The notes beneath the pieces are model-generated. The model did no database searches, was not told where the DNA came from, and worked only from the letters and a program-made list of their open reading frames with translations. Shown one piece after another: positions 1 through 64,000 of a DNA stretch of 64,000 nt. The first letter of the stretch is position 1. The number at the start of each line of letters is the position of its first letter. Origin of the DNA: Fimbriimonas ginsengisoli Gsoil 348 (GTDB lineage Bacteria > Armatimonadota > Fimbriimonadia > Fimbriimonadales > Fimbriimonadaceae). The stretch is from contig NZ_CP007139.1 in assembly GCF_000724625.1 (NCBI RefSeq), positions 3,782,001 through 3,846,000 of the forward strand. Direction: 5' to 3'. A program made the position numbers and the translations under genes.

Positions 1-2
1 CG

Positions 3-761
3 ACAAAGACTGTCAAGTATCTCTTGAAGCATGGAGCGGACCCCAATTTCCGTCGGCCCGGTCACTGGACTCCACTGGAGTTCGCGATCGAGCGGAATTC
101 GACGGAATGCGCGGAGATGTTAAAGAAAGCAGGGGCAAAGGGACGGTCACGCGCCCAACTTAGAAAAGAGGTCGACGCGGAGGTGGACTTAGCTAAAAAG
201 CAGCACGCGTTCGAGCAAAAAGCTCAGGTGGCGATGCATCTGGTCGTGAAACCCGACGCGGTGGACTCTGCAGTGATTGAGGCTGCCGTCATAGACGTTG
301 CGACGTTCCAAAGCAAAGAGTTCGACCCCTTCTTCGGCGTAAAGGCCAAATCAATCATCTTGGTCGAAGAATCTGCGATTTGGAACGACTTTATCGAGAG
401 CCAGATGAACGGCGAACTAAGTGAAGAACAGGCCTGCGATATCGATCTTTCAATGCGACGAAGTCTTCAGAGTCGCAACGCTAGATTAGTATCGCTTGCA
501 GGGTGCAAATTCAGGGATCCACGAATCGTGCAGAAGAGGAACAAAGCACTACCCAATGATATGAATCCCTCAAATTATTGGCAGTCGAAGTATAAGGGAT
601 GGGTCCAAGTGATGTTGCCGGGCTACTCGACGGATGGCGCGCAAGCGGTTCTGCGGTTCTGGTTCGGACCTACTCCGCACGGAGCCGCGGCCACATATTT
701 CTTGAGGAAGGTCGCAGGAAAATGGACCGTGGTTTGGCGTGATCTCGCGCGTTATGTGTAA
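3..761 (+). CDS. Ankyrin-repeat protein, 5' end outside window
   Basis: The frame is open to the left edge. The first visible residues (TVKYLLKHGADPN) are the end of a typical ankyrin repeat, followed by another helix pair (TPLEFAIERNSTECAEML). A charged Lys/Gln-rich linker comes next, then about 160 residues with no recognised domain. The TTG at 24 is internal to a repeat, so the true start lies upstream. The C-terminal part (from about residue 75) looks like a globular alpha/beta domain with a Trp-rich end. Ankyrin repeats mediate protein binding; no specific partner can be named. The stretch looks less GC-rich than its neighbours, which may hint at transfer. Confidence 0.7.
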   Translation, partial: TKTVKYLLKHGADPNFRRPGHWTPLEFAIERNSTECAEMLKKAGAKGRSRAQLRKEVDAEVDLAKKQHAFEQKAQVAMHLVVKPDAVDSAVIEAAVIDVATFQSKEFDPFFGVKAKSIILVEESAIWNDFIESQMNGELSEEQACDIDLSMRRSLQSRNARLVSLAGCKFRDPRIVQKRNKALPNDMNPSNYWQSKYKGWVQVMLPGYSTDGAQAVLRFWFGPTPHGAAATYFLRKVAGKWTVVWRDLARYV

Positions 762-1101
762 CTAGAGGCTGTACAGACCATCTCAAGACCGGGGGCGTGT
801 TTCCATTGCCTACCTTTATTTGCTTAAGGGAAGTCGAAGAGTGAGGCCGCCCCTTCAGGGCTCGGAGTTTTGGCGGCCCTTTAACCAGGGTTCCGCTCCG
901 CTCCACCCTTCGCTTTAGGAGGTCGCGCTTTCAGCGCTAATGGAGGTTTGGTCACTCAATCGGTTCCAGTATTTTGAAATTGTCTCTGTAGTTCGAAGCT
1001 ATGGAGGGCATCGTTCTCGGTTCGAAACCTTCCGGAATCCACGGATTCAGTGGTTCATATTTGTCGGATCTTGGATAGGCGTTTGAGCCATCCTGTGAGC
1101 G
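762..1101. other. Intergenic stretch with hairpin, no gene seen
   Basis: No convincing coding frame. A stem of GGCCGCC (845-851) pairs with GGCGGCC (872-878), followed by CTTTAA. It could be a weak terminator for the ankyrin gene or one of the palindromic intergenic repeats common in this window. A CATCCT box at 1089-1094 sits 7 nt before the TrmH start codon. Confidence 0.4.
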
Positions 1102-1635
1102 ATGAAAACGATCCGGGCGAAGACCGGGGTGCGGAAGATGCATAAGGAGCACTTCCCGGAAGAGGCGCGGCAGATGCGGCTCGCCTTTCTCCTGCAGGAT
1201 TGGGATGATCCGTACAACGTCGGCGGAATGTTTCGAGTGGCCGACGCCTGCGGAGCGGCGGAATTGATTCTAACGGGGAAGACTCCGCAGCCTCCGCATC
1301 CGCAAATCCACGTGACCTCTCTCGGGCATCATCGCCGGGTTTCGTGGCGTCAGATCGCGCGTTATGACGACGCCTGTCGAACCTTGAAGGAGGAGGGATA
1401 CCACCTGCTCGCCGTAGAGATCGCCGACGGGGCGGAGCATTACATGCACTACCCCTATCCCGACAAACTCTGCCTCGTCCTCGGCAACGAGGTGCACGGC
1501 GTCTACTCGACCGTGATGAAGCAGTGTGATGGCGCGGTTTTCATCCCGATGGCAGGGAAGGGGCGCTCGCTAAACGTCCACGTCGCCGCCGCGGTGGTGG
1601 CGTTCGAGGCGCTCTTGGGTGAAAAGGAAGGATAA
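1102..1635 (+). CDS. TrmH/SpoU-family RNA 2'-O-methyltransferase
   Basis: 177 aa SPOUT-class methyltransferase that would transfer methyl from SAM to a ribose 2'-OH of tRNA or rRNA. The three SpoU motifs are present in order: motif 1 around residues 37-50 (DPYNVGGMFRVADACG, with the conserved Asn and Arg), motif 2 LVLGNEVHGV near residue 130, and motif 3 IPMAGKGRSLNVHVAAAV near 150-167 forming the trefoil knot. No N-terminal substrate-binding domain is present, as in short TrmH/TrmL-like enzymes. Which RNA is modified cannot be read from sequence. The start is ATG 1102; ATG 1138 is an alternative. Confidence 0.88.
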   Translation: MKTIRAKTGVRKMHKEHFPEEARQMRLAFLLQDWDDPYNVGGMFRVADACGAAELILTGKTPQPPHPQIHVTSLGHHRRVSWRQIARYDDACRTLKEEGYHLLAVEIADGAEHYMHYPYPDKLCLVLGNEVHGVYSTVMKQCDGAVFIPMAGKGRSLNVHVAAAVVAFEALLGEKEG

Positions 1636-1640
1636 CATTT

Positions 1641-1664
1641 GGGAGTGCGCGAACCCCTTCGCGC
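1641..1664 (+). repeat. Dispersed palindromic repeat GGGAGTGCGCGAA...TTCGCGC
   Basis: GGGAGTGCGCGAA followed by CCCCTTCGCGC and a T-run. Near-identical sequence occurs at 23709-23731 and, inverted, at 27654-27677; a related hairpin is at 18314-18346. It lies just after the TrmH stop, so it may act as a terminator-like 3' hairpin. Confidence 0.6.
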
Positions 1665-1705
1665 TTTTTGCCGGCGCGGAGCGCCATCTAAAAACCGAGT
1701 TGAAA

Positions 1706-2158
1706 ATGACCGAAGCCGCCGAAGCCCTCAGGCAAATCATCGAAGGACACGACTTCGCCACCCCTGCCGGACTATTGAAGTCGATCAAAGCGGAGACGGC
1801 TGTAGCCATCGCCCCCGGCGCGCCGTATTCGATCGCGACTAACGTAGCCCATGCGGAGATTTGGCAGGCCGCGTGGCTATGCCGTCTGCGGGGCGAACCC
1901 CTCCCCAAAATCGTCATGGGCCAAGACTTCCCAGAAGTCTCCGCCAAAGAGTGGCCGGGAGTTCGCCGTGCCTTCGTCGACGGCCTTGTCGAAGCCCACG
2001 CCATCGCCTCCCGGGACCCGTTCACTCACGGCGCCAAAGACGACGTGATCGCCATCCGAACCCTCTTCAAGATCGCCAACCACGGCGCCTACCACCTCGG
2101 CCAGATCGCCTTGTTGAAACGGCTGCTGAAGCAGCCCGAGTTTCGGGCGCCCCCATGA
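1706..2158 (+). CDS. DinB-fold protein
   Basis: 150 aa from ATG 1706. This start is preferred because the upstream in-frame extension runs through a dispersed repeat. The protein has the four-helix DinB/YfiT pattern: an early helix pair with NVAHAEIWQ (first metal His) and a late NHGAYHLGQIALLKRLL helix with two further His that typically complete a three-His metal site. Family members are metal-dependent transferases or hydrolases, often thiol-related; no substrate can be assigned. The stop overlaps the next ATG (ATGA at 2155-2158), so it appears translationally coupled to the antitoxin gene. Confidence 0.75.
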   Translation: MTEAAEALRQIIEGHDFATPAGLLKSIKAETAVAIAPGAPYSIATNVAHAEIWQAAWLCRLRGEPLPKIVMGQDFPEVSAKEWPGVRRAFVDGLVEAHAIASRDPFTHGAKDDVIAIRTLFKIANHGAYHLGQIALLKRLLKQPEFRAPP

Positions 2159-2436
2159 TCGATATTCGAAACATCCACCCTCTTTCTGATTTCGTCCGGA
2201 ATACGAAGGCCCATATGCAAAGGCTGAAAGAATCCAAGGCGGCAGAGGTCCTCACGGTAAACGGGCGGGCGGAGCTGGTCGTCCAAGACGCGGAAAGCTA
2301 TCAAGAGATGCTTGAAGAGCTCGACAAGGCGCGCCTAATCGAATCGCTTCTCGTAGCCGAGAGGGATTACGAAGCTGGGAAGGCCAGACCGGCAGGCGAA
2401 TTCATCGCAGAAATGAGAGCCAAATATGGGGTTTAG
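2155..2436 (+). CDS. Phd/YefM-family antitoxin
   Basis: 93 aa. The N-terminal half has the Phd/YefM pattern: PLSDFVRNTKAHMQRLKES followed by the VLTVNGRAELVVQDAESYQ strand-helix, the DNA-binding dimer domain. The C-terminal helical segment (EMLEELDKARLIESLL) would wrap the toxin. ATG 2155 overlaps the DinB stop and the gene overlaps the toxin start by 11 nt, the usual order of antitoxin then toxin. Expected role: neutralise the ParE-like toxin and autorepress the pair. Confidence 0.85.
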   Translation: MIDIRNIHPLSDFVRNTKAHMQRLKESKAAEVLTVNGRAELVVQDAESYQEMLEELDKARLIESLLVAERDYEAGKARPAGEFIAEMRAKYGV

Positions 2437-2914
2437 GGTTTTCATCCTGCCCCAAGCCGAAGCAGATGCCGCGGAGTACGCCGCCTATATCGCACAAGAC
2501 TCCCCGAATGCCGCGCTAAAGCGGATCGATGGGTTGTCCGAGATGTTCGAAGCCTTATCCGAAATGCCAGAGCGATTCACCGTTATCCCGGAACAAGGAC
2601 GATTTCGTCGATCATATCGCCAGTTTCACTACCATTCGCATCGAGTCATCTTGTTCGTTGACGATGCCGCCGAAAAGGTCGTTGTGGCCCGTGTATATCA
2701 TGGCTCCCGGGACCTTCTTCGCTCCGGAGATCTGGAGTGTTTGAGAATATTCTCAAACGGGAACCCCTTTCCGGCGTCGATTGTTGAACTGGATATCGAG
2801 AGCTTCGGCAAGGATCGGAGCCGGAAAGCAAAAACGCACATCTCCTATTGCGGACGTCCCCCCGACCCTCAACCCAAACCGGACGTCCGCGATTTTTTTC
2901 GTATTCTCCGGTAG
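2426..2914 (+). CDS. ParE/RelE-superfamily toxin with C-terminal extension
   Basis: 162 aa. Residues 1-100 match the RelE/ParE fold: FILPQAEADAAEYAAYIAQ helix, PNAALKRIDGLSEMFEAL helix, the RQFHYHSHRVILFVDD strand pair and a terminal VVVARVYHGSRDLL strand. Family toxins inhibit gyrase (ParE) or cleave mRNA (RelE). Typical members stop near residue 100. Here the frame continues for about 60 low-similarity residues to within 20 nt of accB, through sequence that includes a possible accB promoter upstream region. Loss of the original stop is the simplest explanation. The Phd-type partner fits a ParE assignment. Confidence 0.8.
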   Translation: MGFRVFILPQAEADAAEYAAYIAQDSPNAALKRIDGLSEMFEALSEMPERFTVIPEQGRFRRSYRQFHYHSHRVILFVDDAAEKVVVARVYHGSRDLLRSGDLECLRIFSNGNPFPASIVELDIESFGKDRSRKAKTHISYCGRPPDPQPKPDVRDFFRILR

Positions 2915-2916
2915 TT

Positions 2917-2925
2917 TGGTAAAAT
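2917..2925 (+). promoter_or_regulatory. Extended -10 for accB operon
   Basis: TGGTAAAAT: a TGn extension plus TAAAAT at 2920-2925, ending 9 nt before the accB ATG. No Shine-Dalgarno lies between, implying a very short or absent leader. No clear -35 box is seen. Confidence 0.5.
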
Positions 2926-2934
2926 CGTTCCTGA

Positions 2935-3336
2935 ATGTCCGAGTTGGATCTCGATACCGTGCGCCATACGTTGAGCCTCGCCCGTAAGCACGGCTTCGCC
3001 GAGGTCGAACTGTCGATCGGCGAGGATATATTCCAAGCCAAGCTTCTACCTGGCCCCATCTCCGCCCCGGCTTCGGCCGCCCCAGTGGACCTTGCCCCGG
3101 CCGAACCGCTGACTAACCCGATCAAATCGACCCTTGTCGGTTATTATCGCGAAGCCAAGACCCCTCTCGTCGTCGGACGTTTCGTCAAGAAAGGGGACGT
3201 CGTCGCCACCATCGCCGCCCTCGGCATCGCCAACGATATCGAATCCCCTTACTCCGGCGAGATCGTGGAAGTTCTCGTTCAGCCGGACCAGCCGGTCGAA
3301 TATGGCCAGCCGCTCGCGCTCGTGAGGCCCCAATGA
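2935..3336 (+). CDS. accB: AccB-like biotin carboxyl carrier homologue lacking the biotinyl Lys
   Basis: 133 aa. In family members this domain carries biotin between the biotin carboxylase and carboxyltransferase of acetyl-CoA carboxylase. The order is normal: N-terminal helix, Pro/Ala linker (about 40-60), then the lipoyl/biotinyl barrel from 61 (LVGYYREAKTPLVVGRFVKKG...PVEYGQPLALV). At the hairpin where the family has E-A-M-K-M this protein reads A94-A-L-G97-I, so the biotin-accepting Lys is Gly (codon 3223-3225). The protruding thumb is also short. It heads an operon with accC, which supports an ACC origin, but it cannot be biotinylated at the normal site. It may be a scaffold or degenerate paralogue, with a true BCCP elsewhere. 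Confidence 0.82.
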   Translation: MSELDLDTVRHTLSLARKHGFAEVELSIGEDIFQAKLLPGPISAPASAAPVDLAPAEPLTNPIKSTLVGYYREAKTPLVVGRFVKKGDVVATIAALGIANDIESPYSGEIVEVLVQPDQPVEYGQPLALVRPQ

Positions 3337-3716
3337 ACCAACGCGGATCGTTTACGCTCGTCGGAACCATGATCACTCTGGCCATCATCGCCGTTTTGGC
3401 GGGGGTGTTTTTCTTCGGCAGCGGCGTTTTCCAAGCCGGCGGCCCCAAGTCGCCGCGAAAAGACGGGAAGGGAGTCACAATTCCCGGCCTCGCTGAGGCG
3501 AGGGCGCGGGACACGGTCTGCCAAAGCAATCTTTCCCAGGTTCGTCAGTCGATCATGGTCGCCCAGTCGTCCGGCGGCGACGAACTCCCCAAGTCGCTCG
3601 ACGAGCTCCATCTGCCCGCCGAAGTGACTCACTGCTCGATCGGCCACGAGGCGTACACCTACGACCCTGCCACCGGGCAGGTGCACTGTCCGCATCCGGG
3701 GCATGAGAAGTATTGA
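3333..3716 (+). CDS. Pilin-like (type IV prepilin/GspG-like) small protein
   Basis: 127 aa. The N-terminus resembles a class III signal: a short basic leader, then FTLVGTMITLAIIAVLAG, a hydrophobic helix as in type IV pilins and pseudopilins. The residue normally Glu5 (FTLIE) is Gly11 here (FTLVG). The remainder has four Cys (QSN-flanking, HCS, HCPHPGH) and a YTYDPATGQVHCPHPGH end like the C-termini of DUF1559/GspG-type proteins. It overlaps both neighbours: ATGA with accB and TGATG with accC, so it is co-translated with carboxylase genes. Function unknown; likely membrane-anchored. Confidence 0.7.
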   Translation: MNQRGSFTLVGTMITLAIIAVLAGVFFFGSGVFQAGGPKSPRKDGKGVTIPGLAEARARDTVCQSNLSQVRQSIMVAQSSGGDELPKSLDELHLPAEVTHCSIGHEAYTYDPATGQVHCPHPGHEKY

Positions 3717-5071
3717 TGTTAAAGAAGGTCCTCATCGCCAACCGGGGCGAGATCGCGTGCCGAGTCATACGAGCTTGCCGCGAGCTCGATGTTCGTAGCG
3801 TCGCGATCTATTCCGAAGCCGACCGGGAAAGCCTCCATACGAAAATCGCCGACGAGGCGATCTGCGTTGGCGCCGGCTCCAACTCCGACTCTTACCTCAA
3901 CCTCGCCAACGTGCTGATGGCGTGCCAGATCTCGGGCGCCGAAGCCGTTCATCCCGGTTACGGCTACTTTAGCGAGCGCGCGAACTTCGCGGTCGCGCTT
4001 AACTCGATCGGTATTCAGTTCATCGGCCCGCCTCCCGACGCCATCGAGGCGATGGGGGACAAGGCGAGCGCCAAGCGGGCGGCGATCGCTTCCAACTGTC
4101 CGGTCGTCCCCGGTTCGCCCGGCATCGTGATGAACGAGAACGACGCACTGGACGTCGCCGAGGAGATCGGCTATCCGGTCCTCCTCAAGGCGGTCGCCGG
4201 CGGCGGCGGCCGCGGCATCCGGCGGGTCGACGAACCCGAGGAGCTGGCCGGCCTTTGGAAGACTGCCCAAGCCGAGGCCCAGGCGAGCTTCGGGTCGGGC
4301 GAGATTCTGATCGAGAAGTGCGTGATCAACCCGCGCCACGTCGAGATCCAGGTCATCGGCGACTCGTTCGGGAATATGGTTTACCTTGGCGAGCGCGAGT
4401 GCTCGATCCAAAACCTGCGCCACCAAAAGCTGATCGAAGAGGCTCCGTATGCCGCTCTTCCCGAGGAGGTTCGTCGCACAATGGGAGAAGCCGCGGTGCG
4501 AGTAGCCCAGAGCGTCGGCTACCAAAACGCCGGCACCGTCGAATTCCTCGTCGACAGCAACAACGATTTCTACTTCCTCGAGATGAATACACGGCTTCAA
4601 GTCGAGCATCCGGTCACGGAAGAGATCACCGGTATTGACTTGGTCCATCTGATGCTTCGAATCGCCAGCGGGGAACCGCTGCCGATCCGCCAGGAGGACG
4701 TTCGATTGAAAGGCCACGCGATCGAGGCCCGGATCACCGCCCAAGACCCCGACAAAGAGTTCGCTCCCAGCACGGGCAAGATCACCAAGTGGTGCGCCCC
4801 TATGGGCCGGGGGATTCGTATGGAGACCCATTGCTACGCCGGCTTTACGGTTAGCCCGTTCTACGATCCGATGCTCGCCAAGCTGATCGTCCGAGGCGAA
4901 AACCGGGACGAGGCGGTGCGAAAACTGCAAGCGGCCCTCTATGAGTTCGAAGTGGAAGGAATCGCGACCAATATTCCATTCCTCCGCCGACTTTGCGCCT
5001 CGGAAGGGTATGTCGCTGGCGAATTCGACACCGGCTACGTCGGCCGCTTCCTCTCCGGGGAAGAGTCCTAA
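3716..5071 (+). CDS. accC: Acetyl-CoA carboxylase biotin carboxylase subunit
   Basis: 451 aa, usual length. It carboxylates biotin on BCCP with ATP and bicarbonate, the first step of malonyl-CoA formation for fatty acid synthesis. The N-terminal domain starts KVLIANRGEIACRVIRA. ATP-grasp features include the Gly-rich loop KAVAGGGGRGIRRV (near 160), the metal-binding acidic segment FYFLEMNTRLQVEHPVTE (near 285) with the catalytic Arg, and the C-terminal biotin carboxylase domain (GHAIEARITAQDP). The start is ATG 3716, sharing bases with the preceding stop; an in-frame TTG lies at 3713. Catalytic residues look intact, so this subunit is expected to work even though the adjacent AccB lacks its Lys. 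Confidence 0.96.
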   Translation: MLKKVLIANRGEIACRVIRACRELDVRSVAIYSEADRESLHTKIADEAICVGAGSNSDSYLNLANVLMACQISGAEAVHPGYGYFSERANFAVALNSIGIQFIGPPPDAIEAMGDKASAKRAAIASNCPVVPGSPGIVMNENDALDVAEEIGYPVLLKAVAGGGGRGIRRVDEPEELAGLWKTAQAEAQASFGSGEILIEKCVINPRHVEIQVIGDSFGNMVYLGERECSIQNLRHQKLIEEAPYAALPEEVRRTMGEAAVRVAQSVGYQNAGTVEFLVDSNNDFYFLEMNTRLQVEHPVTEEITGIDLVHLMLRIASGEPLPIRQEDVRLKGHAIEARITAQDPDKEFAPSTGKITKWCAPMGRGIRMETHCYAGFTVSPFYDPMLAKLIVRGENRDEAVRKLQAALYEFEVEGIATNIPFLRRLCASEGYVAGEFDTGYVGRFLSGEES

Positions 5072-5072
5072 G

Positions 5073-5642
5073 ATGCTTAGTCGCTCACGCCGCGTCGCCC
5101 GTGAAGGCGCCTTGCGCGCGCTTTACGAAATTGAGGTCGGCAAGTCCGCCGTCCGGGACGCCATCGAATCGACGATCTACGTGCAGGAGCTGTCCCACGA
5201 CTTGGCGGACTATATGGAGCGGCTGGTTCTCGGAGTGAACGAGCATCGGCGGCAGCTTGACGCGCTGATTGCCAAGTATCTAAAGGATTACGACTTTAGC
5301 CGCCTCGCCACCGTCGATCGAAACCTCCTTCGGATCGCCACTTTCGAAATCCTCCACGTCCCGGAGATGCCGCCCGCGGTCAGCATCAACGAGGCGATCG
5401 AGATCGCGAAACGCTACTCCACGTTCGAAAGCGGAAAGTTTATCAACGGCGTACTCGGCCGCCTGCTGCTGGACACGCCAAAGGCAAACTGGGACCCAAC
5501 CCAGGCTCCCGCCGAGCAGTCGGAAGAGATCGTAAGGTCGCCGGAGCCGGTCGAAGTCGAAGAGATCGACGTCGCCCCTGAAGATGAATCGTTCCGAGCC
5601 GCCAGCCGCATCGGCGGCTGGAAGCTTAAAGCGGACGATTAG
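5073..5642 (+). CDS. nusB: Transcription antitermination factor NusB
   Basis: 189 aa from ATG 5073, one base after the accC stop. NusB binds boxA RNA with NusE/S10 and prevents Rho-dependent termination in rRNA operons. The all-helical NusB core occupies residues 1-135: SRRVAREGALRALYEIE at the N-terminus, DYDFSRLATVDRNLLRIATFEIL in the middle, and PAVSINEAIEIAKRYSTFESGKFINGVLGRL at the conserved end. About 50 extra residues follow, acidic and Pro/Glu-rich, and probably disordered. Coupling of nusB with acc genes is known in several phyla. Confidence 0.93.
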   Translation: MLSRSRRVAREGALRALYEIEVGKSAVRDAIESTIYVQELSHDLADYMERLVLGVNEHRRQLDALIAKYLKDYDFSRLATVDRNLLRIATFEILHVPEMPPAVSINEAIEIAKRYSTFESGKFINGVLGRLLLDTPKANWDPTQAPAEQSEEIVRSPEPVEVEEIDVAPEDESFRAASRIGGWKLKADD

Positions 5643-5651
5643 TACCTTCTC

Positions 5652-5696
5652 AAAAAAATAGTGGCCCAAGCTTTCAACCTGGGCCACTATTTTTTT
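5652..5696. terminator. Bidirectional intrinsic terminator
   Basis: A 5652-5668 arm (A-run, then TAGTGGCCCA) pairs perfectly with TGGGCCACTA plus a T-run at 5680-5696 around an 11-nt loop. A- and T-runs flank both sides. It can stop transcripts from nusB (+) and from the convergent S53 gene (-). Confidence 0.92.
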
Positions 5697-5711
5697 GCCT
5701 AACGGCGACGC

Positions 5712-8700
5712 TTAGTGCGTCACCGTCAGGGTCGCCGTCTTGCTGATGGATGCCAAGGTCGCGGTGATCGTGACATTGGTGTTCGTGGCCACCGCCTTCG
5801 GCTTGAACGTGAACGTTGCGGTCTTCGCGCCCGGGACGATGTTGATCGCGGAGGGAACGACTACCGAGGGATCGGAACTCGAGAGCGAGACCGTCCTCAC
5901 GTTCGGACCGGCGGGCCCGTTGATGGTAAGGGTTCCGGTTACGACGTTGATCCCGTTGCCCAGCACCGTCGTCGGGTTGAGCGTGATCGAAACCAGCGTT
6001 GCCGCTTGAACCGTCACGGACACCATCTTGGTGCCATTGAAGGTGCCGATCGCGTTGACCGCCGTATCGCTCGCAACTGCCAGCGTAGTCAGCGTCGCGG
6101 TCGCCGTCTTGCTTCCGGCCGGAATGGAGAGGGTCGTCGTCGAGAACTTGGCCACGCTCGGCAGGTTCGTCGAGATATTGACCACCACGCCCGAAGGTCC
6201 GGCGGGGGAGGTCAGGGTGGCGGTGATCACGGGATTCGTCACCCCGCCAAGAGCCGTCGTCAAGTTGGACGTCATCGACAACATCGCCGGCTTGTTGATG
6301 GTCAATACCGCTGATTTGGTAACCGAGGCGTAGGTCACGGTAACCGTCACCGTCTTGCTGGCATCGACCGCCTGGGTGTTGATCGTAACCGATCCGGTGC
6401 TCGCGCCCGCCGCCACCGTAATAGTGGGGGAGGAGAGGGTCGCCGAGGTCGAGTCCGACAGCGAGATCGGAACCGAGATTCCCCCAGCGGGAGCCGGGCC
6501 GGACATGGTGACCGAAGCGGTCACCTTGTTGCCTCCGAAGACCGTCGCCGGGCTAAGGGTGAAGAAGCCGATCTTCGCCGGAAGGACGTTGATGACGGCC
6601 GTCTTGTTGTTGGTTCCGATCGTCTCCGTGATCGTCACGGCCGTCGCCGTGGTGACCGCCTTGTGCGTGATCGTGAAGGTTGTCGTCTTCGCCCCCTGAG
6701 GGACCGTAACCGAGGCCGGCACCGTCGCCGCCGTGGTGTCCGAGGAAGAAAGCGCAACCGCGATTCCTCCGGCCGGCGCCGTAACGTCGATTGTGACCGT
6801 ACCGGTGGCGACCACAGACCCGCCACCGATAACGCTTCCGGGCGAAACGGAGAGAGCCGTGGGCACCGCCGGGGTGACCGTCAACGTCGTGGTCGCCGAG
6901 CTGTTACTCTGCGAAGCGGTCAGCGTCACCGATTTCGACGTGCTGACTCCGGATGTCGTAATCGCGAAGGTGCCGGAGGTGGCGCCCGCCGCGATGGTGA
7001 TCGAAGCGGGAACCGTCACCGACGGATCCGAAGAAGAGAGGTTGACGACGTCTCCACCGGTGGCGGCTGCCGCGGACAGCGTTACTGTTCCCGTCACCGT
7101 GGTGGCGGAGCCACCTTCGACCGTCGACGGAGAAGCCGCAACCGAGGTGATCTTCGCGAAGTTCGCCACCTTCGTGACGAAGCCGTCGAAGTTCATTGCT
7201 CCCCAACCGGTGACGAAGTCCCAGCCGGCTTTCGCCGTCGAGGCTTGGCCGTTCGGAAGGTTGCCGTTTCCACCCGAGATCACGTCGAAGAAGACGGAGC
7301 TATCTCCGTTGTAGGAGTAGATCAGGTCTTGAATTCGGCCGAACCGCTTCTTACCCGCGCCATTGGCAGGAAGCGAACCCAGCGCGATCAAGCGCTGCTC
7401 GGCATCCGCGAGGGCGCCGGCAAAGGTGGGCGATGCGCCGCTGGTACCGCCGATTTGGTAGAAGCCGGCCGGATTGCTACCGTCGTCGACGTAGACGACA
7501 TAGCCGGTGTTCGGATCTGCGTCTAGGGCGACGTCCGGATTGAGCCGGAAGTTAATGTTCGTCGGTACGCCCGTTCCCTTCTGATAGGAGGGGAGGACGT
7601 TGAAGGCGGCGGCATTCGTGTTCCAGCCTCCGCCGCTGCCCGACCATCCGGTTTCGGAGGTTCGGACGCCGGCGGCAGTCGCGACCGCCGTCGTGCCACC
7701 AACCGAGAGAACTTCCGGTTCGATGTTGGGATAGAAGAAGCTGAGGTCGGTGCCCGAGTCGCCCGATGCCGCCATATAGGTGATCCCCTGGGCGCTCATC
7801 GAAAGGTGCAGGTTATGCACCGCGTTCGCGGTGCTGGAGCCAAGCTGCCACCCGTAGCTCTCGGTGATGATGTCTGCGTTGTTGTCGTTCGCCTCTTTCG
7901 TGAGGGTTCCGGTGAGGTCAACGCTGCCTGAGAGATTCCCTCCATCGTAGATGATGAGATTACAGAGGGGGGCCATCGCGAGGACCGTCTGGATATCCAG
8001 GTCGGCCTCGCCGTGGTTCGGACCATTCATTCCGCTGAGGATCGTCACCACCGAGACGTTCGAGCCGACACCGCCGGGGGGAGTCGGAAGCCCAAATTGG
8101 CTGTACTCGTGAGGAATGTTCGACAGCTTGAAGCCGTCCCAGTTGGAGATTCCCACCGTTCGGCCTTGGCCTTGTGATCCGGCGCCATAGAGCGGGGCCA
8201 CGTTGTAGAGGGTTCGAAGCTGAGTAGGGGTAAGGAACGTCCTCGGCTTCGGTTTGGTGAAGTTCTCCATGCCCGAAACGTCGATGACGGCTTGCCCGAC
8301 GCTAGCCGGGATCGAAGGCTCAGTCGTAAACGAGAACAAACCTCCCTCCGGAACATCGAGCGTCTTCCAAGCGAACTGGAAGATGTTAGTCTGGAACGCG
8401 GCTTCGGCCTGCGCGACGGTGGCGTCCGCCATGATCGATAGCCGGTTCTTACCGACTAGCCGGATCTTCATTCCTTGGGAGGTCAGGTAGTCGGCGACCT
8501 TTTGAACGTTTGCGGCCGAGACACCGAATCGCTGGCCGACCTGCTCAGGGGTGATGAAGTGCCGGTACTCGGGACTCTTCGGGTTCGAAACCTCGTCGAC
8601 GAAGTTTTGCATTCCGGCGGCGTCGCCGTAGGGCAAGCTCACCGTGAGGTGCAGCATCTTATCTGAAGCGGCATGGCCGATCGGCATAGCCCGAGAGATC

Positions 8701-8813
8701 CCTTCGGGCTCGGACATGGGAACTGGGAGTCTACGCGTGGGCGTCTGCTGCGCCATCAGCGGCAGCGATAGCCCCAGTAGCGCGGGGACTAGAAATGAAC
8801 GGCGATGAATCAT
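5712..8813 (-). CDS. Secreted S53 (sedolisin/kumamolisin) peptidase with five Ig-like repeats
   Basis: 1033 aa. A signal peptide (about 1-21) is followed by a pro-kumamolisin activation domain (about 35-180) and an S53 catalytic domain (about 195-560). Sedolisins are acid-acting Glu-Asp-Ser endopeptidases that autocleave the propeptide. The catalytic pair appears in GEADLDIQ (Glu-x3-Asp), the oxyanion Asp in AASGDSGTD and the nucleophile in GGTSGASP, all intact. From about 565 to the end there are five repeats of roughly 93 residues rich in Thr/Ser/Val, with recurring GG...V.GTVT and AGA.T..F motifs, an Ig-like beta-sandwich pattern. They may serve for wall or substrate binding. A paralogue follows upstream on the same strand. 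Ends at a shared terminator. Confidence 0.9.
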   Translation of the reverse strand: MIHRRSFLVPALLGLSLPLMAQQTPTRRLPVPMSEPEGISRAMPIGHAASDKMLHLTVSLPYGDAAGMQNFVDEVSNPKSPEYRHFITPEQVGQRFGVSAANVQKVADYLTSQGMKIRLVGKNRLSIMADATVAQAEAAFQTNIFQFAWKTLDVPEGGLFSFTTEPSIPASVGQAVIDVSGMENFTKPKPRTFLTPTQLRTLYNVAPLYGAGSQGQGRTVGISNWDGFKLSNIPHEYSQFGLPTPPGGVGSNVSVVTILSGMNGPNHGEADLDIQTVLAMAPLCNLIIYDGGNLSGSVDLTGTLTKEANDNNADIITESYGWQLGSSTANAVHNLHLSMSAQGITYMAASGDSGTDLSFFYPNIEPEVLSVGGTTAVATAAGVRTSETGWSGSGGGWNTNAAAFNVLPSYQKGTGVPTNINFRLNPDVALDADPNTGYVVYVDDGSNPAGFYQIGGTSGASPTFAGALADAEQRLIALGSLPANGAGKKRFGRIQDLIYSYNGDSSVFFDVISGGNGNLPNGQASTAKAGWDFVTGWGAMNFDGFVTKVANFAKITSVAASPSTVEGGSATTVTGTVTLSAAAATGGDVVNLSSSDPSVTVPASITIAAGATSGTFAITTSGVSTSKSVTLTASQSNSSATTTLTVTPAVPTALSVSPGSVIGGGSVVATGTVTIDVTAPAGGIAVALSSSDTTAATVPASVTVPQGAKTTTFTITHKAVTTATAVTITETIGTNNKTAVINVLPAKIGFFTLSPATVFGGNKVTASVTMSGPAPAGGISVPISLSDSTSATLSSPTITVAAGASTGSVTINTQAVDASKTVTVTVTYASVTKSAVLTINKPAMLSMTSNLTTALGGVTNPVITATLTSPAGPSGVVVNISTNLPSVAKFSTTTLSIPAGSKTATATLTTLAVASDTAVNAIGTFNGTKMVSVTVQAATLVSITLNPTTVLGNGINVVTGTLTINGPAGPNVRTVSLSSSDPSVVVPSAINIVPGAKTATFTFKPKAVATNTNVTITATLASISKTATLTVTH

Positions 8814-8854
8814 GGTATTTCTACGGGCAAATGGGCGACGGAATAGCTTCGCTC

Positions 8855-8860
8855 ATTGTA
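8855..8860 (-). promoter_or_regulatory. Putative -10 box of first S53 gene
   Basis: TACAAT on the minus strand, 41 nt before the start codon. The 11-nt context GGCCGTACAAT is repeated exactly before the paralogue (12153-12158), showing a duplicated promoter. No clear -35 box is seen. Confidence 0.5.
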
Positions 8861-8949
8861 CGGCCTACGCCGCATGAAACAGCAGTTTTACTAGTGCGCG
8901 TTAGTCCTTTATCCCCTAATTTCGGCATCGTAATCCCACTTAAACGTGA

Positions 8950-8981
8950 GAACGGGCGGAGGCTTTGACCTCCGCCCGTTC
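8950..8981 (-). terminator. Perfect 13-bp hairpin downstream of second S53 gene
   Basis: GAACGGGCGGAGG pairs with CCTCCGCCCGTTC around a 6-nt loop, 23 nt past the stop of the upstream S53 gene. There is no T-run on the minus strand, so it may be a Rho-linked 3' hairpin or palindromic repeat rather than a classic terminator. Confidence 0.5.
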
Positions 8982-9004
8982 CCAATCCCGAATCGCAACC
9001 AACT

Positions 9005-12000
9005 CTAGTGGGTTACGGTCAGGGTTGCCGTCTTACTGATCGCGGCCAGCGTCGCGGTAATCGTGACCGAGGTGGAGGCCGCTACCGCCTTCGGCTTGAA
9101 GGAGAACGTGGCCGTCGTCGCACCGGTCAAGACGTTTACCGTCGTGGGAACGGTCACCACCGTTCCATTGGAACTGGCCAACGACACCGTTCTCACGTTT
9201 GGCCCGGCCGGACCGTTGAGCGTGATCGTACCGGTCACCGCGTTAACCCCGTTGCCAAGCACGGAGGTGGGGTTAAGGGTGATCGACACAAGCGTTGCCG
9301 CCTGAACGGTGACCGCGGCGCTCTTATTGCCATTGAAGGAGCCCAGGATGCTCACGGCCGTGTCCGCGGCCACCGGCATCGTCGTCAACGTTGCCGTTGC
9401 GGTCTTACTTCCCGCCGGGATCGTTAGGGTCGTCACCGCGAACTTGGCGACGCTTGGCAGATTCGTCGAGATTGAGACCACCGCTCCGGCCGGACCGGCA
9501 GGCGAGGTAAGCGTCGCCGTAACGACCGGCGAGTTGACTCCGCCCAAGGCCGTCGCCAGGCTGGAGGTCATCGAAGCGAGCGCCGCTTTGTTGATCGTCA
9601 ACGTTGCCGGTTTCGATACCCCGGCGTACGTGGCGGTTACCGTCAACGTCTTGGCCACATCGACCGCCTTGGAATTCACCGTGACCGTGCCGCTGGTCGA
9701 CCCGGCGGGGATGGTGACGGTAGCGGAAGAGAGCGTAGCCAATGTGGCGTCGGAGAGCGAGATCGCCACCGAAATTCCGCCCGTCGGAGCCGGGCCGGCG
9801 AGGGTTACGGTACCCACCGAAGCGGTTCCTCCGAAAACGGTGGCCGGGTTGAGAGAGAACGCGCTGAGCCGGGTCGCGAGACTCGTGAACGGGGCGGTCT
9901 TACTCTTGCCGCCGCTGGTGGCGGTAATCGTGGCCGCCGTGGACGCGGTGACCACTTGAGGCGTTACCGGGAACGTCGCGGTGGTTGCGCCTTGCGCAAT
10001 CGTGACACTTGCCGGCACCGTAGCGGCTGCGGTGTTACTTGAAGTCAACGCGACGGCCAGTCCGCCGGCGGGAGCCGCAATATCCACCGTAACCGTTCCG
10101 GTACCACCGGTGGCGCTGCCTCCCACGGCGCTTGCCGGGGCGATGGCGAGCGCGGTGGGGACGGGGGTGGTCACCGTCAAAGGGCACGTCGCCGAGCTGT
10201 TGCTCTTCGAGGCGGTTAAGGTAACCGTTTTCAGAGCCCCGACTGCCTTCGTCGTGACGGCGAAGGTTCCGGTCGTCGCTCCGGCGGCGATGGTGATCGA
10301 ACCCGGCACGGTAACCGCTGAATCTGAAGAAGCGAGGGTCACTACGTCGCCGCCGGTCAAAGCCGGTTTGGTTAGGGTAACCGTTCCGGTTACCGCCGTG
10401 GCCGAGCCACCTTCCACCGTCGTGGGCGCCACCGTCACGGTACTCACCTTGGGGAAGTTCGCCACCTTGGTTACGAAAGCGTCGAAATTCATCGCACCCC
10501 AACCGGTGACGAAGTCCCAGCCGGCTTTCGCGGTCGACGTCTGACCGTTCGGCAGAGTGCCGTTGGCCCCGGTGAGGATATCGAAGAAGACCGAGCTGTC
10601 TCCGTTATAGGAGTAGATCAGGTCTTGAATCCGGCCGAAGCGCTTCTTGCCGGCGGCGTTAGCCGGAAGGGAACCGAGGGCAATTAACCGCTGCTCGGCA
10701 TCGGCCAACGCCCCTGCAAAGGTCGGCGATGCGCCGCTGGTACCGCCAATTTGGTAGAAGCCCGCGGGGTGGACCCCATCATCCAAGAACACCACGTAAC
10801 CGGTATTCGGATCGGCGTCGAGGGCCAGATCCGGATTGAGCCGGAAGTTGATGTTCGTCGGGACCCCAGTTCCTTTTTGGTAAGCCGGAAGCACGTTGAA
10901 GGCGGCGGCATTCGTGTTCCAGCCTCCGCCGCTGCCCGACCATCCCGTCTCCGAGGTACGGACGCCGGCCGCGGTCGCCACCGCCGTCGTTCCACCCACG
11001 GAAAGAACTTCCGGTTCGATGTTGGGATAGAAGAAGCTAAGGTCGGTGCCCGAGTCGCCGGAGGCCGCCATATAGGTGATCCCCTGAGCGCTCATCGAAA
11101 GGTGCAGGTTGTGGACGGCAGTCGCAGTGCTGCTCCCCAATTGCCACCCGTAGCTCTCCGTGATGATGTCGGCGTTGTTGTCGTTCGCTTCCTTCGTGAG
11201 AGTGCCGGTGAGGTTTACGCCGGTATGGAGGTTCCCCCCGTCGTAAATGATGAGGTTGCAAAGCGGGGACATGGCGAGAACCGTCTGGATGTCTAGGTCC
11301 GCCTCCCCGTCGTTCGGCCCATTCATGCCGCTGAGGATAGTCACCACGGAAACGTTGGACCCGACGCCCCCCGCTGGGGTAGGAAGTGCAAACTGGGTGT
11401 ACTCGTGGGGAATGTTCGACAGCTTGAATCCGTCCCAGCTAGAGACTCCGACCGTGCGACCCTGGCCTTGCGAGCCGCCACTGTAGAGCGGGGCCACGCC
11501 GTAGAGGGTTCGAAGCTGGGTGGGGGTTAGGAACGTCCTCGGCTTGGGCCGGGTGAAGTTCTCCATGCCGGAGATGTCGATGACTAACGGCGCGACCGAC
11601 GCCGGCAACGAGGGCTCGGTGGTAAACGAGTAAAGGCCCCCGGCGGGCACATCCAGCGTGTTCCAGGCGAACTGGCTGATGTTGGTCTGGAACGCCGCCT
11701 CCGCCTGCGCGACGGTGGCGTCCGCCATGATCGACAGCCGGTTCTTGCCCACCAGTTGAATCTTCATTCCCTGGGAGGTCAGGTAGTCGGCGACTTTCTG
11801 AACGTTCGCCGCTGAAACGCCGAAGCGCTGGCCGACCTGCTCGGGAGTGATGAAGTGCCGGTACTCCGGGCTCTTCGGATTCGAAACATCGTCGACGAAG
11901 CTTTGCATTCCCGCGGCGTCGCCGTAGGGCAAGCTCACGGTGAGGTGCAACGTCCTGTCCGAAGCGGCGTGGCCGATCGGTATCGCGCGGGATATCCCCT

Positions 12001-12109
12001 CGGGCTCGGACATGGGAACGGCGATTCGGCGCGTGGGCGTCTGCTGCGCCATCAACGGCAGCGATAGCCCCAGCAGTGCTGGGAGGAGGAGGGCTCTGCG
12101 GTGAATCAT
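9005..12109 (-). CDS. Secreted S53 (sedolisin) peptidase, paralogue with Ig-like repeats
   Basis: 1034 aa from ATG 12109. The frame extends 45 nt further upstream, but the MIHRR start aligns exactly with the neighbouring paralogue. Organisation is the same: signal peptide, pro-kumamolisin domain, S53 domain with GEADLDIQ, SGDSGTD and GGTSGASP motifs, and five Ig-like repeats. The prodomain and catalytic domain are nearly identical to the copy at 5712-8813, while the repeats differ much more, so the tail has diverged faster. It would work outside the cytoplasm as a broad acid-acting endopeptidase. Head-to-tail arrangement and a shared promoter motif indicate tandem duplication. Confidence 0.9.
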   Translation of the reverse strand: MIHRRALLLPALLGLSLPLMAQQTPTRRIAVPMSEPEGISRAIPIGHAASDRTLHLTVSLPYGDAAGMQSFVDDVSNPKSPEYRHFITPEQVGQRFGVSAANVQKVADYLTSQGMKIQLVGKNRLSIMADATVAQAEAAFQTNISQFAWNTLDVPAGGLYSFTTEPSLPASVAPLVIDISGMENFTRPKPRTFLTPTQLRTLYGVAPLYSGGSQGQGRTVGVSSWDGFKLSNIPHEYTQFALPTPAGGVGSNVSVVTILSGMNGPNDGEADLDIQTVLAMSPLCNLIIYDGGNLHTGVNLTGTLTKEANDNNADIITESYGWQLGSSTATAVHNLHLSMSAQGITYMAASGDSGTDLSFFYPNIEPEVLSVGGTTAVATAAGVRTSETGWSGSGGGWNTNAAAFNVLPAYQKGTGVPTNINFRLNPDLALDADPNTGYVVFLDDGVHPAGFYQIGGTSGASPTFAGALADAEQRLIALGSLPANAAGKKRFGRIQDLIYSYNGDSSVFFDILTGANGTLPNGQTSTAKAGWDFVTGWGAMNFDAFVTKVANFPKVSTVTVAPTTVEGGSATAVTGTVTLTKPALTGGDVVTLASSDSAVTVPGSITIAAGATTGTFAVTTKAVGALKTVTLTASKSNSSATCPLTVTTPVPTALAIAPASAVGGSATGGTGTVTVDIAAPAGGLAVALTSSNTAAATVPASVTIAQGATTATFPVTPQVVTASTAATITATSGGKSKTAPFTSLATRLSAFSLNPATVFGGTASVGTVTLAGPAPTGGISVAISLSDATLATLSSATVTIPAGSTSGTVTVNSKAVDVAKTLTVTATYAGVSKPATLTINKAALASMTSSLATALGGVNSPVVTATLTSPAGPAGAVVSISTNLPSVAKFAVTTLTIPAGSKTATATLTTMPVAADTAVSILGSFNGNKSAAVTVQAATLVSITLNPTSVLGNGVNAVTGTITLNGPAGPNVRTVSLASSNGTVVTVPTTVNVLTGATTATFSFKPKAVAASTSVTITATLAAISKTATLTVTH

Positions 12110-12152
12110 GGCTCGACAAAAAGGAAGGCAAACCGACAAAGAGACTTCCCGC

Positions 12153-12158
12153 ATTGTA
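12153..12158 (-). promoter_or_regulatory. Putative -10 box of second S53 gene
   Basis: TACAAT on the minus strand in the same GGCCGTACAAT context as the paralogue, 43 nt before the start. Confidence 0.5.
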
Positions 12159-12248
12159 CGGCCTCGTAGGGTCGATTTCTGCCTCGCCAGGCCTCTCGCT
12201 AGTCCTTTATCCTTTCAAATCGCATGAACCACTAAGGTGCGAGACGCC

Positions 12249-13067
12249 TTAGCGATCGAGCGTGAAGTAGGTCTCGAAGATGCACCCGCTCGAATCCTTG
12301 GTGTGGAACTTCTCGGGGTTGCCGTGGAGGTACTTGCTGTGGCCGTCTAGGAAGGTAAAGCTCCCCCCGTCGCTCTTGTGCCGGAACTGAGACTCGCACC
12401 CGAATTTCTCCACCACGCGTGTGCCCGCCGTGTTCACCGCCGTAAACGCGTCGCCGATGTTCGCCGTCCGCGCCGTCTCCACGACCTCGCTTAAGTTCTC
12501 CGTCTTGTACTCGTAGTTGCTGGAGTCGTAGTTATACGTCCACCCGCTGCCGGGATAGTTCGCATACGGCTGGCTTTCCGAGTTCACCCCTGGGTCGCAA
12601 GACCAGTAGATCGAGTGCTTGGCGATCCCGTAGTTCGATAAATACTTGCCCCCTTGCGGCGGGAGGGTGCCTCCCCAACCGCTTCCCGACGATCCGTCGC
12701 CGTCGCACGCCGCGTCATCCATCGCCTTCTTCAGGTTCCCCTCGGAGAAACTGGGACAAAAGAGGATTTGCGAGTTCTTGATGTACGGCTGAATGGAATT
12801 CGTCCAACTGCCGGCAATCTGGTCCGCCAACGGCGCCAGTTGGGGATCCCCGTCCTGATCGCGCGCAGTGTTCGACGGGATTACCGTATCGTCCGCATCG
12901 TTCGAGTAGAGAAGCTGGCTCACCCCAAGTTGCTTGGTATTGCTAAGGCAAGCCGTCTGCTTAGCTGCCTCCTTCGCCTGGGCGAACACCGGAAATAGGA
13001 TCGCCGCAAGGATTGCAATGATCGCGATAACGACGAGAAGCTCGATCAAGGTAAAGGCACGTCTCAT
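12249..13067 (-). CDS. DUF1559-type prepilin-like protein
   Basis: 272 aa from ATG 13067 (a TTG precedes it). The N-terminus is a textbook type IV prepilin signal: [20 protein letters not shown], with Glu5 and a long hydrophobic helix, followed by the [20 protein letters not shown] stretch typical of the DUF1559/GspG-like family abundant in Planctomycetota and Armatimonadota. The C-terminal region has [15 protein letters not shown], close to the H-X9-DG motif of these proteins. A prepilin peptidase would cleave before Phe, leaving a membrane-anchored surface protein. Its exact role in these phyla is not settled. It appears monocistronic. Confidence 0.88.
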
Positions 13068-13222
13068 CAATTTGCCTGGTTAACCACCTAAGTCTACGCG
13101 CTCTTTCCGCCTGAATTCCGCCCGCCGTCGAGGCGAATGAGTATGAGCTTGGAGTTTCCCTTGTCTGATCTCACGCGTACTTCGCTGGTGAAAAAGTCAG
13201 TGCCACAAAAAGACGTCCACAG

Positions 13223-13270
13223 CCCCCTCTCCCTCCTTCGGATGTATGTGCCGAACGGAGGGAGAGGGGG
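13223..13270. repeat. Palindromic repeat CCCCTCTCCCTCC...GGAGGGAGAGGGG, copy 1
   Basis: Perfect C/T-rich arm and G/A-rich arm around a loop containing GGATGTATGTGCCGA. A second copy with loop GGATGCATGTGCCGA lies at 25299-25342. The conserved loop and stem suggest a REP-like element. It lies in the 240-bp gap between the prepilin and the next minus-strand gene. Confidence 0.7.
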
Positions 13271-13309
13271 TTGGGGGTGAGGAGTCCGATCCGCCCGTTC
13301 ACCGCTTCT

Positions 13310-13915
13310 TTACGAACGTCCGCTAAAGTACCGCTCTGGATCCAGCATCTTTCGCGAATGCCGGCCGTTCGTTCGGATTCTCCACTGCGCAACGTAGCTT
13401 CCTGCTCCATCCGAGCCGGCCATGTCGAGGGTAAGCGTGTGTCCGTCGGCCGAGAGCGATGCCCTTTCATACATCTTCCCGAAGTTTGGATTCAACAGAT
13501 CCCAATACCAGGTCCGAGCCACCGGGACCACTCGCCCATCGACAATCACGTCTAAATGCCCGACCTCCGTGTGACGATCCAGATATCGCGAAACCGACTC
13601 CTTGGACGCACTTGAGATATCGATTGCATCCATTTCCCAAAACCGGTGGAGGCGGCCTCGATATCGGAAGCCGGGGAAGACGCCTGCATACCGATTTTGG
13701 TCTGTCAGACGCAAATTGGCCACCGTCAACGCTCCCGTTGGCGAATCGATCAACCAGAACATCTGCCGACCGTGCCGTCGGAAATTCTGTTGCGTAAATG
13801 TCACCTGAAACCGGTGCTTACCGCGCCGCCCCGACACGCGGTAGATGGCCGGGCCGTTCCAGTGCAACTTCTGCGGCAATGCGAAAGCGACGAAGCCAAA
13901 CATGATATAAGCCAT
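13310..13915 (-). CDS. Hypothetical protein with N-terminal hydrophobic segment
   Basis: 201 aa from ATG 13915, which has GAGG five bases upstream. A longer frame would run back over the plus-strand gene at 14034 and is not favoured. The first 16 residues (AYIMFGFVAFALP) are hydrophobic, possibly a weak signal anchor. The rest is basic and rich in beta-prone segments (WNGPAIYRVSGRRGKHRFQV, LTLDMAGSDGAGSYVAQWRI). No domain was recognised. Confidence 0.55.
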   Translation of the reverse strand: MAYIMFGFVAFALPQKLHWNGPAIYRVSGRRGKHRFQVTFTQQNFRRHGRQMFWLIDSPTGALTVANLRLTDQNRYAGVFPGFRYRGRLHRFWEMDAIDISSASKESVSRYLDRHTEVGHLDVIVDGRVVPVARTWYWDLLNPNFGKMYERASLSADGHTLTLDMAGSDGAGSYVAQWRIRTNGRHSRKMLDPERYFSGRS

Positions 13916-14033
13916 CAGAACCTCGACTTGGATCTCCGTTACTGCCAATACACAGGAAAGCTTCGAATCCTTAAGGGCCTCCCCATCTCCAAGTTCCCGG
14001 ACGGCGGGGGATCGGGTGCATACTGGAGCCGCC

Positions 14034-14303
14034 ATGGCAAATGCGAGTGAATGGAAGAGTCTGCTGACGGAGAGAGGGTGGATCGACGAGGAAGGAAAAA
14101 TCGTGGCTCCCGGAACCTCGATCGTGAAGATCTCGCTCCCAGAGGCCCGATCGTTCACCGTGCGCGGCGGCAAGATCTCCCAACCGATCCAACTGTCGGG
14201 AGAGTTCCTTGTAGTGCAAGAGAGCAACGTCGATACCGCCGGTCGATCCCGCGTGACCGCCATCCCACTTAGCACCATCTTGGCGATTGAGTCTCTGGCA
14301 TAA
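14034..14303 (+). CDS. Small hypothetical protein
   Basis: 89 aa, ATG 14034 with GGAG six bases upstream. The sequence alternates short strands (TSIVKISLPEARSFTVRGG, LSGEFLVVQESNV) and ends with a hydrophobic helix (TAIPLSTILAIESLA). It is cytosolic by appearance. No family recognised; divergent from the neighbouring minus-strand gene. Confidence 0.6.
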   Translation: MANASEWKSLLTERGWIDEEGKIVAPGTSIVKISLPEARSFTVRGGKISQPIQLSGEFLVVQESNVDTAGRSRVTAIPLSTILAIESLA

Positions 14304-14351
14304 AGAGGGCGCCTACGCGTGCCGCCCCCTGTACCTTAGGTACAGGGGAAT

Positions 14352-14375
14352 CATCGGCGAGGACGCCGACGCTAC
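14352..14375 (-). repeat. Stop-codon hairpin repeat (TAGCGTCGGC...GCCGATG)
   Basis: On the minus strand the ankyrin gene stop TAG is part of GTAGCGTCGGC, followed by GTCCTC and GCCGATG, forming a hairpin. It belongs to a family also found at 16791-16815, 18349-18375 and 33279-33305. Confidence 0.6.
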
Positions 14376-15793
14376 TCGGAACCGGTGCCCACGCCTGCTG
14401 CCGATAACAATCTCTCCGCCTCAACCGCCATAGCGCTCGCCGCGATCTCTCGCGGCGTCTGCCCATTGCCGGCCCGCAACGTCGGATCGGCGCCCCGGTC
14501 CAATAGGAGGCGCACCATGTCCACCTTGTTGGCATAGGCGGCGCAGTGCAACGGAGTCGCCCGGGGAATTCGCCACTGATCCTGTCTCTCGTTTACCGAA
14601 GCAGGGTTCTCGCTCAACCGCGTTTCGGCAACCTCCCCGAATCCGAAGCTAACCGCGTCGTGCAAGTCGACTTTGCCGTTCTCCCGTATCCACCGGACCA
14701 CTTCCGGCTGCCCCATGTGATCGGCCCACGAGAGCGGGGTCGCCACGAACGGGTTGTTTCGGTCGTTGACGTTGGCACCTTTGGCAACGAGGCGCTGCAC
14801 CATCGCCAGATCGCCGTCCCCCGCCGCTCGATGCAACGCTGTCCCGTTGTTGACGCCGATCATGTCCCAATTTCCGTTCTTCTCGAACAGATAATCGACC
14901 ACATGGGACTGCCGCCGAACGTACGCGACGAGCATCGCGAGACCGATCGCATCTCGCTGGGACAGGACTCGTCCGCGCGGCTTCAGCTTCGATCGGAGAC
15001 GCCCTTTTTCATCGAAGGCTGCCTTCACCAAATCGAGACGGCCTAAGGCGGCAGCCGCGAAAAGGTCGGCTTTGGCCCCCAGCTCGATCATCCGTTCTGC
15101 CGCCCTTGGGGCGTGGTTGATGAGGGAAGGGTACAGGCAGTCCGGTCTCGATAGGTCGATCTCGTCGCCATATTCCAGCAGCAGGTCGATTAGCGGTCCT
15201 GACACGTTGTAGTCGCTCGCCGGCTTGCTGGTCACCAGCAGCCCCATCGTTCTGCCGCCGTTCGGTCCGAGCGTCGTAGCGTGAACGTCGGCGCCGGAAT
15301 CGAGCAGGAGACGGCCGACCTCCACAATGTTCTCGGGCATCGGCCCAAGCTCGCCAGACAGTCGCCCGCGATCCGGGTTTCCGGCAATGTGATGAAGCAG
15401 CGTTGCCCCCGTGAAGTAGTGATACGGCGGCTCTAGGTTGGTGCGTGCGTGGACTAGCTCCGGGTTTTCATGCAGGAGAGCCCTAAGCCTGTCCACGTCG
15501 CCCGCGTCCATCGCGGCGACCGCATCGTCGAAGCGAGGATGGGGAGAAACCGGGGCCAAGCGGGCCGAGGTCTCCACAAAGTGCTTGAGCTTCGCCCAAC
15601 TATCGAATCCGTACTCTTTTGCGACGACGAGCTGCGCGTCGGCGAGCTTGAACGGATCTTCCGGTTTTGGGTGGTGGGCGGCGACCCGGGCAAGCGCTGC
15701 TGGGTCGTCTTTCCGGTACTGGCGCCGAAGCTCCGTAGCTTGAAGCTTTAGTTGGGCGAGGTTAGGGCGAAGCGGTAAGGTGCGAGTTGACAT
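14372..15793 (-). CDS. Ankyrin-repeat protein
   Basis: 473 aa from ATG 15793, with GGAAG upstream; a longer in-frame extension lacks support. The N-terminal ~65 residues (PNLAQLKLQATELRRQYR...EYGFDSWAKLKHFVE) form a helical region that often precedes ankyrin repeats in soil bacteria. Ankyrin repeats are clearest at about 240-275 and from 320 onward (GTALHRAAGDGDLAMVQRLVAKGANVNDRN, TPLHCAAYANKVDMVRLLLDRGADPTLR). No signal peptide, so probably cytosolic and protein-binding. The last repeat runs to near the C-terminus. The stop codon lies in a dispersed hairpin repeat. Confidence 0.88.
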   Translation of the reverse strand: MSTRTLPLRPNLAQLKLQATELRRQYRKDDPAALARVAAHHPKPEDPFKLADAQLVVAKEYGFDSWAKLKHFVETSARLAPVSPHPRFDDAVAAMDAGDVDRLRALLHENPELVHARTNLEPPYHYFTGATLLHHIAGNPDRGRLSGELGPMPENIVEVGRLLLDSGADVHATTLGPNGGRTMGLLVTSKPASDYNVSGPLIDLLLEYGDEIDLSRPDCLYPSLINHAPRAAERMIELGAKADLFAAAALGRLDLVKAAFDEKGRLRSKLKPRGRVLSQRDAIGLAMLVAYVRRQSHVVDYLFEKNGNWDMIGVNNGTALHRAAGDGDLAMVQRLVAKGANVNDRNNPFVATPLSWADHMGQPEVVRWIRENGKVDLHDAVSFGFGEVAETRLSENPASVNERQDQWRIPRATPLHCAAYANKVDMVRLLLDRGADPTLRAGNGQTPREIAASAMAVEAERLLSAAGVGTGSE

Positions 15794-15994
15794 AGACACT
15801 TCCTTCGAGAGAGCCCGATGTCCGCGGTGTGGGCCGAAAGAAGCGCGACGAAACAGTTGAAAACGGTAGGCAGGACTCAGTCCTTTTCCGCGGACGGGAA
15901 GCACCCTACGTGCTCTCCTCCATCCTAGCGCTACCTAAGCCACCCGGTCAAGTCCCATGGACCGCCGCTCTCCAGAGCGGCCCTTCCTGACGCC

Positions 15995-16750
15995 CTATCG
16001 CTGCTCGAGATGCGTGAACTGCTCCTCAAGCTCCCTGCTTTTCGCGACGATCGAGGCCGGCGGATCGACCGCAGTCGTAAGCTCGCCAATACGCGACATC
16101 ATCGGCTCGATCTTCCGCGATCTGCTTCGATGGAGTCGGGCGGCCAGGCGGTTGGATAGCGTGAGCATCATGCCGATCCAGGCGACGAGGGAGGCGACGA
16201 CCGTCAGCGGAGCCGCTCCGTGTAGCTTTAGGTTGATGCCGATCGCGATGCAGCCGAAGAAGGAAAGGATAAGTCCCAGCATCCAGGCAAGGACCACGCC
16301 TCCCTCGTAGCGAATCATCAGGCGGTACCTGGTTTGGCCGTTTCGAGGCGTCGCCGATACGTGGGCGCCGAAGAGGTCGGATCCTCCGGCCCACTCCCGG
16401 CTTGACCCCACCACGCTCGTCTTTCCGGCGGTGCCGAACGTTTTGCGAAGCTCTCCAACCACTTCTTCCCACGCCAAATCGGTCAGCTCGCCCGCAAAGC
16501 TACGCTCCAACTGTTCGGTGGTAGGGGCTCCGAAGAAGAGAAAACCTTTTCGGACGGGAGTGGAATCCAGCTTGGCCGCGGCGGCCGCGACGTGCTTTCC
16601 TTCGATCCCGACCTCGGCCGCCAACCGCTCCACCTCGGCGAGAGTGAAACCCTCCCGTTCGCCGCTCGCCTCGGCCCCTTCCGCCTGAGCCGCCGCGGCC
16701 GCGCGAAGGATCGCCGCGAGCTCTTTCTCGTCATACCGACGGTCGGCCAT
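15995..16750 (-). CDS. Hypothetical membrane protein with two C-terminal TM helices
   Basis: 251 aa. The N-terminal 60 residues (YDEKELAAILRAAAAAQ...FTLAEVERLAAEVGIEGKHVAAAAAKL) form an Ala-rich helical module resembling a small helical motif that I associate with bacterial membrane or kinase-associated proteins. Two hydrophobic helices at about 150-195 (VVLAWMLGLILSFFGCIAIGI and PLTVVASLVAWIGMMLTL) are followed by a basic/acidic coiled tail. The N-terminal part should face the cytosol. No catalytic motif; function unknown. Confidence 0.65.
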   Translation of the reverse strand: MADRRYDEKELAAILRAAAAAQAEGAEASGEREGFTLAEVERLAAEVGIEGKHVAAAAAKLDSTPVRKGFLFFGAPTTEQLERSFAGELTDLAWEEVVGELRKTFGTAGKTSVVGSSREWAGGSDLFGAHVSATPRNGQTRYRLMIRYEGGVVLAWMLGLILSFFGCIAIGINLKLHGAAPLTVVASLVAWIGMMLTLSNRLAARLHRSRSRKIEPMMSRIGELTTAVDPPASIVAKSRELEEQFTHLEQR

Positions 16751-16790
16751 GTAAGGCTAGGACGAGGAAACCAACCGGTTCGTTGCGATA

Positions 16791-16815
16791 CGTAGCATCG
16801 GCGTCCTCGCCGATG
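16791..16815 (+). repeat. Hairpin repeat CGTAGCATCGGC...GCCGATG
   Basis: CGTAGCATCGGC, GTCCTC, GCCGATG. Same family as 14352-14375 but with opposite orientation relative to the flanking gene. It sits between divergent genes rather than at a stop codon. Confidence 0.55.
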
Positions 16816-16846
16816 AACCGAAGCCTGGCCAAGCTTACTGTAGCAG

Positions 16847-16852
16847 TACAAT
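16847..16852 (+). promoter_or_regulatory. -10 box TACAAT of a leaderless gene
   Basis: TACAAT ends exactly 6 nt before the GTG start at 16859, with no ribosome-binding site between. This fits a leaderless transcript starting at the start codon. Confidence 0.6.
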
Positions 16853-16858
16853 CGTTCG

Positions 16859-17092
16859 GTGGAGGAATTATCTAGGGATATTAGAAGGCTTGAAGCCCAA
16901 CTCCGAGTGGGACTCGTACTGCTGGCCTTTCTGTGCATTCTTGTCGGCGGGATGATATTTGGCATTTACAACGCAGGCGGGAAGGCAGGTCCCCGACTCC
17001 TAAAGATGAGAGAAGAAAAGGATGCCCTTCTGAGCGAAAACGTCTCGCTCAGGAAACGATTGGCCGATCTAGAACATCGGGCTCCCAAGTAA
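16859..17092 (+). CDS. Small single-pass membrane protein
   Basis: 77 aa, GTG start. A short amphipathic N-terminus (EELSRDIRRLEAQLR) precedes one TM helix (VGLVLLAFLCILVGGMIFGI, about 17-36). The C-terminal coiled-coil-like region (MREEKDALLSENVSLRKRLADLEH) has a leucine heptad. The layout recalls small bitopic coiled-coil proteins of the cell envelope, but no family was recognised. The promoter-to-start spacing indicates leaderless expression. Confidence 0.6.
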   Translation: MEELSRDIRRLEAQLRVGLVLLAFLCILVGGMIFGIYNAGGKAGPRLLKMREEKDALLSENVSLRKRLADLEHRAPK

Positions 17093-17229
17093 CCATAACC
17101 GTCGGAGCACACCTCTTCTGACTCAAAACGAGGTTGATAGGGTTTTGGGATATCTGTCCTTCCACGAGCGACCCACTCCCTCACCTCATCTTCGTAGGAT
17201 AGGGATGGCCGCTTCACGGCGATGATGGC

Positions 17230-18288
17230 TCATTCGTGCAGTTCCTGAGGCTTGACCCGTGAGCCAGTTATCGGCTTCCCTGTTCGTGGGATAGGGAAGG
17301 GATTTCTCCAATAGCTTTCTAAAGCGGTTCTCCATTTCGCTACGTCCCGAGGCTCCGGCACCCACTCTTCCCGGCCCCTGAGTTTCAGGGCATACATGTA
17401 TTCGAGTACGGCCCTGACCGTGCTCACCTGTTCTTCGTCCAATGCCGACCACTGGTCGAGGGTGTAGTCGGTCTGCTCTGTCCTGAGTGTTAGGTGGAAA
17501 AGAATGTCCGCATCTTCGCCGTCCCGAATAGTTCGGACCAGTGCCGCTGGCAGGTAGTAACGAAATCCAATCCGATCAAGGAAGGAACACCCACCGACGC
17601 CTGGGAAGGTCAACCACGCGGAATCGTCAACCAATTGTTCCCAGTTCTGGTCCCTGTCGTGGTAGATCGGTTTGCCATAAACAGAGCCATAGTTGTCTTC
17701 AATTTCGGTGCCCGCCCAAGAGGCGCCGCCGGCACGGCTAACTCCTTGAAAGGCGACCTTGATTCTCTCGATGAGTTGAAGACCCTCTTGATGGAAATCT
17801 CGTCCTGGAGGATGGTCGACACCTTCGTCAAGGTCCAAGTCGAGCAGATCCAGCCACTCCTGAAACTGGCCTGGGGCTAGTTTCTTTGCATCCCAGAAGC
17901 TGTCTGTCCAGACCAGAAGATTGCGGAGAAGCAGAATTTGACTTTTGCTATAGCCGAGTTCACTCAGGGGAAATAGCCGCCCGATCCACCGACCAAAGTT
18001 AAATATTTGATCCTCATCAATCGGCTTTGCCCGCCGCAAATACAGCACGATGAAAGCTGGCAAGAAGTACGCGAGCGCCTTACGGGTGAAGACCTCCGAG
18101 ACATCTGCCGCCCACCGAAGCTTGGCAGCTGGCAGCGCTTGCCACTTCTTATGCATAAAGTGGTCATTTGCGTATTGCGCGTCAGAATTACTGGAGGATT
18201 CTTCGCTTGGCCAAAGATGGTCGGGGAAGCCTGGATCAGGAAAGGCAGCCCTGATTTTCTCGATCCACTCCTCAGCTTCGGAAGACAC
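17230..18288 (-). CDS. Hypothetical protein with two related domains (DUF6714-like)
   Basis: 352 aa, GTG start preceded by TATCAT seven bases upstream. Two copies of a similar module are visible. The first, about residues 8-90, has an IEKIRAAF helix, a Trp-containing middle and the FTRKALAYFLPAFIVLYL motif. The second, about 190-290, has IERIKVAF, NWEQLVDD and FLDRIGFRYYLPAALVRTI. The aromatic F.YYLPA signature resembles DUF6714-type proteins, which usually carry one copy. No catalytic motif; probably cytosolic. GC looks lower than in neighbouring genes. Family name is moderate confidence. Confidence 0.6.
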   Translation of the reverse strand: MSSEAEEWIEKIRAAFPDPGFPDHLWPSEESSSNSDAQYANDHFMHKKWQALPAAKLRWAADVSEVFTRKALAYFLPAFIVLYLRRAKPIDEDQIFNFGRWIGRLFPLSELGYSKSQILLLRNLLVWTDSFWDAKKLAPGQFQEWLDLLDLDLDEGVDHPPGRDFHQEGLQLIERIKVAFQGVSRAGGASWAGTEIEDNYGSVYGKPIYHDRDQNWEQLVDDSAWLTFPGVGGCSFLDRIGFRYYLPAALVRTIRDGEDADILFHLTLRTEQTDYTLDQWSALDEEQVSTVRAVLEYMYALKLRGREEWVPEPRDVAKWRTALESYWRNPFPIPRTGKPITGSRVKPQELHE

Positions 18289-18313
18289 TGGGTGAATGAT
18301 AGGCTACAAAAGG

Positions 18314-18346
18314 TGGGAGTGCGCGAGCAAATGTCCGCGCACTCCC
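18314..18346. repeat. Hairpin repeat GGGAGTGCGCG...CGCGCACTCCC
   Basis: Perfect 11-bp arms around an 11-nt spacer. It shares GGGAGTGCGCG with the repeats at 1641, 23709 and 27654. It lies in the short gap between two minus-strand genes. Confidence 0.6.
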
Positions 18347-18348
18347 GT

Positions 18349-18375
18349 CATCGGCTGGGAGCCGATGCTGCGTTA
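18349..18375 (-). repeat. Stop-codon hairpin repeat, copy 2
   Basis: On the minus strand the tricorn gene stop TAA is followed by CGCAGCATCGGC, TCCCA and GCCGATG. The identical arrangement (one base different) follows the PhyH gene at 33279-33305. Confidence 0.7.
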
Positions 18376-21300
18376 GCCGCCGACCTTCGTCTTGTCGACG
18401 TACGGCGGGTGGGAGTAGGTCTTTTTCGGCGTGGCGCGGACGAGCTTCATCGCTTCTTCGACCGCCTTCTCGAGCTGCGCGTCGTGACCCTGACGCCAGA
18501 GGTACGGATCGAGCTCGACCTCCATGTCGGGGTCGACGCCGTGTCCTTCGACATCCCATGTGTTGTTGTGCGGGTTGTAGAACCCGTCGTCCGGCGCGTT
18601 GACGAAGCCGCCGTCGATTAGCGGGAAGCCGAAGGAGGCGACGAGGCCGCCCCAGGTTCGCTTACCGACGATCGGGCCGACCTTGTTGAACTTGAACAGC
18701 CACGGGAACATGTCGCCGCCGGAGCCGCCGTACTGGTTCGTGATCATCACCTTCGGGCCGAAGACGCCCACTCCCGGAGTCGGCCAGTCTTTGCCGTATC
18801 GCGAGGTGAAGACGCCGTTCATGGTCCGCTGCATCTCCAGCACCATGAAGTCGTTGATGAGCCCGCCCTGGTTGAACCGCTCGTCGACGATGATTCCATC
18901 CTTGCCGGTCTGCGCATAGTAATAGCGCTGGAACGACTCCCAGCCGCCCTGCCCGGTATCGGGAATGTGCACGTAGCCGAGGCGGCCGCCCGAGAGCTGC
19001 TCCACCTTGCGGCGATTATCTTCCTTCCAGGCGATCTGGCGGAGCGCGGTGTCGTTTCCAACCGGAACCACCGTCGCCTCACGCGCCCCAACTCCGTTGG
19101 GCGTGGGGCCGATTTTGACCTTGACTTGCCGTCCGGCTTTGCCTTCCAACGCCTCGTAGATATCCATGGCGTCGTTCAGGTCGCGCCCGTCGATGGAGAG
19201 GAGGTACTCGCCCGCCTTGGCGCTGACGCCCGGCTTGGAGAGCGGACCGGCGAGCCCGGGGTTCCAACTCTCGCCATTGTAAACGCGCGTGATTCGGTAC
19301 CGGCCATTCTCGAAGGCGTAGTCGGCGCCGAGGAGGCCGCCGGGGACCGACTTCGTGCCCGGAATGTCGCCGCCGCGCACCCACATGTGACCGATGCTGA
19401 TTTCGCCGGTCATGTCCTCGAATAGGTAGCTCAGGTCGTCCCGGGAATTAATGCCCTCCAAGAACGGGGAATACCGGCGAACCATCTCTGCCGGCTTGAT
19501 GCCGTGGAGGTTCGGATCGTACAGAAGAATCGGTTCGTTCTTCCAGACTTCGGCGAACATCGACCGCCACTCTTGGCGAGGCTCGATCTTGGCGCGCAAG
19601 CCGCTAAAGTCGACCGCGCCCTGCCCGGGTGCGGCTGCCGGCGCGGCCGTCGGGACGATCGCCACGTTCGGCCCGCGCTTTAGCAGGATGTGGCTTCCGC
19701 TCCCCGAGACTTCCATTCCCGTGACGCCAGGGGCGAACGGCGCGGCTGACCGGGTCGCCATGGAGAACTTCTGAATCGTTCCCAAGCCGCCGAAGTCGAG
19801 CGAGTTCGCCCGGTTCGGCGCCGTCAACGCGAAGAGCGTTCCCGGAGGTCCGGCCTCGAGTCCCTGATAATTCTGCACCGGCATCGGAAGAGCCACGACG
19901 CGCTGCTGAATGCCGTCGAGGTCGATCCGGAACTTATCGTCCTTCTTCTCCGGCGCCTTCGCCGGGTCTTTGGGGTTGTCCTCGTCGCTCTCGGGCTGCA
20001 GGGGGTCCGGCCCGTCGTTTCGCAGCACCACCGCGTAGATGGCGCTGGTGACGTTGGGCACCGAGAGGCTGGTCATGTCGAGCCAGCTGGCGGCCCAACC
20101 GGTGTTGGTGCTCGCGTAGAAATACATGTGCTTGCCGTCGCGGTCGAACACCGGGTTCTTGGCGTTAGCAAGCCCGTCGGTGATCTGCGTCTTCACCTTC
20201 TTGTCGATGTCGTAAACGAACACCGCGTTGAGATGGTTGTCCAGGTCCCGGTTCCAAGCCATCCACTTCGAGTCTGGAGAGAAGGTGGCGGAAATCGGCT
20301 CCGTCGGATCGTGGTACAGCCCTTTGTCGACGAGCGTGCTCTTGCCGCTTGGCACGTCCATTAGCCAGAGGTGACGGCCGTAATCGACGTAGGCGATCTT
20401 GCTCGAATCGGGCGACCACGTCAGCCAGTTGTAGTACTGGGGCACGTCACCGATGGATATGAACCGCTCTTTGGACGTTGCGAGGTCGAAGATCGCGATT
20501 TCCTGAGGGCCGCGCTCATCGGTGAAGTAGGCGATCGATTTGCTATCGGGGGACCAAACCGGCACGCGTCGATGAACCCCTTGCTTCTCGCTAAGCTGAT
20601 GCGCGTCCCCTTTGCTTGCCGGGACGGTAAAGATCCATCCCCGAGCCGCCACGACGACGCGCTGGCCGTTCGGCGAGATACTGGAGCTGGTGACGTTGGT
20701 GCGGAGGTCCTTGAACTGGGGCCGGACTTCGGGGAAGTCGCCGGTGATCTCGACCGGGACCCGCTTGGAGGTGTGGCTGGCCAGATCGTACAGATTCAGC
20801 GAGTCGAGCTTGGCGTACACGATGGCGCCGGGACCGGCGTCGGCCGATTTGATATCGAACCCCTCGCCCTTGATCTCGTCGGCCACCTTGCCGCTCTTGG
20901 TGTCGTAGCTGCATAGGCCGACCGGTCCGGTCTTGTCGGAGAGGAAATAGACCTTGTCGCCCACCCACATCGGGTTCTGCTGGTTCTCGCCGTGGCGCGG
21001 CACTTCTTTCCAGTGCGAGTCGCTAAGCTGGGCGATCCAGAGCGGATAGGTTTGACCGCCGCGATAACGCTTCCACGCCGGCTCCCACTTCCAGCCGGGG
21101 TTGTAGGCGACGCGGGTTCCGTCGGGGGAGAGGCTCGCCTCCGAACCCGAAGGGAAGGGAAGCGGCTTCGGTACGCCGCCGTTAACGGAGACGGTGAAGA
21201 GGCGTGGCGAGTCGGTCTCGCTCAGCATTCCGGATGTGAAGATGACCGATTTACCGTCGGGCGTCCATCCGGCGACGATCTCTGGAGAGGGGTGGGCGGT

Positions 21301-21594
21301 GAGCCGCTTCGGCACCCCGCCTTCGACGGGAACCACGAAAACGTCGGCGTTCCCGTCGTACTGCCCCGTGAACGCGACAAGCTTGCCGTCCGGCGAGAAG
21401 TGGGGATGACTCTCAACCCCCTGCGCGCTAGTCAGCCGGTTGGCGTGGCCCCCCTCGCGAGGGACCGTCCAGAGGTCGCCGGCATATCTAAAAACGATGG
21501 TGGTGGCGCTAAGCGTCGGCTCGCGAACGAGCAACGGAGCGCCCGGCGCCGTCGCCCCACCTTGGGCGAGCGCGATAAGAGGAAGGAAGAGCAT
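18373..21594 (-). CDS. Tricorn-type S41 protease (beta-propellers, PDZ, C-terminal protease)
   Basis: 1073 aa. A short hydrophobic N-terminus (FLPLIALAQ) suggests export. Two propeller regions follow, built of TolB/WD-like blades (HPHFSPDGKLVAFTG, PVWSPDSKSIAYFTDERG). A linker precedes a PDZ-like domain near 760-860 (GEYLLSIDGRDLNDAMDIYEAL), then the S41 core from about 890. The nucleophile lies in NQYGGSGGDMFPW, matching the tricorn Ser-Asp arrangement. Tricorn enzymes degrade oligopeptides. The ATG is preceded immediately by a 9-bp perfect hairpin. No adjacent peptidase partners. Confidence 0.9.
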   Translation of the reverse strand: MLFLPLIALAQGGATAPGAPLLVREPTLSATTIVFRYAGDLWTVPREGGHANRLTSAQGVESHPHFSPDGKLVAFTGQYDGNADVFVVPVEGGVPKRLTAHPSPEIVAGWTPDGKSVIFTSGMLSETDSPRLFTVSVNGGVPKPLPFPSGSEASLSPDGTRVAYNPGWKWEPAWKRYRGGQTYPLWIAQLSDSHWKEVPRHGENQQNPMWVGDKVYFLSDKTGPVGLCSYDTKSGKVADEIKGEGFDIKSADAGPGAIVYAKLDSLNLYDLASHTSKRVPVEITGDFPEVRPQFKDLRTNVTSSSISPNGQRVVVAARGWIFTVPASKGDAHQLSEKQGVHRRVPVWSPDSKSIAYFTDERGPQEIAIFDLATSKERFISIGDVPQYYNWLTWSPDSSKIAYVDYGRHLWLMDVPSGKSTLVDKGLYHDPTEPISATFSPDSKWMAWNRDLDNHLNAVFVYDIDKKVKTQITDGLANAKNPVFDRDGKHMYFYASTNTGWAASWLDMTSLSVPNVTSAIYAVVLRNDGPDPLQPESDEDNPKDPAKAPEKKDDKFRIDLDGIQQRVVALPMPVQNYQGLEAGPPGTLFALTAPNRANSLDFGGLGTIQKFSMATRSAAPFAPGVTGMEVSGSGSHILLKRGPNVAIVPTAAPAAAPGQGAVDFSGLRAKIEPRQEWRSMFAEVWKNEPILLYDPNLHGIKPAEMVRRYSPFLEGINSRDDLSYLFEDMTGEISIGHMWVRGGDIPGTKSVPGGLLGADYAFENGRYRITRVYNGESWNPGLAGPLSKPGVSAKAGEYLLSIDGRDLNDAMDIYEALEGKAGRQVKVKIGPTPNGVGAREATVVPVGNDTALRQIAWKEDNRRKVEQLSGGRLGYVHIPDTGQGGWESFQRYYYAQTGKDGIIVDERFNQGGLINDFMVLEMQRTMNGVFTSRYGKDWPTPGVGVFGPKVMITNQYGGSGGDMFPWLFKFNKVGPIVGKRTWGGLVASFGFPLIDGGFVNAPDDGFYNPHNNTWDVEGHGVDPDMEVELDPYLWRQGHDAQLEKAVEEAMKLVRATPKKTYSHPPYVDKTKVGG

Positions 21595-21616
21595 ATCCGC
21601 GATTAGTATCGCGGAT
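21595..21616 (-). promoter_or_regulatory. Perfect inverted repeat abutting tricorn start codon
   Basis: ATCCGCGAT, TAGT, ATCGCGGAT: a 9-bp perfect palindrome with a 4-nt loop, directly adjoining the ATG. It could be an operator or an mRNA hairpin controlling initiation. Confidence 0.55.
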
Positions 21617-21654
21617 CGAGGCGAAAAGGTTTCGACGATTGAAAAGGTTTCGCG

Positions 21655-22761
21655 TTACGGGTGCTCGAACGCTTTTGCGAACCACTGACCATCACGTTTC
21701 AAACGGACGATGACCATCCGTTTATCCGGCTCGCCGTGCCGGCCGCGCAGGGTGACGGTGCCCGAACAACCTTTGAATCCCACCGTGCCGGCGATCGCTC
21801 GTCGCAAATCGTTGCGGGAGTGGGAGTGCGAACGCTGCATTGCTTCGAGCATGAGCTTTGTCGCGTCGTAGGTGAGAGGCCCGGCGCTCGTCGTGGGAAG
21901 TCCCCCAAATTTCTTGCGCCATCTTTTCAGGAAGCTTCTGTTTGCTGGGTAAGGATCGCTCGCCACGTACGACGTAGTAAACATCGCTCCTAAAATCGCC
22001 TCACCGCCGCTGGCCAGGATCTCGGCGCTATCCCATCCATCGCCGCCGAGAAACGTTGTCTTTGGCATCGTCTCGTGAATTTGGCGAACCATGGGGCCGG
22101 CTTCATTGAAGTAGCCGCTGATATAAACCGCCGCCGGCTGCTTTTCCTTTAGTCGGGCTGCTAGTGACTCGAACCTAGTATCGCCGCCCGCGTACGACTC
22201 GTCGGCAACGACTTCGCCGCCGAGCTTGCGAAACGTGGAACGGAAGTTGTTTGAAAGCAGCACGGAATACGGCTGCGTTACGTCAGTTGCGATGGCCGCC
22301 CGGCGCAGACCGAGGTCGCCATAGGCAAAGCGTGCCATGACTCGCCCCTGCGCTTCGTCGCGATAACACACTCGGAACAACCAATCGCGGCCCTTAAGTA
22401 AGTCGGGGCGAGTGGCCAGAGTTGCGATCACTGGAGTCTTCGTCGCTCTGGCCGCCTCCGCGATCTGGCTCGTGATTCCAGACGCGACACCCCCGATTAG
22501 ACCGATGGCTCCCTTGTAGAGGAGCAACTCGGCGGCAGCTCGCCCTTGCTCGGGCTTCGAGGCCGAGTTGGAGACCTCTAGCTTTACCGCGCGGCGGGTC
22601 TTTCGATTGAATTCGTCCACCGCAAGACGGGCGCCGAGTACCGAATCGTCTCCCCAAGGCTTGAGGTCGCCGTCAAGGTCGGCGATCAAGCCAATCATTG
22701 GTTCAGACGATCGAACGGGGGAAAAAGACAAGAGCGCCAAGAGCGAAAGAACAACAGACAT
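21655..22761 (-). CDS. Branched-chain amino-acid-type periplasmic binding protein
   Basis: 368 aa. The signal peptide (about 1-19) has no lipobox Cys, so the product is probably free in the periplasm. The mature part is a type 1 periplasmic binding protein of the LivJ/Peripla_BP_6 class: GLIADLDGDLKPWGDDSVLGARLAVDEFN, then IGLIGGVASGITSQIAEAA, PVIATLATRPDL, and RAAIATDVTQPYSVLLSNNFR in the second lobe. It would bind amino acids or similar small solutes. No permease or ATPase genes are adjacent, so it may serve a distant transporter or a sensor. Confidence 0.88.
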   Translation of the reverse strand: MSVVLSLLALLSFSPVRSSEPMIGLIADLDGDLKPWGDDSVLGARLAVDEFNRKTRRAVKLEVSNSASKPEQGRAAAELLLYKGAIGLIGGVASGITSQIAEAARATKTPVIATLATRPDLLKGRDWLFRVCYRDEAQGRVMARFAYGDLGLRRAAIATDVTQPYSVLLSNNFRSTFRKLGGEVVADESYAGGDTRFESLAARLKEKQPAAVYISGYFNEAGPMVRQIHETMPKTTFLGGDGWDSAEILASGGEAILGAMFTTSYVASDPYPANRSFLKRWRKKFGGLPTTSAGPLTYDATKLMLEAMQRSHSHSRNDLRRAIAGTVGFKGCSGTVTLRGRHGEPDKRMVIVRLKRDGQWFAKAFEHP

Positions 22762-22817
22762 GCGAACCTGCGCTCAGTATGCTCCGACTCCGTTCCCTTC
22801 GAAAGCGCCCCCCTCGG

Positions 22818-22823
22818 TATCCT
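22818..22823 (+). promoter_or_regulatory. -10-like TATCCT of folD
   Basis: TATCCT ends 7 nt before the folD ATG, with no Shine-Dalgarno between. Same spacing class as other leaderless candidates here. Confidence 0.5.
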
Positions 22824-22830
22824 CTATGAG

Positions 22831-23691
22831 ATGAGCGCCCAGATTCTCGACGGCTTGGCATTGAGCAAAGAAACGAGGGCTCGGCTGAAGGAGCGTGTAG
22901 ACGCGCTGGTCGCCCGAGGAGTGACTCCCCGTCTCGACGTTCTGGTCGCCGCCCAAGACCCGGCGAGCGTCAAATACGTTCAAATGAAGCGCAAGTGGTG
23001 CGCGCAGGTCGGAATCGTCGGGGAGTCCTACGAGATCACGGAAACGACCTCCCAAGCCGATCTCATCGGCAAGATCCGGGAGTTAAACGCCGACCCCCAC
23101 GTACACGGAATCCTCCTTCAGCACCCGTTGCCGGGACATCTCGACGAGAACATGGCCCTCATGGAGCTCGGCGCCGAGAAAGACGTTGACGGAATTACCC
23201 CCCAATCGCTCGGCCGTCTCGTCGCCGACCTGCCGGGCTTCCGTTGCGCAACCCCGCTCGGGATCATCCGCCTTTTGGAGCACTACGGAATCGAGACGGT
23301 AGGGAAGCGGGCCGTCGTAATCGGCCGCTCGATCATCTTGGGCAAACCGGCCGCTCTGATGCTGCTGCAGAAGAACGCGACCGTAACCATCGCCCACTCT
23401 CGGACCCAGAACCTCGCCGACATCTGCCGCGAAGCCGACATCGTCGTCGCCGCCGTCGGCCGTCCGGAAATGGTGGCGGGAGACTGGATCAAGCCGGGCG
23501 CCGTCGTCGTCGACGCCGGCTACAACCGCGTGGAAGGCCGCAAAGGCGACGTCGGCGACGTCGCGTTCGAATCGGCCTCTCAGGTAGCGGGGTGGATCAC
23601 CCCCGTCCCCGGCGGCGTCGGCCCCATGACCGTGGCCAGCCTCCTAAGCAACTGCGTGGAAGCGGCGGAAGCCACGATAACCAACCGATAA
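22831..23691 (+). CDS. folD: Methylenetetrahydrofolate dehydrogenase/cyclohydrolase
   Basis: 286 aa, full length. It interconverts 5,10-methylene-, 5,10-methenyl- and 10-formyl-tetrahydrofolate with NADP, supplying one-carbon units for purines and initiator tRNA. Active-site Tyr and Lys are in YVQMKRKWCAQVGI (Tyr50/Lys54 region). Other signatures are GILLQHPLPGHL, EKDVDGI, the dinucleotide-binding VIGRSIILGKPAALML and the terminal PVPGGVGPMTVASLLSNCVEA. It stands alone between divergent neighbours and appears to have its own promoter. Confidence 0.96.
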   Translation: MSAQILDGLALSKETRARLKERVDALVARGVTPRLDVLVAAQDPASVKYVQMKRKWCAQVGIVGESYEITETTSQADLIGKIRELNADPHVHGILLQHPLPGHLDENMALMELGAEKDVDGITPQSLGRLVADLPGFRCATPLGIIRLLEHYGIETVGKRAVVIGRSIILGKPAALMLLQKNATVTIAHSRTQNLADICREADIVVAAVGRPEMVAGDWIKPGAVVVDAGYNRVEGRKGDVGDVAFESASQVAGWITPVPGGVGPMTVASLLSNCVEAAEATITNR

Positions 23692-23708
23692 CCGCCGCGA
23701 AGCGCTTT

Positions 23709-23731
23709 GGAGTGCGCGAAGCCCTTCGCGC
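23709..23731 (+). repeat. Dispersed palindromic repeat, copy 2
   Basis: GGAGTGCGCGAAG followed by CCCTTCGCGC and a T-run, 17 nt after the folD stop. Same family and same position relative to a stop codon as 1641-1664. Confidence 0.6.
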
Positions 23732-23803
23732 TTTTCCCCACGTGCGGAGCACGCGATAATCTTTGCGTACTCGCAATGGGTTCCGCTTGTTAAGGGTATC
23801 TGT

Positions 23804-23809
23804 TAGGAT
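23804..23809 (+). promoter_or_regulatory. -10 box TAGGAT of a leaderless gene
   Basis: TAGGAT ends 6 nt before the GTG at 23816; no ribosome-binding site between. Confidence 0.55.
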
Positions 23810-23815
23810 CTTTCC

Positions 23816-25270
23816 GTGGGATACGACAGAATGCGAGGGACTGAGTGTCCCTCCCGCCGTGAGTTTCTGGCGATGACCGGGGCAGCGGCCCTTGGAACGC
23901 TGTTCGGCTGCGGCGGAGGCGGCGGAGGAGCCCGGCCGTTGGCTCCCGGCCGGGAAGTGGTCATCATCGGGGCAGGAGTCGCGGGGATGGCGGCCGGAAT
24001 GGCGCTACGAGAAGCGGGTGTCGGGTTCACGATCCTTGAGGCGCAGGGCCGGCCGGGGGGACGAGTATTTTCCAACAACGCCTTCCCCGTTCCTTTCGAC
24101 TACGGGGCTCAGCTCTTCCAGCAAGCCGTTCCCGTGGGCGACGACCCGATGGTCACCCGGAACCCGCTTTTCAACATCGCGGCGAGGCAGCACGTGACGA
24201 TGCAGCCGGCATTCCAGACGTCGGTGCTATTGCACGAGGACGGCCAACCGCTCTCGCAAGACGAGTTACTCGCGTATTTCTCCACTGGAACCCTGATGGA
24301 TCAGACCGTGAACACGGCGGGGCGGGCGGCGGCGATGGCGGGAAGTGGGGACATTTCGGTGGCCGACGCGACCGCCGCCCTCATGGGGCAGCCGTTTGCC
24401 AACTTCGCGCTTCTGGCCCAATACGAGGCGGACCGTGGACAGCCGGCGGGGAAGATCTCGTGCCAGGACTTGTGGGAGTATTCTCGGTGGACCTCCGCGG
24501 CGTTCGGGCTTCCGTCCACCGATAACTGGTTCATTCGGTCGGGCATGGGGAACTTCGTATCCCAGTTCGCGGCCGGGCTTCCCATTCAATTCAACACGCC
24601 CGTAACGGCAATCGACTATCGGGGACCGAGGGTGCAAATCACGACCCCGAACGGGGTTATCGATGCCGGGGCGGTGATCATGACCGCATCGATGGGAGTG
24701 TTGAAGGCGGGCAAGATCCAGTTCAACCCAGGGTTACCGGTGATCTACTCGGAAGCCTTCGATAACCTGACAATGGGCTCGATCGGGAAAGTTGGTTTTG
24801 AGTTCGACGCTGACGTATTTGGCCCGCTGCCGGTGAACTCCTCGGTGGGGGTGGTACCCGACGGCTCGTCGGACAAATTCGGAGCGATGTTCGCCAAGTT
24901 CTGGGGGACAAACATGGCCTACCTGGTCATGGGCGGCCCTTCATGCGAAGAAGCCGAGCGGGGCGGTGAAGCGGGACTGATCGCATTGGCGACCGAGCGG
25001 TTGGTGCACATGCTGGGCCCGGACGCGACCGGGCACATCGTTCGGACAGCCGTCCATTCGTGGATGGGCGACGAGTGGGCGCGGGGAGCGTACAGCACGT
25101 CGCTCCCAGGGCACGTGGCCTCGCGGATCGCGTTGCAGACGCCGGTGGAGAACAAAGTGTTCTTCGCGGGCGAGGCAGCGGCATTGGAGGGAGGCGCCTC
25201 CATGGAAGGAGCCTGGCTCTCCGGCCAGGCCGCCGCCGCCCATTTCTCGAAGCGAGGCGTGAAGCACTAA
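23816..25270 (+). CDS. Tat-exported FAD-dependent amine oxidase
   Basis: 484 aa, GTG start. A twin-arginine signal (SRREFLAMTGAAALG) is followed by LFGCGG, so the product may be a Tat-exported lipoprotein. The FAD-binding Rossmann motif is VVIIGAGVAGMAAGMALREAG with Glu after the second strand (ILEAQGRPGGRVFS). The C-terminal FAD motif FFAGEAAALEGGASMEGAWLSG matches the monoamine oxidase/polyamine oxidase family. It would oxidise an amine with oxygen, giving an imine and hydrogen peroxide, outside the cytoplasm. Substrate cannot be told. Confidence 0.9.
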   Translation: MGYDRMRGTECPSRREFLAMTGAAALGTLFGCGGGGGGARPLAPGREVVIIGAGVAGMAAGMALREAGVGFTILEAQGRPGGRVFSNNAFPVPFDYGAQLFQQAVPVGDDPMVTRNPLFNIAARQHVTMQPAFQTSVLLHEDGQPLSQDELLAYFSTGTLMDQTVNTAGRAAAMAGSGDISVADATAALMGQPFANFALLAQYEADRGQPAGKISCQDLWEYSRWTSAAFGLPSTDNWFIRSGMGNFVSQFAAGLPIQFNTPVTAIDYRGPRVQITTPNGVIDAGAVIMTASMGVLKAGKIQFNPGLPVIYSEAFDNLTMGSIGKVGFEFDADVFGPLPVNSSVGVVPDGSSDKFGAMFAKFWGTNMAYLVMGGPSCEEAERGGEAGLIALATERLVHMLGPDATGHIVRTAVHSWMGDEWARGAYSTSLPGHVASRIALQTPVENKVFFAGEAAALEGGASMEGAWLSGQAAAAHFSKRGVKH

Positions 25271-25298
25271 GCCAGAGCCTGGCTCACAACCTCCGGAG

Positions 25299-25342
25299 CC
25301 CCTCTCCCTCCTCGGGATGCATGTGCCGACGAGGGAGAGGGG
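25299..25342. repeat. Palindromic repeat CCCCTCTCCCTC...GAGGGAGAGGGG, copy 2
   Basis: Second copy of the element at 13223-13270, with a conserved loop core (GATGCATGTGCCGA). Confidence 0.7.
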
Positions 25343-25474
25343 TTGTCGTAAGACGCATCTTTAGGCTCAAGGATCCAAGTAACTCCCTTTGATCTAGGTT
25401 TGGTGACGCATATCGAGTGAGCCCCGAGCCCCTCGGTGGCAAACCACTCGGACGCCGCATAAGAGTGGAGAGCC

Positions 25475-25751
25475 GACAGTACCAAACTCCCCTCCTCCGC
25501 GAGGGGAGTCGGTGAGGCTAGGCGAGTCTTGCGAGCCATGCCGAACCGGTGGGGAGGGACATGGCGACCACGCAAAGAGTCCATTGCAAGACACTCTCCA
25601 CCTGAATCAAGTAAACTCGCCGGCAGACGTTTCTACTTAATGGACTTCCCAAGGTGAGACCGGAAGGTCCCTCCCCACCGGTTCGCCAATCTCGTGGAAC
25701 TCGCTTGAGCTTACCGACTCCCCTCGCGGAGGAGGGGAATTTGGTACTGTC
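25475..25751. repeat. MITE-like element with ~85-bp inverted arms
   Basis: The left arm 25475-25560 and right arm 25667-25751 are imperfect inverted copies, both containing a GACAGTACCAAA-type end, an ACTCCCCTC...GAGGGGAGT hairpin and GAACCGGTGGGGAGGGAC. The ~105-bp centre has no gene but also carries inverted AGTCCATT/AATGGACT. A degenerate relative of one arm is at about 40140-40232. No transposase. It could be a non-autonomous element or a structured RNA. It occupies much of the 700-bp gap after the amine oxidase. Confidence 0.65.
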
Positions 25752-25978
25752 CTCGATTCCGCTGAACTGCCGGCTTCTAAGATCTGTATAAGGCCAAGGT
25801 TCCTATCCTGGGAACAGAGCCCGGTCTAGGATCGGCGATCCTCGGACATCAGCGGAGTGAACGGTGAAGATCTACTCGGTGGACCCCTAAGGTAGGCCCA
25901 GCTTATCAGAATTCGCGGAGAGCTTTGCGCATACCGTGCCGTAACGCGCCTGGCGTGGATCGTGTTACTGTTGCGGCA

Positions 25979-27148
25979 GTGGTACCCCCTCCGATTGACC
26001 GAGTTTCCACAAACCGCCGTCCCTGGCTGTGGTTTTCGGTGTCGCTCGCCTTGGTCGCGGGGTTTTGCGGGTGTTGCGGGACCTGTATCGGCATCGATTT
26101 CACAAAAATCGGTGAGATTGGGCGGGAGCTTCCGTATCGGCGCGCCTCCGACCTTCGAGAGGCTTCGTCCAAATACTCGGGGAAAGCTGAACAGTTGACC
26201 GCTACGGAAGATGGCCGGGTGGTGGTCATCGCAGACGGCAAGGTTGTGAAGCGCCTCGATCCGACTACATTGGCTCCCCAAGGATCATGGAGGGCGTTGG
26301 CTGACATCGAGAGCATTGCGTTATCACGTAACGGATTTCGCGCCGCGGTCGTTGATCAGGATAGGCGCCTGACCGTCTTGAATACCGCTTCGATGAAACC
26401 CGTCTTCTCGGTAGCGCTTGAAAGGGCTGGTCAACCGGCGAACCGAATTTCCATGGTGCCGTCGTTCTCCGCCGACGGAAAGCGAGTCGTGGCGGTAGAT
26501 AGCCAACGAGGCCTTCTCGAATTCTCGTTGTCCGGCGAGGCACCGCCCCGTCGACCGGTCCCCGATAACACGCCAGTGACGGGAGTTCCCATTTGTTCGG
26601 CGACGGGCGAATACATCGTTGTGCCGAGCCAGTCCGGCTTCGCGCTCTTTCATGGGCAGGCCAAGGCCGGGACTATCTACGGCGAAATGCCAGCGTTCAG
26701 TCCGAACGGGAGTCGCCTAGCATTCGTGCGAAATGGACACCTAGTCGTCCGAGAGTTAAAGACTGGCTCCGAGCGCGACCGACAGCTTCCGAGCACGGCC
26801 TGGAGTCTGGCTCTAAACGACGACGGGAACTGTATCGTTTCCAGCCCAGGAAATTTCGGCCCTTGGACCGGTGGGCGAACGTTTGTGACGAACGGCGATG
26901 GATTCACTTTGCTGGACCATCGCAACGTGCCGCTGCTTCAAGTCGGATGGTGGCACGGCCAACCGTTTGCGGCAGGCTACGGCGGAGACGTCTGCGTCTT
27001 CGACCGGGAAACCGGGCGTCAGTTGGTTCTTCTGGCCGGGCACAGTTCCGAGGTTAAGGCGGTGGTTCCGACGAACAGAGTTATGTATTCGCTCGACGCC
27101 GACGGAGTGTTGCTGGCCCACCGGTGGATTGCGGCAGGAAAGTCGTGA
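25979..27148 (+). CDS. Membrane-anchored beta-propeller (WD40-like) protein
   Basis: About 389 aa from GTG 25979, chosen because TACTGT lies 7 nt upstream. GTG 25955 and TTG 25925 are alternatives. A single TM helix (WLWFSVSLALVAGFCGC) near the N-terminus is followed by an extracytoplasmic region of repeated strands with WD/TolB-like blades: PSFSADGKRVVAVDSQRG, PAFSPNGSRLAFVRNGHLVVREL, and a last blade ending LLAGHSSEVKAVVPTNRVMYSLDADGVLLAHRW. No enzymatic motif. Probably a scaffold at the cell surface; monocistronic. Confidence 0.65.
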   Translation: MVPPPIDRVSTNRRPWLWFSVSLALVAGFCGCCGTCIGIDFTKIGEIGRELPYRRASDLREASSKYSGKAEQLTATEDGRVVVIADGKVVKRLDPTTLAPQGSWRALADIESIALSRNGFRAAVVDQDRRLTVLNTASMKPVFSVALERAGQPANRISMVPSFSADGKRVVAVDSQRGLLEFSLSGEAPPRRPVPDNTPVTGVPICSATGEYIVVPSQSGFALFHGQAKAGTIYGEMPAFSPNGSRLAFVRNGHLVVRELKTGSERDRQLPSTAWSLALNDDGNCIVSSPGNFGPWTGGRTFVTNGDGFTLLDHRNVPLLQVGWWHGQPFAAGYGGDVCVFDRETGRQLVLLAGHSSEVKAVVPTNRVMYSLDADGVLLAHRWIAAGKS

Positions 27149-27509
27149 GAGTCGAACGGCAGTTGCTCGTTCGGCAGGGAGCCAGGCCAGGTGTCCTTCG
27201 GCCGCTTTTCGGGTCGGCGGGCGGGACGCCCGCGCTCCAGGGATTTAAGGTAGCGCGAGTGGCGTTTTTGTCCGCGCCGTCAGATAGAGAAGCGGCAAAC
27301 ACGAGAACGCATGGCAAAGGACGCCACGGGTGCAGTCGGATGCCCGAGCCGCCGTAACCCGTGCAGGTCACTCAAGAGCCCCAATCCACCGAGTGCAACT
27401 CCATCCCTCCCGACGCGCCGTCGGGCAGGGTCCGGCCACCGGACGGGCAACGAGGAAGTTCGGTCACGATCCCGCTCCACCAATAGGACTCCCAAGGACT
27501 GCCGTTCGC

Positions 27510-27577
27510 ATGGTCATTCACAAATTGGGTTTGCATTTAGCTTGCCCGTAGCCCGTGGCTTTAACCGCGGTTCAAGG
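27510..27577 (+). repeat. 68-bp dispersed repeat, copy 1
   Basis: Starts ATGGTCATTCACAAATTGGG and ends TTAACCGCGGTTCAAGG. The same sequence with few changes is at 58249-58316. It contains CCCGTAGCCCGTGGCTTT. It lies in the roughly 600-bp non-coding gap upstream of rpoB, in which no gene is seen. Confidence 0.7.
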
Positions 27578-27603
27578 GTCTATCGGCGATATCTCGCTCA
27601 CGA

Positions 27604-27680
27604 AAGCGCGACCGAGGTCGCGCACTCCCAAAGCGCTCCGCGCGGGGGGAAAGTGCGAAGGGCTTCGCGCACTCCCAAAG
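27604..27680 (-). repeat. Two inverted copies of the GGGAGTGCGCGA repeat
   Basis: Read on the minus strand, GGGAGTGCGCGAAG with CCCTTCGCAC (27654-27677) is followed by CGCGCGGAGCGC and a second GGGAGTGCGCGA with TCGCGC. Tandem copies of the family at 1641 and 23709, ending just before the rpoB promoter. Confidence 0.6.
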
Positions 27681-27692
27681 TTAAGATTTAGC

Positions 27693-27721
27693 TTGACTTC
27701 CGGACCCCTAGGCGGTATTCT
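27693..27721 (+). promoter_or_regulatory. Sigma70-type promoter of rpoB
   Basis: TTGACT (27693-27698), 17-bp spacer, TATTCT (27716-27721). Followed by GGAGG at 27734-27738, about 14 nt before the ATG. No ribosomal protein genes precede it, unlike the usual rplJL-rpoBC arrangement. Confidence 0.8.
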
Positions 27722-27752
27722 GGAAGTTCGCGCAAATGTGTCCGGAGGCTTG

Positions 27753-30700
27753 ATGAGAGTAATTCAGCCGACCTCGAAGCGAATCGGTCGCTACCTAGAG
27801 GTCCCAAACCTAATTGAACTTCAGCTTAACTCATACAAGTGGTTTCTGGAAGAGGGACTCCCAGAACTCTTCACAACTTTTTCCCCTATCTGGGACTTCA
27901 CGCAGACCAACTATATCGAGCTGGTGAGCTTCACCCTCGGTGAGCCCAAGTACTCTATTCAGGAGTGCCGCGACCGCGACATGACGTTCGAAGCGCCCAT
28001 CAAGGCGATCGTGCGTTTCGGCGGCCGTGACCGGGAAGTCATCGAATCGGAGGTCTATCTCGGCGATCTGCCGCTGATGACCAACAAGGGAACGTTCATC
28101 ATCAATGGCCGCGAGCGAGTTATCGTGAGCCAGCTCAGCCGGTCGCCCGGCCTCTACTTTGAAGAGGGTGTGGACAGCTCGATGCAGGTCATCGTGTCCG
28201 CCCGCGTCATTCCGAACGAAGGTCCGTGGCTCGAAGTTGAGTCGGACGCCAATTTCATCGTTCGCACGCAGATCAGCCAGACGAAGAAGCTGCCGCTTAC
28301 GCAGCTCATCAAGGCGCTGTACTACTTTGACAAGGGCCGCGGACGCGCGAAAGTGGCCCTTGGCGCCGCCGTTGGGAAGAAGCCGGTCGAAGCCGTCGCC
28401 GATCCCGAGACGGGCGAAGTGCTGGCCGATGCCGGCACGGTTCTCACCGCCGAGACCATTGCAACCTTCCCGGACGCGGTTCGCAACACCAAGGTTCTCG
28501 TCGAAACCCCGCTCGGAACGAACGAGGAGATCCTTCGCGCGTTCAGCAAAGAGCTGACGCTGGAGACTCCCGATGCCGACGCCCTCACCGGAAAGCGGGT
28601 TCTGGAAGATATCTCCGACGGCGAGCAGCTCGTGATCCGAGCCGGTGAGCGCATCGAGCGCGAGACGGCGAAGAAGATCGAGTCGATGGGACTCGCTTCC
28701 GTCCGAGTGCTCGACGTCCTGATGCTCGTGGAAGCAACCCTCGACGCCGATCCGACGTCGACCGCCCGCGAAGCGCTGCTCGACATCTACAAGCGGCTCC
28801 GGCCGGGTGAAGCGGCGAACGAAGAGGCGGCGAAGCAGCTCGTCTACGGTCTCTTCTTCGATATCAAGCGATACGACCTGGGCAAGGTCGGACGCCGCTT
28901 CCTTAATCAGAAGCTTGGCATCGATATTCCGCTCGATACGCGCAATCTCACCAGCGTCGACCTCGCCACGATCCTCGACAAGATGGTTCCTTACGTGAAC
29001 CGCGAAGCCGAGCGGGACGACATCGACGACCTGAAGAACAAGCGCGTACGAAGCGTCGGCGAGCTGCTGCAAAGCCAGCTCCGCCTCGGCTTCGTGCGAA
29101 TGGAGAAGGTCGCCCGAGAGCGAATGACCAGCACGGACCAGGAGAACCTCCTGCCGGGCATCATCCTTTCGGTCAAGCCGGTCTCCGCGTCGATCAAGAG
29201 CTTCTTCAGCAGTAACCAGCTCTCGACGTTCATGGACCAGACGAACCCGCTGTCGGAGATCACCAACAAGCGGCGTCTCTCCTCCCTCGGACCGGGTGGC
29301 CTTCAGCGAACCAGCGCCAAGCTGGAAGTTCGCGACGTCCACCGTTCGCACTACGGCCGCATCTGTCCGATCGAAACGCCGGAAGGACCGAACATCGGTC
29401 TGATCTCGCAGCTTACGTCGCACGCTCGCGTTGACGAGTTCGGGTTCATCATGACGCCGTACCGAAAGGTCACCGCGGGCGTGGTGTCGGACGACATCGT
29501 CTACATGACCGCGCAGGAAGAGACGGGCCAGCTCGTCGCCCCTGCGGACGTCGAGACCGATCCGAGCGGATTGATCGTGAACGACCGCGTCCAAGCGCGA
29601 TGCGCCGGCGGAGACCTGGGAGGCGCAAGCTACCCGACGGTCACCCGTGAGCGAGTCGACTTCATGGACGTGTCGCCCGTGCAGATCATCTCGGTTGCCA
29701 CCGCGCTTATCCCGTTCCTAGAGAACGACGACGCGAACCGCGCCCTCATGGGCGCGAACATGCAGCGCCAGGCGGTTCCGTGCCTTCGCTCGGAGCGGCC
29801 GCTCGTCGGCACTGGCTACGAGCGAGTCGCGGCCGTCGACTCCGGCGCCGCCGTCATCGCCTTCCACTCGGGCATCGTCGAGTTCGTCTCGGCAACCGAG
29901 ATCCGTGTCCGGCGCGATTCCGGCGAGGTCGACAAGTACGAGCTGATGCACCTGGTGCAGAGCAACAAATCGACCTGCTTTACGCACCGGCCGGTGGTTG
30001 ATCTTAACCAGCGAGTGCTCAAGGGCGACCCCCTCGCTGACGGCGCTTGCTGCGACAACGCGGAGCTCGCCCTCGGTAAGAACGTGCTCGTCGCGTTCAT
30101 GCCCTGGAACGGCTACAACTACGAAGACGCCATCCTCATCTCGGAGCGGCTCGTGAAGGACGACGTCTATACGTCCATCCACATCGAGCGCCACGAGTCG
30201 GAAGCGGTCGACACCAAGCTCGGACCGGAAGAGATCACGCGAGACATCCCGAATGTGGGTGAGGACGCGCTGAAGGATCTGGACGAGAACGGCATCATCC
30301 GCATCGGCGCCGAAGTCCGGCCGGAAGACATCCTCGTCGGTAAGGTCGCTCCTAAGGGCCAGGTCGAGATGACCGCCGAAGAGCGGCTCATCATCGCCAT
30401 CTTCGGTAAGAAGGCGGAAGAGACCCGCGACGTATCGCTCCGATTGCCGCACGGCGAAAAGGGCGTGATCGTAGACGTCAAGGTCTTCAGCCGGTACAAG
30501 TACCTCTCGCCGAGCATCAACTACATCTACAAGGAGTCCAAGAAGCGCGAGCGGCTCGTGTGCGACCGCACCGAAGAAGCTCTGCTTCAGATCCCTGGAG
30601 ACGAGCTGCCGGCCGGTACCAACATGACGGTCCAGGTCTACGTCGCCCAGAAGCGAAAGCTGATGGTCGGCGACAAGATGGCCGGACGCCACGGCAACAA

Positions 30701-31769
30701 GGGAGTCATTTCCAAGGTTCTGCCGGTCGAGGACATGCCGTTCCTCGCCGACGGAACGCCGGTCGACATCGTTCTGAACCCGCTCGGCGTTCCGAGCCGA
30801 ATGAACATCGGCCAGATCCTCGAGACGCACCTCGGCTATGTGGGCAAGCACCTCAACGTCGAGTACAAGTGCCCGGCGTTCGAAGGCGCGACCGAGGGTG
30901 AGATCCTCGGCGAGATGGATCGGTTGGCAGAGCACCTGCGAACCCACGCGCTGACGGCTTATGTCCGCAGCGAGCTCCACCTCGACGTTCCGCTCGTGAA
31001 GGACGACACCCTGGCCGAAATGATGGCCAAGGTAGAGACCAAGCTCCGCTCTCTCGGTGAGAATGGATTGGAGCGAATCAGCCGGATCGTCTCCGCCCCG
31101 TCGGCCATGACCACCGGAGAGCGACTCGAACTCAAGTTCGACGACTTCTACCCGGAGGAGATGGAAGACGAGGAAGGCGAGCCACCGTTCAAGGCTCCCG
31201 ACGAGCATTACGCCGCGATCCTCGAGCGGATTCGGGTGAACGTGTTCTCCCGCGCCGGTATCGATCCTCGAAGCGCCAAGTCGTGGATTCGCGACGGCCT
31301 CACCGGAGAGCCGGTTCCGAACCCGATCACGGTCGGCATTATCTACATGCTGAAGCTGGAGCACCTTGCGGATGAAAAGATCCACGCGCGCTCCATCGGC
31401 CCGTACTCCCTCGTCACCCAGCAGCCGCTGGGAGGTAAGGCGCAGTTCGGCGGCCAGCGATTCGGTGAGATGGAAGTCTGGGCCCTTGAAGCGTATGGCG
31501 CCGCCTACACGCTGCAAGAGCTTCTGACGATCAAGTCGGACGACGTAAACGGACGCGTAAAGGCGTACGAGAGCATCGTCAAGGGCGAGACCTTGGCCGA
31601 ACCGGGCATCCCCGAGTCGTTCAAGATCCTCGTCAACGAGCTTCGATCGCTCTGTCTCAAGGTGGCGGTGGAAGACGCCCAGAACAAGGAGCTCCCGCTC
31701 AAGGACCTGGACGAACTCACCGGCGGCGACGACATGCGCCTCGCCCGCTCGGTCGGGTTCTTCAGCTAA
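27753..31769 (+). CDS. rpoB: DNA-directed RNA polymerase subunit beta
   Basis: 1338 aa from ATG 27753 with GGAGG upstream; the frame runs further back, but upstream is promoter and repeat DNA. Conserved landmarks are the N-terminal SFxWFLEEGL-type region, [19 protein letters not shown], the rifamycin pocket (about 486-515), [52 protein letters not shown] and the C-terminal [24 protein letters not shown]. In the rifamycin cluster the positions equivalent to E. coli Gln513 and His526 are Thr492 and Asn505. A lineage insertion with two short repeated segments lies near 215-345. The gene ends with its own terminator and is not adjacent to rpoC. Confidence 0.98.
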
Positions 31770-31813
31770 CGCCGATACTTGACACTGGACCGCCGCTCTC
31801 CGAGCGGCTCCCG

Positions 31814-31851
31814 CGGTCCGGCAGGCATGCCCTGTCGGACCGTTTGTTTTT
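31814..31851 (+). terminator. Intrinsic terminator after rpoB
   Basis: CGGTCCGGCAGG (31814-31825) pairs with CCTGTCGGACCG (31831-31842) with one G-T pair, loop CATGC, then TTTGTTTTT. Confidence 0.9.
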
Positions 31852-31859
31852 GGGTGGCG

Positions 31860-31865
31860 TAGAAT
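31860..31865 (+). promoter_or_regulatory. -10 box TAGAAT of the VapBC-like pair
   Basis: TAGAAT ends 3 nt before ATG 31869 and 6 nt before GTG 31872. The latter matches the leaderless spacing seen at other genes, so translation may begin at GTG. Confidence 0.5.
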
Positions 31866-31868
31866 CAA

Positions 31869-32258
31869 ATGGTGCGGACACTGACTTTGCAGCTAGACGA
31901 CCGGCTACTCGACGAGGGTGAGAAGCGTGCACGACAGCTTGGCGTCACCCTCGACAAGCTTGTCATCGACCTTCTGGCAAAGGAGGTCGCGGGTAAGCGC
32001 GGTTCCGCGTTTGCCGCCATGATGGAAGTGGCTTGCTCAATGGGGTTGCGTTCCGAGAGCGGTCCGTTGTCACGTGAAGAGGCGCATGAGCGCGGCTATG
32101 GCATTCGTCGACACGAACCTGTTCGTCTACGCCGTAGATTCCAGAGATCTCTCCAAGCAAAGGACTTGTTCTGCCCTTCTCTCGTCTCTTGCGCAACAGG
32201 GACGGGCATGTGTCTCCTCACAGGTTGTGATGGAGTTTGCATCGAACATGGTTCGTAA
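31869..32258 (+). CDS. VapB-like antitoxin with C-terminal read-through extension
   Basis: 129 aa as read. Residues 1-40 look like a ribbon-helix-helix DNA-binding domain (LTLQLDDRLLDEGEKRARQLGVTLDKLVIDLL). Residues 45-75 end in SREEAHERG, the type of sequence where family antitoxins stop. Beyond that the frame continues about 53 residues in a different frame over the toxin gene (RRHEPVRLRRRFQRS...), low in plausible structure. A small indel or lost stop near 32090 is likely. The ATG or adjacent GTG 31872 is the start. Expected to repress and neutralise the downstream PIN toxin. Confidence 0.65.
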   Translation: MVRTLTLQLDDRLLDEGEKRARQLGVTLDKLVIDLLAKEVAGKRGSAFAAMMEVACSMGLRSESGPLSREEAHERGYGIRRHEPVRLRRRFQRSLQAKDLFCPSLVSCATGTGMCLLTGCDGVCIEHGS

Positions 32259-32502
32259 GTTCGGGCTCAGTCCGAAACAGGTTCGATTACTCCTGGTTGG
32301 CTTCCAAGATTTCACCGTTGTGCCCGTCACCGTTGCGACATCTGATCGTGCCTTAGAGCTAATGGAGACTTGCTCACTTTCGTATTGGGATGCCGCCATT
32401 CTCTCATCTGCGGAGTCTGCGGGGTGTGATATTCTCTATTCGGAAGATCTCTCAGCCGGTGAGCGTTACGGCGCTGTGAAGGTCCTGAGCCCATTCTCGT
32501 AG
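32086..32502 (+). CDS. VapC-like PIN-domain toxin (ribonuclease)
   Basis: 138 aa from ATG 32086; GTG 32074 and ATG 32098 are alternatives. The PIN fold is clear: FVDTNLFVYAVD supplies the first Asp, QVVMEFASN the Glu, SYWDAAILSSAE the third acid and ILYSEDLSAG the fourth. VapC toxins cleave specific tRNA or rRNA with Mg2+. It overlaps the antitoxin reading frame extensively. The pair lies between the rpoB terminator and other accessory genes, consistent with insertion into a former rpoBC operon. Confidence 0.85.
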   Translation: MSAAMAFVDTNLFVYAVDSRDLSKQRTCSALLSSLAQQGRACVSSQVVMEFASNMVRKFGLSPKQVRLLLVGFQDFTVVPVTVATSDRALELMETCSLSYWDAAILSSAESAGCDILYSEDLSAGERYGAVKVLSPFS

Positions 32503-32643
32503 TTGCGAAGTTAGGCTTCAAATGTAGCCATTGTCGCGATTAGAAAGTTGGCGCACCTCTCTTAAGTCGCTGCATTCTCCATGAACTAAGAACGCCGAGA
32601 CGGGCACACTACCCCTGCGGTTATCCAGCTTCGACGGAAGGAA

Positions 32644-33180
32644 CTAGGCTTCCGGTTTCTCCGGCAGTCGCCGCGAAGGATGGGTGGAGACCCAGTCGAT
32701 GTCGATGCCGCGCATCATAAGCAGTTCGGAGAGCTGACCGACGTGGCCTTGAAGGTGACGGACGCTGAGCATCTCGTGGTCGATCTTCGGGATCGGGTAC
32801 CAGGGGAAGCCGGAGTCTTGAGAACCTAGGTCGACCTTGGCCAAAGTCTCCTCGGTGACTCCAATGATGTGGTCTACATAGGCAAGTAGCTCCTCTTTCG
32901 TATAAGGCTCCGTCTTGCGCGGGCGATTTTCGTCGTCATCCTCCCACAGCGCAACCGCCTCTAAGTCTTGCTTATCCCAGAGGTTCACGTTGTTATGGCT
33001 TGGTTGCATGTAGAAGTGGGCATAAAAGAGCGCATGGTAAGCGATCCGCCAAAAGGAACGTGGCCACGGCGCTTCGTTCCACAAGTCGTCGGGACAGACT
33101 TCGATGCACTGCCGCAGCATCTTGAACCCCGCATAGTATTGACCCGCTAACGCCGCCCTGACCTCGTTCCAATGATCCAT
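32644..33180 (-). CDS. DinB-fold protein
   Basis: 178 aa. Four-helix DinB-type pattern. The N-terminal helix starts WNEVRAALAGQYYAGFKMLRQ; a middle helix has WRIAYHALFYAHFY, with His candidates for the metal site, and the last has LSVRHLQGHVGQLSELLMMRG, with two more His. The C-terminus is Pro/Arg-rich. It resembles cytosolic DinB/DUF1569-type proteins; substrate unknown. A good promoter is directly upstream. A second DinB-fold gene in the window (1706-2158) is only distantly related. Confidence 0.72.
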   Translation of the reverse strand: MDHWNEVRAALAGQYYAGFKMLRQCIEVCPDDLWNEAPWPRSFWRIAYHALFYAHFYMQPSHNNVNLWDKQDLEAVALWEDDDENRPRKTEPYTKEELLAYVDHIIGVTEETLAKVDLGSQDSGFPWYPIPKIDHEMLSVRHLQGHVGQLSELLMMRGIDIDWVSTHPSRRLPEKPEA

Positions 33181-33190
33181 CTAAGGCAAT

Positions 33191-33219
33191 AGCATAGGAG
33201 GTCTTGCCGCCTCGTGCAA
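33191..33219 (-). promoter_or_regulatory. Promoter of DinB gene
   Basis: On the minus strand TTGCAC (33214-33219), 17-bp spacer, TATGCT (33191-33196). The -10 ends 10 nt before the ATG, so the leader is at most about 4 nt. Confidence 0.65.
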
Positions 33220-33278
33220 GAGCGGGATGGAGGAGGCCAGATAACGACGGGCCTCGAAGTCGTTCCGAAAGGAGGGTT

Positions 33279-33305
33279 CATCGGCTGGGAGCCGATGCTA
33301 CGTTA
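33279..33305 (-). repeat. Stop-codon hairpin repeat, copy 3
   Basis: The PhyH stop TAA is followed by CGTAGCATCGGC, TCCCA, GCCGATG on the minus strand; 26 of 27 bases match the sequence at the tricorn stop (18349-18375). Confidence 0.75.
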
Positions 33306-34157
33306 TTCGTGGCGCACTTGGCGGTCGTGTTCGGCGGCGTCGATCTCCTCGACGACGGGGGTGCCATCTACGTCTACCCAGTGACCACAACGGGTGGAAG
33401 CGGGGCTGACGCCGAGCTCGACCTGCTCGCCATCCATCGTGTAGATCGGGTGGTAGAACTCGCCAACTCGCTCGGCGTCGCCGGTCAAATAGTGGCCGAT
33501 GAGAGCTCGGCGAAAGCGGTCGCGGCTGGTGTTGGGGAAGCTTCCGTGCACGACGGAGCCGTTGAAGAAGAGAACGTCGCCGCGTTTCATGATGACGGGC
33601 AGCGGAGCCATACCTTCGGGTAGCGGCACGGTGACGTCCGTGAAGCTTTGGCTTGTGTCCGCCTTGACCGTGCACAAAAGCGGTAGGTCATGTGTGCCCG
33701 GCACCACCTGCAGGCACCCGTTCTCCTCATCGCAATCGTCGAGGGCAAGCCAAGCCGCCAAGCAGGTGCCGGGTTGGGCTCGAAGGTAAGAGTTGTCCTG
33801 GTGCAGCGCCTGCCCTCGGCCGCCGGCCGGCTTGAAGTACAGCATCGTCTGCACCATATACGGCCGCCGCCCGAGGATTGCGGTCATCACTATTGCAAGG
33901 CGCGGGTCCGTTGCCCACGTCATCGACACCGAGTCCCACCGATGCATATGGATCATTCGCGGATACCGCTTCAAAGGGTCTTCGCTAGAAAGGTCGACTC
34001 CCGCGAAATCTCCGGGCCGTTCTTCGCTCCTTAGATCCATGAAGTGCTGGGTGTACCGGTCGCACTCGTCGGGGTCGAAAAGCCCTTCAACAAGACAGAA
34101 ACCGTCCCTGGCAAAGGTGGCAGCGGCTTTGGCGAGGTCGAGGTCTACGGCTGGCAT
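33303..34157 (-). CDS. Phytanoyl-CoA dioxygenase family (PhyH) protein
   Basis: 284 aa from ATG 34157; a longer start near 34238 would overlap the divergent Uma2 locus. The Fe(II)/2-oxoglutarate double-stranded beta-helix is clear: HQDNSYLRAQPGTCLAAW holds the H-x-D iron ligands, DVLFFNGSVVHGSFPNTS the distal His, and RDRFRRALIGHYL the Arg for 2-oxoglutarate. It would hydroxylate a small hydrophobic or amino-acid-type substrate; identity not predictable. The stop codon is part of a dispersed hairpin repeat. Located in the interval between rpoB and rpoC. Confidence 0.9.
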   Translation of the reverse strand: MPAVDLDLAKAAATFARDGFCLVEGLFDPDECDRYTQHFMDLRSEERPGDFAGVDLSSEDPLKRYPRMIHMHRWDSVSMTWATDPRLAIVMTAILGRRPYMVQTMLYFKPAGGRGQALHQDNSYLRAQPGTCLAAWLALDDCDEENGCLQVVPGTHDLPLLCTVKADTSQSFTDVTVPLPEGMAPLPVIMKRGDVLFFNGSVVHGSFPNTSRDRFRRALIGHYLTGDAERVGEFYHPIYTMDGEQVELGVSPASTRCGHWVDVDGTPVVEEIDAAEHDRQVRHE

Positions 34158-34210
34158 CTCTTGCCGGAGCCTACCGCAGGGGATCTGAAGGAGCGGCGTA
34201 ATATATACCG

Positions 34211-34810
34211 ATGGAGGCCGCCGCGCTTCATCTCCCACCCGTCTCGGATAAGCAACTCCTAGATCTCTTCGCCCGGGCCGAAGAGATCGGTTTGCTCTTG
34301 GAATTGACGGACGGAGGAATTACTTGGGAGCCTTGGCCGGACGAGAGCACCAGGATGTGACACTTGCCGTAGTGAACTCGGTTCGAGCAGGCGATGGCCA
34401 TCAAGCCGGATGCGAAGGCTATCGCGAGTTCGATCTCAACATCCGATTTCCGGATGGTACGGTGAAGCGACCGGATGTGTCGATCTTCTGCAAGAAACCT
34501 GCTGAGCCGGAAGGGTTTGCGGCCGGGGTACGACCTGCGGGAATTGCCCACGGAAAAGGATGTCCTTTGGGTGGCCGAAGTTTCGGTTAGCAGCCGTAAC
34601 TTCGATCTCGGCTCAAAGAAGGCGGCTTACGCGGAATCAGAGATTCCTTTTTATTGGGTAGTCGACGCGATCAAGCGCGGCATCTGGGTTTTCGCGGCTC
34701 CTGAGCAGGGCCTATACAAACACGAGGAGTTTTTCCCAGCGGGCGCGGTTCTGGAGATTCCCGTGATCGGGGAAGCGTTGGATACGGGAGCGATTTTCCC
34801 TCCGGCGTGA
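34211..34810 (+). pseudogene. Uma2-family (PD-(D/E)XK) nuclease-like gene, frameshifted
   Basis: Coding similarity runs through three segments. Frame 2 (from ATG 34211, LLELTDGGITWEPWP) hits TGA near 34360. Frame 1 (about 34340-34520) carries REHQDVTLAVVNSV and FPDGTVKRPDVSIF. Frame 2 resumes at a GGGG run near 34525 (YDLRELPTEKDVLWVAEVSV, KKAAYAESEIPFYWVVDA). The order PDVS, then VAEVS and KxxxY, matches Uma2/DUF820 nucleases. Two compensating indels, or sequencing errors in homopolymers, explain the pattern. It ends about 200 bp before rpoC. Confidence 0.7.
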
Positions 34811-35006
34811 GCGAGCTCGCCGCCACAGATGGGTTGCGGACAGCCATTCTAAGGGAGGTAGGGAGAATTGCGTCAACCATCCCGTAGAAATCGGCACAAA
34901 GCCCTAGGGTAAAGTAAAGGGACGCGCGGTACGCCCTCCGACCCCCTCCAGCCTTAACGCAACGTCCCTCTGGTCGCTGTGGGACTGATCCGTGCGCTTT
35001 GAAATT

Positions 35007-38000
35007 ATGGCAGACGTCAGCCTTTTCGACAAGATCCGTATTGGTATCGCGTCCAGCGAGGATATCCTCGGCTGGTCTCACGGCGAAGTAAAGAAGCCGG
35101 AGACGATTAACTACCGAACGTTCAAACCTGAGCGTGACGGCTTGTTCTGCGAGCGCATCTTCGGTCCCGTAAAGGACTGGGAGTGCGCTTGCGGCCGCTA
35201 CAAGAAGATTAAATACAAGGGCATCGTTTGCGAACGATGCGGCGTCGAGGTCACCCGAAGCAAGGTGCGGCGCGAACGGATGGGCCACGTAGAGCTGGCC
35301 GCCCCGGTTTGCCACATTTGGTACCTCAAGGGCGTCCCCTCTCCGCTGTCGCTGATCCTCGACATCTCGCCGCGGCTGCTCGAAAAGGTCATCTATTTCG
35401 CCAGCTTCATCATCATCGACATCGACAACGAGAAGATCGCCGATATCCTCCCGGACATCCGCGTCGCCGTCGAAGTCGAAAAAGCGAACCTGCAGATGCA
35501 GATGCGCGAGTTGGAAGAGGAGTCGTTCAAGCGATTCGCCGACGACCTCAACAACAACCGGGAAGAGTACGACGAGCTGTTCGCCCGCGAGCGCGCCAAA
35601 GCGGTTAACGACCGAATCAAGGCCGAGTACCGCGACGCCGACGATCGCCTGAAGGACCTCGACCTCGCCGTCGAAATCCTCGGCAAGCTCGAGCGAAACC
35701 AGCTCATCGACGAAGACAAGTACCGCGCCGTCAGCAAGCTGCTCGACAGCGTCGGCAGCCGTCTCGGCAAGGACCTCCGCTCCCTCGTTCGCGCCAACAT
35801 CGGCGCCGAGGCGATCAAGGAACTCCTGCACCGCGTCGACCTGGAGCGGCTCGCCCGCGAGCTTCGCCAGGAAATCATCATGACCACCAGCCAGCGGCGC
35901 GCCCGCGCCATTAAGCGGCTGGAAGTGGTCGAGGCGCTCGTTAGCAGCCGCTCTCGCCCCGAGTGGATGATCCTGGACGTCACCCCCGTCATCTCCCCCG
36001 AGCTTCGCCCGATGGTTCAGCTCGACGGCGGCCGGTTTGCGACCTCCGACCTGAACGACCTCTACCGGCGCATCATCAACCGAAACAACCGGTTGAAGAA
36101 GATCATCGAGATCCACGCCCCGGAATCGATCATCAACCACGAGAAGCGACTTCTCCAGGAAGCCGTCGACGCGTTGATCGATAACGGCCGCCGTGCTCGC
36201 CCGGTCGTCGGCTCCAACTCCCGGCCGCTCAAGTCGCTCAGCGACATGCTCAAGGGTAAGGAAGGCCGCTTCCGAAAGAACCTTCTTGGTAAGCGCGTCG
36301 ACTACTCGGGACGATCCGTTATCGTCGTCGGCCCGCACCTCAAGCTTCACCAAGCCGGTCTCCCCAAGGAGATGGCGCTCGAACTGTTCAAGCCGTTCGT
36401 GATGAAGACGCTGGTCGAGAAGAAGATCACGCAGAACATCAAGACCGCTAAGCGGATGATCGACCGGATGCACCCGGCGGTGTGGGACGGCCTCGAAGAG
36501 GTCATCAAGGAGCACCCGATCCTCCTGAACCGCGCTCCCACGCTTCACCGGCTCGGTATCCAGGCGTTCGAGCCGATCCTCGTCGACGGCAAGGCGATCC
36601 AGGTTCACCCGCTCGTCTGTAACATGTACAACGCGGACTTCGACGGCGACCAGATGGCCGTCCACATTCCGCTGAGCACCCAGGCGCAGGCGGAAGCCCG
36701 CGTCCTGATGCTGTCGACGCAGAACCTCTTCTCGCCGGCGGACGGCCGTCCGACCTGCGCCCCGGTTCAGGACATCATTCTTGGTAACTACGCGCTGACC
36801 TTCGTGCGAAACGAAGCCCGCGAAAACCTTGCCGAGATCGAGCGTCTGCACGCCGAGGATCCTGAGAAGAATCCTCCCGCGCGGACCTACGCCAATCCGG
36901 AAGAGGTCATCATGTATCTCGACACTCCCATCAAGGAGCAGCGGATCGCGACGAACGATCCGATCAAGGTCCGGATCAAGCGGCCGATCTTCCGCCCCGA
37001 TTCCGAGGTCGATTTCCGCGATCCGGTCACCGGCGCCGAGTACCGCAAGGTCACGACGCAGACCGAGGAAGGAGACGAGTTCCAGGAGCTTCAGCCGTAC
37101 GAGCAAGAGTTCGAGACGTTCATCGCGACCTGCACCCCCGGCCAGCTCGTGCTCAACACGATCCTGCCGTACCCGATCAAGCACTCCGACGAGTTCTTGA
37201 AGGTCGAGCTGAACAAGAAGGCGCTGTCCGAGATGATCCTTACCGTCCACCGCCGAGCCGGCGTGGGCGCTACGATCAAGCTGCTCGACGACATGAAGGA
37301 CATGGGCTTCAAGTGGGCCACCCGATACGGTCTTTCGGTCGCCATCACGGACATGGACCCGCCTGCCCGGCGCGAGGAGATGATCAAGGACGCGGACGAC
37401 CGTTCCACCAAGATCACCAACCAGTTCCGCCGCGGAATGCTCACCTATAACGAGATGACGCAGAGTCTGGTCAAGCTCTGGACGGACACGTACGACGAAA
37501 TCGGTAAGGCGATCGTCGCGGGTCTGCACCAGATGAACCCGCTCAGCATCGTCACCGTCTCCGGCGCTCGTGGTTCGGTCAAGCAGCTTGCGCAGCTTGC
37601 CGGCATGCGCGGCCTCATGTTCAACCAGTTCAACGAGGTTATCTACGAGCTCCCGGTTAAGAGCTCGTTCCACAAGGGCCTCTCGATGCTGGAGTACTTC
37701 GTGACGACCCACGGAGCCCGTAAGGGACTTGCCGACACCGCTCTCCGAACGGCAGACGCCGGCTACCTTACGCGACGCCTTTGCGACGTCGCTCAGGACG
37801 TCATCGTCAAGGCCCGCGACTGCGGAACCACCGACGGCATCCTGGCCCACCGAATCGTCGACCAGGGCGAAGCGATCGAGCCGATCGCCGACCGACTGGT
37901 CGGACGCGTCGCTCTCTCGGTTATCGTCGACCCAGACACCGGCGAGGCGCTCACCGAGTTCCAAGAGCCGATGACCCGCGACAATGCAAAGCGGATCACC

Positions 38001-39734
38001 GCGATTGAGAACAAGTTCGTCGCCGAATCGGCAGCCGCTGAGACTGAAGAGGAAAAGAACGCGATCGCGGACAAGTACCGGGGTTACGGGTTCGAGGCCG
38101 ACGAGCATGGCTACCTGAGCGTCATGATCCGGTCGCCGCTGACGTGCGAGCTGGAGCAGGGAATCTGTTCCAAGTGCTACGGAACCGACCTCTCGACGAG
38201 CAAGCTCGTCGAGGTTGGACTCTCCGTCGGCATCATCGCCGCCCAGTCGATCGGAGAGCCCGGAACGCAGCTGACGATGCGAACGTTCCACACGGGTGGC
38301 GTTGCCGGATCGGCCACGATCGCCCGTACCAACCAGTACAAGACGGGTCGGTTCATCCGACAGTTCATGGAGGACTTCGCCACCGCGACGGATACTGACA
38401 TGAAGGCGTTCGACCCGACGAAGCTTCTGGAGAGCCAGGAGTCGGTCGTCAAGTCGTTCTTCAGCAATAAGGATTCCGTGCCTCTCACGATCCAGCCGGT
38501 CGAAGTCGATACCGCCGATCCTAAGGTGAAGCGGAAGACGGAGCGCGCCAGCAAAGCGGCCCAGAAGGCGGCGGACAAGCTGGACAGCGACAGCCGCAAG
38601 CAGTGGGAGCGCGCTCGAAAGACGTTCTTCTACTCTTGGTCGGGAGAATCCAGCGGTATCGTCCGCGTCGAAGAAATCTTCGAAGCTCGACGTCAGCCGC
38701 GTGGTAAGGCGATCATCTGTCCGGTGACCGGCGTGGTTCGCGATATTCGCGAGTCCTCGTTCGGCCGGTGGGTCATCGTCGAGGCGACCGTCAAGACGAC
38801 TTCGACCCTCAAGGACGCTTACATCGGCGACCAGCAGAACTGGGCGACGAACAGCAACGGCGAGTACGAAGGCGGTCTGCAGAAGGCGATCGGGCAGAAG
38901 CTCACTACCGCGACTCTGGCCCTCCTCCGCAAGGCGGAAGTCACCTCCGTCAACGTCTATTATCCGATCCTCGTCCCGCCGCTCGGTAAGCTTCCGGTCA
39001 GCAAGGGGACCAAGGTTATCAAGGGAGACCCCCTTACCGAAGGTCCGCGCGATCCGCACGAGGTTCTCGAGCTGGCTGGCGCTTCCGCGGTTTACGACTA
39101 CTTCGTCGAGAACCTGCAGAGCGTCTATAAGAGCCAGGGCGTCGACATCAACGACAAGCACATCGAGGTTATCATCCGGCAGATGCTGCGAAAGCGGCAG
39201 ATCAAGGAGCCGGGCGACACCCCGTACCTCCCGGGCCAGATGGTCGACCGCTTCGCCTATCAGCGAGCGAACGACCAGGTTCGCCGGCTGATCCAGGAAG
39301 GGAAGAAGATCAAGTACGTCGACCCGATCACGGGCGAGAATATTGAGCGAGATCCTAAGGAAGCCACTGCGACCTGGATCCTGCTAGGTATCACCGAGGC
39401 GTCGCTTGCCACCGAGTCGTTCCTGTCGGCCGCGTCGTTCCAAAAGACGACCCGCGTCCTCACCGAGGCCGCCGTCCGCGGAAAGAAGGATCACCTCATT
39501 GGTCTCAAGGAGAACGTCATCATCGGCCGTCTCATCCCGTCCGGTACCGGCGTCAAGCAGTACCGCGACATCGGGATCGACGTGCAGCGTGGTCCGAGCT
39601 GGGCCGAGCAATCGCTCACCGCTCTCGTCGAAGCCGACGAGCGGGGAATGGAAGACGCCCTCGGCGCTCTCAACTTCCCGTCGCTGGCCGACATGGCCGC
39701 CGATGAGGACGACTTCGAAGAAGAAGTCAAGTAG
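35007..39734 (+). CDS. rpoC: DNA-directed RNA polymerase subunit beta'
   Basis: 1575 aa from ATG 35007; an in-frame GTG at 34992 is possible, and neither has a strong ribosome-binding site. Features in order: zinc finger 1 ([18 protein letters not shown], about 60-80), lid and rudder region, catalytic [12 protein letters not shown] near 542-553 with the three Mg-binding Asp, bridge helix and trigger loop ([16 protein letters not shown]), and zinc site 2 ([16 protein letters not shown]). The C-terminus ends in an acidic tail. It is the catalytic subunit for RNA synthesis with beta. Separated from rpoB by 3.2 kb of unrelated genes, so it needs its own promoter, which was not clearly identified. 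Confidence 0.98.
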
Positions 39735-39750
39735 CCTCTCGACAGGGAAC

Positions 39751-39786
39751 AAAAAAAGGAGCCGGCGAAAGCCGGCTCCTTTTTTT
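39751..39786 (+). terminator. Intrinsic terminator after rpoC
   Basis: AAAAAAAGGAGCCGGC pairs with GCCGGCTCCTTTTTT around a GAAA tetraloop. Symmetric enough to work in both directions. Confidence 0.93.
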
Positions 39787-39787
39787 G

Positions 39788-40354
39788 TTTTGCGGACCTT
39801 TTGATTTTTGGTGCGTAGCCAAATCCGCCTCGGTGTTCCCGCACCGGGATGTGATTGGGACTTTGGACCTAGTGCCAGAGGGTCGGCGAGGTCGCTATCG
39901 TCCCGCCTTTTCCGGGCCTGCGGTTCAAATAAAGAGGGACGGAAACGAATTGGTCCCGTCGCGTCCACTTCGACTTGTCACTCCCAACTTTTCACTGCAG
40001 CGCACCAGTCTAATTACTGGTAATCGCTAGTGGAAAGAATCCAGAGAAATTCTTTTGAGCAACTTTCCAGTAGTCGAATTGCGTAACGAATTTTCACGAC
40101 CATGGAATACAGGACCGAGTTTCAATCTATAGCTTCCGAGCTCCCTCCCCAGTGGTTCGCCGTGGCGATCGGCGAGCTCGGCGACTCCCCGCAAACGTGC
40201 GAGTCTAGCGAGGAGGAGCGCCCGGTAGAGCTTCCTCTCGGCTTTGTATAGTCGAAGCTATTGGAGGCCGATATGGACTGGTTTGTCCTCGTAACATTGC
40301 GCGTTTTGTCGCAGCGCCCCTCGGTTCGATGAGACCCACTGCCACCATTCCCAT
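39788..40354. other. Intergenic stretch with degenerate inverted-repeat arm
   Basis: No supported gene. About 40140-40232 holds CCTCCCCAGTGGTTCGCC, GAGCTCGGCGACTCCCCGC and GCGAGGAGGAGCG, a diverged version of the right arm of the element at 25667-25751. No clear promoter was identified for the next gene. Confidence 0.4.
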
Positions 40355-40945
40355 ATGGCTGGCATCGATGGGAAGACTAGATTCCTAAATGCGCTTCGAG
40401 AGGCCCAGGAGCAGGGACGGGCGGTCGCCGTCTACGCGGAGGCAGACGACTATCAGGCGTATGAAGTCGGTTTCGTCGAGTATGCCGACTCTTCGGAAGT
40501 AATCCTTCAGTGCTTAACCCCGAAGGGTGAGCCCGACGGCCGGCGCGCGCTTCACACCGACGATGTCCTGCGAGTAGACGCGGATAACGCCTATATCCGC
40601 AAGCTGGAGCTTCTCTACCAGTATCGCGACTCGGTCTTCGACAAGGATTTCCGGAAGTCGGGCGCGGGCCAAACCGATTTGCGTGGGCAGTTGGAGCACG
40701 CGAAAGCTAACAACACGATGGTCCACCTGGTCGACTCGAACGACTACGGTCCTAGTGGCTTCGTTCGAGAGGTCGGGGACGATTACGTAGAGATCGAGCG
40801 GATCGGAAACAACGGAGAGCCGGACGGGACCTCGACGATTCTCGTTTCCAGCATCGCGAAAGTACATTTCGGACGTCGGCAAGACCAAGTGCTCGAATTC
40901 CTCTACCGCTACAACTACGAGCTGAAGCGGTTGCTTGAAAGCTAG
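40355..40945 (+). CDS. Hypothetical protein with two tandem Sm/SH3-like modules
   Basis: 196 aa. Two related halves can be aligned: about residues 20-95 (VAVYAEADDYQAYEVGFVEY...GEPDGRRAL...IRKLELLYQYRDSVF) and 115-192 (TMVHLVDSNDYGPSGFVREV...GEPDGTSTI...QVLEFLYRYNYELK). Both contain a GxVxxxxxxxVxL strand pattern, GEPDG and a closing FLYxYxxxL helix. This looks like an internal duplication of a small beta-barrel. No signal peptide, cytosolic. The function is unknown. The 3' end overlaps the acyltransferase gene by 11 nt. Confidence 0.6.
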   Translation: MAGIDGKTRFLNALREAQEQGRAVAVYAEADDYQAYEVGFVEYADSSEVILQCLTPKGEPDGRRALHTDDVLRVDADNAYIRKLELLYQYRDSVFDKDFRKSGAGQTDLRGQLEHAKANNTMVHLVDSNDYGPSGFVREVGDDYVEIERIGNNGEPDGTSTILVSSIAKVHFGRRQDQVLEFLYRYNYELKRLLES

Positions 40946-42080
40946 CGGCGCCCCGGGGCGACGGGATTCCAGCTCCATCGCCGAAACCCGCCCGGAGCGT
41001 TTCTACTTACCGGCGCTTGACGGCCTTCGGTGGATCGGCTTCCTCATGGTGTTTCTGCACCATGCTCCCATTGTTGCCCTCGACGCGGTGGAGAAGGGAG
41101 GCGGCTTTGGTCTTCGGATGTTGCTCGCGGTGCGCCACGCCGGCGCCTTCGGCGTTCCGCTCTTCTTCGCGCTCAGTGGCTTCCTCATCACGTCGTTGCT
41201 CCTCATCGAGCGGGAGCGCACCGGAACCGTCGACGTGCGGGCCTTCTATATTCGCCGCATCCTGCGGATCTGGCCGGCTTACTATCTCGCTCTCATCCTG
41301 TTCCTTTGGATGCGTTGGGCCGCCGGCGACGGCCTTCCGCTAGATGCCGGCCTCCGATACGCTCTTCTTCTCGGCAACTACGTGGCCCCCTACTGGGGCA
41401 TCTCCGTGCTCTGGAGCATCAGCGTGGAAGAGCAGTTCTACGCGCTCTGGCCGCTCGCCGCCAAGCGACTTGCTCAGCAGGGTCTTTGCTGGATTGCCAT
41501 CGGGCTCGTATTTGTGGGTCTCGCATTTCGCGCCGCGCTGATTTTTGTGGATGGAGCCACTTGGGAAACCGCCTGGTACTCCACCCCCGCCCAGGTGGAC
41601 TGCGTCGGCCTCGGAGCGTTGCTCGCCCTCTACCGAGATCGATTGCCACGACTCGCTGCCACCCGTTTGCAAATATGGGGCTGGCTCATCGCTTGCCTGT
41701 GCGGCCTGATCGCCGCCTCCAGCCTCTGCCCGCCCCTCGGCGTTGACCCAAGCTGGCTCTCGTGGACCACTCGCCTCTTCGGCACCGGCTTTGCCGCCCT
41801 AATGGTGTGGATCCTCGTCACGAAGCCCCCCGAGGTTCATGTGCTAGAAGGGCGTCTCTGGGTTGGCCTTGGAAAGATCAGCTACGGCATGTACCTGATC
41901 CACCTTTTGGTTATGCCGTTAGCCGTATGGGTTTCCGATCGGCTCCATCTGGGTCTATTCGGGGCTACCGGCCTTTCGCTGGCGCTTACCATCGCTCTGG
42001 CGGCGGCGCTCTATCGATTCTATGAGATGCCGTTCCTGCGTCTAAAAGCCCACTTCGCCCGAGTGCAATCAAGGCCGTAA
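40935..42080 (+). CDS. Acyltransferase 3 (OafA/YrhL-type) membrane protein
   Basis: 381 aa, TTG start overlapping the previous gene. The N-terminal signature LPALDGLRWIGFLMVFLHHA carries the conserved catalytic-type His, followed by GVPLFFALSGFLIT and the RAFYIRRILRIWPAYYL segment, all classic for acyltransferase 3. About ten TM helices run to the end. Such enzymes transfer acetyl or other acyl groups to polysaccharides or lipids at the envelope. It lacks a C-terminal SGNH domain. The acceptor is unknown. Confidence 0.88.
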   Translation: MKASGAPGRRDSSSIAETRPERFYLPALDGLRWIGFLMVFLHHAPIVALDAVEKGGGFGLRMLLAVRHAGAFGVPLFFALSGFLITSLLLIERERTGTVDVRAFYIRRILRIWPAYYLALILFLWMRWAAGDGLPLDAGLRYALLLGNYVAPYWGISVLWSISVEEQFYALWPLAAKRLAQQGLCWIAIGLVFVGLAFRAALIFVDGATWETAWYSTPAQVDCVGLGALLALYRDRLPRLAATRLQIWGWLIACLCGLIAASSLCPPLGVDPSWLSWTTRLFGTGFAALMVWILVTKPPEVHVLEGRLWVGLGKISYGMYLIHLLVMPLAVWVSDRLHLGLFGATGLSLALTIALAAALYRFYEMPFLRLKAHFARVQSRP

Positions 42081-42088
42081 CCTCCATC

Positions 42089-42135
42089 GTGGCACGGGCG
42101 GCTCGCCCATGGGTAGCAGGGGCGGCCCGCCCCTG
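42089..42135. repeat. Dispersed repeat GTGGCACGGGCGGCTCG, copy 1
   Basis: GTGGCACGGGCGGCTCG, then CCATGGGTAGCAGGGGC and GGCCCGCCCCTG. A second copy at 62419-62465 differs at about five positions. Both carry nested GGGCGG/CCGCCC-type stems and follow gene ends. Confidence 0.65.
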
Positions 42136-42144
42136 TACAGCGGC

Positions 42145-42549
42145 CTAAAGGTCGACCCGAACCCGAGGCTGGATGTTGGGAACCGGCAGCAGCCGCTCGT
42201 CGCGCCGCATCGGCGTCGCCGGATTGGAAAGAAGCTGGGCGATCCGCCGCTCCGCTTCATTTACATATTCCTCGAGTTGCCGGTCCATGTCCCGGCGCAT
42301 CTCTTCCATGTCGTCGAGCAGGCGCAGGATGAGCTCGACCCCCGCCAGGTTGACCCCCATCTCCTGCGTCAGACGCTGGATTCGACGCACCCGGCGGATG
42401 TCGTTTTCACTGTAAAGCCGGTTCTTTGCGCCGGCGCGAGAGGGAATCACCAGCCCAAGCCGCTCGTACTGCCGCAACGTTTGAGGGTGCACGTTGCAGA
42501 GCGACGCCGCCACCCCGATCATGTACACCGGTTGATTGTCCGTTCTCAC
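42145..42549 (-). CDS. hspR: MerR-type heat-shock repressor HspR
   Basis: 134 aa. The MerR helix-turn-helix region is [27 protein letters not shown] with [32 protein letters not shown], the arrangement typical of HspR. A C-terminal coiled coil ([20 protein letters not shown]) mediates dimerisation. HspR represses dnaK/dnaJ genes by binding HAIR sites and releases them when chaperones are busy. It lies downstream of dnaJ with a 4-nt ATGA overlap, as one transcription unit; a HAIR-like site is upstream of dnaJ. Confidence 0.92.
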
Positions 42550-43481
42550 GCACTCACCTTATCGAGCTCCGCGATCTGCTTGAGCAGCTCCCGCTCCTTC
42601 AGGGACGGATGCTTGGGGACGGAAATCTTGACCTTCGCCATGAGGTCTCCTCGTCCTCCGTTGAGGCGCGCGATCCCCTGCCCGCCAAGTCGGAAGACTT
42701 GGCCGCTCTGCGTCCCTTCCGGGATTTTCATGGTGACCGACGAACGTAGAGTGGGCACCCTGATCTCGCCGCCCAGGGCCGCCGTGGCATAGTTCACCGG
42801 CACCTCGACCTCGAGCTGCTCTCCCTTGGGAGCGAACTGCGGATGCTCGGCCCACTTGATGACGACGTACAGATCCCCTGCCTTACCGTTGGCCCCTGCC
42901 GCCCCTTTCCCCGGAACTCGCAACTTCTTGCCGTCCGAAATCCCCGCCGGAATCTTCACCTCCACCTTCTTGGTGGTCGGAACCGTTGAGATGCCGTTTG
43001 GCGTTCGCTTGGCATCCATCGTCTGGTAAGTCAGCGTCCGTTTCGATCCTTGGTCGATCTCCTCCAAGGGGATCTCCACAACCTTCTCGACGTCGCGTGG
43101 TTGGGACGATTCGAGGTCCTGGAAATCGATGCCGCCCCCGCGCCGGCCGCCGAAGAACTGTTCGAAGATCGTTTCGAATCCGCCTCCTCCGCCGATGTGG
43201 AAGCCGCCCGCGTCTTCGAAATCGCCACCCGCGCCCGGAGCGCCGCCGAAATTCTGGGCATGCTCCCAGTTGCTGCCGTACTGATCGTAAAGCTTCCGCT
43301 TCTCGGGATCGCCGACGACGTCGTACGCCTCGCTGATCTCCTTAAACTTGGCTTCCGCCGACTTATCGTTCGGATTCACATCCGGGTGATACTTCCGAGC
43401 GAGCTTGCGGTAGGCGGACTTGATGTCCTTTTCCTCGGCCCCTTTGGACACTCCCAATACGTCGTAATAGTTCTTCGCCAT
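42546..43481 (-). CDS. DnaJ-type co-chaperone without zinc domain (CbpA-like)
   Basis: 311 aa. J domain 1-70 with the HPD motif ([24 protein letters not shown]), a Gly/Phe-rich linker (about 75-120; [21 protein letters not shown]), then two C-terminal substrate-binding beta domains ([51 protein letters not shown]). The Cys-rich zinc finger of DnaJ is missing, so it is type II (CbpA). It stimulates DnaK ATPase. Operon with hspR; regulated by the HAIR-like operator upstream. Confidence 0.93.
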
Positions 43482-43501
43482 GACACCTAACCGCTCAATG
43501 A

Positions 43502-43522
43502 CATGAGTATATAACGCTCAAG
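43502..43522 (-). promoter_or_regulatory. HAIR-like operator overlapping the dnaJ -10 box
   Basis: Minus strand CTTGAGC, 7 nt, ACTCATG; the HAIR consensus is CTTGAGT-N7-ACTCAAG, so 12 of 14 positions match. A TATACT -10 box lies inside it (+ strand AGTATA). Fits HspR autorepression of dnaJ-hspR. Confidence 0.78.
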
Positions 43523-43542
43523 CCTTCCGAAAAGTTTCAGAA

Positions 43543-43571
43543 TTTACGGCCCCGTCGAACACTGCTAAAAT
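43543..43571 (+). promoter_or_regulatory. Promoter of BTAD regulator gene
   Basis: TTTACG (43543-43548), 17 bp, TAAAAT (43566-43571). The -10 ends 15 nt before the ATG, giving a short leader with GGGA. Divergent from the HspR-controlled promoter 21 bp away. Confidence 0.55.
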
Positions 43572-43586
43572 CCTTTCTGGGAACAG

Positions 43587-46400
43587 ATGCAGGAACTTTT
43601 CATCGTGCGCCTGTTCGGCTCGCCCGAGGTGCTTTTGAATGGGAAGCCGATGCGGCGCTTGCGTAGCCGCAAGGGAATCTCTCTGCTGGCGCATCTGGCC
43701 TTGAAGTCACCCGCCGAGGTTTCCCGGGACTGGCTTTGCGAGGCGCTTTGGCCCGACAGTCCACCCGAGCAGGGAAGACTTAGCCTCCGTCAGAGCTTGG
43801 TCGACTTGCGCAAAGCGCTGGCAGACCAGGCGGAGCGGATCGAGTCGCCGTCGGGGCGATCCCTTCGATTTTGCTCCGACGACACTTACGTAGATGTCAA
43901 GAGATTCGAGGAGCTCATCGCCTCCGGCGAGCCTGGGCCGAGTGAGCTGAATGAGCTCGAGGCGATTTACCGCGGCCCGTTGATCGCCGACTGGTTCGAG
44001 CCGTCGTTGCTGAACGAACGAGACGCCTTTCAGGCCGCCTACGTCAAGTATCTCTCCCGCTACGCCAAGCGATCGCTAGAGGCCGCCGACTACGAGACCG
44101 CGATCCGCTGTTTGCGCGACGCCTCCGCGGCGGCTCCCCTGCAGGAATCGCTGCACCGAAAGTTGATGACGGCTCTGGCCGATTCCGGCAATGTGAGCGA
44201 GGCGGTCCAGGTTTTCATCCGCGCGAAGGCAAACTTGAGGGAGCGGCTCGGTTTGGAGCCGGATCCACAGACAGTAGCGCTTTACCAAGCACTCTTGCAG
44301 TCGATGCCGCCTTCGCCCGCTGTGACGGTTCGGACGGAGCGACAAGACCGAATTCCACGACCGCTTACGCCACTGGTTGGCCGGGAAGAGGAGGTTACGC
44401 AGATCCTGAATCTGCTCGCGGAGCGACCGCTCGTAACGATCACCGGCCCCGGCGGGGTGGGCAAGAGCCGAACCTCGGCGGAGGTGGCGCGTCTCGCCGC
44501 CGAATCGTCCGCGTTTCCGGATGGCGTCCAAGTCGTGTCGCTCGAGGACGTGGTGAATCCGGACCTCGTCGCCGACCACCTCGTTCGCAACCTTGGGGTT
44601 GCCGACAAAAACATGCCGTCGGCCTCGCTCGCCCTGCGTCGGCACCTGGGCAACAAACGCGCGCTTCTCGTGCTGGATAACTGCGAGCACGTGCTTGCCT
44701 CGGCCAACAAGATCGTGGAAGGGCTTCTCCGCGACTGTCATGGCCTCAAGATCCTTGCCGCGTCTCGCGAGCCTCTTTCGCTCAACGGGGAACAGGTATT
44801 TCCGATATCTCCTCTGCGGTTTTCCGGGGACGGGGCCCCGATCCAGGAGATCCGCACCTCGCCGGCCACGGATCTATTCTTTCAGCGCGCCCGCTTGGTC
44901 CAGCCGGGGCTGAGGTCCGACGACGAGAATGTCCGATGGGCGGCCAAGATTTGCCGGGCGCTCGACGGCATCCCCCTTGCCATCGAGCTCGCCGCGGCCC
45001 GGCTCAACATTCTGCCGATCGCCGAGGTGAGCCAGCGGATGGAGAATCGCCTGAGCTTGCTCCAGAGTTCCGAACGGAGCCGGCATCCGCGGCACAAGAC
45101 GATGGAGGCGGCGATCGATGCCAGCTACCAACTTCTGAACGAGGAAGAAAAGCAGGCGTTCCGACAGTTGAGCGTTTTTGAGGGCGGCTTTACGCTCGAA
45201 TCGGCCGGGGCGGTTTTGGAGGGAAAGGATCCCCTGGCGGTCGTCTCGAGGCTGATCGACACATCGTTGGTCTATGTTCAGGAGGACCATTTTTCGCCGG
45301 TGCGGTACTCGATGTACTCGACCCTTCGCGAGTTCGGCCTCGGGCGCCTTACCGAAAGCGGCGAATTGGAGAGCACGCGCCGGCGGCACGCCGACGAAAT
45401 GATCCGCTTGACCACGGAGATGCGCGACCGGCTGGTGACTGCGGAGCAGGAGCATGCCGTTGAGCGGTTGCGGTCAGAGCGCGGGAATTGGAGCTCGGCG
45501 CTCAAGCACTGTCCCGACAACGACCGGTTCGTGCGGCTCGTTCACCTGCTCGTCCGCTTCTGGCTGTATACCGCTTCGTTACGGGAGGCGAAACGGTGGT
45601 TGGACGCGACCTTCCTCCGCTCAGAGGGAGCGGATGCAAAACTGATGGCCTGGATTTACTCCCACGCGTGCGCGATCGCCAACGCGAGGGACGAATCGCG
45701 GGAGGGGATTGAACTCGCGAAGGAGGCAATCCGGCGGGCCAAGGAGCTTGGCGAGCGCGATGTGCTGACGGCGGCACTCGGCAATATCGGCATGGCTTAT
45801 CGAGCGGTCGGCGACTATGAGTCGGCTTACCGAGCGCTTGCGGAGTCGATCGAGCAGTGCGACGGCACCGAGCCTCCGATCATCGTAGCGCGGGCGTACG
45901 CGAATCTCGGCCGTACGGCAACGGACGCCGGCCGCTACGACGCCGCCGAAGAGCATTTTCGCCGCTCGTTCAGCATGTGCCCCGCGGCGGACAGCCCTCG
46001 GGACTACTTGTTCGCTCTCCAGGGCTACGCCTGGGCCAAAATCGTTCGTGGCTCGCCCGAAGCCGCGAAGCCGCTCCTCGCCGAGGCGCTGCACCGGTTG
46101 AGAGGGCTGGACGACGCGTACCTGCTCTCCTGGGTGTTCATATCGCTGGGGTCGATATGCACGGTCGAGCGTCGCTACCCGGACGCTGCCATATGTAAAC
46201 AGATCGTGCGACAACTGGAAGCCTCACTCGGCTTCGAGGTCTCGTATAACGCCGAGGAGCGCTTGCTGGCCGAGGCCGAGCTAATCGCGACCGAACTGGG
46301 CCCAGCAAAGTTAGCCCAAATCGCCGAGCAAACAAAGGCCTGGTCGACCGACGTGGCGATCGATTACGGACTGAGGGCTTGTTCGCTAAGCAGTGGGTAA
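43587..46400 (+). CDS. BTAD/NB-ARC/TPR transcriptional regulator (AfsR-like)
   Basis: 937 aa. The N-terminal winged-helix and BTAD region (1-245) has VRLFGSPEVLLNGKPMRRLRSRKG and REALxxLxxxLxxxP-like helices ending LREELGLEPDPQTVALYQALL. A STAND ATPase follows: Walker A GPGGVGKSR near 291, Walker B ALLVLDNCEHV near 357 and a later winged-helix region. About ten TPR-like helical repeats fill 600-930. Such proteins are ATP-dependent transcription activators. It is divergent from dnaJ-hspR, so the target may lie nearby or elsewhere. No signal domain is evident. Confidence 0.85.
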   Translation: MQELFIVRLFGSPEVLLNGKPMRRLRSRKGISLLAHLALKSPAEVSRDWLCEALWPDSPPEQGRLSLRQSLVDLRKALADQAERIESPSGRSLRFCSDDTYVDVKRFEELIASGEPGPSELNELEAIYRGPLIADWFEPSLLNERDAFQAAYVKYLSRYAKRSLEAADYETAIRCLRDASAAAPLQESLHRKLMTALADSGNVSEAVQVFIRAKANLRERLGLEPDPQTVALYQALLQSMPPSPAVTVRTERQDRIPRPLTPLVGREEEVTQILNLLAERPLVTITGPGGVGKSRTSAEVARLAAESSAFPDGVQVVSLEDVVNPDLVADHLVRNLGVADKNMPSASLALRRHLGNKRALLVLDNCEHVLASANKIVEGLLRDCHGLKILAASREPLSLNGEQVFPISPLRFSGDGAPIQEIRTSPATDLFFQRARLVQPGLRSDDENVRWAAKICRALDGIPLAIELAAARLNILPIAEVSQRMENRLSLLQSSERSRHPRHKTMEAAIDASYQLLNEEEKQAFRQLSVFEGGFTLESAGAVLEGKDPLAVVSRLIDTSLVYVQEDHFSPVRYSMYSTLREFGLGRLTESGELESTRRRHADEMIRLTTEMRDRLVTAEQEHAVERLRSERGNWSSALKHCPDNDRFVRLVHLLVRFWLYTASLREAKRWLDATFLRSEGADAKLMAWIYSHACAIANARDESREGIELAKEAIRRAKELGERDVLTAALGNIGMAYRAVGDYESAYRALAESIEQCDGTEPPIIVARAYANLGRTATDAGRYDAAEEHFRRSFSMCPAADSPRDYLFALQGYAWAKIVRGSPEAAKPLLAEALHRLRGLDDAYLLSWVFISLGSICTVERRYPDAAICKQIVRQLEASLGFEVSYNAEERLLAEAELIATELGPAKLAQIAEQTKAWSTDVAIDYGLRACSLSSG

Positions 46401-46415
46401 TCCGGGACAACCCCG

Positions 46416-46421
46416 TATGGT
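46416..46421 (+). promoter_or_regulatory. -10 box TATGGT of a leaderless gene
   Basis: TATGGT ends 6 nt before the ATG at 46428. Confidence 0.5.
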
Positions 46422-46427
46422 GAGGTC

Positions 46428-47072
46428 ATGTTGGCCTGGTTCGTTTGTGGGTTACCATTCGCGCTTTCCGCCGGGGCTGTAGGGCAGTCCAAGTCAGATC
46501 TGCTCCCAGATACGCCCGCCAATCACTGGGTATATGAGGCGATTTCGGATCTCAAGAGCCAAGGACTGGTAATGGGCTATCCCGACGGGCTGGGACTCAA
46601 GGTCCGAGCGGACAGCCGATATGACAAAGCGGTAGCCGTCAACGCCGCTTACCTTACCGTTCACTATTTCATTGCACATATAATCCGCACCAACGAATTA
46701 GTGGCGGCGTTTGCTGGGCCACCGAACGCACTTGCACCAATGAAAGAATCGGTGGTTACTCTCGCTTCTGACGTGAGATACCTTAGAAAGGGAGCGGCAA
46801 GGAATTACAAGGAACTCCACGAGCTCATTCCCTTCTTCAAAGTTGAGCTGGAAGGAATTGGGGCTGACCCGGCACAATTGTCCGCCCAAGTCGATCGCGA
46901 CCTCGGTATGTTGCGATCACTTCGGTTGGCAAAGGTTGGGGAGGCAACGCAGCAGTTCCCCGACGTGCCGGCGGATCACTGGGCTGCCCATGCGGTTCGT
47001 AATCTGCGAGCGAACGGAGTTCTTCGTGGTTACGAGACCGGAAAATCTGGAAACCTCTTCCAAGGTCGTTGA
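46428..47072 (+). CDS. SLH-domain (S-layer homology) protein
   Basis: 214 aa. A signal peptide (about 1-19) precedes two SLH-like modules: residues about 25-55 (LLPDTPANHWVYEAISDLKSQGLVMGYPDG) and about 178-210 (FPDVPADHWAAHAVRNLRANGVLRGY). A helical middle domain separates them. SLH modules anchor surface proteins to secondary cell-wall polymers or the outer membrane. The second module reaches the C-terminus and is cut short. Its own -10 box is just upstream. Converges with the gene at 47120. Confidence 0.78.
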   Translation: MLAWFVCGLPFALSAGAVGQSKSDLLPDTPANHWVYEAISDLKSQGLVMGYPDGLGLKVRADSRYDKAVAVNAAYLTVHYFIAHIIRTNELVAAFAGPPNALAPMKESVVTLASDVRYLRKGAARNYKELHELIPFFKVELEGIGADPAQLSAQVDRDLGMLRSLRLAKVGEATQQFPDVPADHWAAHAVRNLRANGVLRGYETGKSGNLFQGR

Positions 47073-47119
47073 ACCTCTTGCGCTCGGAGTGCAAACGAAT
47101 CGTTACCTAGACTCACGCT

Positions 47120-48055
47120 TCATCGCTTAATCTCCCGAATCGGACCGGTGAATCGCCACCGGTGGCTCTCAAGGATCGCGTGGTGGCGTAGCGTCAGGCG
47201 GATCTCTGGGACGACCATCGAGTTTCCAACCCGATGGAAGGTGATGGAAGAGGGGATGTTGACCGCAGGCCGACTCACCTGCCGATTGTCCGAAACGTTC
47301 CGATTTCTCCGTTCGACATCGCTCTTCATGCCCGGATCGCTGAACATGGCGGTCGGATTCATGAGCCAAAGATCCACCTTCCCGTCAACCGGGTGGGCCG
47401 GTGAGCCGGAGAGATGAACCGATTCAAACTCGTTGGGTTCCGTCCGGTAGTAAAGCGAGAATCGTTCCGCCGGGCCATCGGTATCCACGATGGCATTCGC
47501 GTCCAGGTGTTCTTTGGGCGGAGGCAAAAATGTAATCCGAACGCCGGACGGGGTTCGATATGTTTGCGTTCCGGTCGGAACCGCTGCTAGCCAAAGCCGT
47601 GACCGACGGCCAGGGTTGGGAACGAGCCTGACATCCTTCAACACAATCGACTCGTCGGCCTCCCGATAGCGTTGAACCGTCCCTACTATCGAAGCGGCGC
47701 GCTGGCCGGATAGAAGCGGCACGCGAGACGTGTCGTCTAAGGTCGCCCTCCCGTTCTTAAACTCTGCGATGACTCCTGACGACGACCGAACGCTTGGAAT
47801 GCTGGATAGGAGCAGATTGTCCACGGATAGGTCCCAGAGGTCGTGGGGGCGCTGCGTAATCGTCGCTTCCAAGTGGGTTCTCAGCACCTCATGCCCTTGC
47901 CGTTGGAACCATCCATTTGTTAATTTCAGACCCTTACCCGTAAAGGTGGGGGGTAGCCCTTCCACCGTCGGCGTCGCGGTATTTCGCGCTTGCCCTTGTG
48001 CCAACGAAATTGCGGCGGCAACGGTCAAAACGATAAAGATCGGCATCCCCATCAT
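47120..48055 (-). CDS. Secreted hypothetical protein
   Basis: 311 aa from ATG 48055; the longer upstream frame is not favoured because TACCGT lies 6 nt before this ATG. Signal peptide near residues 1-21 (MPIFIVLTVAAAISLAQG). The rest is rich in beta-prone segments (FTGKGLKLTNGWFQ, SGVRITFLPPP, RFSLYYRTEPNEFESVHL). No motif recognised, no TM helix beyond the signal. Probably exported and monocistronic. Confidence 0.6.
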   Translation of the reverse strand: MMGMPIFIVLTVAAAISLAQGQARNTATPTVEGLPPTFTGKGLKLTNGWFQRQGHEVLRTHLEATITQRPHDLWDLSVDNLLLSSIPSVRSSSGVIAEFKNGRATLDDTSRVPLLSGQRAASIVGTVQRYREADESIVLKDVRLVPNPGRRSRLWLAAVPTGTQTYRTPSGVRITFLPPPKEHLDANAIVDTDGPAERFSLYYRTEPNEFESVHLSGSPAHPVDGKVDLWLMNPTAMFSDPGMKSDVERRNRNVSDNRQVSRPAVNIPSSITFHRVGNSMVVPEIRLTLRHHAILESHRWRFTGPIREIKR

Positions 48056-48061
48056 CGTACA

Positions 48062-48067
48062 ACGGTA
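48062..48067 (-). promoter_or_regulatory. -10-like TACCGT of a leaderless gene
   Basis: On the minus strand TACCGT ends 6 nt before the ATG at 48055. Confidence 0.45.
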
Positions 48068-48186
48068 GTCAGATTTCGATAAGCGTTCGGTCGCTTGGAA
48101 CTGAGAGACGGAAACTCCACCTAGCCCTAGAGGGTTCTTTATGAAGCATCCGATTGGGTGAAGTATGTTTGAGAGGGACGAAGGCG

Positions 48187-48425
48187 TTGAAGCACATTTC
48201 AACTGAACTCGCGGGAATCTTGGTAAGCACTCCGGATACATTGCATGGAGCGGTTCGCTTCGAAGGTACACGAGTGTTTGCCCACCAGCTTTTCGACTAC
48301 CTCCTCACGGGGAAACGCTCGACACATTCCTCGAAGGTTTCGAAGGAGTGTCACGGGAGCAAGCGGAAGCGGTAATGAATTGGGGACTGCTTCGAATCCA
48401 CGAAGATCTAGAGACAGCCGCTTGA
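48187..48425 (+). pseudogene. DUF433-type antitoxin gene with -1 frameshift
   Basis: The first frame reads GAVRFEGTRVFAHQLFDYLLTG, the DUF433 pattern (G..RI.GTRV...L.DYL..G). At the GGGG run near 48310 the similarity moves to another frame: ETLDTFLEGFEGVSREQAEA, then LLRIHEDLETAA and TGA at 48423-48425. One extra G would restore a single ~78-aa protein. Family members pair with PIN-like (DUF5615) toxins. No toxin gene is intact beside it. Confidence 0.65.
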
Positions 48426-48507
48426 ATCTGCTCGCTGGGATACTCCCATCTGTTGTTTTTGGAGAGATCGTGGTTCTCGGGCAAGAGGATTTTTAAGGCG
48501 AAAACGC

Positions 48508-50103
48508 TCACTCCCCTGTCGCACGGGGGAATTTGACTTCGCAGACGGTCCAGCCGAGGACGTTTGACATCTTAAAGCGGCCCCCGAGGGCGCGCGCGAG
48601 GTTATCGACGATTTTGAGGCCGAGGTGGCTTGCGACGGTGGGATCGAACCCTTCGGGCAGCGGGTCGCCGCTGTTCGAGACCCAGACGGAGAGTTCGTCG
48701 TTCTTCTCCTCCACGTTCACGTGGATCTCGCCGTTGGGGGTCGTGTTGAATCCGTGCTCGAGGGCGTTTTGAACGAGTTCGTTGAGAACCAGGGCCATCT
48801 GCGTCGCCTGAGCGATCGGAAGCTTGACGTCGACGCCGCGGACCTCGAAGGAGATGTGCTTGTCGGGCAGCATCAACGAGCTCTGGTGATGGTGCACGAG
48901 GTTCTCGGCGATCGATCGAATGCCGACGTGGTCCAAGTCTTCCCGGCTTAGAAGGTCGTGGACAGCGGCGATTGCCAGGATGCGGGAGAGACAGTCGTTC
49001 AGCGCCTCTTCCAGGGTTCGGTAGCCGCTGTGGCGCATCTGCAGGCGGAGAAGGGAAGCGACCTGCTGGAGGTTGTTCTTCACCCGGTGATGCATCTCCT
49101 GCATCAGCGTGTTTCGCACCTGGAGTTTCGAGTGTTCGATCGACACCGCGGCTTGTTTGGCGAGAGTTTCGAGCGCCTTGATCTCGTCGGTGGGGAACTC
49201 TCGAACTTCGCTGGTGTAGCAGCTTAGGACGCCGATCGGCCGCTCTTGCAGCTCCATCGGGACGCAGATCATCGAGCGCAGCCCCTGCTCCACCGCGAGG
49301 TCGTGCCCGATGTAGTCTTCTTCCACCTGTACGTCGCGTACGATCACTGGACGGCGTTCGTCGATCGCCCGTCCGGCGATCGACTCGCCGAGCTTGATCG
49401 CCCGTTTTCTCTGGTATGCCTTGGCGGGGGCTTGAGTGGCGCGCAACACGAGCTCGCCCCGATTCTCATCCAGCAGCCGGACCGTGCAGACGCGGTAGTT
49501 GAATTGCTGCGCGGTGACGTTGACCAGTAGTTGGAGGATCTCCTCCACGTAGGGGCTGGTGGCAATCGTCTTGGAGACTTCGCTAAGGGCCCCGAGACGG
49601 TTCATTTGGGCCCCCATTTGATATACGTTGTTAAAGCCCTTGAGCACGTTGGCGGTGGTTTCCGCGAGCTCCTCCATCCGTGCTTTCTGGCTGGCGGTCG
49701 GCTTCCACGGGCACGACTTACGGAGCATCAGAACCCCTAGCGCCTGGCCGCTTCGGGGAGGGAGCGGCAAGACGGCGATCGACACGCAGCCAGCCTCGTC
49801 CGCGCCCGGGTGCCGGGCGTAGCGAGGGTCCTGAGTGGCGTCGCGGTGGACGAAGATCGGCTCGTTGGTGACCAGCGCTTGGCCCGTAAGACCGATCCCT
49901 TTGCCCAGCTTTAGGCGGTTCGTCTGTTCGGGAAACTGGGTGCTTGCCTTGAGGACGAGCCCGTCCCCGGGCTCGCGAAACAGGATATCGCAGGAATCGG
50001 CGCCGGTTCCGCGGCGCCAAGTCGCGGCGACCTCGTTTAACAGCTCGTCCTTTGACCCGACTTGCGCCAGTGCGGCCACCAGCTCTCCAACGATGGCGTC
50101 CAC
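48508..50103 (-). CDS. GAF-domain sensor histidine kinase (HisKA_2)
   Basis: 531 aa, soluble. Two GAF-like domains: about 15-155 (GLVLKASTQFPEQTNRLKLG, GQALGVLMLRKS) and about 185-325 (CTVRLLDENRGELVLRAT, GESIAGRAIDERRPVIV). Then a HisKA_2 dimerisation domain with EMHHRVKNNLQQVASLL (phospho-acceptor His) near 340 and an HATPase domain (ALVLNELVQNALEHG; SNSGDPLPEGF). GAF domains sense small ligands or redox. It is the last gene of an operon with the M16 peptidase. A receiver-only response regulator is transcribed divergently 2.3 kb away, a plausible partner. Confidence 0.9.
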   Translation of the reverse strand: MDAIVGELVAALAQVGSKDELLNEVAATWRRGTGADSCDILFREPGDGLVLKASTQFPEQTNRLKLGKGIGLTGQALVTNEPIFVHRDATQDPRYARHPGADEAGCVSIAVLPLPPRSGQALGVLMLRKSCPWKPTASQKARMEELAETTANVLKGFNNVYQMGAQMNRLGALSEVSKTIATSPYVEEILQLLVNVTAQQFNYRVCTVRLLDENRGELVLRATQAPAKAYQRKRAIKLGESIAGRAIDERRPVIVRDVQVEEDYIGHDLAVEQGLRSMICVPMELQERPIGVLSCYTSEVREFPTDEIKALETLAKQAAVSIEHSKLQVRNTLMQEMHHRVKNNLQQVASLLRLQMRHSGYRTLEEALNDCLSRILAIAAVHDLLSREDLDHVGIRSIAENLVHHHQSSLMLPDKHISFEVRGVDVKLPIAQATQMALVLNELVQNALEHGFNTTPNGEIHVNVEEKNDELSVWVSNSGDPLPEGFDPTVASHLGLKIVDNLARALGGRFKMSNVLGWTVCEVKFPRATGE

Positions 50104-50107
50104 GTCT

Positions 50108-51343
50108 TTACTCCTCGTCGAACGGTCCGATCGCGGTCGTGCTTACCAGTTCTTCCTTAAGGATCTTGTTGGCAAGCGCGACGATCGCATCGTTGGTAAC
50201 CGCGTTGATCTTCGTTAGGGTTTCATCGATCGGAATATCTCGGCCATGGTTGAGCTCATTGCGGCTCATCCGCATCATTCGTCCGCTCATCCCTTCCAGC
50301 GCGAGCACCATATTGCCGCTTAGGTTCCGTTTCGTGCGTCCGAGCTCATCGTCGTCCAGGCCGGAAGCCATGACCTTGTCGAACTCGATCCGGACGAGCT
50401 CCTGGACCAGCGGCCACTGCTCGAGGCTGGTGCCGCCGTAGACGGCATAGGCGCCGCCGGCGCCGTAGTTAAGGGTGTAGCTGCCGACCGAGTAGACGAG
50501 GCCGCGCTTCTCCCGAATTTCCTGGAAAATGCGGCTCGACATGCTCCCCCCGAGGGCGGCGTCGAGGACCACCATGGTGTACAGGTCGTCGTCGTAAATG
50601 GAGGTGCCATCGGTGCCGATGCAGAAATGGACCTGCTCGACATCCTTGCTCTCGAGGGAGATCCGTTTCGTTCCGGAGGGCCGGGTCGGCTGAGCGTCCT
50701 GGGAGGTGTGCGGGATCTTTCCCAGTGTTTCGCGGGCGGCATCCAAGACGACCTGGGGGTCGATATTTCCCGCCACAGATAGAAGAACGTTCTCTGCGCG
50801 GTACCGGCGGTCCATATAAGCCTTGATATTCTCGCGGGTGAACGAGCTCACCGATTCGGGAGTGCCGATGATCGGCCGGCCGAGGGGATGGTCGCCCCAC
50901 CGGTTGTGCAGATGGAGGTCGTGGACGTGGTCGCCCGGCTCGTCCTCGCTTCGCTTGATCTCTTCGAGGACCACTCCCTGTTCCCGCTTCAGCTCGTCGG
51001 GATCGATCAGAGAGTGGAGCATCATGTCGCTTAGGACATCCACTCCGTTCGCCACGTCGTCGGCGAGGACGCGGCAGTAGTAGCAGGTCGCTTCCTTGTC
51101 GGTAAAGGCGTTCAGCGAGCCGCCACGACCTTCGATCGATTCGGCGATCTCTTTAGCGGTGCGGCGCTCCGTCCCCTTGAAGAGCATGTGTTCGATCAAG
51201 TGGGTAATGCCTGCCTCGGATTCGTGCTCATGGCGGCTGCCGGTGCGGCACCAAAGGCCGATGGCGGCCGACTTCACATGCCCGACTGGCTCGACCAAGA
51301 CGCGGACGCCGTTGTCGAGGACGAATTTCTGTATATCGCTCAT
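50108..51343 (-). CDS. M16-family zinc metallopeptidase
   Basis: 411 aa. N-terminal half: VLDNGVRVLVEP, then GITHLIEHMLFKGT, with the inverted HxxEH zinc motif near residue 50, and the second Glu in VVLEEIKRSEDEP about 77 residues later. The C-terminal half is the inactive partner domain (SVAGNIDPQVVLDAARETLG and YSVGSYTLNYGAGG). Family members cleave peptides or presequences. No signal peptide, so cytosolic. It overlaps the FAH gene by 4 nt (ATGA) and lies 4 nt before the histidine kinase gene. Confidence 0.92.
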   Translation of the reverse strand: MSDIQKFVLDNGVRVLVEPVGHVKSAAIGLWCRTGSRHEHESEAGITHLIEHMLFKGTERRTAKEIAESIEGRGGSLNAFTDKEATCYYCRVLADDVANGVDVLSDMMLHSLIDPDELKREQGVVLEEIKRSEDEPGDHVHDLHLHNRWGDHPLGRPIIGTPESVSSFTRENIKAYMDRRYRAENVLLSVAGNIDPQVVLDAARETLGKIPHTSQDAQPTRPSGTKRISLESKDVEQVHFCIGTDGTSIYDDDLYTMVVLDAALGGSMSSRIFQEIREKRGLVYSVGSYTLNYGAGGAYAVYGGTSLEQWPLVQELVRIEFDKVMASGLDDDELGRTKRNLSGNMVLALEGMSGRMMRMSRNELNHGRDIPIDETLTKINAVTNDAIVALANKILKEELVSTTAIGPFDEE

Positions 51344-52128
51344 AAGGGGTTGCTGAGTTTAAGGGAGAGGGCTCCCAATCTGTCGACCGCGATGTGCACC
51401 TCGTCGCCCGGTTCTAGTACGACTGGCTCGCCATCCGTTTCCGTTATAGGCCCAAACGCGAAGATGTCGCCGGTCCGCAAGGTGCAAGTCTGGCTGGCGA
51501 AGCTGATCGCCTGGGCGAAAGTGAATGGAATGTCCCCGGTGCTGCCTCGCTGGCGTTCGACGCCGTTAACTCGAAGTACCGAGCTTAGGGCGTGGCGCCG
51601 TCCGAACTGGGCGGTTTCCACCTCATCTTCGAGCTCGTCCGGAGTAGTGAGGACGGGGCCGATCGCGGCGCCGAGATCGTGGGACCGGCCGATCGCGCTC
51701 GCGGCGAGGTCGGCCCGCTCTTCGGTCCGGTCGACGAGCATCGATAGGAGGGTGAAGCCGAGGATCAGGTCATCGGCGTCCGCAAGGTCTACCCGGTACG
51801 CGTCGGCGACGATCACGGCGGCGATCATCGGCAGGATGCCCATCTCCACCGTCGACTCGGGCGGGTTGATCAACTGGCTTGCGCCGACGAGCGAACCGGG
51901 ATTGCCATAGAAGAATCGAGGCTCCGAAGCGTCGACGAATTCGTTTAGATCTGTGCGGAAGATACGTAGGCTGGGGGCGTGCGGAATCGGTGAAAGGGGG
52001 CGAACGGCTTCCGCCTCGTGCACGGCCACGGCCTGAGCGCCATCCGTCTCGTAGATCTTGCCGCTGTACACCATCCCGGACCGGGCTTGGCCCGGAGAGC
52101 TCTTTAGCTCAAAGCGGCACAATTTCAC
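51340..52128 (-). CDS. Fumarylacetoacetate hydrolase (FAH) family-like protein
   Basis: 262 aa from GTG 52128, chosen because TATTCT sits 6 nt upstream and the longer frame crosses repeat DNA. Residues 1-70 form the N-terminal FAH-like domain (CRFELKSSPGQARSGMVYSGKIYE). The core has NPGSLVGASQLINPP, DLILGFTLLSMLVDR, IGPVLTTPDEL, FTFAQAISFASQTCTLRTGDIFAFGP and the closing LEPGDEVHIAVDRLGAL, as in FAH/HpcE hydratases and hydrolases. Divalent-metal ligands are expected but not certain. Heads an operon with the peptidase and kinase. Confidence 0.78.
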   Translation of the reverse strand: MKLCRFELKSSPGQARSGMVYSGKIYETDGAQAVAVHEAEAVRPLSPIPHAPSLRIFRTDLNEFVDASEPRFFYGNPGSLVGASQLINPPESTVEMGILPMIAAVIVADAYRVDLADADDLILGFTLLSMLVDRTEERADLAASAIGRSHDLGAAIGPVLTTPDELEDEVETAQFGRRHALSSVLRVNGVERQRGSTGDIPFTFAQAISFASQTCTLRTGDIFAFGPITETDGEPVVLEPGDEVHIAVDRLGALSLKLSNPL

Positions 52129-52134
52129 TTCGAG

Positions 52135-52140
52135 AGAATA
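52135..52140 (-). promoter_or_regulatory. -10 box TATTCT of a leaderless operon
   Basis: On the minus strand TATTCT ends 6 nt before GTG 52128. The promoter drives the FAH-M16-kinase operon. Confidence 0.55.
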
Positions 52141-52149
52141 CCTGGGGGG

Positions 52150-52244
52150 AGGGCGTTGGGGCGTTAGGCGCTGAGCGTTAGGCGGTTGGCGGTGGAAATG
52201 TCCAAAAGCTAACAACGCCCAACGCCCACCGCCTAACGCGCCCC
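52150..52244. repeat. GGCGTT-rich repeat with inverted AACGCC arm, copy 1
   Basis: Direct GGGCGTT/GGGGCGTT/GAGCGTT units (52150-52195) and an inverted AACGCCCAACGCCCACCGCC arm (52211-52244). A second copy is at 55782-55871. Located between the FAH and response-regulator promoters. Confidence 0.6.
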
Positions 52245-52293
52245 TAATTTCTTGCCGCTTTTTGTTTGCTCCACGAAGCTGGTATCTACCCGT

Positions 52294-52322
52294 TTGACAT
52301 GCACCGTAAGTTCAGGTAGGAT
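52294..52322 (+). promoter_or_regulatory. Sigma70-type promoter of response regulator
   Basis: TTGACA (52294-52299), 17 bp, TAGGAT (52317-52322); AGGAG just before the ATG at 52362. Confidence 0.85.
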
Positions 52323-52361
52323 GCCCATTACCACGAGCAAGGAGAAAGCTTAGGAGAACCC

Positions 52362-52769
52362 ATGCCCCTCAAGATTTTGGTCTGCGACGACGAGCGCCAC
52401 ATTGTGCGCCTGATCCAGGTGAACCTGGAGCGCCAGGGGTACGTGGTGATCACCGCGTTTGACGGTAAGGAGGGCCTTGAAAAGGTTCGATCCGAGAAGC
52501 CCGACCTGTGCGTTCTGGACGTCATGATGCCGTACATGGACGGTTTCGAGGTCCTGAAGAACATCCGTAAGGATCCGGAGACGGAAAACCTGCCGGTGAT
52601 CATGCTTACCGCCAAGGCCCAGGACAAGGACGTGTTCGAGGGCTATCACTACGGCGCCGACATGTACCTCACCAAACCGTTCAACCCGATGGAGCTAGTC
52701 ACCTTCGTGAAACGCATCGCCGCCGGCAGCTCCGACCCGGCGGGCGGCGGCAAGCGCTACGACCTGTAG
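52362..52769 (+). CDS. Receiver-only response regulator (CheY-like)
   Basis: 135 aa, a single REC domain. Acidic pocket KILVCDDERHI, phospho-acceptor Asp in DLCVLDVMMPYMDGF (about residue 53), switch Thr in IMLTAKAQ and the conserved Lys in MYLTKPFNP. No DNA-binding output domain, so it acts by protein contact or as a phosphorelay intermediate. It has a strong promoter, a ribosome-binding site and an intrinsic terminator. It is divergent from the FAH-M16-kinase operon, whose HisKA_2 kinase is a candidate partner. Confidence 0.93.
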   Translation: MPLKILVCDDERHIVRLIQVNLERQGYVVITAFDGKEGLEKVRSEKPDLCVLDVMMPYMDGFEVLKNIRKDPETENLPVIMLTAKAQDKDVFEGYHYGADMYLTKPFNPMELVTFVKRIAAGSSDPAGGGKRYDL

Positions 52770-52787
52770 AGAGCCACCGGCATCGAT

Positions 52788-52825
52788 AAAAAGGGATGAG
52801 CGGATTTTCGCTCATCCCTTTTTTT
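52788..52825 (+). terminator. Intrinsic terminator after response regulator
   Basis: AAAAAGGGATGAGC (52788-52801) pairs with GCTCATCCCTTTTTTT; 8-nt loop and T-run. A-run on the other side permits action on minus-strand transcripts too. Confidence 0.92.
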
Positions 52826-52828
52826 GAT

Positions 52829-53017
52829 GCCTTCGGAGCCTTCGGAGCCTTCGGAGCCTTCGGAGCCTTCGGAGCCTTCGGAGCCTTCGGAGCCTTCGGA
52901 GCCTTCGGAGCCTTCGGAGCCTTCGGAGCCTTCGGAGCCTTCGGAGCCTTCGGAGCCTTCGGAGCCTTCGGAGCCTTCGGAGCCTTCGGAGCCTTCGGAG
53001 CCTTCGGAGCCTTCGGA
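52829..53017. repeat. 9-bp minisatellite, 21 units of GCCTTCGGA
   Basis: A 189-bp array = 21 x 9 bp, apparently perfect. All frames are open through it because 9 is a multiple of 3: AFG on the plus strand, EGS on the minus strand. No gene support. It starts 4 bp after the terminator T-run. Degenerate units of the same kind (GCCTTCCGA, GCCTTTCGA) occur at 59491-59508. Confidence 0.95.
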
Positions 53018-53055
53018 AGTATTTTGCATTACCCTAAATCTCCCACGCTCCGATA

Positions 53056-53114
53056 GCTCCGAAGCGAAGCGCTGCTCCGAACGCTCCCCGCGAAGCGGGC
53101 TCCGATGGCTCCCC
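53056..53114. repeat. 59-bp palindromic element, copy 1
   Basis: GCTCCGAAGCGAAGC...CCCCGCGAAGCGGG...GGCTCCCC, ending 2 bp from the Gfo/Idh stop. A copy at 59535-59593 differs at five or so positions. Internal CCCCGCGAAGCGGG forms a hairpin. Both copies lie next to 9-bp tandem arrays. Confidence 0.75.
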
Positions 53115-53115
53115 G

Positions 53116-54252
53116 CTACGCCCAGCTCTTCGACAGGTCGACTTCCGCGGCAACCACCGCTTTTTTCTCGTATCTCGAGGTGGCGATGTGCTCTTTGAGG
53201 GCGGCTTCGTATGCAGCGGCATCGAGTGGGATGTCGATGGTTCGGTCGGTCCAGGCGGAGAAGAGCATGGCGTTGGCTAGCTCTACCGAGTGGATCCCCT
53301 CGGGAGCGGGGGCTAGGAGCGGTTTGCCATCGAGGATGGCGTCGACGAAGTTTTGAACCATTTCGACGTGCTGGCCGCCGTACCCGTCGACCTCAATCTC
53401 AGTGACGCTCGTTGGAACCGACGCGAAAGACTCCGGCGACGTCTCGAGAACCTCTCGGACGGACTGATTCGTCCGGGTGAACAGGATCTTCCCGTCTTCG
53501 TAGACCAACTTTCCGCGGTCCCCGACGATCTCGAGGCGGTTGGTGCCGGGCGCTTCGCCGGTCGTGGTCACGAAGACGCCGGTTGCGCCGTTCGGATACT
53601 CGAGGTATGCCGTAACCTCGTCTTCGACTTCGATATCGTGGTATTTGCCCCACCCACAGTAGGCGCGGACGCGGCTTGGCATGCCGCAGATCCACTGGAA
53701 CAGGTCGAGGTTGTGCGGGCACTGGTTGAGTAGCACGCCACCCCCCTCACCCCGCCACGTGGCCCGCCAGCCGCCGCTGGCGTAGTAGGTGGCGGTCCGG
53801 AACCAGTTGGTGATGATCCAGTTGGTGCGCTGGATCTCCCCAAGTTCGCCGCTTCGCACGACGCGCCGGATCTCTTGGTAGTGGGGGTCGGTTCGCTGGT
53901 TGAACATTGCTCCGAAAACCAAGTTGGTCTTCGCGTGGGCGTCGATCATCCGCTGGGCATCCGCTTTGTGAACGGCGACCGGTTTCTCGGTAAGGACATG
54001 GACGCCGTTCTCAAACGCATCGATCGCGATGGTCGTGTGGTCGTAGTGAGGCACCGCGATCAGGACGGCATCGATATCGCCGCTCCGGATCATTTCCCGG
54101 CTGTCGCCGAATTGCTTGAACTGCGGATATTTCGCGAGCTTCGCCTCATCGATATCGCAGACAGCGGTGAGTTCGCACCGCTGAACCTTCGACATTTGGG
54201 CCACATGCCCCGATCCCATATTTCCCAAACCGACAACACCGAGTCGAACCAT
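53116..54252 (-). CDS. Gfo/Idh/MocA-family NAD(P)-dependent oxidoreductase
   Basis: 378 aa from ATG 54252 (TAAGAT 7 nt upstream; longer starts add about 20 residues with no support). Rossmann motif VRLGVVGLGNMGSGH and Asp in AVCDIDEAKLA; TEKPVAVHK carries the catalytic Lys (EKP). The C-terminal beta domain includes GGVLLNQCPHNLDLFQWICG, with the His typical of the active site. Family members oxidise or reduce sugars or inositol-type substrates; the exact one cannot be told. Appears monocistronic. The 59-bp repeat abuts the stop. Confidence 0.9.
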   Translation of the reverse strand: MVRLGVVGLGNMGSGHVAQMSKVQRCELTAVCDIDEAKLAKYPQFKQFGDSREMIRSGDIDAVLIAVPHYDHTTIAIDAFENGVHVLTEKPVAVHKADAQRMIDAHAKTNLVFGAMFNQRTDPHYQEIRRVVRSGELGEIQRTNWIITNWFRTATYYASGGWRATWRGEGGGVLLNQCPHNLDLFQWICGMPSRVRAYCGWGKYHDIEVEDEVTAYLEYPNGATGVFVTTTGEAPGTNRLEIVGDRGKLVYEDGKILFTRTNQSVREVLETSPESFASVPTSVTEIEVDGYGGQHVEMVQNFVDAILDGKPLLAPAPEGIHSVELANAMLFSAWTDRTIDIPLDAAAYEAALKEHIATSRYEKKAVVAAEVDLSKSWA

Positions 54253-54259
54253 GGAGTTC

Positions 54260-54265
54260 ATCTTA
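54260..54265 (-). promoter_or_regulatory. -10-like TAAGAT of Gfo/Idh gene
   Basis: Minus strand TAAGAT ends 7 nt before the ATG at 54252. Confidence 0.5.
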
Positions 54266-54273
54266 TCCCGGTT

Positions 54274-54320
54274 GGCGGTTGACGATTGACGAACCGGAAT
54301 TCGGGGAATCGTCAATCGCC
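54274..54320. repeat. 14-bp inverted repeat between GspE and Gfo/Idh genes
   Basis: GGCGGTTGACGATT (54274-54287) against AATCGTCAATCGCC (54307-54320), one G-T pair, 19-nt loop. It lies in the gap after the ATPase stop and just upstream of the oxidoreductase -10 region. Could be a terminator-like or operator structure. Confidence 0.5.
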
Positions 54321-54341
54321 AATTGTCGATCGAAAGGTTGA

Positions 54342-55649
54342 CTAGTCCACCGACTGCGTAAAGACGGCCTTGATGACTTCGTCGGGGGTGGTCCAGCCGC
54401 TCATCACTTTGTCGCGGCCATCCTCGAGCATCGTGCGATACCCCTGCTTTCGCGCGGCGGCCGTGAGCTCGGCGAAGTTTTCGCCTCGCGCGATCGCGGC
54501 GCGGAACTCGGGGGTGCCCAGCACCAGCTCGAATACTCCGATTCGGCCTTTAAAGCCGGTACCACGGCAATCCTGGCAACCCGCCCCCTTTCCGAACCGT
54601 CCAGTGGAGAGCTCTTCCGCGGTGAACTTGAGCGTGTCGATCTCGTCTTCGGTCGGCTTGTAAGGCTGGCGGCACTTGGGACAGTTCAGACGAACCAGAC
54701 GCTGGGCAAGGATTCCGACCAAAACGCCCGCGATCAGGTACGGCTCGGCGTTCATGTCGACCATACGGCCGATCGTTTCCACGGCGTTGTTCGTGTGGAG
54801 CGTGCTCATGACGAGGTGGCCGGTAAGGCCGGCCTGGATGCCGATACCGAGCGACTCGGCGTCGCGCATTTCACCGACGAGCATCACGTCCGGGTCTTGC
54901 CGCAAGAAGGTGCGCATGACCTTGGGAAACGTCATTCGCTCCGTGACCTGCACCTGGGCGATGTATTTGTCGTACTCGTATTCGATCGGGTCCTCGACCG
55001 TGACGATGTTTCGCTGCTTGGAGTCGAGGGTGTGGAGGGAAGCGTAAAGGGTGGACGTCTTACCGGAACCGGTAGGGCCGGTAACGAGGATCAGACCGTA
55101 CGGCATCTGGACCGCCCGCCGCCACTTGTGCAGCACTTCCGGCGGCATCCCCAGCTTGGTCATGTCGACCTTCATCGCCATCGGGTCGAGAAGACGCATA
55201 ACGATCTTCTCGCCGTTCAAACACGGGATACAAGAGACACGAGCGGAGAGCCGCCGTCCCAGATACTCCATGTCGATGCGGCCATCTTGAGGTTCCCGGT
55301 TCTCGTCGATCCGCATCCCCGCGGCCAACTTCAGACGGGCAAGCACGTTCTGCGCCTGCTCGGTGGGGAGCTGGCCGGTATCGTGCAACACGCCGTCTTG
55401 GCGGTAGCGGATCTTGAGCTGATCTCGCTCGGGCTGAAGGTGGATGTCCGAGGTGCCGGTATCCAGCGCGTTCATAAAGATCGAGTCGGTGATGCCGACC
55501 GCGATCGACATCTCTTCGCCGCCCATTTCGCGGATATTTCCCTGCTCGCGGAGAACGAGGCGGAACCGCTTGGCGGCTCCGTAGTTGGTCTGTGATACTT
55601 CGATTCCGGCCATGTCGCTGTTTTGCTTACGGAACTCGCGGTTTTCCAT
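54342..55649 (-). CDS. GspE/PilB-type secretion ATPase
   Basis: 435 aa from ATG 55649 with GGGAG upstream; a longer form from 55670 is possible. It powers pilus or type II secretion assembly. The catalytic domain starts near 55 (ALDTGTSDIHLQPERDQL), with GPTGSGKTSTLY (Walker A), DPIEYEYD (Asp box), LVGEMRDAES (Walker B), STLHTNNAVETI (His box) and a tetra-Cys zinc motif (CPKCRQPY...CQDCRGTG). The N-terminal MshEN domains of full PilB/GspE are absent. It stands alone; pil or gsp genes are not adjacent. Confidence 0.88.
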   Translation of the reverse strand: MENREFRKQNSDMAGIEVSQTNYGAAKRFRLVLREQGNIREMGGEEMSIAVGITDSIFMNALDTGTSDIHLQPERDQLKIRYRQDGVLHDTGQLPTEQAQNVLARLKLAAGMRIDENREPQDGRIDMEYLGRRLSARVSCIPCLNGEKIVMRLLDPMAMKVDMTKLGMPPEVLHKWRRAVQMPYGLILVTGPTGSGKTSTLYASLHTLDSKQRNIVTVEDPIEYEYDKYIAQVQVTERMTFPKVMRTFLRQDPDVMLVGEMRDAESLGIGIQAGLTGHLVMSTLHTNNAVETIGRMVDMNAEPYLIAGVLVGILAQRLVRLNCPKCRQPYKPTEDEIDTLKFTAEELSTGRFGKGAGCQDCRGTGFKGRIGVFELVLGTPEFRAAIARGENFAELTAAARKQGYRTMLEDGRDKVMSGWTTPDEVIKAVFTQSVD

Positions 55650-55781
55650 CCAAGACTCCCTTGGACGCAATCCTTCCCACGTTTCCCAATCCTAGACGTT
55701 ACTATACGTGCCACTCCGTTCGATCAGATACGGATTGCGGGGGGAATGGCTGGAAATGGGGGTTCGGGGCGCTGGGCCTTA

Positions 55782-55871
55782 GGGCGTTGGGCGTTGGGCG
55801 TTGGGCGTTGGGCGTTGGGACAGAGCCTCGTTAGCAGGACAGAGTTAGATCCGGGTTAACGCCCAACGCCT
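55782..55871. repeat. GGGCGTT tandem repeat with inverted AACGCCCAACGCC, copy 2
   Basis: Five perfect 7-bp GGGCGTT units (55782-55816), then GTTAACGCCCAACGCC near 55855-55870, able to fold back. Related to 52150-52244. Located upstream of rel. Confidence 0.7.
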
Positions 55872-55910
55872 TCCGCCCCCTGCCACACCGCCGATTAGCT
55901 CATCGTAAGT

Positions 55911-55916
55911 TATACT
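55911..55916 (+). promoter_or_regulatory. Possible -10 box of rel
   Basis: TATACT, 57 nt before ATG 55974. No good -35 seen. Confidence 0.4.
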
Positions 55917-55973
55917 GCGAGAAACATTTTTCTCCCCTTGAGCAGCGTGGCTTGAGCGGGGTGTTTGCCGTCT

Positions 55974-58199
55974 ATGGTCACGGCCTACGACATCAGCCAC
56001 GATTGGGAAGATCCCGAAGAGCTGCACGGTTTGCTTCAGTCAATCCGTGAGCAGCGGCATGATGCCAACGTCCGGCGAATTCGGTACGCCTACTTCCTGG
56101 CCGAGCAAGCCCATAAAGGGCAGACCCGCTCCTCCGGCGAGCCGTACATCATCCACCCGTTGGCGGTTGCGCGCATCCTCGTCGACCTTCGGATGGACGA
56201 CGACTCGATCTGCGCCGCGCTGCTTCACGACGTCCTAGAAGATTGCCCCGAGGTCACCGCGGAGCAGCTTCTACGGATTTTCGGCGAGGACGTTCTGCAC
56301 CTGGTGGAAGGGGTGACCAAGCTCAAATTCACCCACCAGGAGATGCTTACCGACCGCCAGCGGGCGGCGGCGGAGACGACGCGGACCGCGGAGACGCTCC
56401 GCAAGATGCTGTTGGCGATGGCCCAAGACTTCCGGGTCATGGTCATCAAGTTGGCGGACCGGCTGCATAACATGCAGACCCTCGGGGCGCTGCCTCCCGA
56501 AAAACGGACAAGGATCGCCTCCGAGACCTTGGACATCTACGCGCCTCTCGCGGCCCGACTCGGAATCTGGCAGATCAAGTGGCAGCTCGAGGATCTGTCG
56601 TTCCAGGCGCTCCACCCGCACGAGTACGCGGAGGTTCGGGAACGGGTCTCGAAGACTCGAAAGCAGCGCGAAGACGAACTGCAAGAGGCTATCTTGGTCC
56701 TCAAGCGACGGTTCGAGGAGCGCGGGGTCAAAATCGTAGAGATCCGCGGACGCCCGAAGCACCTTTACTCGATCTTCAACAAGATGGTGAAGCAAGGGGT
56801 GAAGTTCGAGGAGATCTACGACCTGCTTGCGCTCCGCATCATCGTCGAGTCGATTCCGGACTGCTACGTCGCATTGGGCATCGTCCACGAGGCTTACGGG
56901 CCGATCCCGTCGCTGTTTTACGATTACATCGCCAGACCCAAGCCGAACGGGTACCAGTCGCTGCACACCAAGGTGCTTGGCCCGAGCAGCCAGCCGTTGG
57001 AGATCCAGATCCGCACCTTGCAGATGCACGAGATCGCCGAACACGGCGTGGCCGCCCACTGGACATACAAGGAAGGGAAGACTTCGATCGACGAGACGAA
57101 GCGTCTCTCACGCCTTCGCGAGCAGCTTTTCGACTGGTCTTCGGATTCCCGGTCCTCGTCCGATTTCCTCCGATCCGTTTCGACCGACCTCTTCGCGGAG
57201 CAGGTTTTCGTGTTCACGCCCAAAGGGGATGTCATCGACCTTCCCAAGGACTCCACTCCGGTCGACTTCGCGTTCCGGGTCCACACGCAGCTTGGGCTGA
57301 CATTGGTTGGGGCGAAGATCAACGGGTCGATCGTGCCGTTGCCGACGAAGCTTCAAAACGGCGATGTCGTGGAGCTGATTACCCGCTCCAACGCACAGCC
57401 GAGCCTCGATTGGCTGGAATTCACCAAGTCGGCGCATGCTCGGAGCCGGATTCGGGCCTTCTTCCGAAAGATCACGAAGACCGACGACGCCCAGCGGGGC
57501 AAAGAAGCCCTTGATAAAGAGCTGAAGTCGCTCGGGCTGGATCCTCGCCAGTACCTCGGCGACAAAGAAGTGCAGCGGGTCGCGGACCAAATGGATTCCT
57601 GCGAAGGCCCGGCAGACGTCTTCGCCCGGGTCGCCACCGGTCAGATCTCGGTGCAAAGCGTGGTTGCAAAACTGCGCGGGACGGTCGTGGAACAGCCGAC
57701 CGCGGATACGATCCAGCTCACCAAGACCAAAGAGGGCAAGGTCGCGCTGACCGCGGGCGGGATGGAAAACGTCCTCGTTTCCCGCGGGAAATGTTGCAAT
57801 CCTATTCCGGGAGACGAGGTAGTCGGCTACGTCACCCGCGGGCGGGGAATCGTGATTCACCGAAAGGTCTGCCCGAACGCGATGGCGTACCAATCGAGCG
57901 AGCCGGAGCGGCTGATCCCGTACAGTTGGCCGCCCGACGGCAACGTCTACACTGTCGGCCTCAAGATCGTCTCGATCAATCGAACCGGATTGCTGATGGA
58001 CATCTCGACCGTACTTGGGGAGTCGAAGACCAACGTGTCGGCGCTCAAGGTGAAAACGCTCCAGAATCACACCGCCGAGATCGACCTGACGATCGACGTT
58101 CGGGATACCGAGCACCTGTCCCAACTCATGGCGAAGATATCCAATTTCGGCGACATAATTTCCATCCTTCGAATGTTCGGCCGCGTCGCGAAATCGTGA
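55974..58199 (+). CDS. (p)ppGpp synthetase/hydrolase RelA/SpoT
   Basis: 741 aa from ATG 55974; TTG 55965 is an alternative. It makes and degrades the alarmone (p)ppGpp. HD hydrolase domain about 25-180 (RSSGEPYIIHPLAVARIL, LLHDVLEDC with the HD pair). Synthetase domain about 240-360 (RPKHLYSIFNKMVKQG, EIYDLLALRIIV, GYQSLHTKV). TGS domain near 400-460 (VFVFTPKGDVIDLPKDSTPV). Then a conserved helical/zinc-finger region with CCNPIPGDEVVGYVTRGRG, and a C-terminal ACT domain (IVSINRTGLLMDISTVL). Both activities look possible, so a bifunctional Rel is the best call. Confidence 0.95.
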   Translation: MVTAYDISHDWEDPEELHGLLQSIREQRHDANVRRIRYAYFLAEQAHKGQTRSSGEPYIIHPLAVARILVDLRMDDDSICAALLHDVLEDCPEVTAEQLLRIFGEDVLHLVEGVTKLKFTHQEMLTDRQRAAAETTRTAETLRKMLLAMAQDFRVMVIKLADRLHNMQTLGALPPEKRTRIASETLDIYAPLAARLGIWQIKWQLEDLSFQALHPHEYAEVRERVSKTRKQREDELQEAILVLKRRFEERGVKIVEIRGRPKHLYSIFNKMVKQGVKFEEIYDLLALRIIVESIPDCYVALGIVHEAYGPIPSLFYDYIARPKPNGYQSLHTKVLGPSSQPLEIQIRTLQMHEIAEHGVAAHWTYKEGKTSIDETKRLSRLREQLFDWSSDSRSSSDFLRSVSTDLFAEQVFVFTPKGDVIDLPKDSTPVDFAFRVHTQLGLTLVGAKINGSIVPLPTKLQNGDVVELITRSNAQPSLDWLEFTKSAHARSRIRAFFRKITKTDDAQRGKEALDKELKSLGLDPRQYLGDKEVQRVADQMDSCEGPADVFARVATGQISVQSVVAKLRGTVVEQPTADTIQLTKTKEGKVALTAGGMENVLVSRGKCCNPIPGDEVVGYVTRGRGIVIHRKVCPNAMAYQSSEPERLIPYSWPPDGNVYTVGLKIVSINRTGLLMDISTVLGESKTNVSALKVKTLQNHTAEIDLTIDVRDTEHLSQLMAKISNFGDIISILRMFGRVAKS

Positions 58200-58248
58200 C
58201 CCCGATCACCCGAAAGCGCGAGCTTTAGCTCGCATGCGAGGTCGACTT

Positions 58249-58347
58249 ATGGTCATTCACAAATTGGGTTGACATTCATCTTGCCCGTAGCCCGTGGCTT
58301 TAGCCGCGGTTCTAGGCTCCTCCGGGGATAAATCCCCGGGCTACGGG
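58249..58347 (+). repeat. 68-bp dispersed repeat, copy 2, with large hairpin
   Basis: 58249-58316 matches 27510-27577. It continues into CCGGGGATAAATCCCCGG and closes as CCCGTAGCCCG...CGGGCTACGGG (58284-58347), a nested stem of about 11 bp outer arms. Located between convergent rel and aroC. Confidence 0.75.
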
Positions 58348-58400
58348 TGAACCTGGATTGTCAATCTATTTTGTTGGTGACCATAAGCCGGCGCTCCCTA

Positions 58401-59477
58401 TTAAGAGATCGCCCGTTGCCTCAGCATGTGGTCGACGAGGACGAGGGCGACCATTGCCTCCACCATCGGCACCGCTCTCGGCAAGACGCACGGATCGTGA
58501 CGGCCGCGGCCTTGGAGCGTGGTGTTCTCGTGCTCGACGGTTACCGTGTGTTGCTCGCGCATAACGGTTGCGGTCGGTTTGAACGCGGCACGGAGAAGGA
58601 TCGGCATGCCGTTGGAGATGCCGCCCTGAATTCCGCCCGAATTGTTGGACCGGGTCGTGACGCGCCGCTCGTTGTCCGCCTCGTATTCGTCGTTGACCTC
58701 CGTGCCGCGGAAGTCGGTCATCCCAAAACCCCCGCCGATCTCGAACCCTTTGCAGGCGGGGAGCGACATTACGGCCTTGGCGAGGTCCGCCTCGAGCTTA
58801 TCGAACACCGGCTCGCCCCAACCGGCGGGAACACCGCGGGCTACGCAAGCAATCGTCCCTCCGATCGAATCTCCGTCCTTGCGAACCGACTCGATCAGCT
58901 CGATCATCTGGTCGGCCATGGCTGCGTCGGGGCATCGGACGATGTTCGACTCGACGGCTTCGCGGCTGACCGAAAGGGGATCGACGGAGGCGGTTAAGCG
59001 GTGGACTTTCTCGACCCAGGCGACGACCTCCACGCCGGACGACGCGAGCACCTTTTGGGCGAGTGCCCCGGCGGCGACCCGTCCGATCGTTTCCCGCGCG
59101 GAGGCTCGGCCTCCGCCGGACCAGGCGCGAATCCCGTACTTCTGATCGTAGGCAAAGTCGGCGTGCGAGGGACGGTACTTCGTCCGCATCTCGTCGTAGT
59201 CGCGCGAACGCTGGTCTTCGTTTCGAACCAGCAAGGCGATCGGGGTGCCAAGGGTAACGCCGTCCAGCACTCCGCTGAGGATCTCAACCTGGTCCGCCTC
59301 TTTGCGCTGGGTGGTGATTTTCGACTGGCCGGGGCGGCGCCGGTCGAGCTCCGTCTGAATCTCCTCCGCCGTGATCGGAATCCGTGGCGGACACCCGTCG
59401 ATCACGACTCCAACCGATGGCCCGTGCGACTCGCCCCAAGTCGAAATCCGAAACAAGGTGCCGAACGAACTCGCCAT
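58401..59477 (-). CDS. aroC: Chorismate synthase
   Basis: 358 aa from ATG 59477. The longer upstream frame only reads the 9-bp/palindromic repeat. It converts EPSP to chorismate with reduced FMN, the last shikimate step. Signatures: [23 protein letters not shown], the family's first motif, then [66 protein letters not shown] and [20 protein letters not shown]. Length matches family. A CATAAT box ends 6 nt before the ATG. Convergent with rel; divergent from the UPF0182 gene. Confidence 0.96.
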
Positions 59478-59483
59478 CGCTTG

Positions 59484-59489
59484 ATTATG
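59484..59489 (-). promoter_or_regulatory. -10-like CATAAT of aroC
   Basis: Minus strand CATAAT ends 6 nt before the aroC ATG. Pairs with a similar CACAAT-N6-GTG on the plus strand (59601-59613) for the divergent gene. Confidence 0.45.
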
Positions 59490-59490
59490 A

Positions 59491-59593
59491 GCCTTCCGAG
59501 CCTTTCGACTCCGGCCGCTCCGGCCGCTCCGGCCGCTCCGAAGCGAAGCGTTGCTCCGCATGCTCCCCGCGAAGCGGGCTCCGAAAGCTCCCC
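59491..59593. repeat. 9-bp units plus 59-bp palindromic element, copy 2
   Basis: GCCTTCCGA and GCCTTTCGA (59491-59508), three CCGGCCGCT units (59511-59537), then the 59-bp element (59535-59593) found also at 53056-53114. It fills the divergent aroC/UPF0182 intergenic region. Confidence 0.75.
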
Positions 59594-59600
59594 ATAGCGC

Positions 59601-59606
59601 CACAAT
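59601..59606 (+). promoter_or_regulatory. -10-like CACAAT of UPF0182 gene
   Basis: CACAAT ends 6 nt before GTG 59613. Confidence 0.4.
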
Positions 59607-59612
59607 GCAAAC

Positions 59613-62390
59613 GTGCATCCCGAGTTAGACATTGCTCAAGTACGGAAGGCGGTTCGAGTTGGGAGCATCCTGTTGGGGATCCTGGTGGTGGCCGGGATTC
59701 TCTTCTCGACCGTTAAGCCGTACACGACGTACCTCTGGTTCGCCCACGATGTGCGGCAGCCCCAGATATTCTCGATCGGATACAGCGCCCGCGGTTGGCT
59801 TTTCCTGGCCAGCTTCGGCATCGCCTGGGTCGTTCTTTACGCGAATCTCCATCGTGCTTTGGGAGTGACGCTCGTTTTTCTGCGAGCTCCGGAAACGTCC
59901 GGGCAGGTGCTGATCGCCAACACCGTTCAATGGATCCAGCAGCGGGGGCGATCGATTCTTTGGTACGGAGCGCCCGCCTTCGCGTTCTTCACCGCCGTTG
60001 GGTTCTCCAACGAGTGGAACACGCTCCTGCTTTGGAGAAACGGCGGTTCGTTCGGCGTCAAAGACCCGATGTACGGCCTCGATATCGGCTTTTATGTCTT
60101 CACGCTGCCCTGGTATCGAGCCGTCGTAAACGGGGTTTTCTCCCTTTTCTTGCTTACCACGGTGCTTTGCATCGGAGTTTACGTCGGGTTGCAGGCGCTC
60201 TCTTCGTTGGCGAAGATCGAGCTAAGCCGCCCCGGCTTTCGGTGGCATGTGAGCGGACTCCTCGGCGCCACGCTGCTCGTGTTCGCGGCTCAAACTTGGC
60301 TTAAAACTTACGAAGCCGGTCTGATCGACTCTGGACAATTCACGGGCGCCGGGTACGCGGCTGCGCAAGCGGTGGTAGCGGCCCGGATCTTTGCGGTTTT
60401 GGTCGCGCTCCTGGGGGTGGCGACCATCGTCTTCGCTCGAGTTGGCAAGCCTTACGGCATTCCGATGGGTGGCGGAATCGGAGTGGTGATCTTCTACGCC
60501 GGTGGAGTGGTCATCTATCCGTGGCTCGTGCAGCGCCTGGCCGTCGACCCGAACCGCTTGGCCAAAGAGGCTCCTTATGCGGCTCGTGCCATCAAGATGA
60601 GCCGGTACGCTTACGGTCTCGACAAGATCGAGACTCGCGATTTCGATGTCCAGAAGTCGCCATCGGCGGAGGAGATCAAGGCTTCCGGCGATACGCTGGC
60701 GAACATGCGGCTTTGGGATCCCGAGGTTCTCAAGCAGTCGCTCCAGAGGCTCCAGGCGATTCGGCCGTACTACTCCTTCTCGGATGTCGACATAGATCGG
60801 TACCAGATCGACGGGAAGCAGACGATGCTGATGCTGAGTCCGCGCGATATCGATCTCGACGGTCTCGATGCCGGCGCTCGGAACTGGACGAACGAACGGC
60901 TCCGGTTCACCCACGGGTACGGGGTGGATGTTTCGCAGGTCAACGCGGCCACCGCGGATGGGCAGCCCGCGCTGCTCGCCCAAGATATTCCGCAACGGAC
61001 CAATCCTAATCTGCCGATCACTCAGCCCCGGCTCTACTTTAGCGACCTGCGCGACGCCTCGCTCAACCCGGTCGACGAATACGCCATCGTGAACACCGGA
61101 GAGCCGGAGCTCGACTACCAGACTCCGACCGCCTCCGAGACGCATCGGTGGCAGGGCGGACGTGGCGTTCCGATCGGCGGGTTTCTCTCCCGGCTTGCCT
61201 TCGCCATCGCGCTCGGCGACGGCAATCTCTTGGTCTCCGGAAACATCGGCGCCGATTCTCGACTTCTCGTGCGCCGCAATGTCATCGACCGGGCGTCGAC
61301 CCTGATGCCGTTCCTCCGGTTCGACCGCGATCCGTACCTCGTTTTGCTGGGAGGGAAGTCGGTCTGGGTTTTGGATGGGTACACGACCACCGACATGCTG
61401 CCGTATGCCGAGATGGTGAACGCGTCGAACGGCGGACTCAACTACATCCGGAACTCGGTGAAGGTCACGATCGATGCCTATACCGGCGAAGTTCGGGCCT
61501 ACGCGATCGAGCCGGATGAGCCGGTCTTGCGGGCGTACCGCAAGATCTACCCCGGTTTGGTCCGCGATATCGCGGAAGCGCCTCCCGGCCTGCCGGCTCA
61601 CTTCCGGTACCCGGAAGATATGTTCGCCCTTCAGTGCGCGCAACTGACGAACTACCACGTCGTCGACCCGACCTCGTTCCTCAGCAACGCGGACGGCTGG
61701 GATATCGCGGCGGAGCGAGATTTGAGAGGGATCAAAGCTCCCATTCCGCCCTACTACGTGCAGATGCGGCTGCCGGACGAGCCGCAATCCGGCTTCTTAC
61801 AGATCCTCCCGTTCACCCCGCGCGGGCGCCCGACGATGAGCGGATGGATTGCGGCTCACTGCGATCCTGGGCAGTATGGACGACTGACCCTTTATCGCTT
61901 CGCGACCGGGATTCCGATTCCGGGACCGGAGTTGATGGAAGGGAATTTCACCTCCACGCCCGAGATTTCGAACATCAACCGTCAATTCAACAACGAGCAG
62001 AGTGAGATCGTCGTGGGGAACCTGCTCGTAGTTCCGATCGGGCACAGCGTGATGTATGCGGAACCGCTCTACCTGCGGAGTAAGGCAACCGGCATCATGG
62101 CCGCCCCCCGCCTGTTTCGCGTGATTCTTGCCCTGCCCGATCGAATCGTCGTGGGAGACAGCTACGCGGATGCGCTGACGAAGCTGTTCGGCACCGCGGA
62201 AGAACCCCCCGTCGCCACTGGACCCGGCGTCCCCCCTTCGAAGGGGACAACTTCGGTCGACCGAAAGGCGGTTCAGAAGGCTCTAGAGATGTTCGAGCAG
62301 GCCGACGCAGCCTTAAGAAAGGGCGATTTCGCGAAGTACGGCGAATACCAGAAGGAGCTTCGAAAGAGGTTGCAAGAGTTGGCAAAGTAA
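59613..62390 (+). CDS. UPF0182-family large membrane protein
   Basis: 925 aa, GTG start. Seven or so TM helices in the first ~310 residues ([62 protein letters not shown] and others). A large extracytoplasmic domain follows (about 320-850), containing the family-typical [72 protein letters not shown] and [10 protein letters not shown] segments. The C-terminal coiled region ends [11 protein letters not shown]-like. Function of the family is unknown; widespread in actinobacteria and other phyla. Own promoter. Confidence 0.9.
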
Positions 62391-62418
62391 GCGGCGCCTT
62401 CGACGTGGCACAGGCGAC

Positions 62419-62465
62419 GTGGCACGGGCGGCTCGTCCGTGGGTATCAGGGGCAGCCTGCCCCTG
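62419..62465. repeat. Dispersed repeat GTGGCACGGGCGGCTCG, copy 2
   Basis: Second copy of 42089-42135, between convergent genes. A partial extra GTGGCAC unit precedes it at 62405. Confidence 0.65.
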
Positions 62466-62544
62466 GGAAAACTCGCGCTCACCCTTAACTCATTCGGGAA
62501 GGGTGGCATTCCCTTGACTTCGGTCGTCGACCCGAATGGGAACC

Positions 62545-64000
62545 CTATGAACTGCGGCTGGCGTCTCGGCGGATGTACCAGTAGCCGGCGCCGAGAAGGC
62601 CGATTCCTAGGATAAGGAGGATCGCGACGCGGACGAGCTGGCTGGCTTGGGCAAGGTCGTAAAGGACGACCTTGATCATGGTGAGGGCGAGGGCCGCGAT
62701 GCTCCCCATTCGAAGACTACGGAAATTTCGGACGAACCCAAAGGCGAGGGCGACAAAGCTTCCCAGCAAGGCGGCGGCGGTAAAGGCGAACGTCGGCCCG
62801 AGCAGCCCGAACGTGGTTAACGCTAGATAGGCGCCCCGGCCCAGGGCTACGCCGAGGCCGAAAAGAAATATCGTTTCCGCCTCTTCGCCAATCTTTCTTG
62901 CCAAGCTACTGGCCGCGAAGCAGGTGACCACCACGATAAGGAGATAGAGAGCGTCGATTCTTGGCTCTATGCCGCGATCTTGAATAAGGATCGTGTACGG
63001 AACGAGCGACAAGACCATCTCCGCACCGGCAAGGACGAGGCACGGCGCCATCCTTACTTTGAGTGCAGCGACACAACAGAGGGCGCCCAGGCTCGGAAGC
63101 AGCAAGAGAGTGGTCGTCCGTTCCAACCCGAAAGGGGCGACCCAGAGAGCAGTCGCCGCCGCCCCGGCGATGAGGGTGGAACGGAACGCCTGGTCCGGCG
63201 CGAGGAGAGAAACGGCGGCGGCGGCGAGCGAAAAGGCGACGATATGGCCGGCGCCCTGCAGGCCCGGATGGAGGGCGAATGCCCCAATCCCAGTGAGGAG
63301 CGTGGCAGCGGCGGCGGCGATGGCAGGGGTCGCCTGGGGACGGCGCGAAGACCAGCAGAACGCGGCCAGACCGATAAGTCCGGCGATTTCCAGCGTTCCG
63401 ACGCCGAGCGGCCAAGTCGAAGCGCGGTTAAGGGCGATCGGGATCGCGCTGAGGGCGGCCGCGAGCCAAAGACCGAGCGAAGCGTCGGCCCACTTGTTGC
63501 GTGCGGCAACGAACGCGGCGGAAACGAGAATAAGAAAGAACAGGCCCGCCGCCATCTCAGGCTGGTTGCCTTGCAGCGGTAGCAGGGCGGCGACGAGGCC
63601 GCCGGTCATTCCGATGGCCAGGAAGGCACGTGTCGCCTTCCAAAGCGAGTAAGCAAGGTTTACGAGGCTGAGCGCCACGAACAGAGCGACGACGGATTCT
63701 CCGCTGTAGAGGTGTTGGAAGAAGTGTCCGCCCGCAAAATCGAAGTACAGACCGCACGAGCCGATACCGGTCAGGATGTGGCCAAACTCCGCGCGCTCGT
63801 TTCGTTTCCATTGACCGATGCCGATAAGGGCTAGGCACAGGGCGGCCGCGCCGCCGAAAATCGTTCCCGGTCCGATAAACCCCTTCTCGTAAGCAATGCT
63901 GACGAGGTAGGCGAACATCAAGACGAGCACCGCGGCGCCGGCCCGGGGGAGGATCTTCGTTCCGATGAAGTTCTCGGTTGCTTCATCGATCACGGGCGGA
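62545..64000 (-). CDS. DUF2339-like multi-pass membrane protein, 5' end at window edge
   Basis: At least 482 aa, open to the right edge, so the start (GTG 63993 or beyond) is uncertain. The visible part is almost all hydrophobic helices, about 13-15. The first line NFIGTKILPRAGAAVLVLMFAYLVSIAYEKGFIG and the later segments (YSLWKATRAFLAIGMTGGLVAALLP, LFGLGVALGRGAYLALTTFGLLGP, MIKVVLYDLAQASQLVRVAILLILGIGLLGAGY) match the DUF2339 pattern. Members usually carry a cytosolic N-terminal coiled region, likely outside the window. Function unknown. Confidence 0.7.
   Translation of the reverse strand, partial: PPVIDEATENFIGTKILPRAGAAVLVLMFAYLVSIAYEKGFIGPGTIFGGAAALCLALIGIGQWKRNERAEFGHILTGIGSCGLYFDFAGGHFFQHLYSGESVVALFVALSLVNLAYSLWKATRAFLAIGMTGGLVAALLPLQGNQPEMAAGLFFLILVSAAFVAARNKWADASLGLWLAAALSAIPIALNRASTWPLGVGTLEIAGLIGLAAFCWSSRRPQATPAIAAAAATLLTGIGAFALHPGLQGAGHIVAFSLAAAAVSLLAPDQAFRSTLIAGAAATALWVAPFGLERTTTLLLLPSLGALCCVAALKVRMAPCLVLAGAEMVLSLVPYTILIQDRGIEPRIDALYLLIVVVTCFAASSLARKIGEEAETIFLFGLGVALGRGAYLALTTFGLLGPTFAFTAAALLGSFVALAFGFVRNFRSLRMGSIAALALTMIKVVLYDLAQASQLVRVAILLILGIGLLGAGYWYIRRDASRSS

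Follow-up and report, generated by a model that had tools for sequence, protein, structure and literature searches.

A biotin carboxyl carrier protein homologue without the biotinylated lysine in the accC operon of Fimbriimonas ginsengisoli Gsoil 348 and other Armatimonadota

The window analysed here, i.e. the whole stretch of 64,000 nucleotides of Fimbriimonas ginsengisoli Gsoil 348 DNA, carries in one operon with accC a gene for a homologue of the biotin carboxyl carrier protein (BCCP) of acetyl-CoA carboxylase (ACC) that has glycine at the site of biotin attachment. This raises the questions of what such a protein, termed BCCP2 in the following, might do beside a biotin carboxylase, and of which protein carries the biotin instead. 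The features of the locus are:

2935-3336, plus strand: accB-like gene for BCCP2, a non-biotinylatable BCCP paralogue of 133 amino acids (TIGR00531; PF00364; best solved-structure match 4hr7_B)
2944-3045, plus strand: N-terminal helix and beta-hairpin domain, residues 4-37, counterpart of the E. coli BCCP N-terminus (alignment with E. coli AccB 1-34)
3121-3327, plus strand: barrel of the biotinyl/lipoyl type, residues 63-131, lacking the 'thumb' insert of E. coli BCCP (PF00364, alignment, Foldseek)
3223-3225, plus strand: GGC codon of Gly97, at the site of the biotinylated lysine (alignment to E. coli BCCP Lys122)
3333-3716, plus strand: prepilin-like small protein (PF07963, 20.4 bits, just under the cut-off of 21.2)
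3716-5071, plus strand: accC, biotin carboxylase (NF006367, 645.7 bits, over the cut-off)
5073-5642, plus strand: nusB (TIGR01951, PF01029)

TIGR00531 matches residues 40-131 of the first gene product (E=5e-15) with a score of 56.2 bits, which does not reach the family cut-off of 115.2 bits; BCCP1, the lysine-bearing carrier of the same genome, likewise remains under this cut-off (91.3 bits). The Pfam Biotin_lipoyl match (PF00364, 36.7 bits) exceeds its cut-off. By sequence profile, the best solved-structure match of the BCCP2 family is the full-length E. coli BCCP 4hr7_B, at positions 3-133. A structure model of BCCP2 (pLDDT 62), in which the helix, hairpin and strands are visible, is too weak for finer reading; its N-terminus is predicted, with modest confidence, to form a helix (residues 6-18) and two strands (23-28 and 31-36), and Foldseek returned the expected BCCPs 1bdo and 4hr7 with modest scores. 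In the alignment, E. coli residues 96-100 (the thumb) have no counterpart in the barrel.

The hairpin reads AALGIANDI. Gly97 aligns with E. coli Lys122, and the preliminary description was correct in placing glycine (GGC) at the biotin-attachment site; the E-x-M-K-M motif also lacks its Glu-3 and Met-1, and the only lysines of the protein are K18, K36, K64, K75, K85 and K86, none of them in the hairpin. Measured against a functional BCCP, the protein thus has the N-terminal domain, the barrel and the accC operon, and lacks the E-x-M-K-M lysine. A sequencing error or a recent decay in this lineage was ruled out by the presence of glycine in all 30 homologues of a first locus set (Fimbriimonadia and one genus of family f5, Chthonomonas-like), in which the Gly97 column is one of only five invariant columns; A95 is conserved together with G97 in the altered hairpin of the Fimbriimonadia.

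The four genes are tightly packed, with overlaps of 4 bp (BCCP2 and the prepilin-like ORF) and 1 bp (prepilin-like ORF and accC), and with nusB starting directly after accC. The accBC operon described earlier stands as a shared operon, with the correction that accB and accC are not adjacent, the prepilin-like ORF (3333-3716) lying between them. AccC shares 50% identity with its E. coli counterpart, with which it agrees at all 16 catalytic or ATP/bicarbonate/biotin-site residues checked, so that the statement that it keeps its catalytic motifs is borne out. The prepilin-like protein is kept in most of the corresponding operons of the phylum, with the C-terminal signature C..NL.Q.R ... CP....Y.YDP.TG.V.CPHPGHE.Y; the reason for a pilin-like protein within an ACC operon is unexplained.

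The genome, which is complete (one contig of 5.23 Mb), encodes a canonical carrier, BCCP1 (motif EAMKVFNEI), directly upstream of homoserine dehydrogenase. The supposition that a second, true BCCP exists was confirmed when the genome was searched for another lysine-bearing copy, through this EAMKV protein and its syntenic copies across the phylum, and a different carrier chemistry for the ACC of this lineage, which had been offered as the alternative, is not needed. Loss of ACC function was also ruled out, as BCCP1, accC and accA/accD-type CT genes are all present. A third carrier, upstream of a hydroxymethylglutaryl-CoA-lyase-like gene, looks from its context like a BCCP of the methylcrotonyl-CoA carboxylase (MCC) type. 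An ORF joining enoyl-CoA hydratase and biotin carboxylase adjoins BCCP1 (L113, 8905-11145, minus strand; genome C1 near 5.227 Mb) and, again from context, looks like the MCC type.

The distribution of these genes was followed with a profile of 30 lysine-less proteins, which was searched against 201 Armatimonadota genomes (other phyla were outside the scope); 197 of these yielded BCCP genes, as a rule two per genome, and motifs and neighbours were read from the regions around the matches, and gene starts outside the window were set by rule of thumb. Two syntenic loci were found. Locus A comprises BCCP2, the prepilin-like gene, accC and nusB, and is probably the ancestral accB site, because efp lies upstream in most lineages outside the Fimbriimonadia; locus B comprises BCCP1 and homoserine dehydrogenase. 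The biotinyl position of locus B is lysine in 40 of the 40 genomes read. That of locus A is lysine in 47 and another residue in 90 of 137 genomes (Gly 53, Arg 21, Thr 4, Asp 4, His 3, Asn 3, Ser 2; three of the 137 records come from another collection, so that some genomes may be counted twice). Of the 34 genomes with readings at both loci, all have lysine in BCCP1 and 14 have it in BCCP2.

Every Fimbriimonadia BCCP2 read carries glycine, and a conserved, operon-linked and non-biotinylatable BCCP, as considered in the preliminary description, is thereby substantiated for this group; the absence of lysine from AccB orthologues, which had been named as a check, holds for all Fimbriimonadia read, so that the condition named for refutation, lysine in close relatives, does not apply among them, and it does not extend to the deeper phylum, where many orthologues have the residue. 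There is no lysine within three residues of the biotinyl position in 78 of the 90 lysine-less BCCP2. In eight lysine-less genomes of families f11, f21, f30 and f39, a lysine is located one residue past the canonical place, e.g. EALGKWTD and EALRKLTD (L155, L156, L160, L187, L192-L194, L205); biotinylation at this lysine is not expected, in the absence of biotinylation data, and such a shift by one place does not apply to the window protein. Plasmid matches were distant (less than 30% identity among the matches listed), and the two that were translated (E. coli, Levilactobacillus) are ordinary lysine-bearing BCCPs. No description of a lysine-less bacterial BCCP was found in the open-licence literature.

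On an AccC tree (124 rows; quick tree, LG+G4), the lysine/non-lysine character changes at least 13 times, with at least 10 changes forced by strongly supported (starred) branches, and the residue itself changes at least 24 times; Fimbriimonadia and family f5 form one all-Gly group. Parsimony by itself leaves the direction of the lysine/non-lysine changes undetermined. Lysine is likely the ancestral state of BCCP2 and was lost many times in parallel, because many BCCP2 orthologues of the deeper phylum have it, and since regain of a biotinylation motif is unlikely, most changes were taken as losses. In a gene tree built without the hairpin, a single branch divides BCCP1 from BCCP2, which are therefore paralogues and not a single relocating gene; the support for this split is only an SH-aLRT of 86.

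The loss of constraint in lysine-less BCCP2 is mainly at the biotinyl hairpin, whose five columns have a mean entropy of 1.92 bits, versus 0.58 bits in lysine-bearing BCCP2; outside the hairpin the rise is just 0.2-0.4 bits. The N-terminal domain (columns 9-37) is kept in 84 of 87 lysine-less orthologues, and V68, G69, G81, G87, G108, V121 and G124 are found at 91-100%. Lysine-less BCCP2 is under purifying selection, with dN/dS of about 0.04-0.35 for close pairs (versus 0.08-0.43 for lysine-bearing pairs), and BCCP2 evolves faster than AccC. The thumb insert is filled in 40 of 40 BCCP1 and missing in 93 of 134 BCCP2, irrespective of lysine; Cronan is said to have found in 2001 that the thumb is essential in E. 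coli. By inference, this looks like a complementary division of an ancestral BCCP, with thumb and lysine in BCCP1, and the accC linkage and a VEYGQPL edge in BCCP2.

One count gave a single Biotin_carb_C gene for 33 of 35 genomes, and three more genomes outside the Fimbriimonadaceae also have only one; in nearly all cases this sole gene is the accC beside BCCP2. BCCP1 is the only ACC-type carrier found where BCCP2 lacks lysine. A single accC beside a lysine-less BCCP2, the arrangement in most of the lysine-less genomes counted outside the Fimbriimonadia, implies that AccC must carboxylate BCCP1. The Fimbriimonadaceae have a second, longer biotin carboxylase, which in the genome of the window adjoins BCCP1, so that the case for AccC pairing with BCCP1 is weaker there than elsewhere in the phylum. 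In two reduced Fimbriimonadaceae genomes (1.5 Mb) of one genus (G177 and G181; L219-L222, L231-L236), BCCP1, BCCP2 and the ACC-type accC are all missing; what they retain is a biotin carboxylase of the MCC type together with a small carrier and a fused AccD-AccA-like CT, and the MCC-type carboxylase and carrier may serve their ACC. In G177, enoyl-CoA hydratase and biotin carboxylase are separate, overlapping genes.

The explanation that we favour, with a confidence only a little beyond an even balance, is that lysine-less BCCP2 is a non-catalytic structural or regulatory subunit of ACC in the BC-BCCP subcomplex, with the biotin on BCCP1. The absence of lysine, the conservation, the synteny of the two loci, the parallel losses, the purifying selection and the intact, usually single accC are observed; that the protein binds physically and acts in structure or regulation is inferred, and there are no interaction or expression data. 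A BCCP paralogue would have given up biotin and been retained as an ACC subunit without catalytic function, which most likely binds AccC via the retained N-terminal domain and barrel, and perhaps also the N-terminus of the true BCCP; the BC-BCCP subcomplex would thereby be scaffolded or tuned. The biotin shuttle would be performed by BCCP1, encoded beside homoserine dehydrogenase, and not by BCCP2. The putative origin is a duplication with many parallel lysine losses, i.e. repeated subfunctionalisation, probably separate from that of plant BADC. The joint loss of BCCP1, BCCP2 and the ACC-type accC in the two reduced genomes counts for an ACC-subunit role; the lysine of BCCP2 in 47 genomes counts against it, as biotinylation at this locus is not forbidden there. 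For the phylum-wide form of the proposal, in which an operon-linked BCCP has on at least 10 independent occasions become an obligatory, non-biotinylated part of an ACC with BC, BCCP1 and pseudo-BCCP, we see the chances as balanced.

Autoregulation and competitive inhibition are the main rivals of an assembly or tuning subunit. BCCP2 could mainly be an autoregulator, which gauges or restrains AccC levels and needs no biotin for this: E. coli AccB is known to autoregulate its operon, its N-terminal domain repressing accBC (PMC3896788), and BCCP2 is the first gene of the accC operon and has kept the domain. There are no DNA-binding data, however, and the conservation of the whole barrel (V68-G69, VExGQ, turn glycines) would be left unexplained; we regard this role as improbable.

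The second rival follows from the older view of BADC, a protein of the plant plastid enzyme that is 25-30% identical to BCCP, lacks the AMKL motif, has both BC and BCCP as interaction partners, and aids assembly (PMC11926652). BADC was proposed first as an inhibitor and later as the 'glue' of the BC-BCCP subcomplex, assembly versus inhibition of ACC being disputed, and, according to that paper, belongs to the plant enzyme alone (PMC11926652). BCCP2 might accordingly compete with BCCP1 for AccC and damp ACC, given its same fold and its linkage to AccC, and given the inhibitory role proposed for BADC from in vivo studies (PMC11926652). The same paper itself argues for assembly, however, and a protein that is kept in nearly every genome, and co-expressed (operon) with the usually sole accC, is more suggestive of a constitutive subunit than of a brake; we consider inhibition unlikely, to the same degree as autoregulation.

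Neutral decay, by which BCCP2 became redundant once BCCP1 had taken over and is slowly degenerating, would agree with the loss of the key residue on many separate occasions and with an evolution faster than that of AccC, but is very doubtful in view of the intact ORFs in the orthologues read, a dN/dS well below 1, a domain otherwise conserved and a synteny maintained throughout the phylum, and the conserved A95 and G97 in the changed hairpin of the Fimbriimonadia. A task unrelated to ACC, e.g. with the prepilin-like neighbour, whose conserved ORF separates BCCP2 from accC in most of the phylum, is scarcely credible for a protein homologous over its full length to the ACC BCCP, found with accC in nearly all genomes and missing along with accC and BCCP1 from the reduced ones.

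As a non-catalytic ACC subunit, BCCP2 would resemble plant BADC, which is also a BCCP paralogue without the biotinylated lysine in a heteromeric ACC that has kept a true BCCP, and for which the same role, assembling or tuning the BC-BCCP subcomplex, has been proposed; the present case agrees with the BADC type in its conserved lysine-less BCCP-like protein and in the true BCCP that the genome encodes besides it, while for physical interaction with BC and BCCP the evidence is confined to the operon linkage and the kept N-terminal domain. Unlike BADC, BCCP2 is bacterial, is encoded in the accC operon and lost its lysine many times, with lysine-bearing orthologues persisting in the phylum. These parallel losses argue for an independent origin, which is probable, though no BADC sequences were compared. 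With bacterial AccB (TIGR00531; E. coli AccB, PDB 4hr7), BCCP2 shares the N-terminal domain, linker and barrel, and an operon of the accB-accC-nusB type (in the phylum mostly with efp upstream), but it lacks the motif lysine, Glu-3, Met-1 and the thumb, and is under the family cut-off. The non-catalytic subunits of bacterial acyl-CoA carboxylases are small proteins that are not known to be related to it. Described as 'glue' (PMC11926652), they share the idea of an assembly subunit, whereas BCCP2 is itself a former carrier.

If the proposal is true, a bacterial heteromeric ACC can need a BADC-like assembly subunit, such a state evolves repeatedly, and BADC, so far described only in plants, has a non-plant counterpart. 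The accC-linked 'accB' would then be misannotated as the biotin carrier in much of the phylum, the real carrier being encoded beside homoserine dehydrogenase. Lysine-bearing and lysine-less orthologues within one phylum represent a series of natural experiments on roles of BCCP beyond biotin carriage.

Just upstream of the acc operon, a ParE-type toxin gene was found (2426-2914, plus strand; PF05016, 49 bits). It is preceded by an ORF ending at 2436, the C-terminal part of which resembles a Phd/YefM-type antitoxin.
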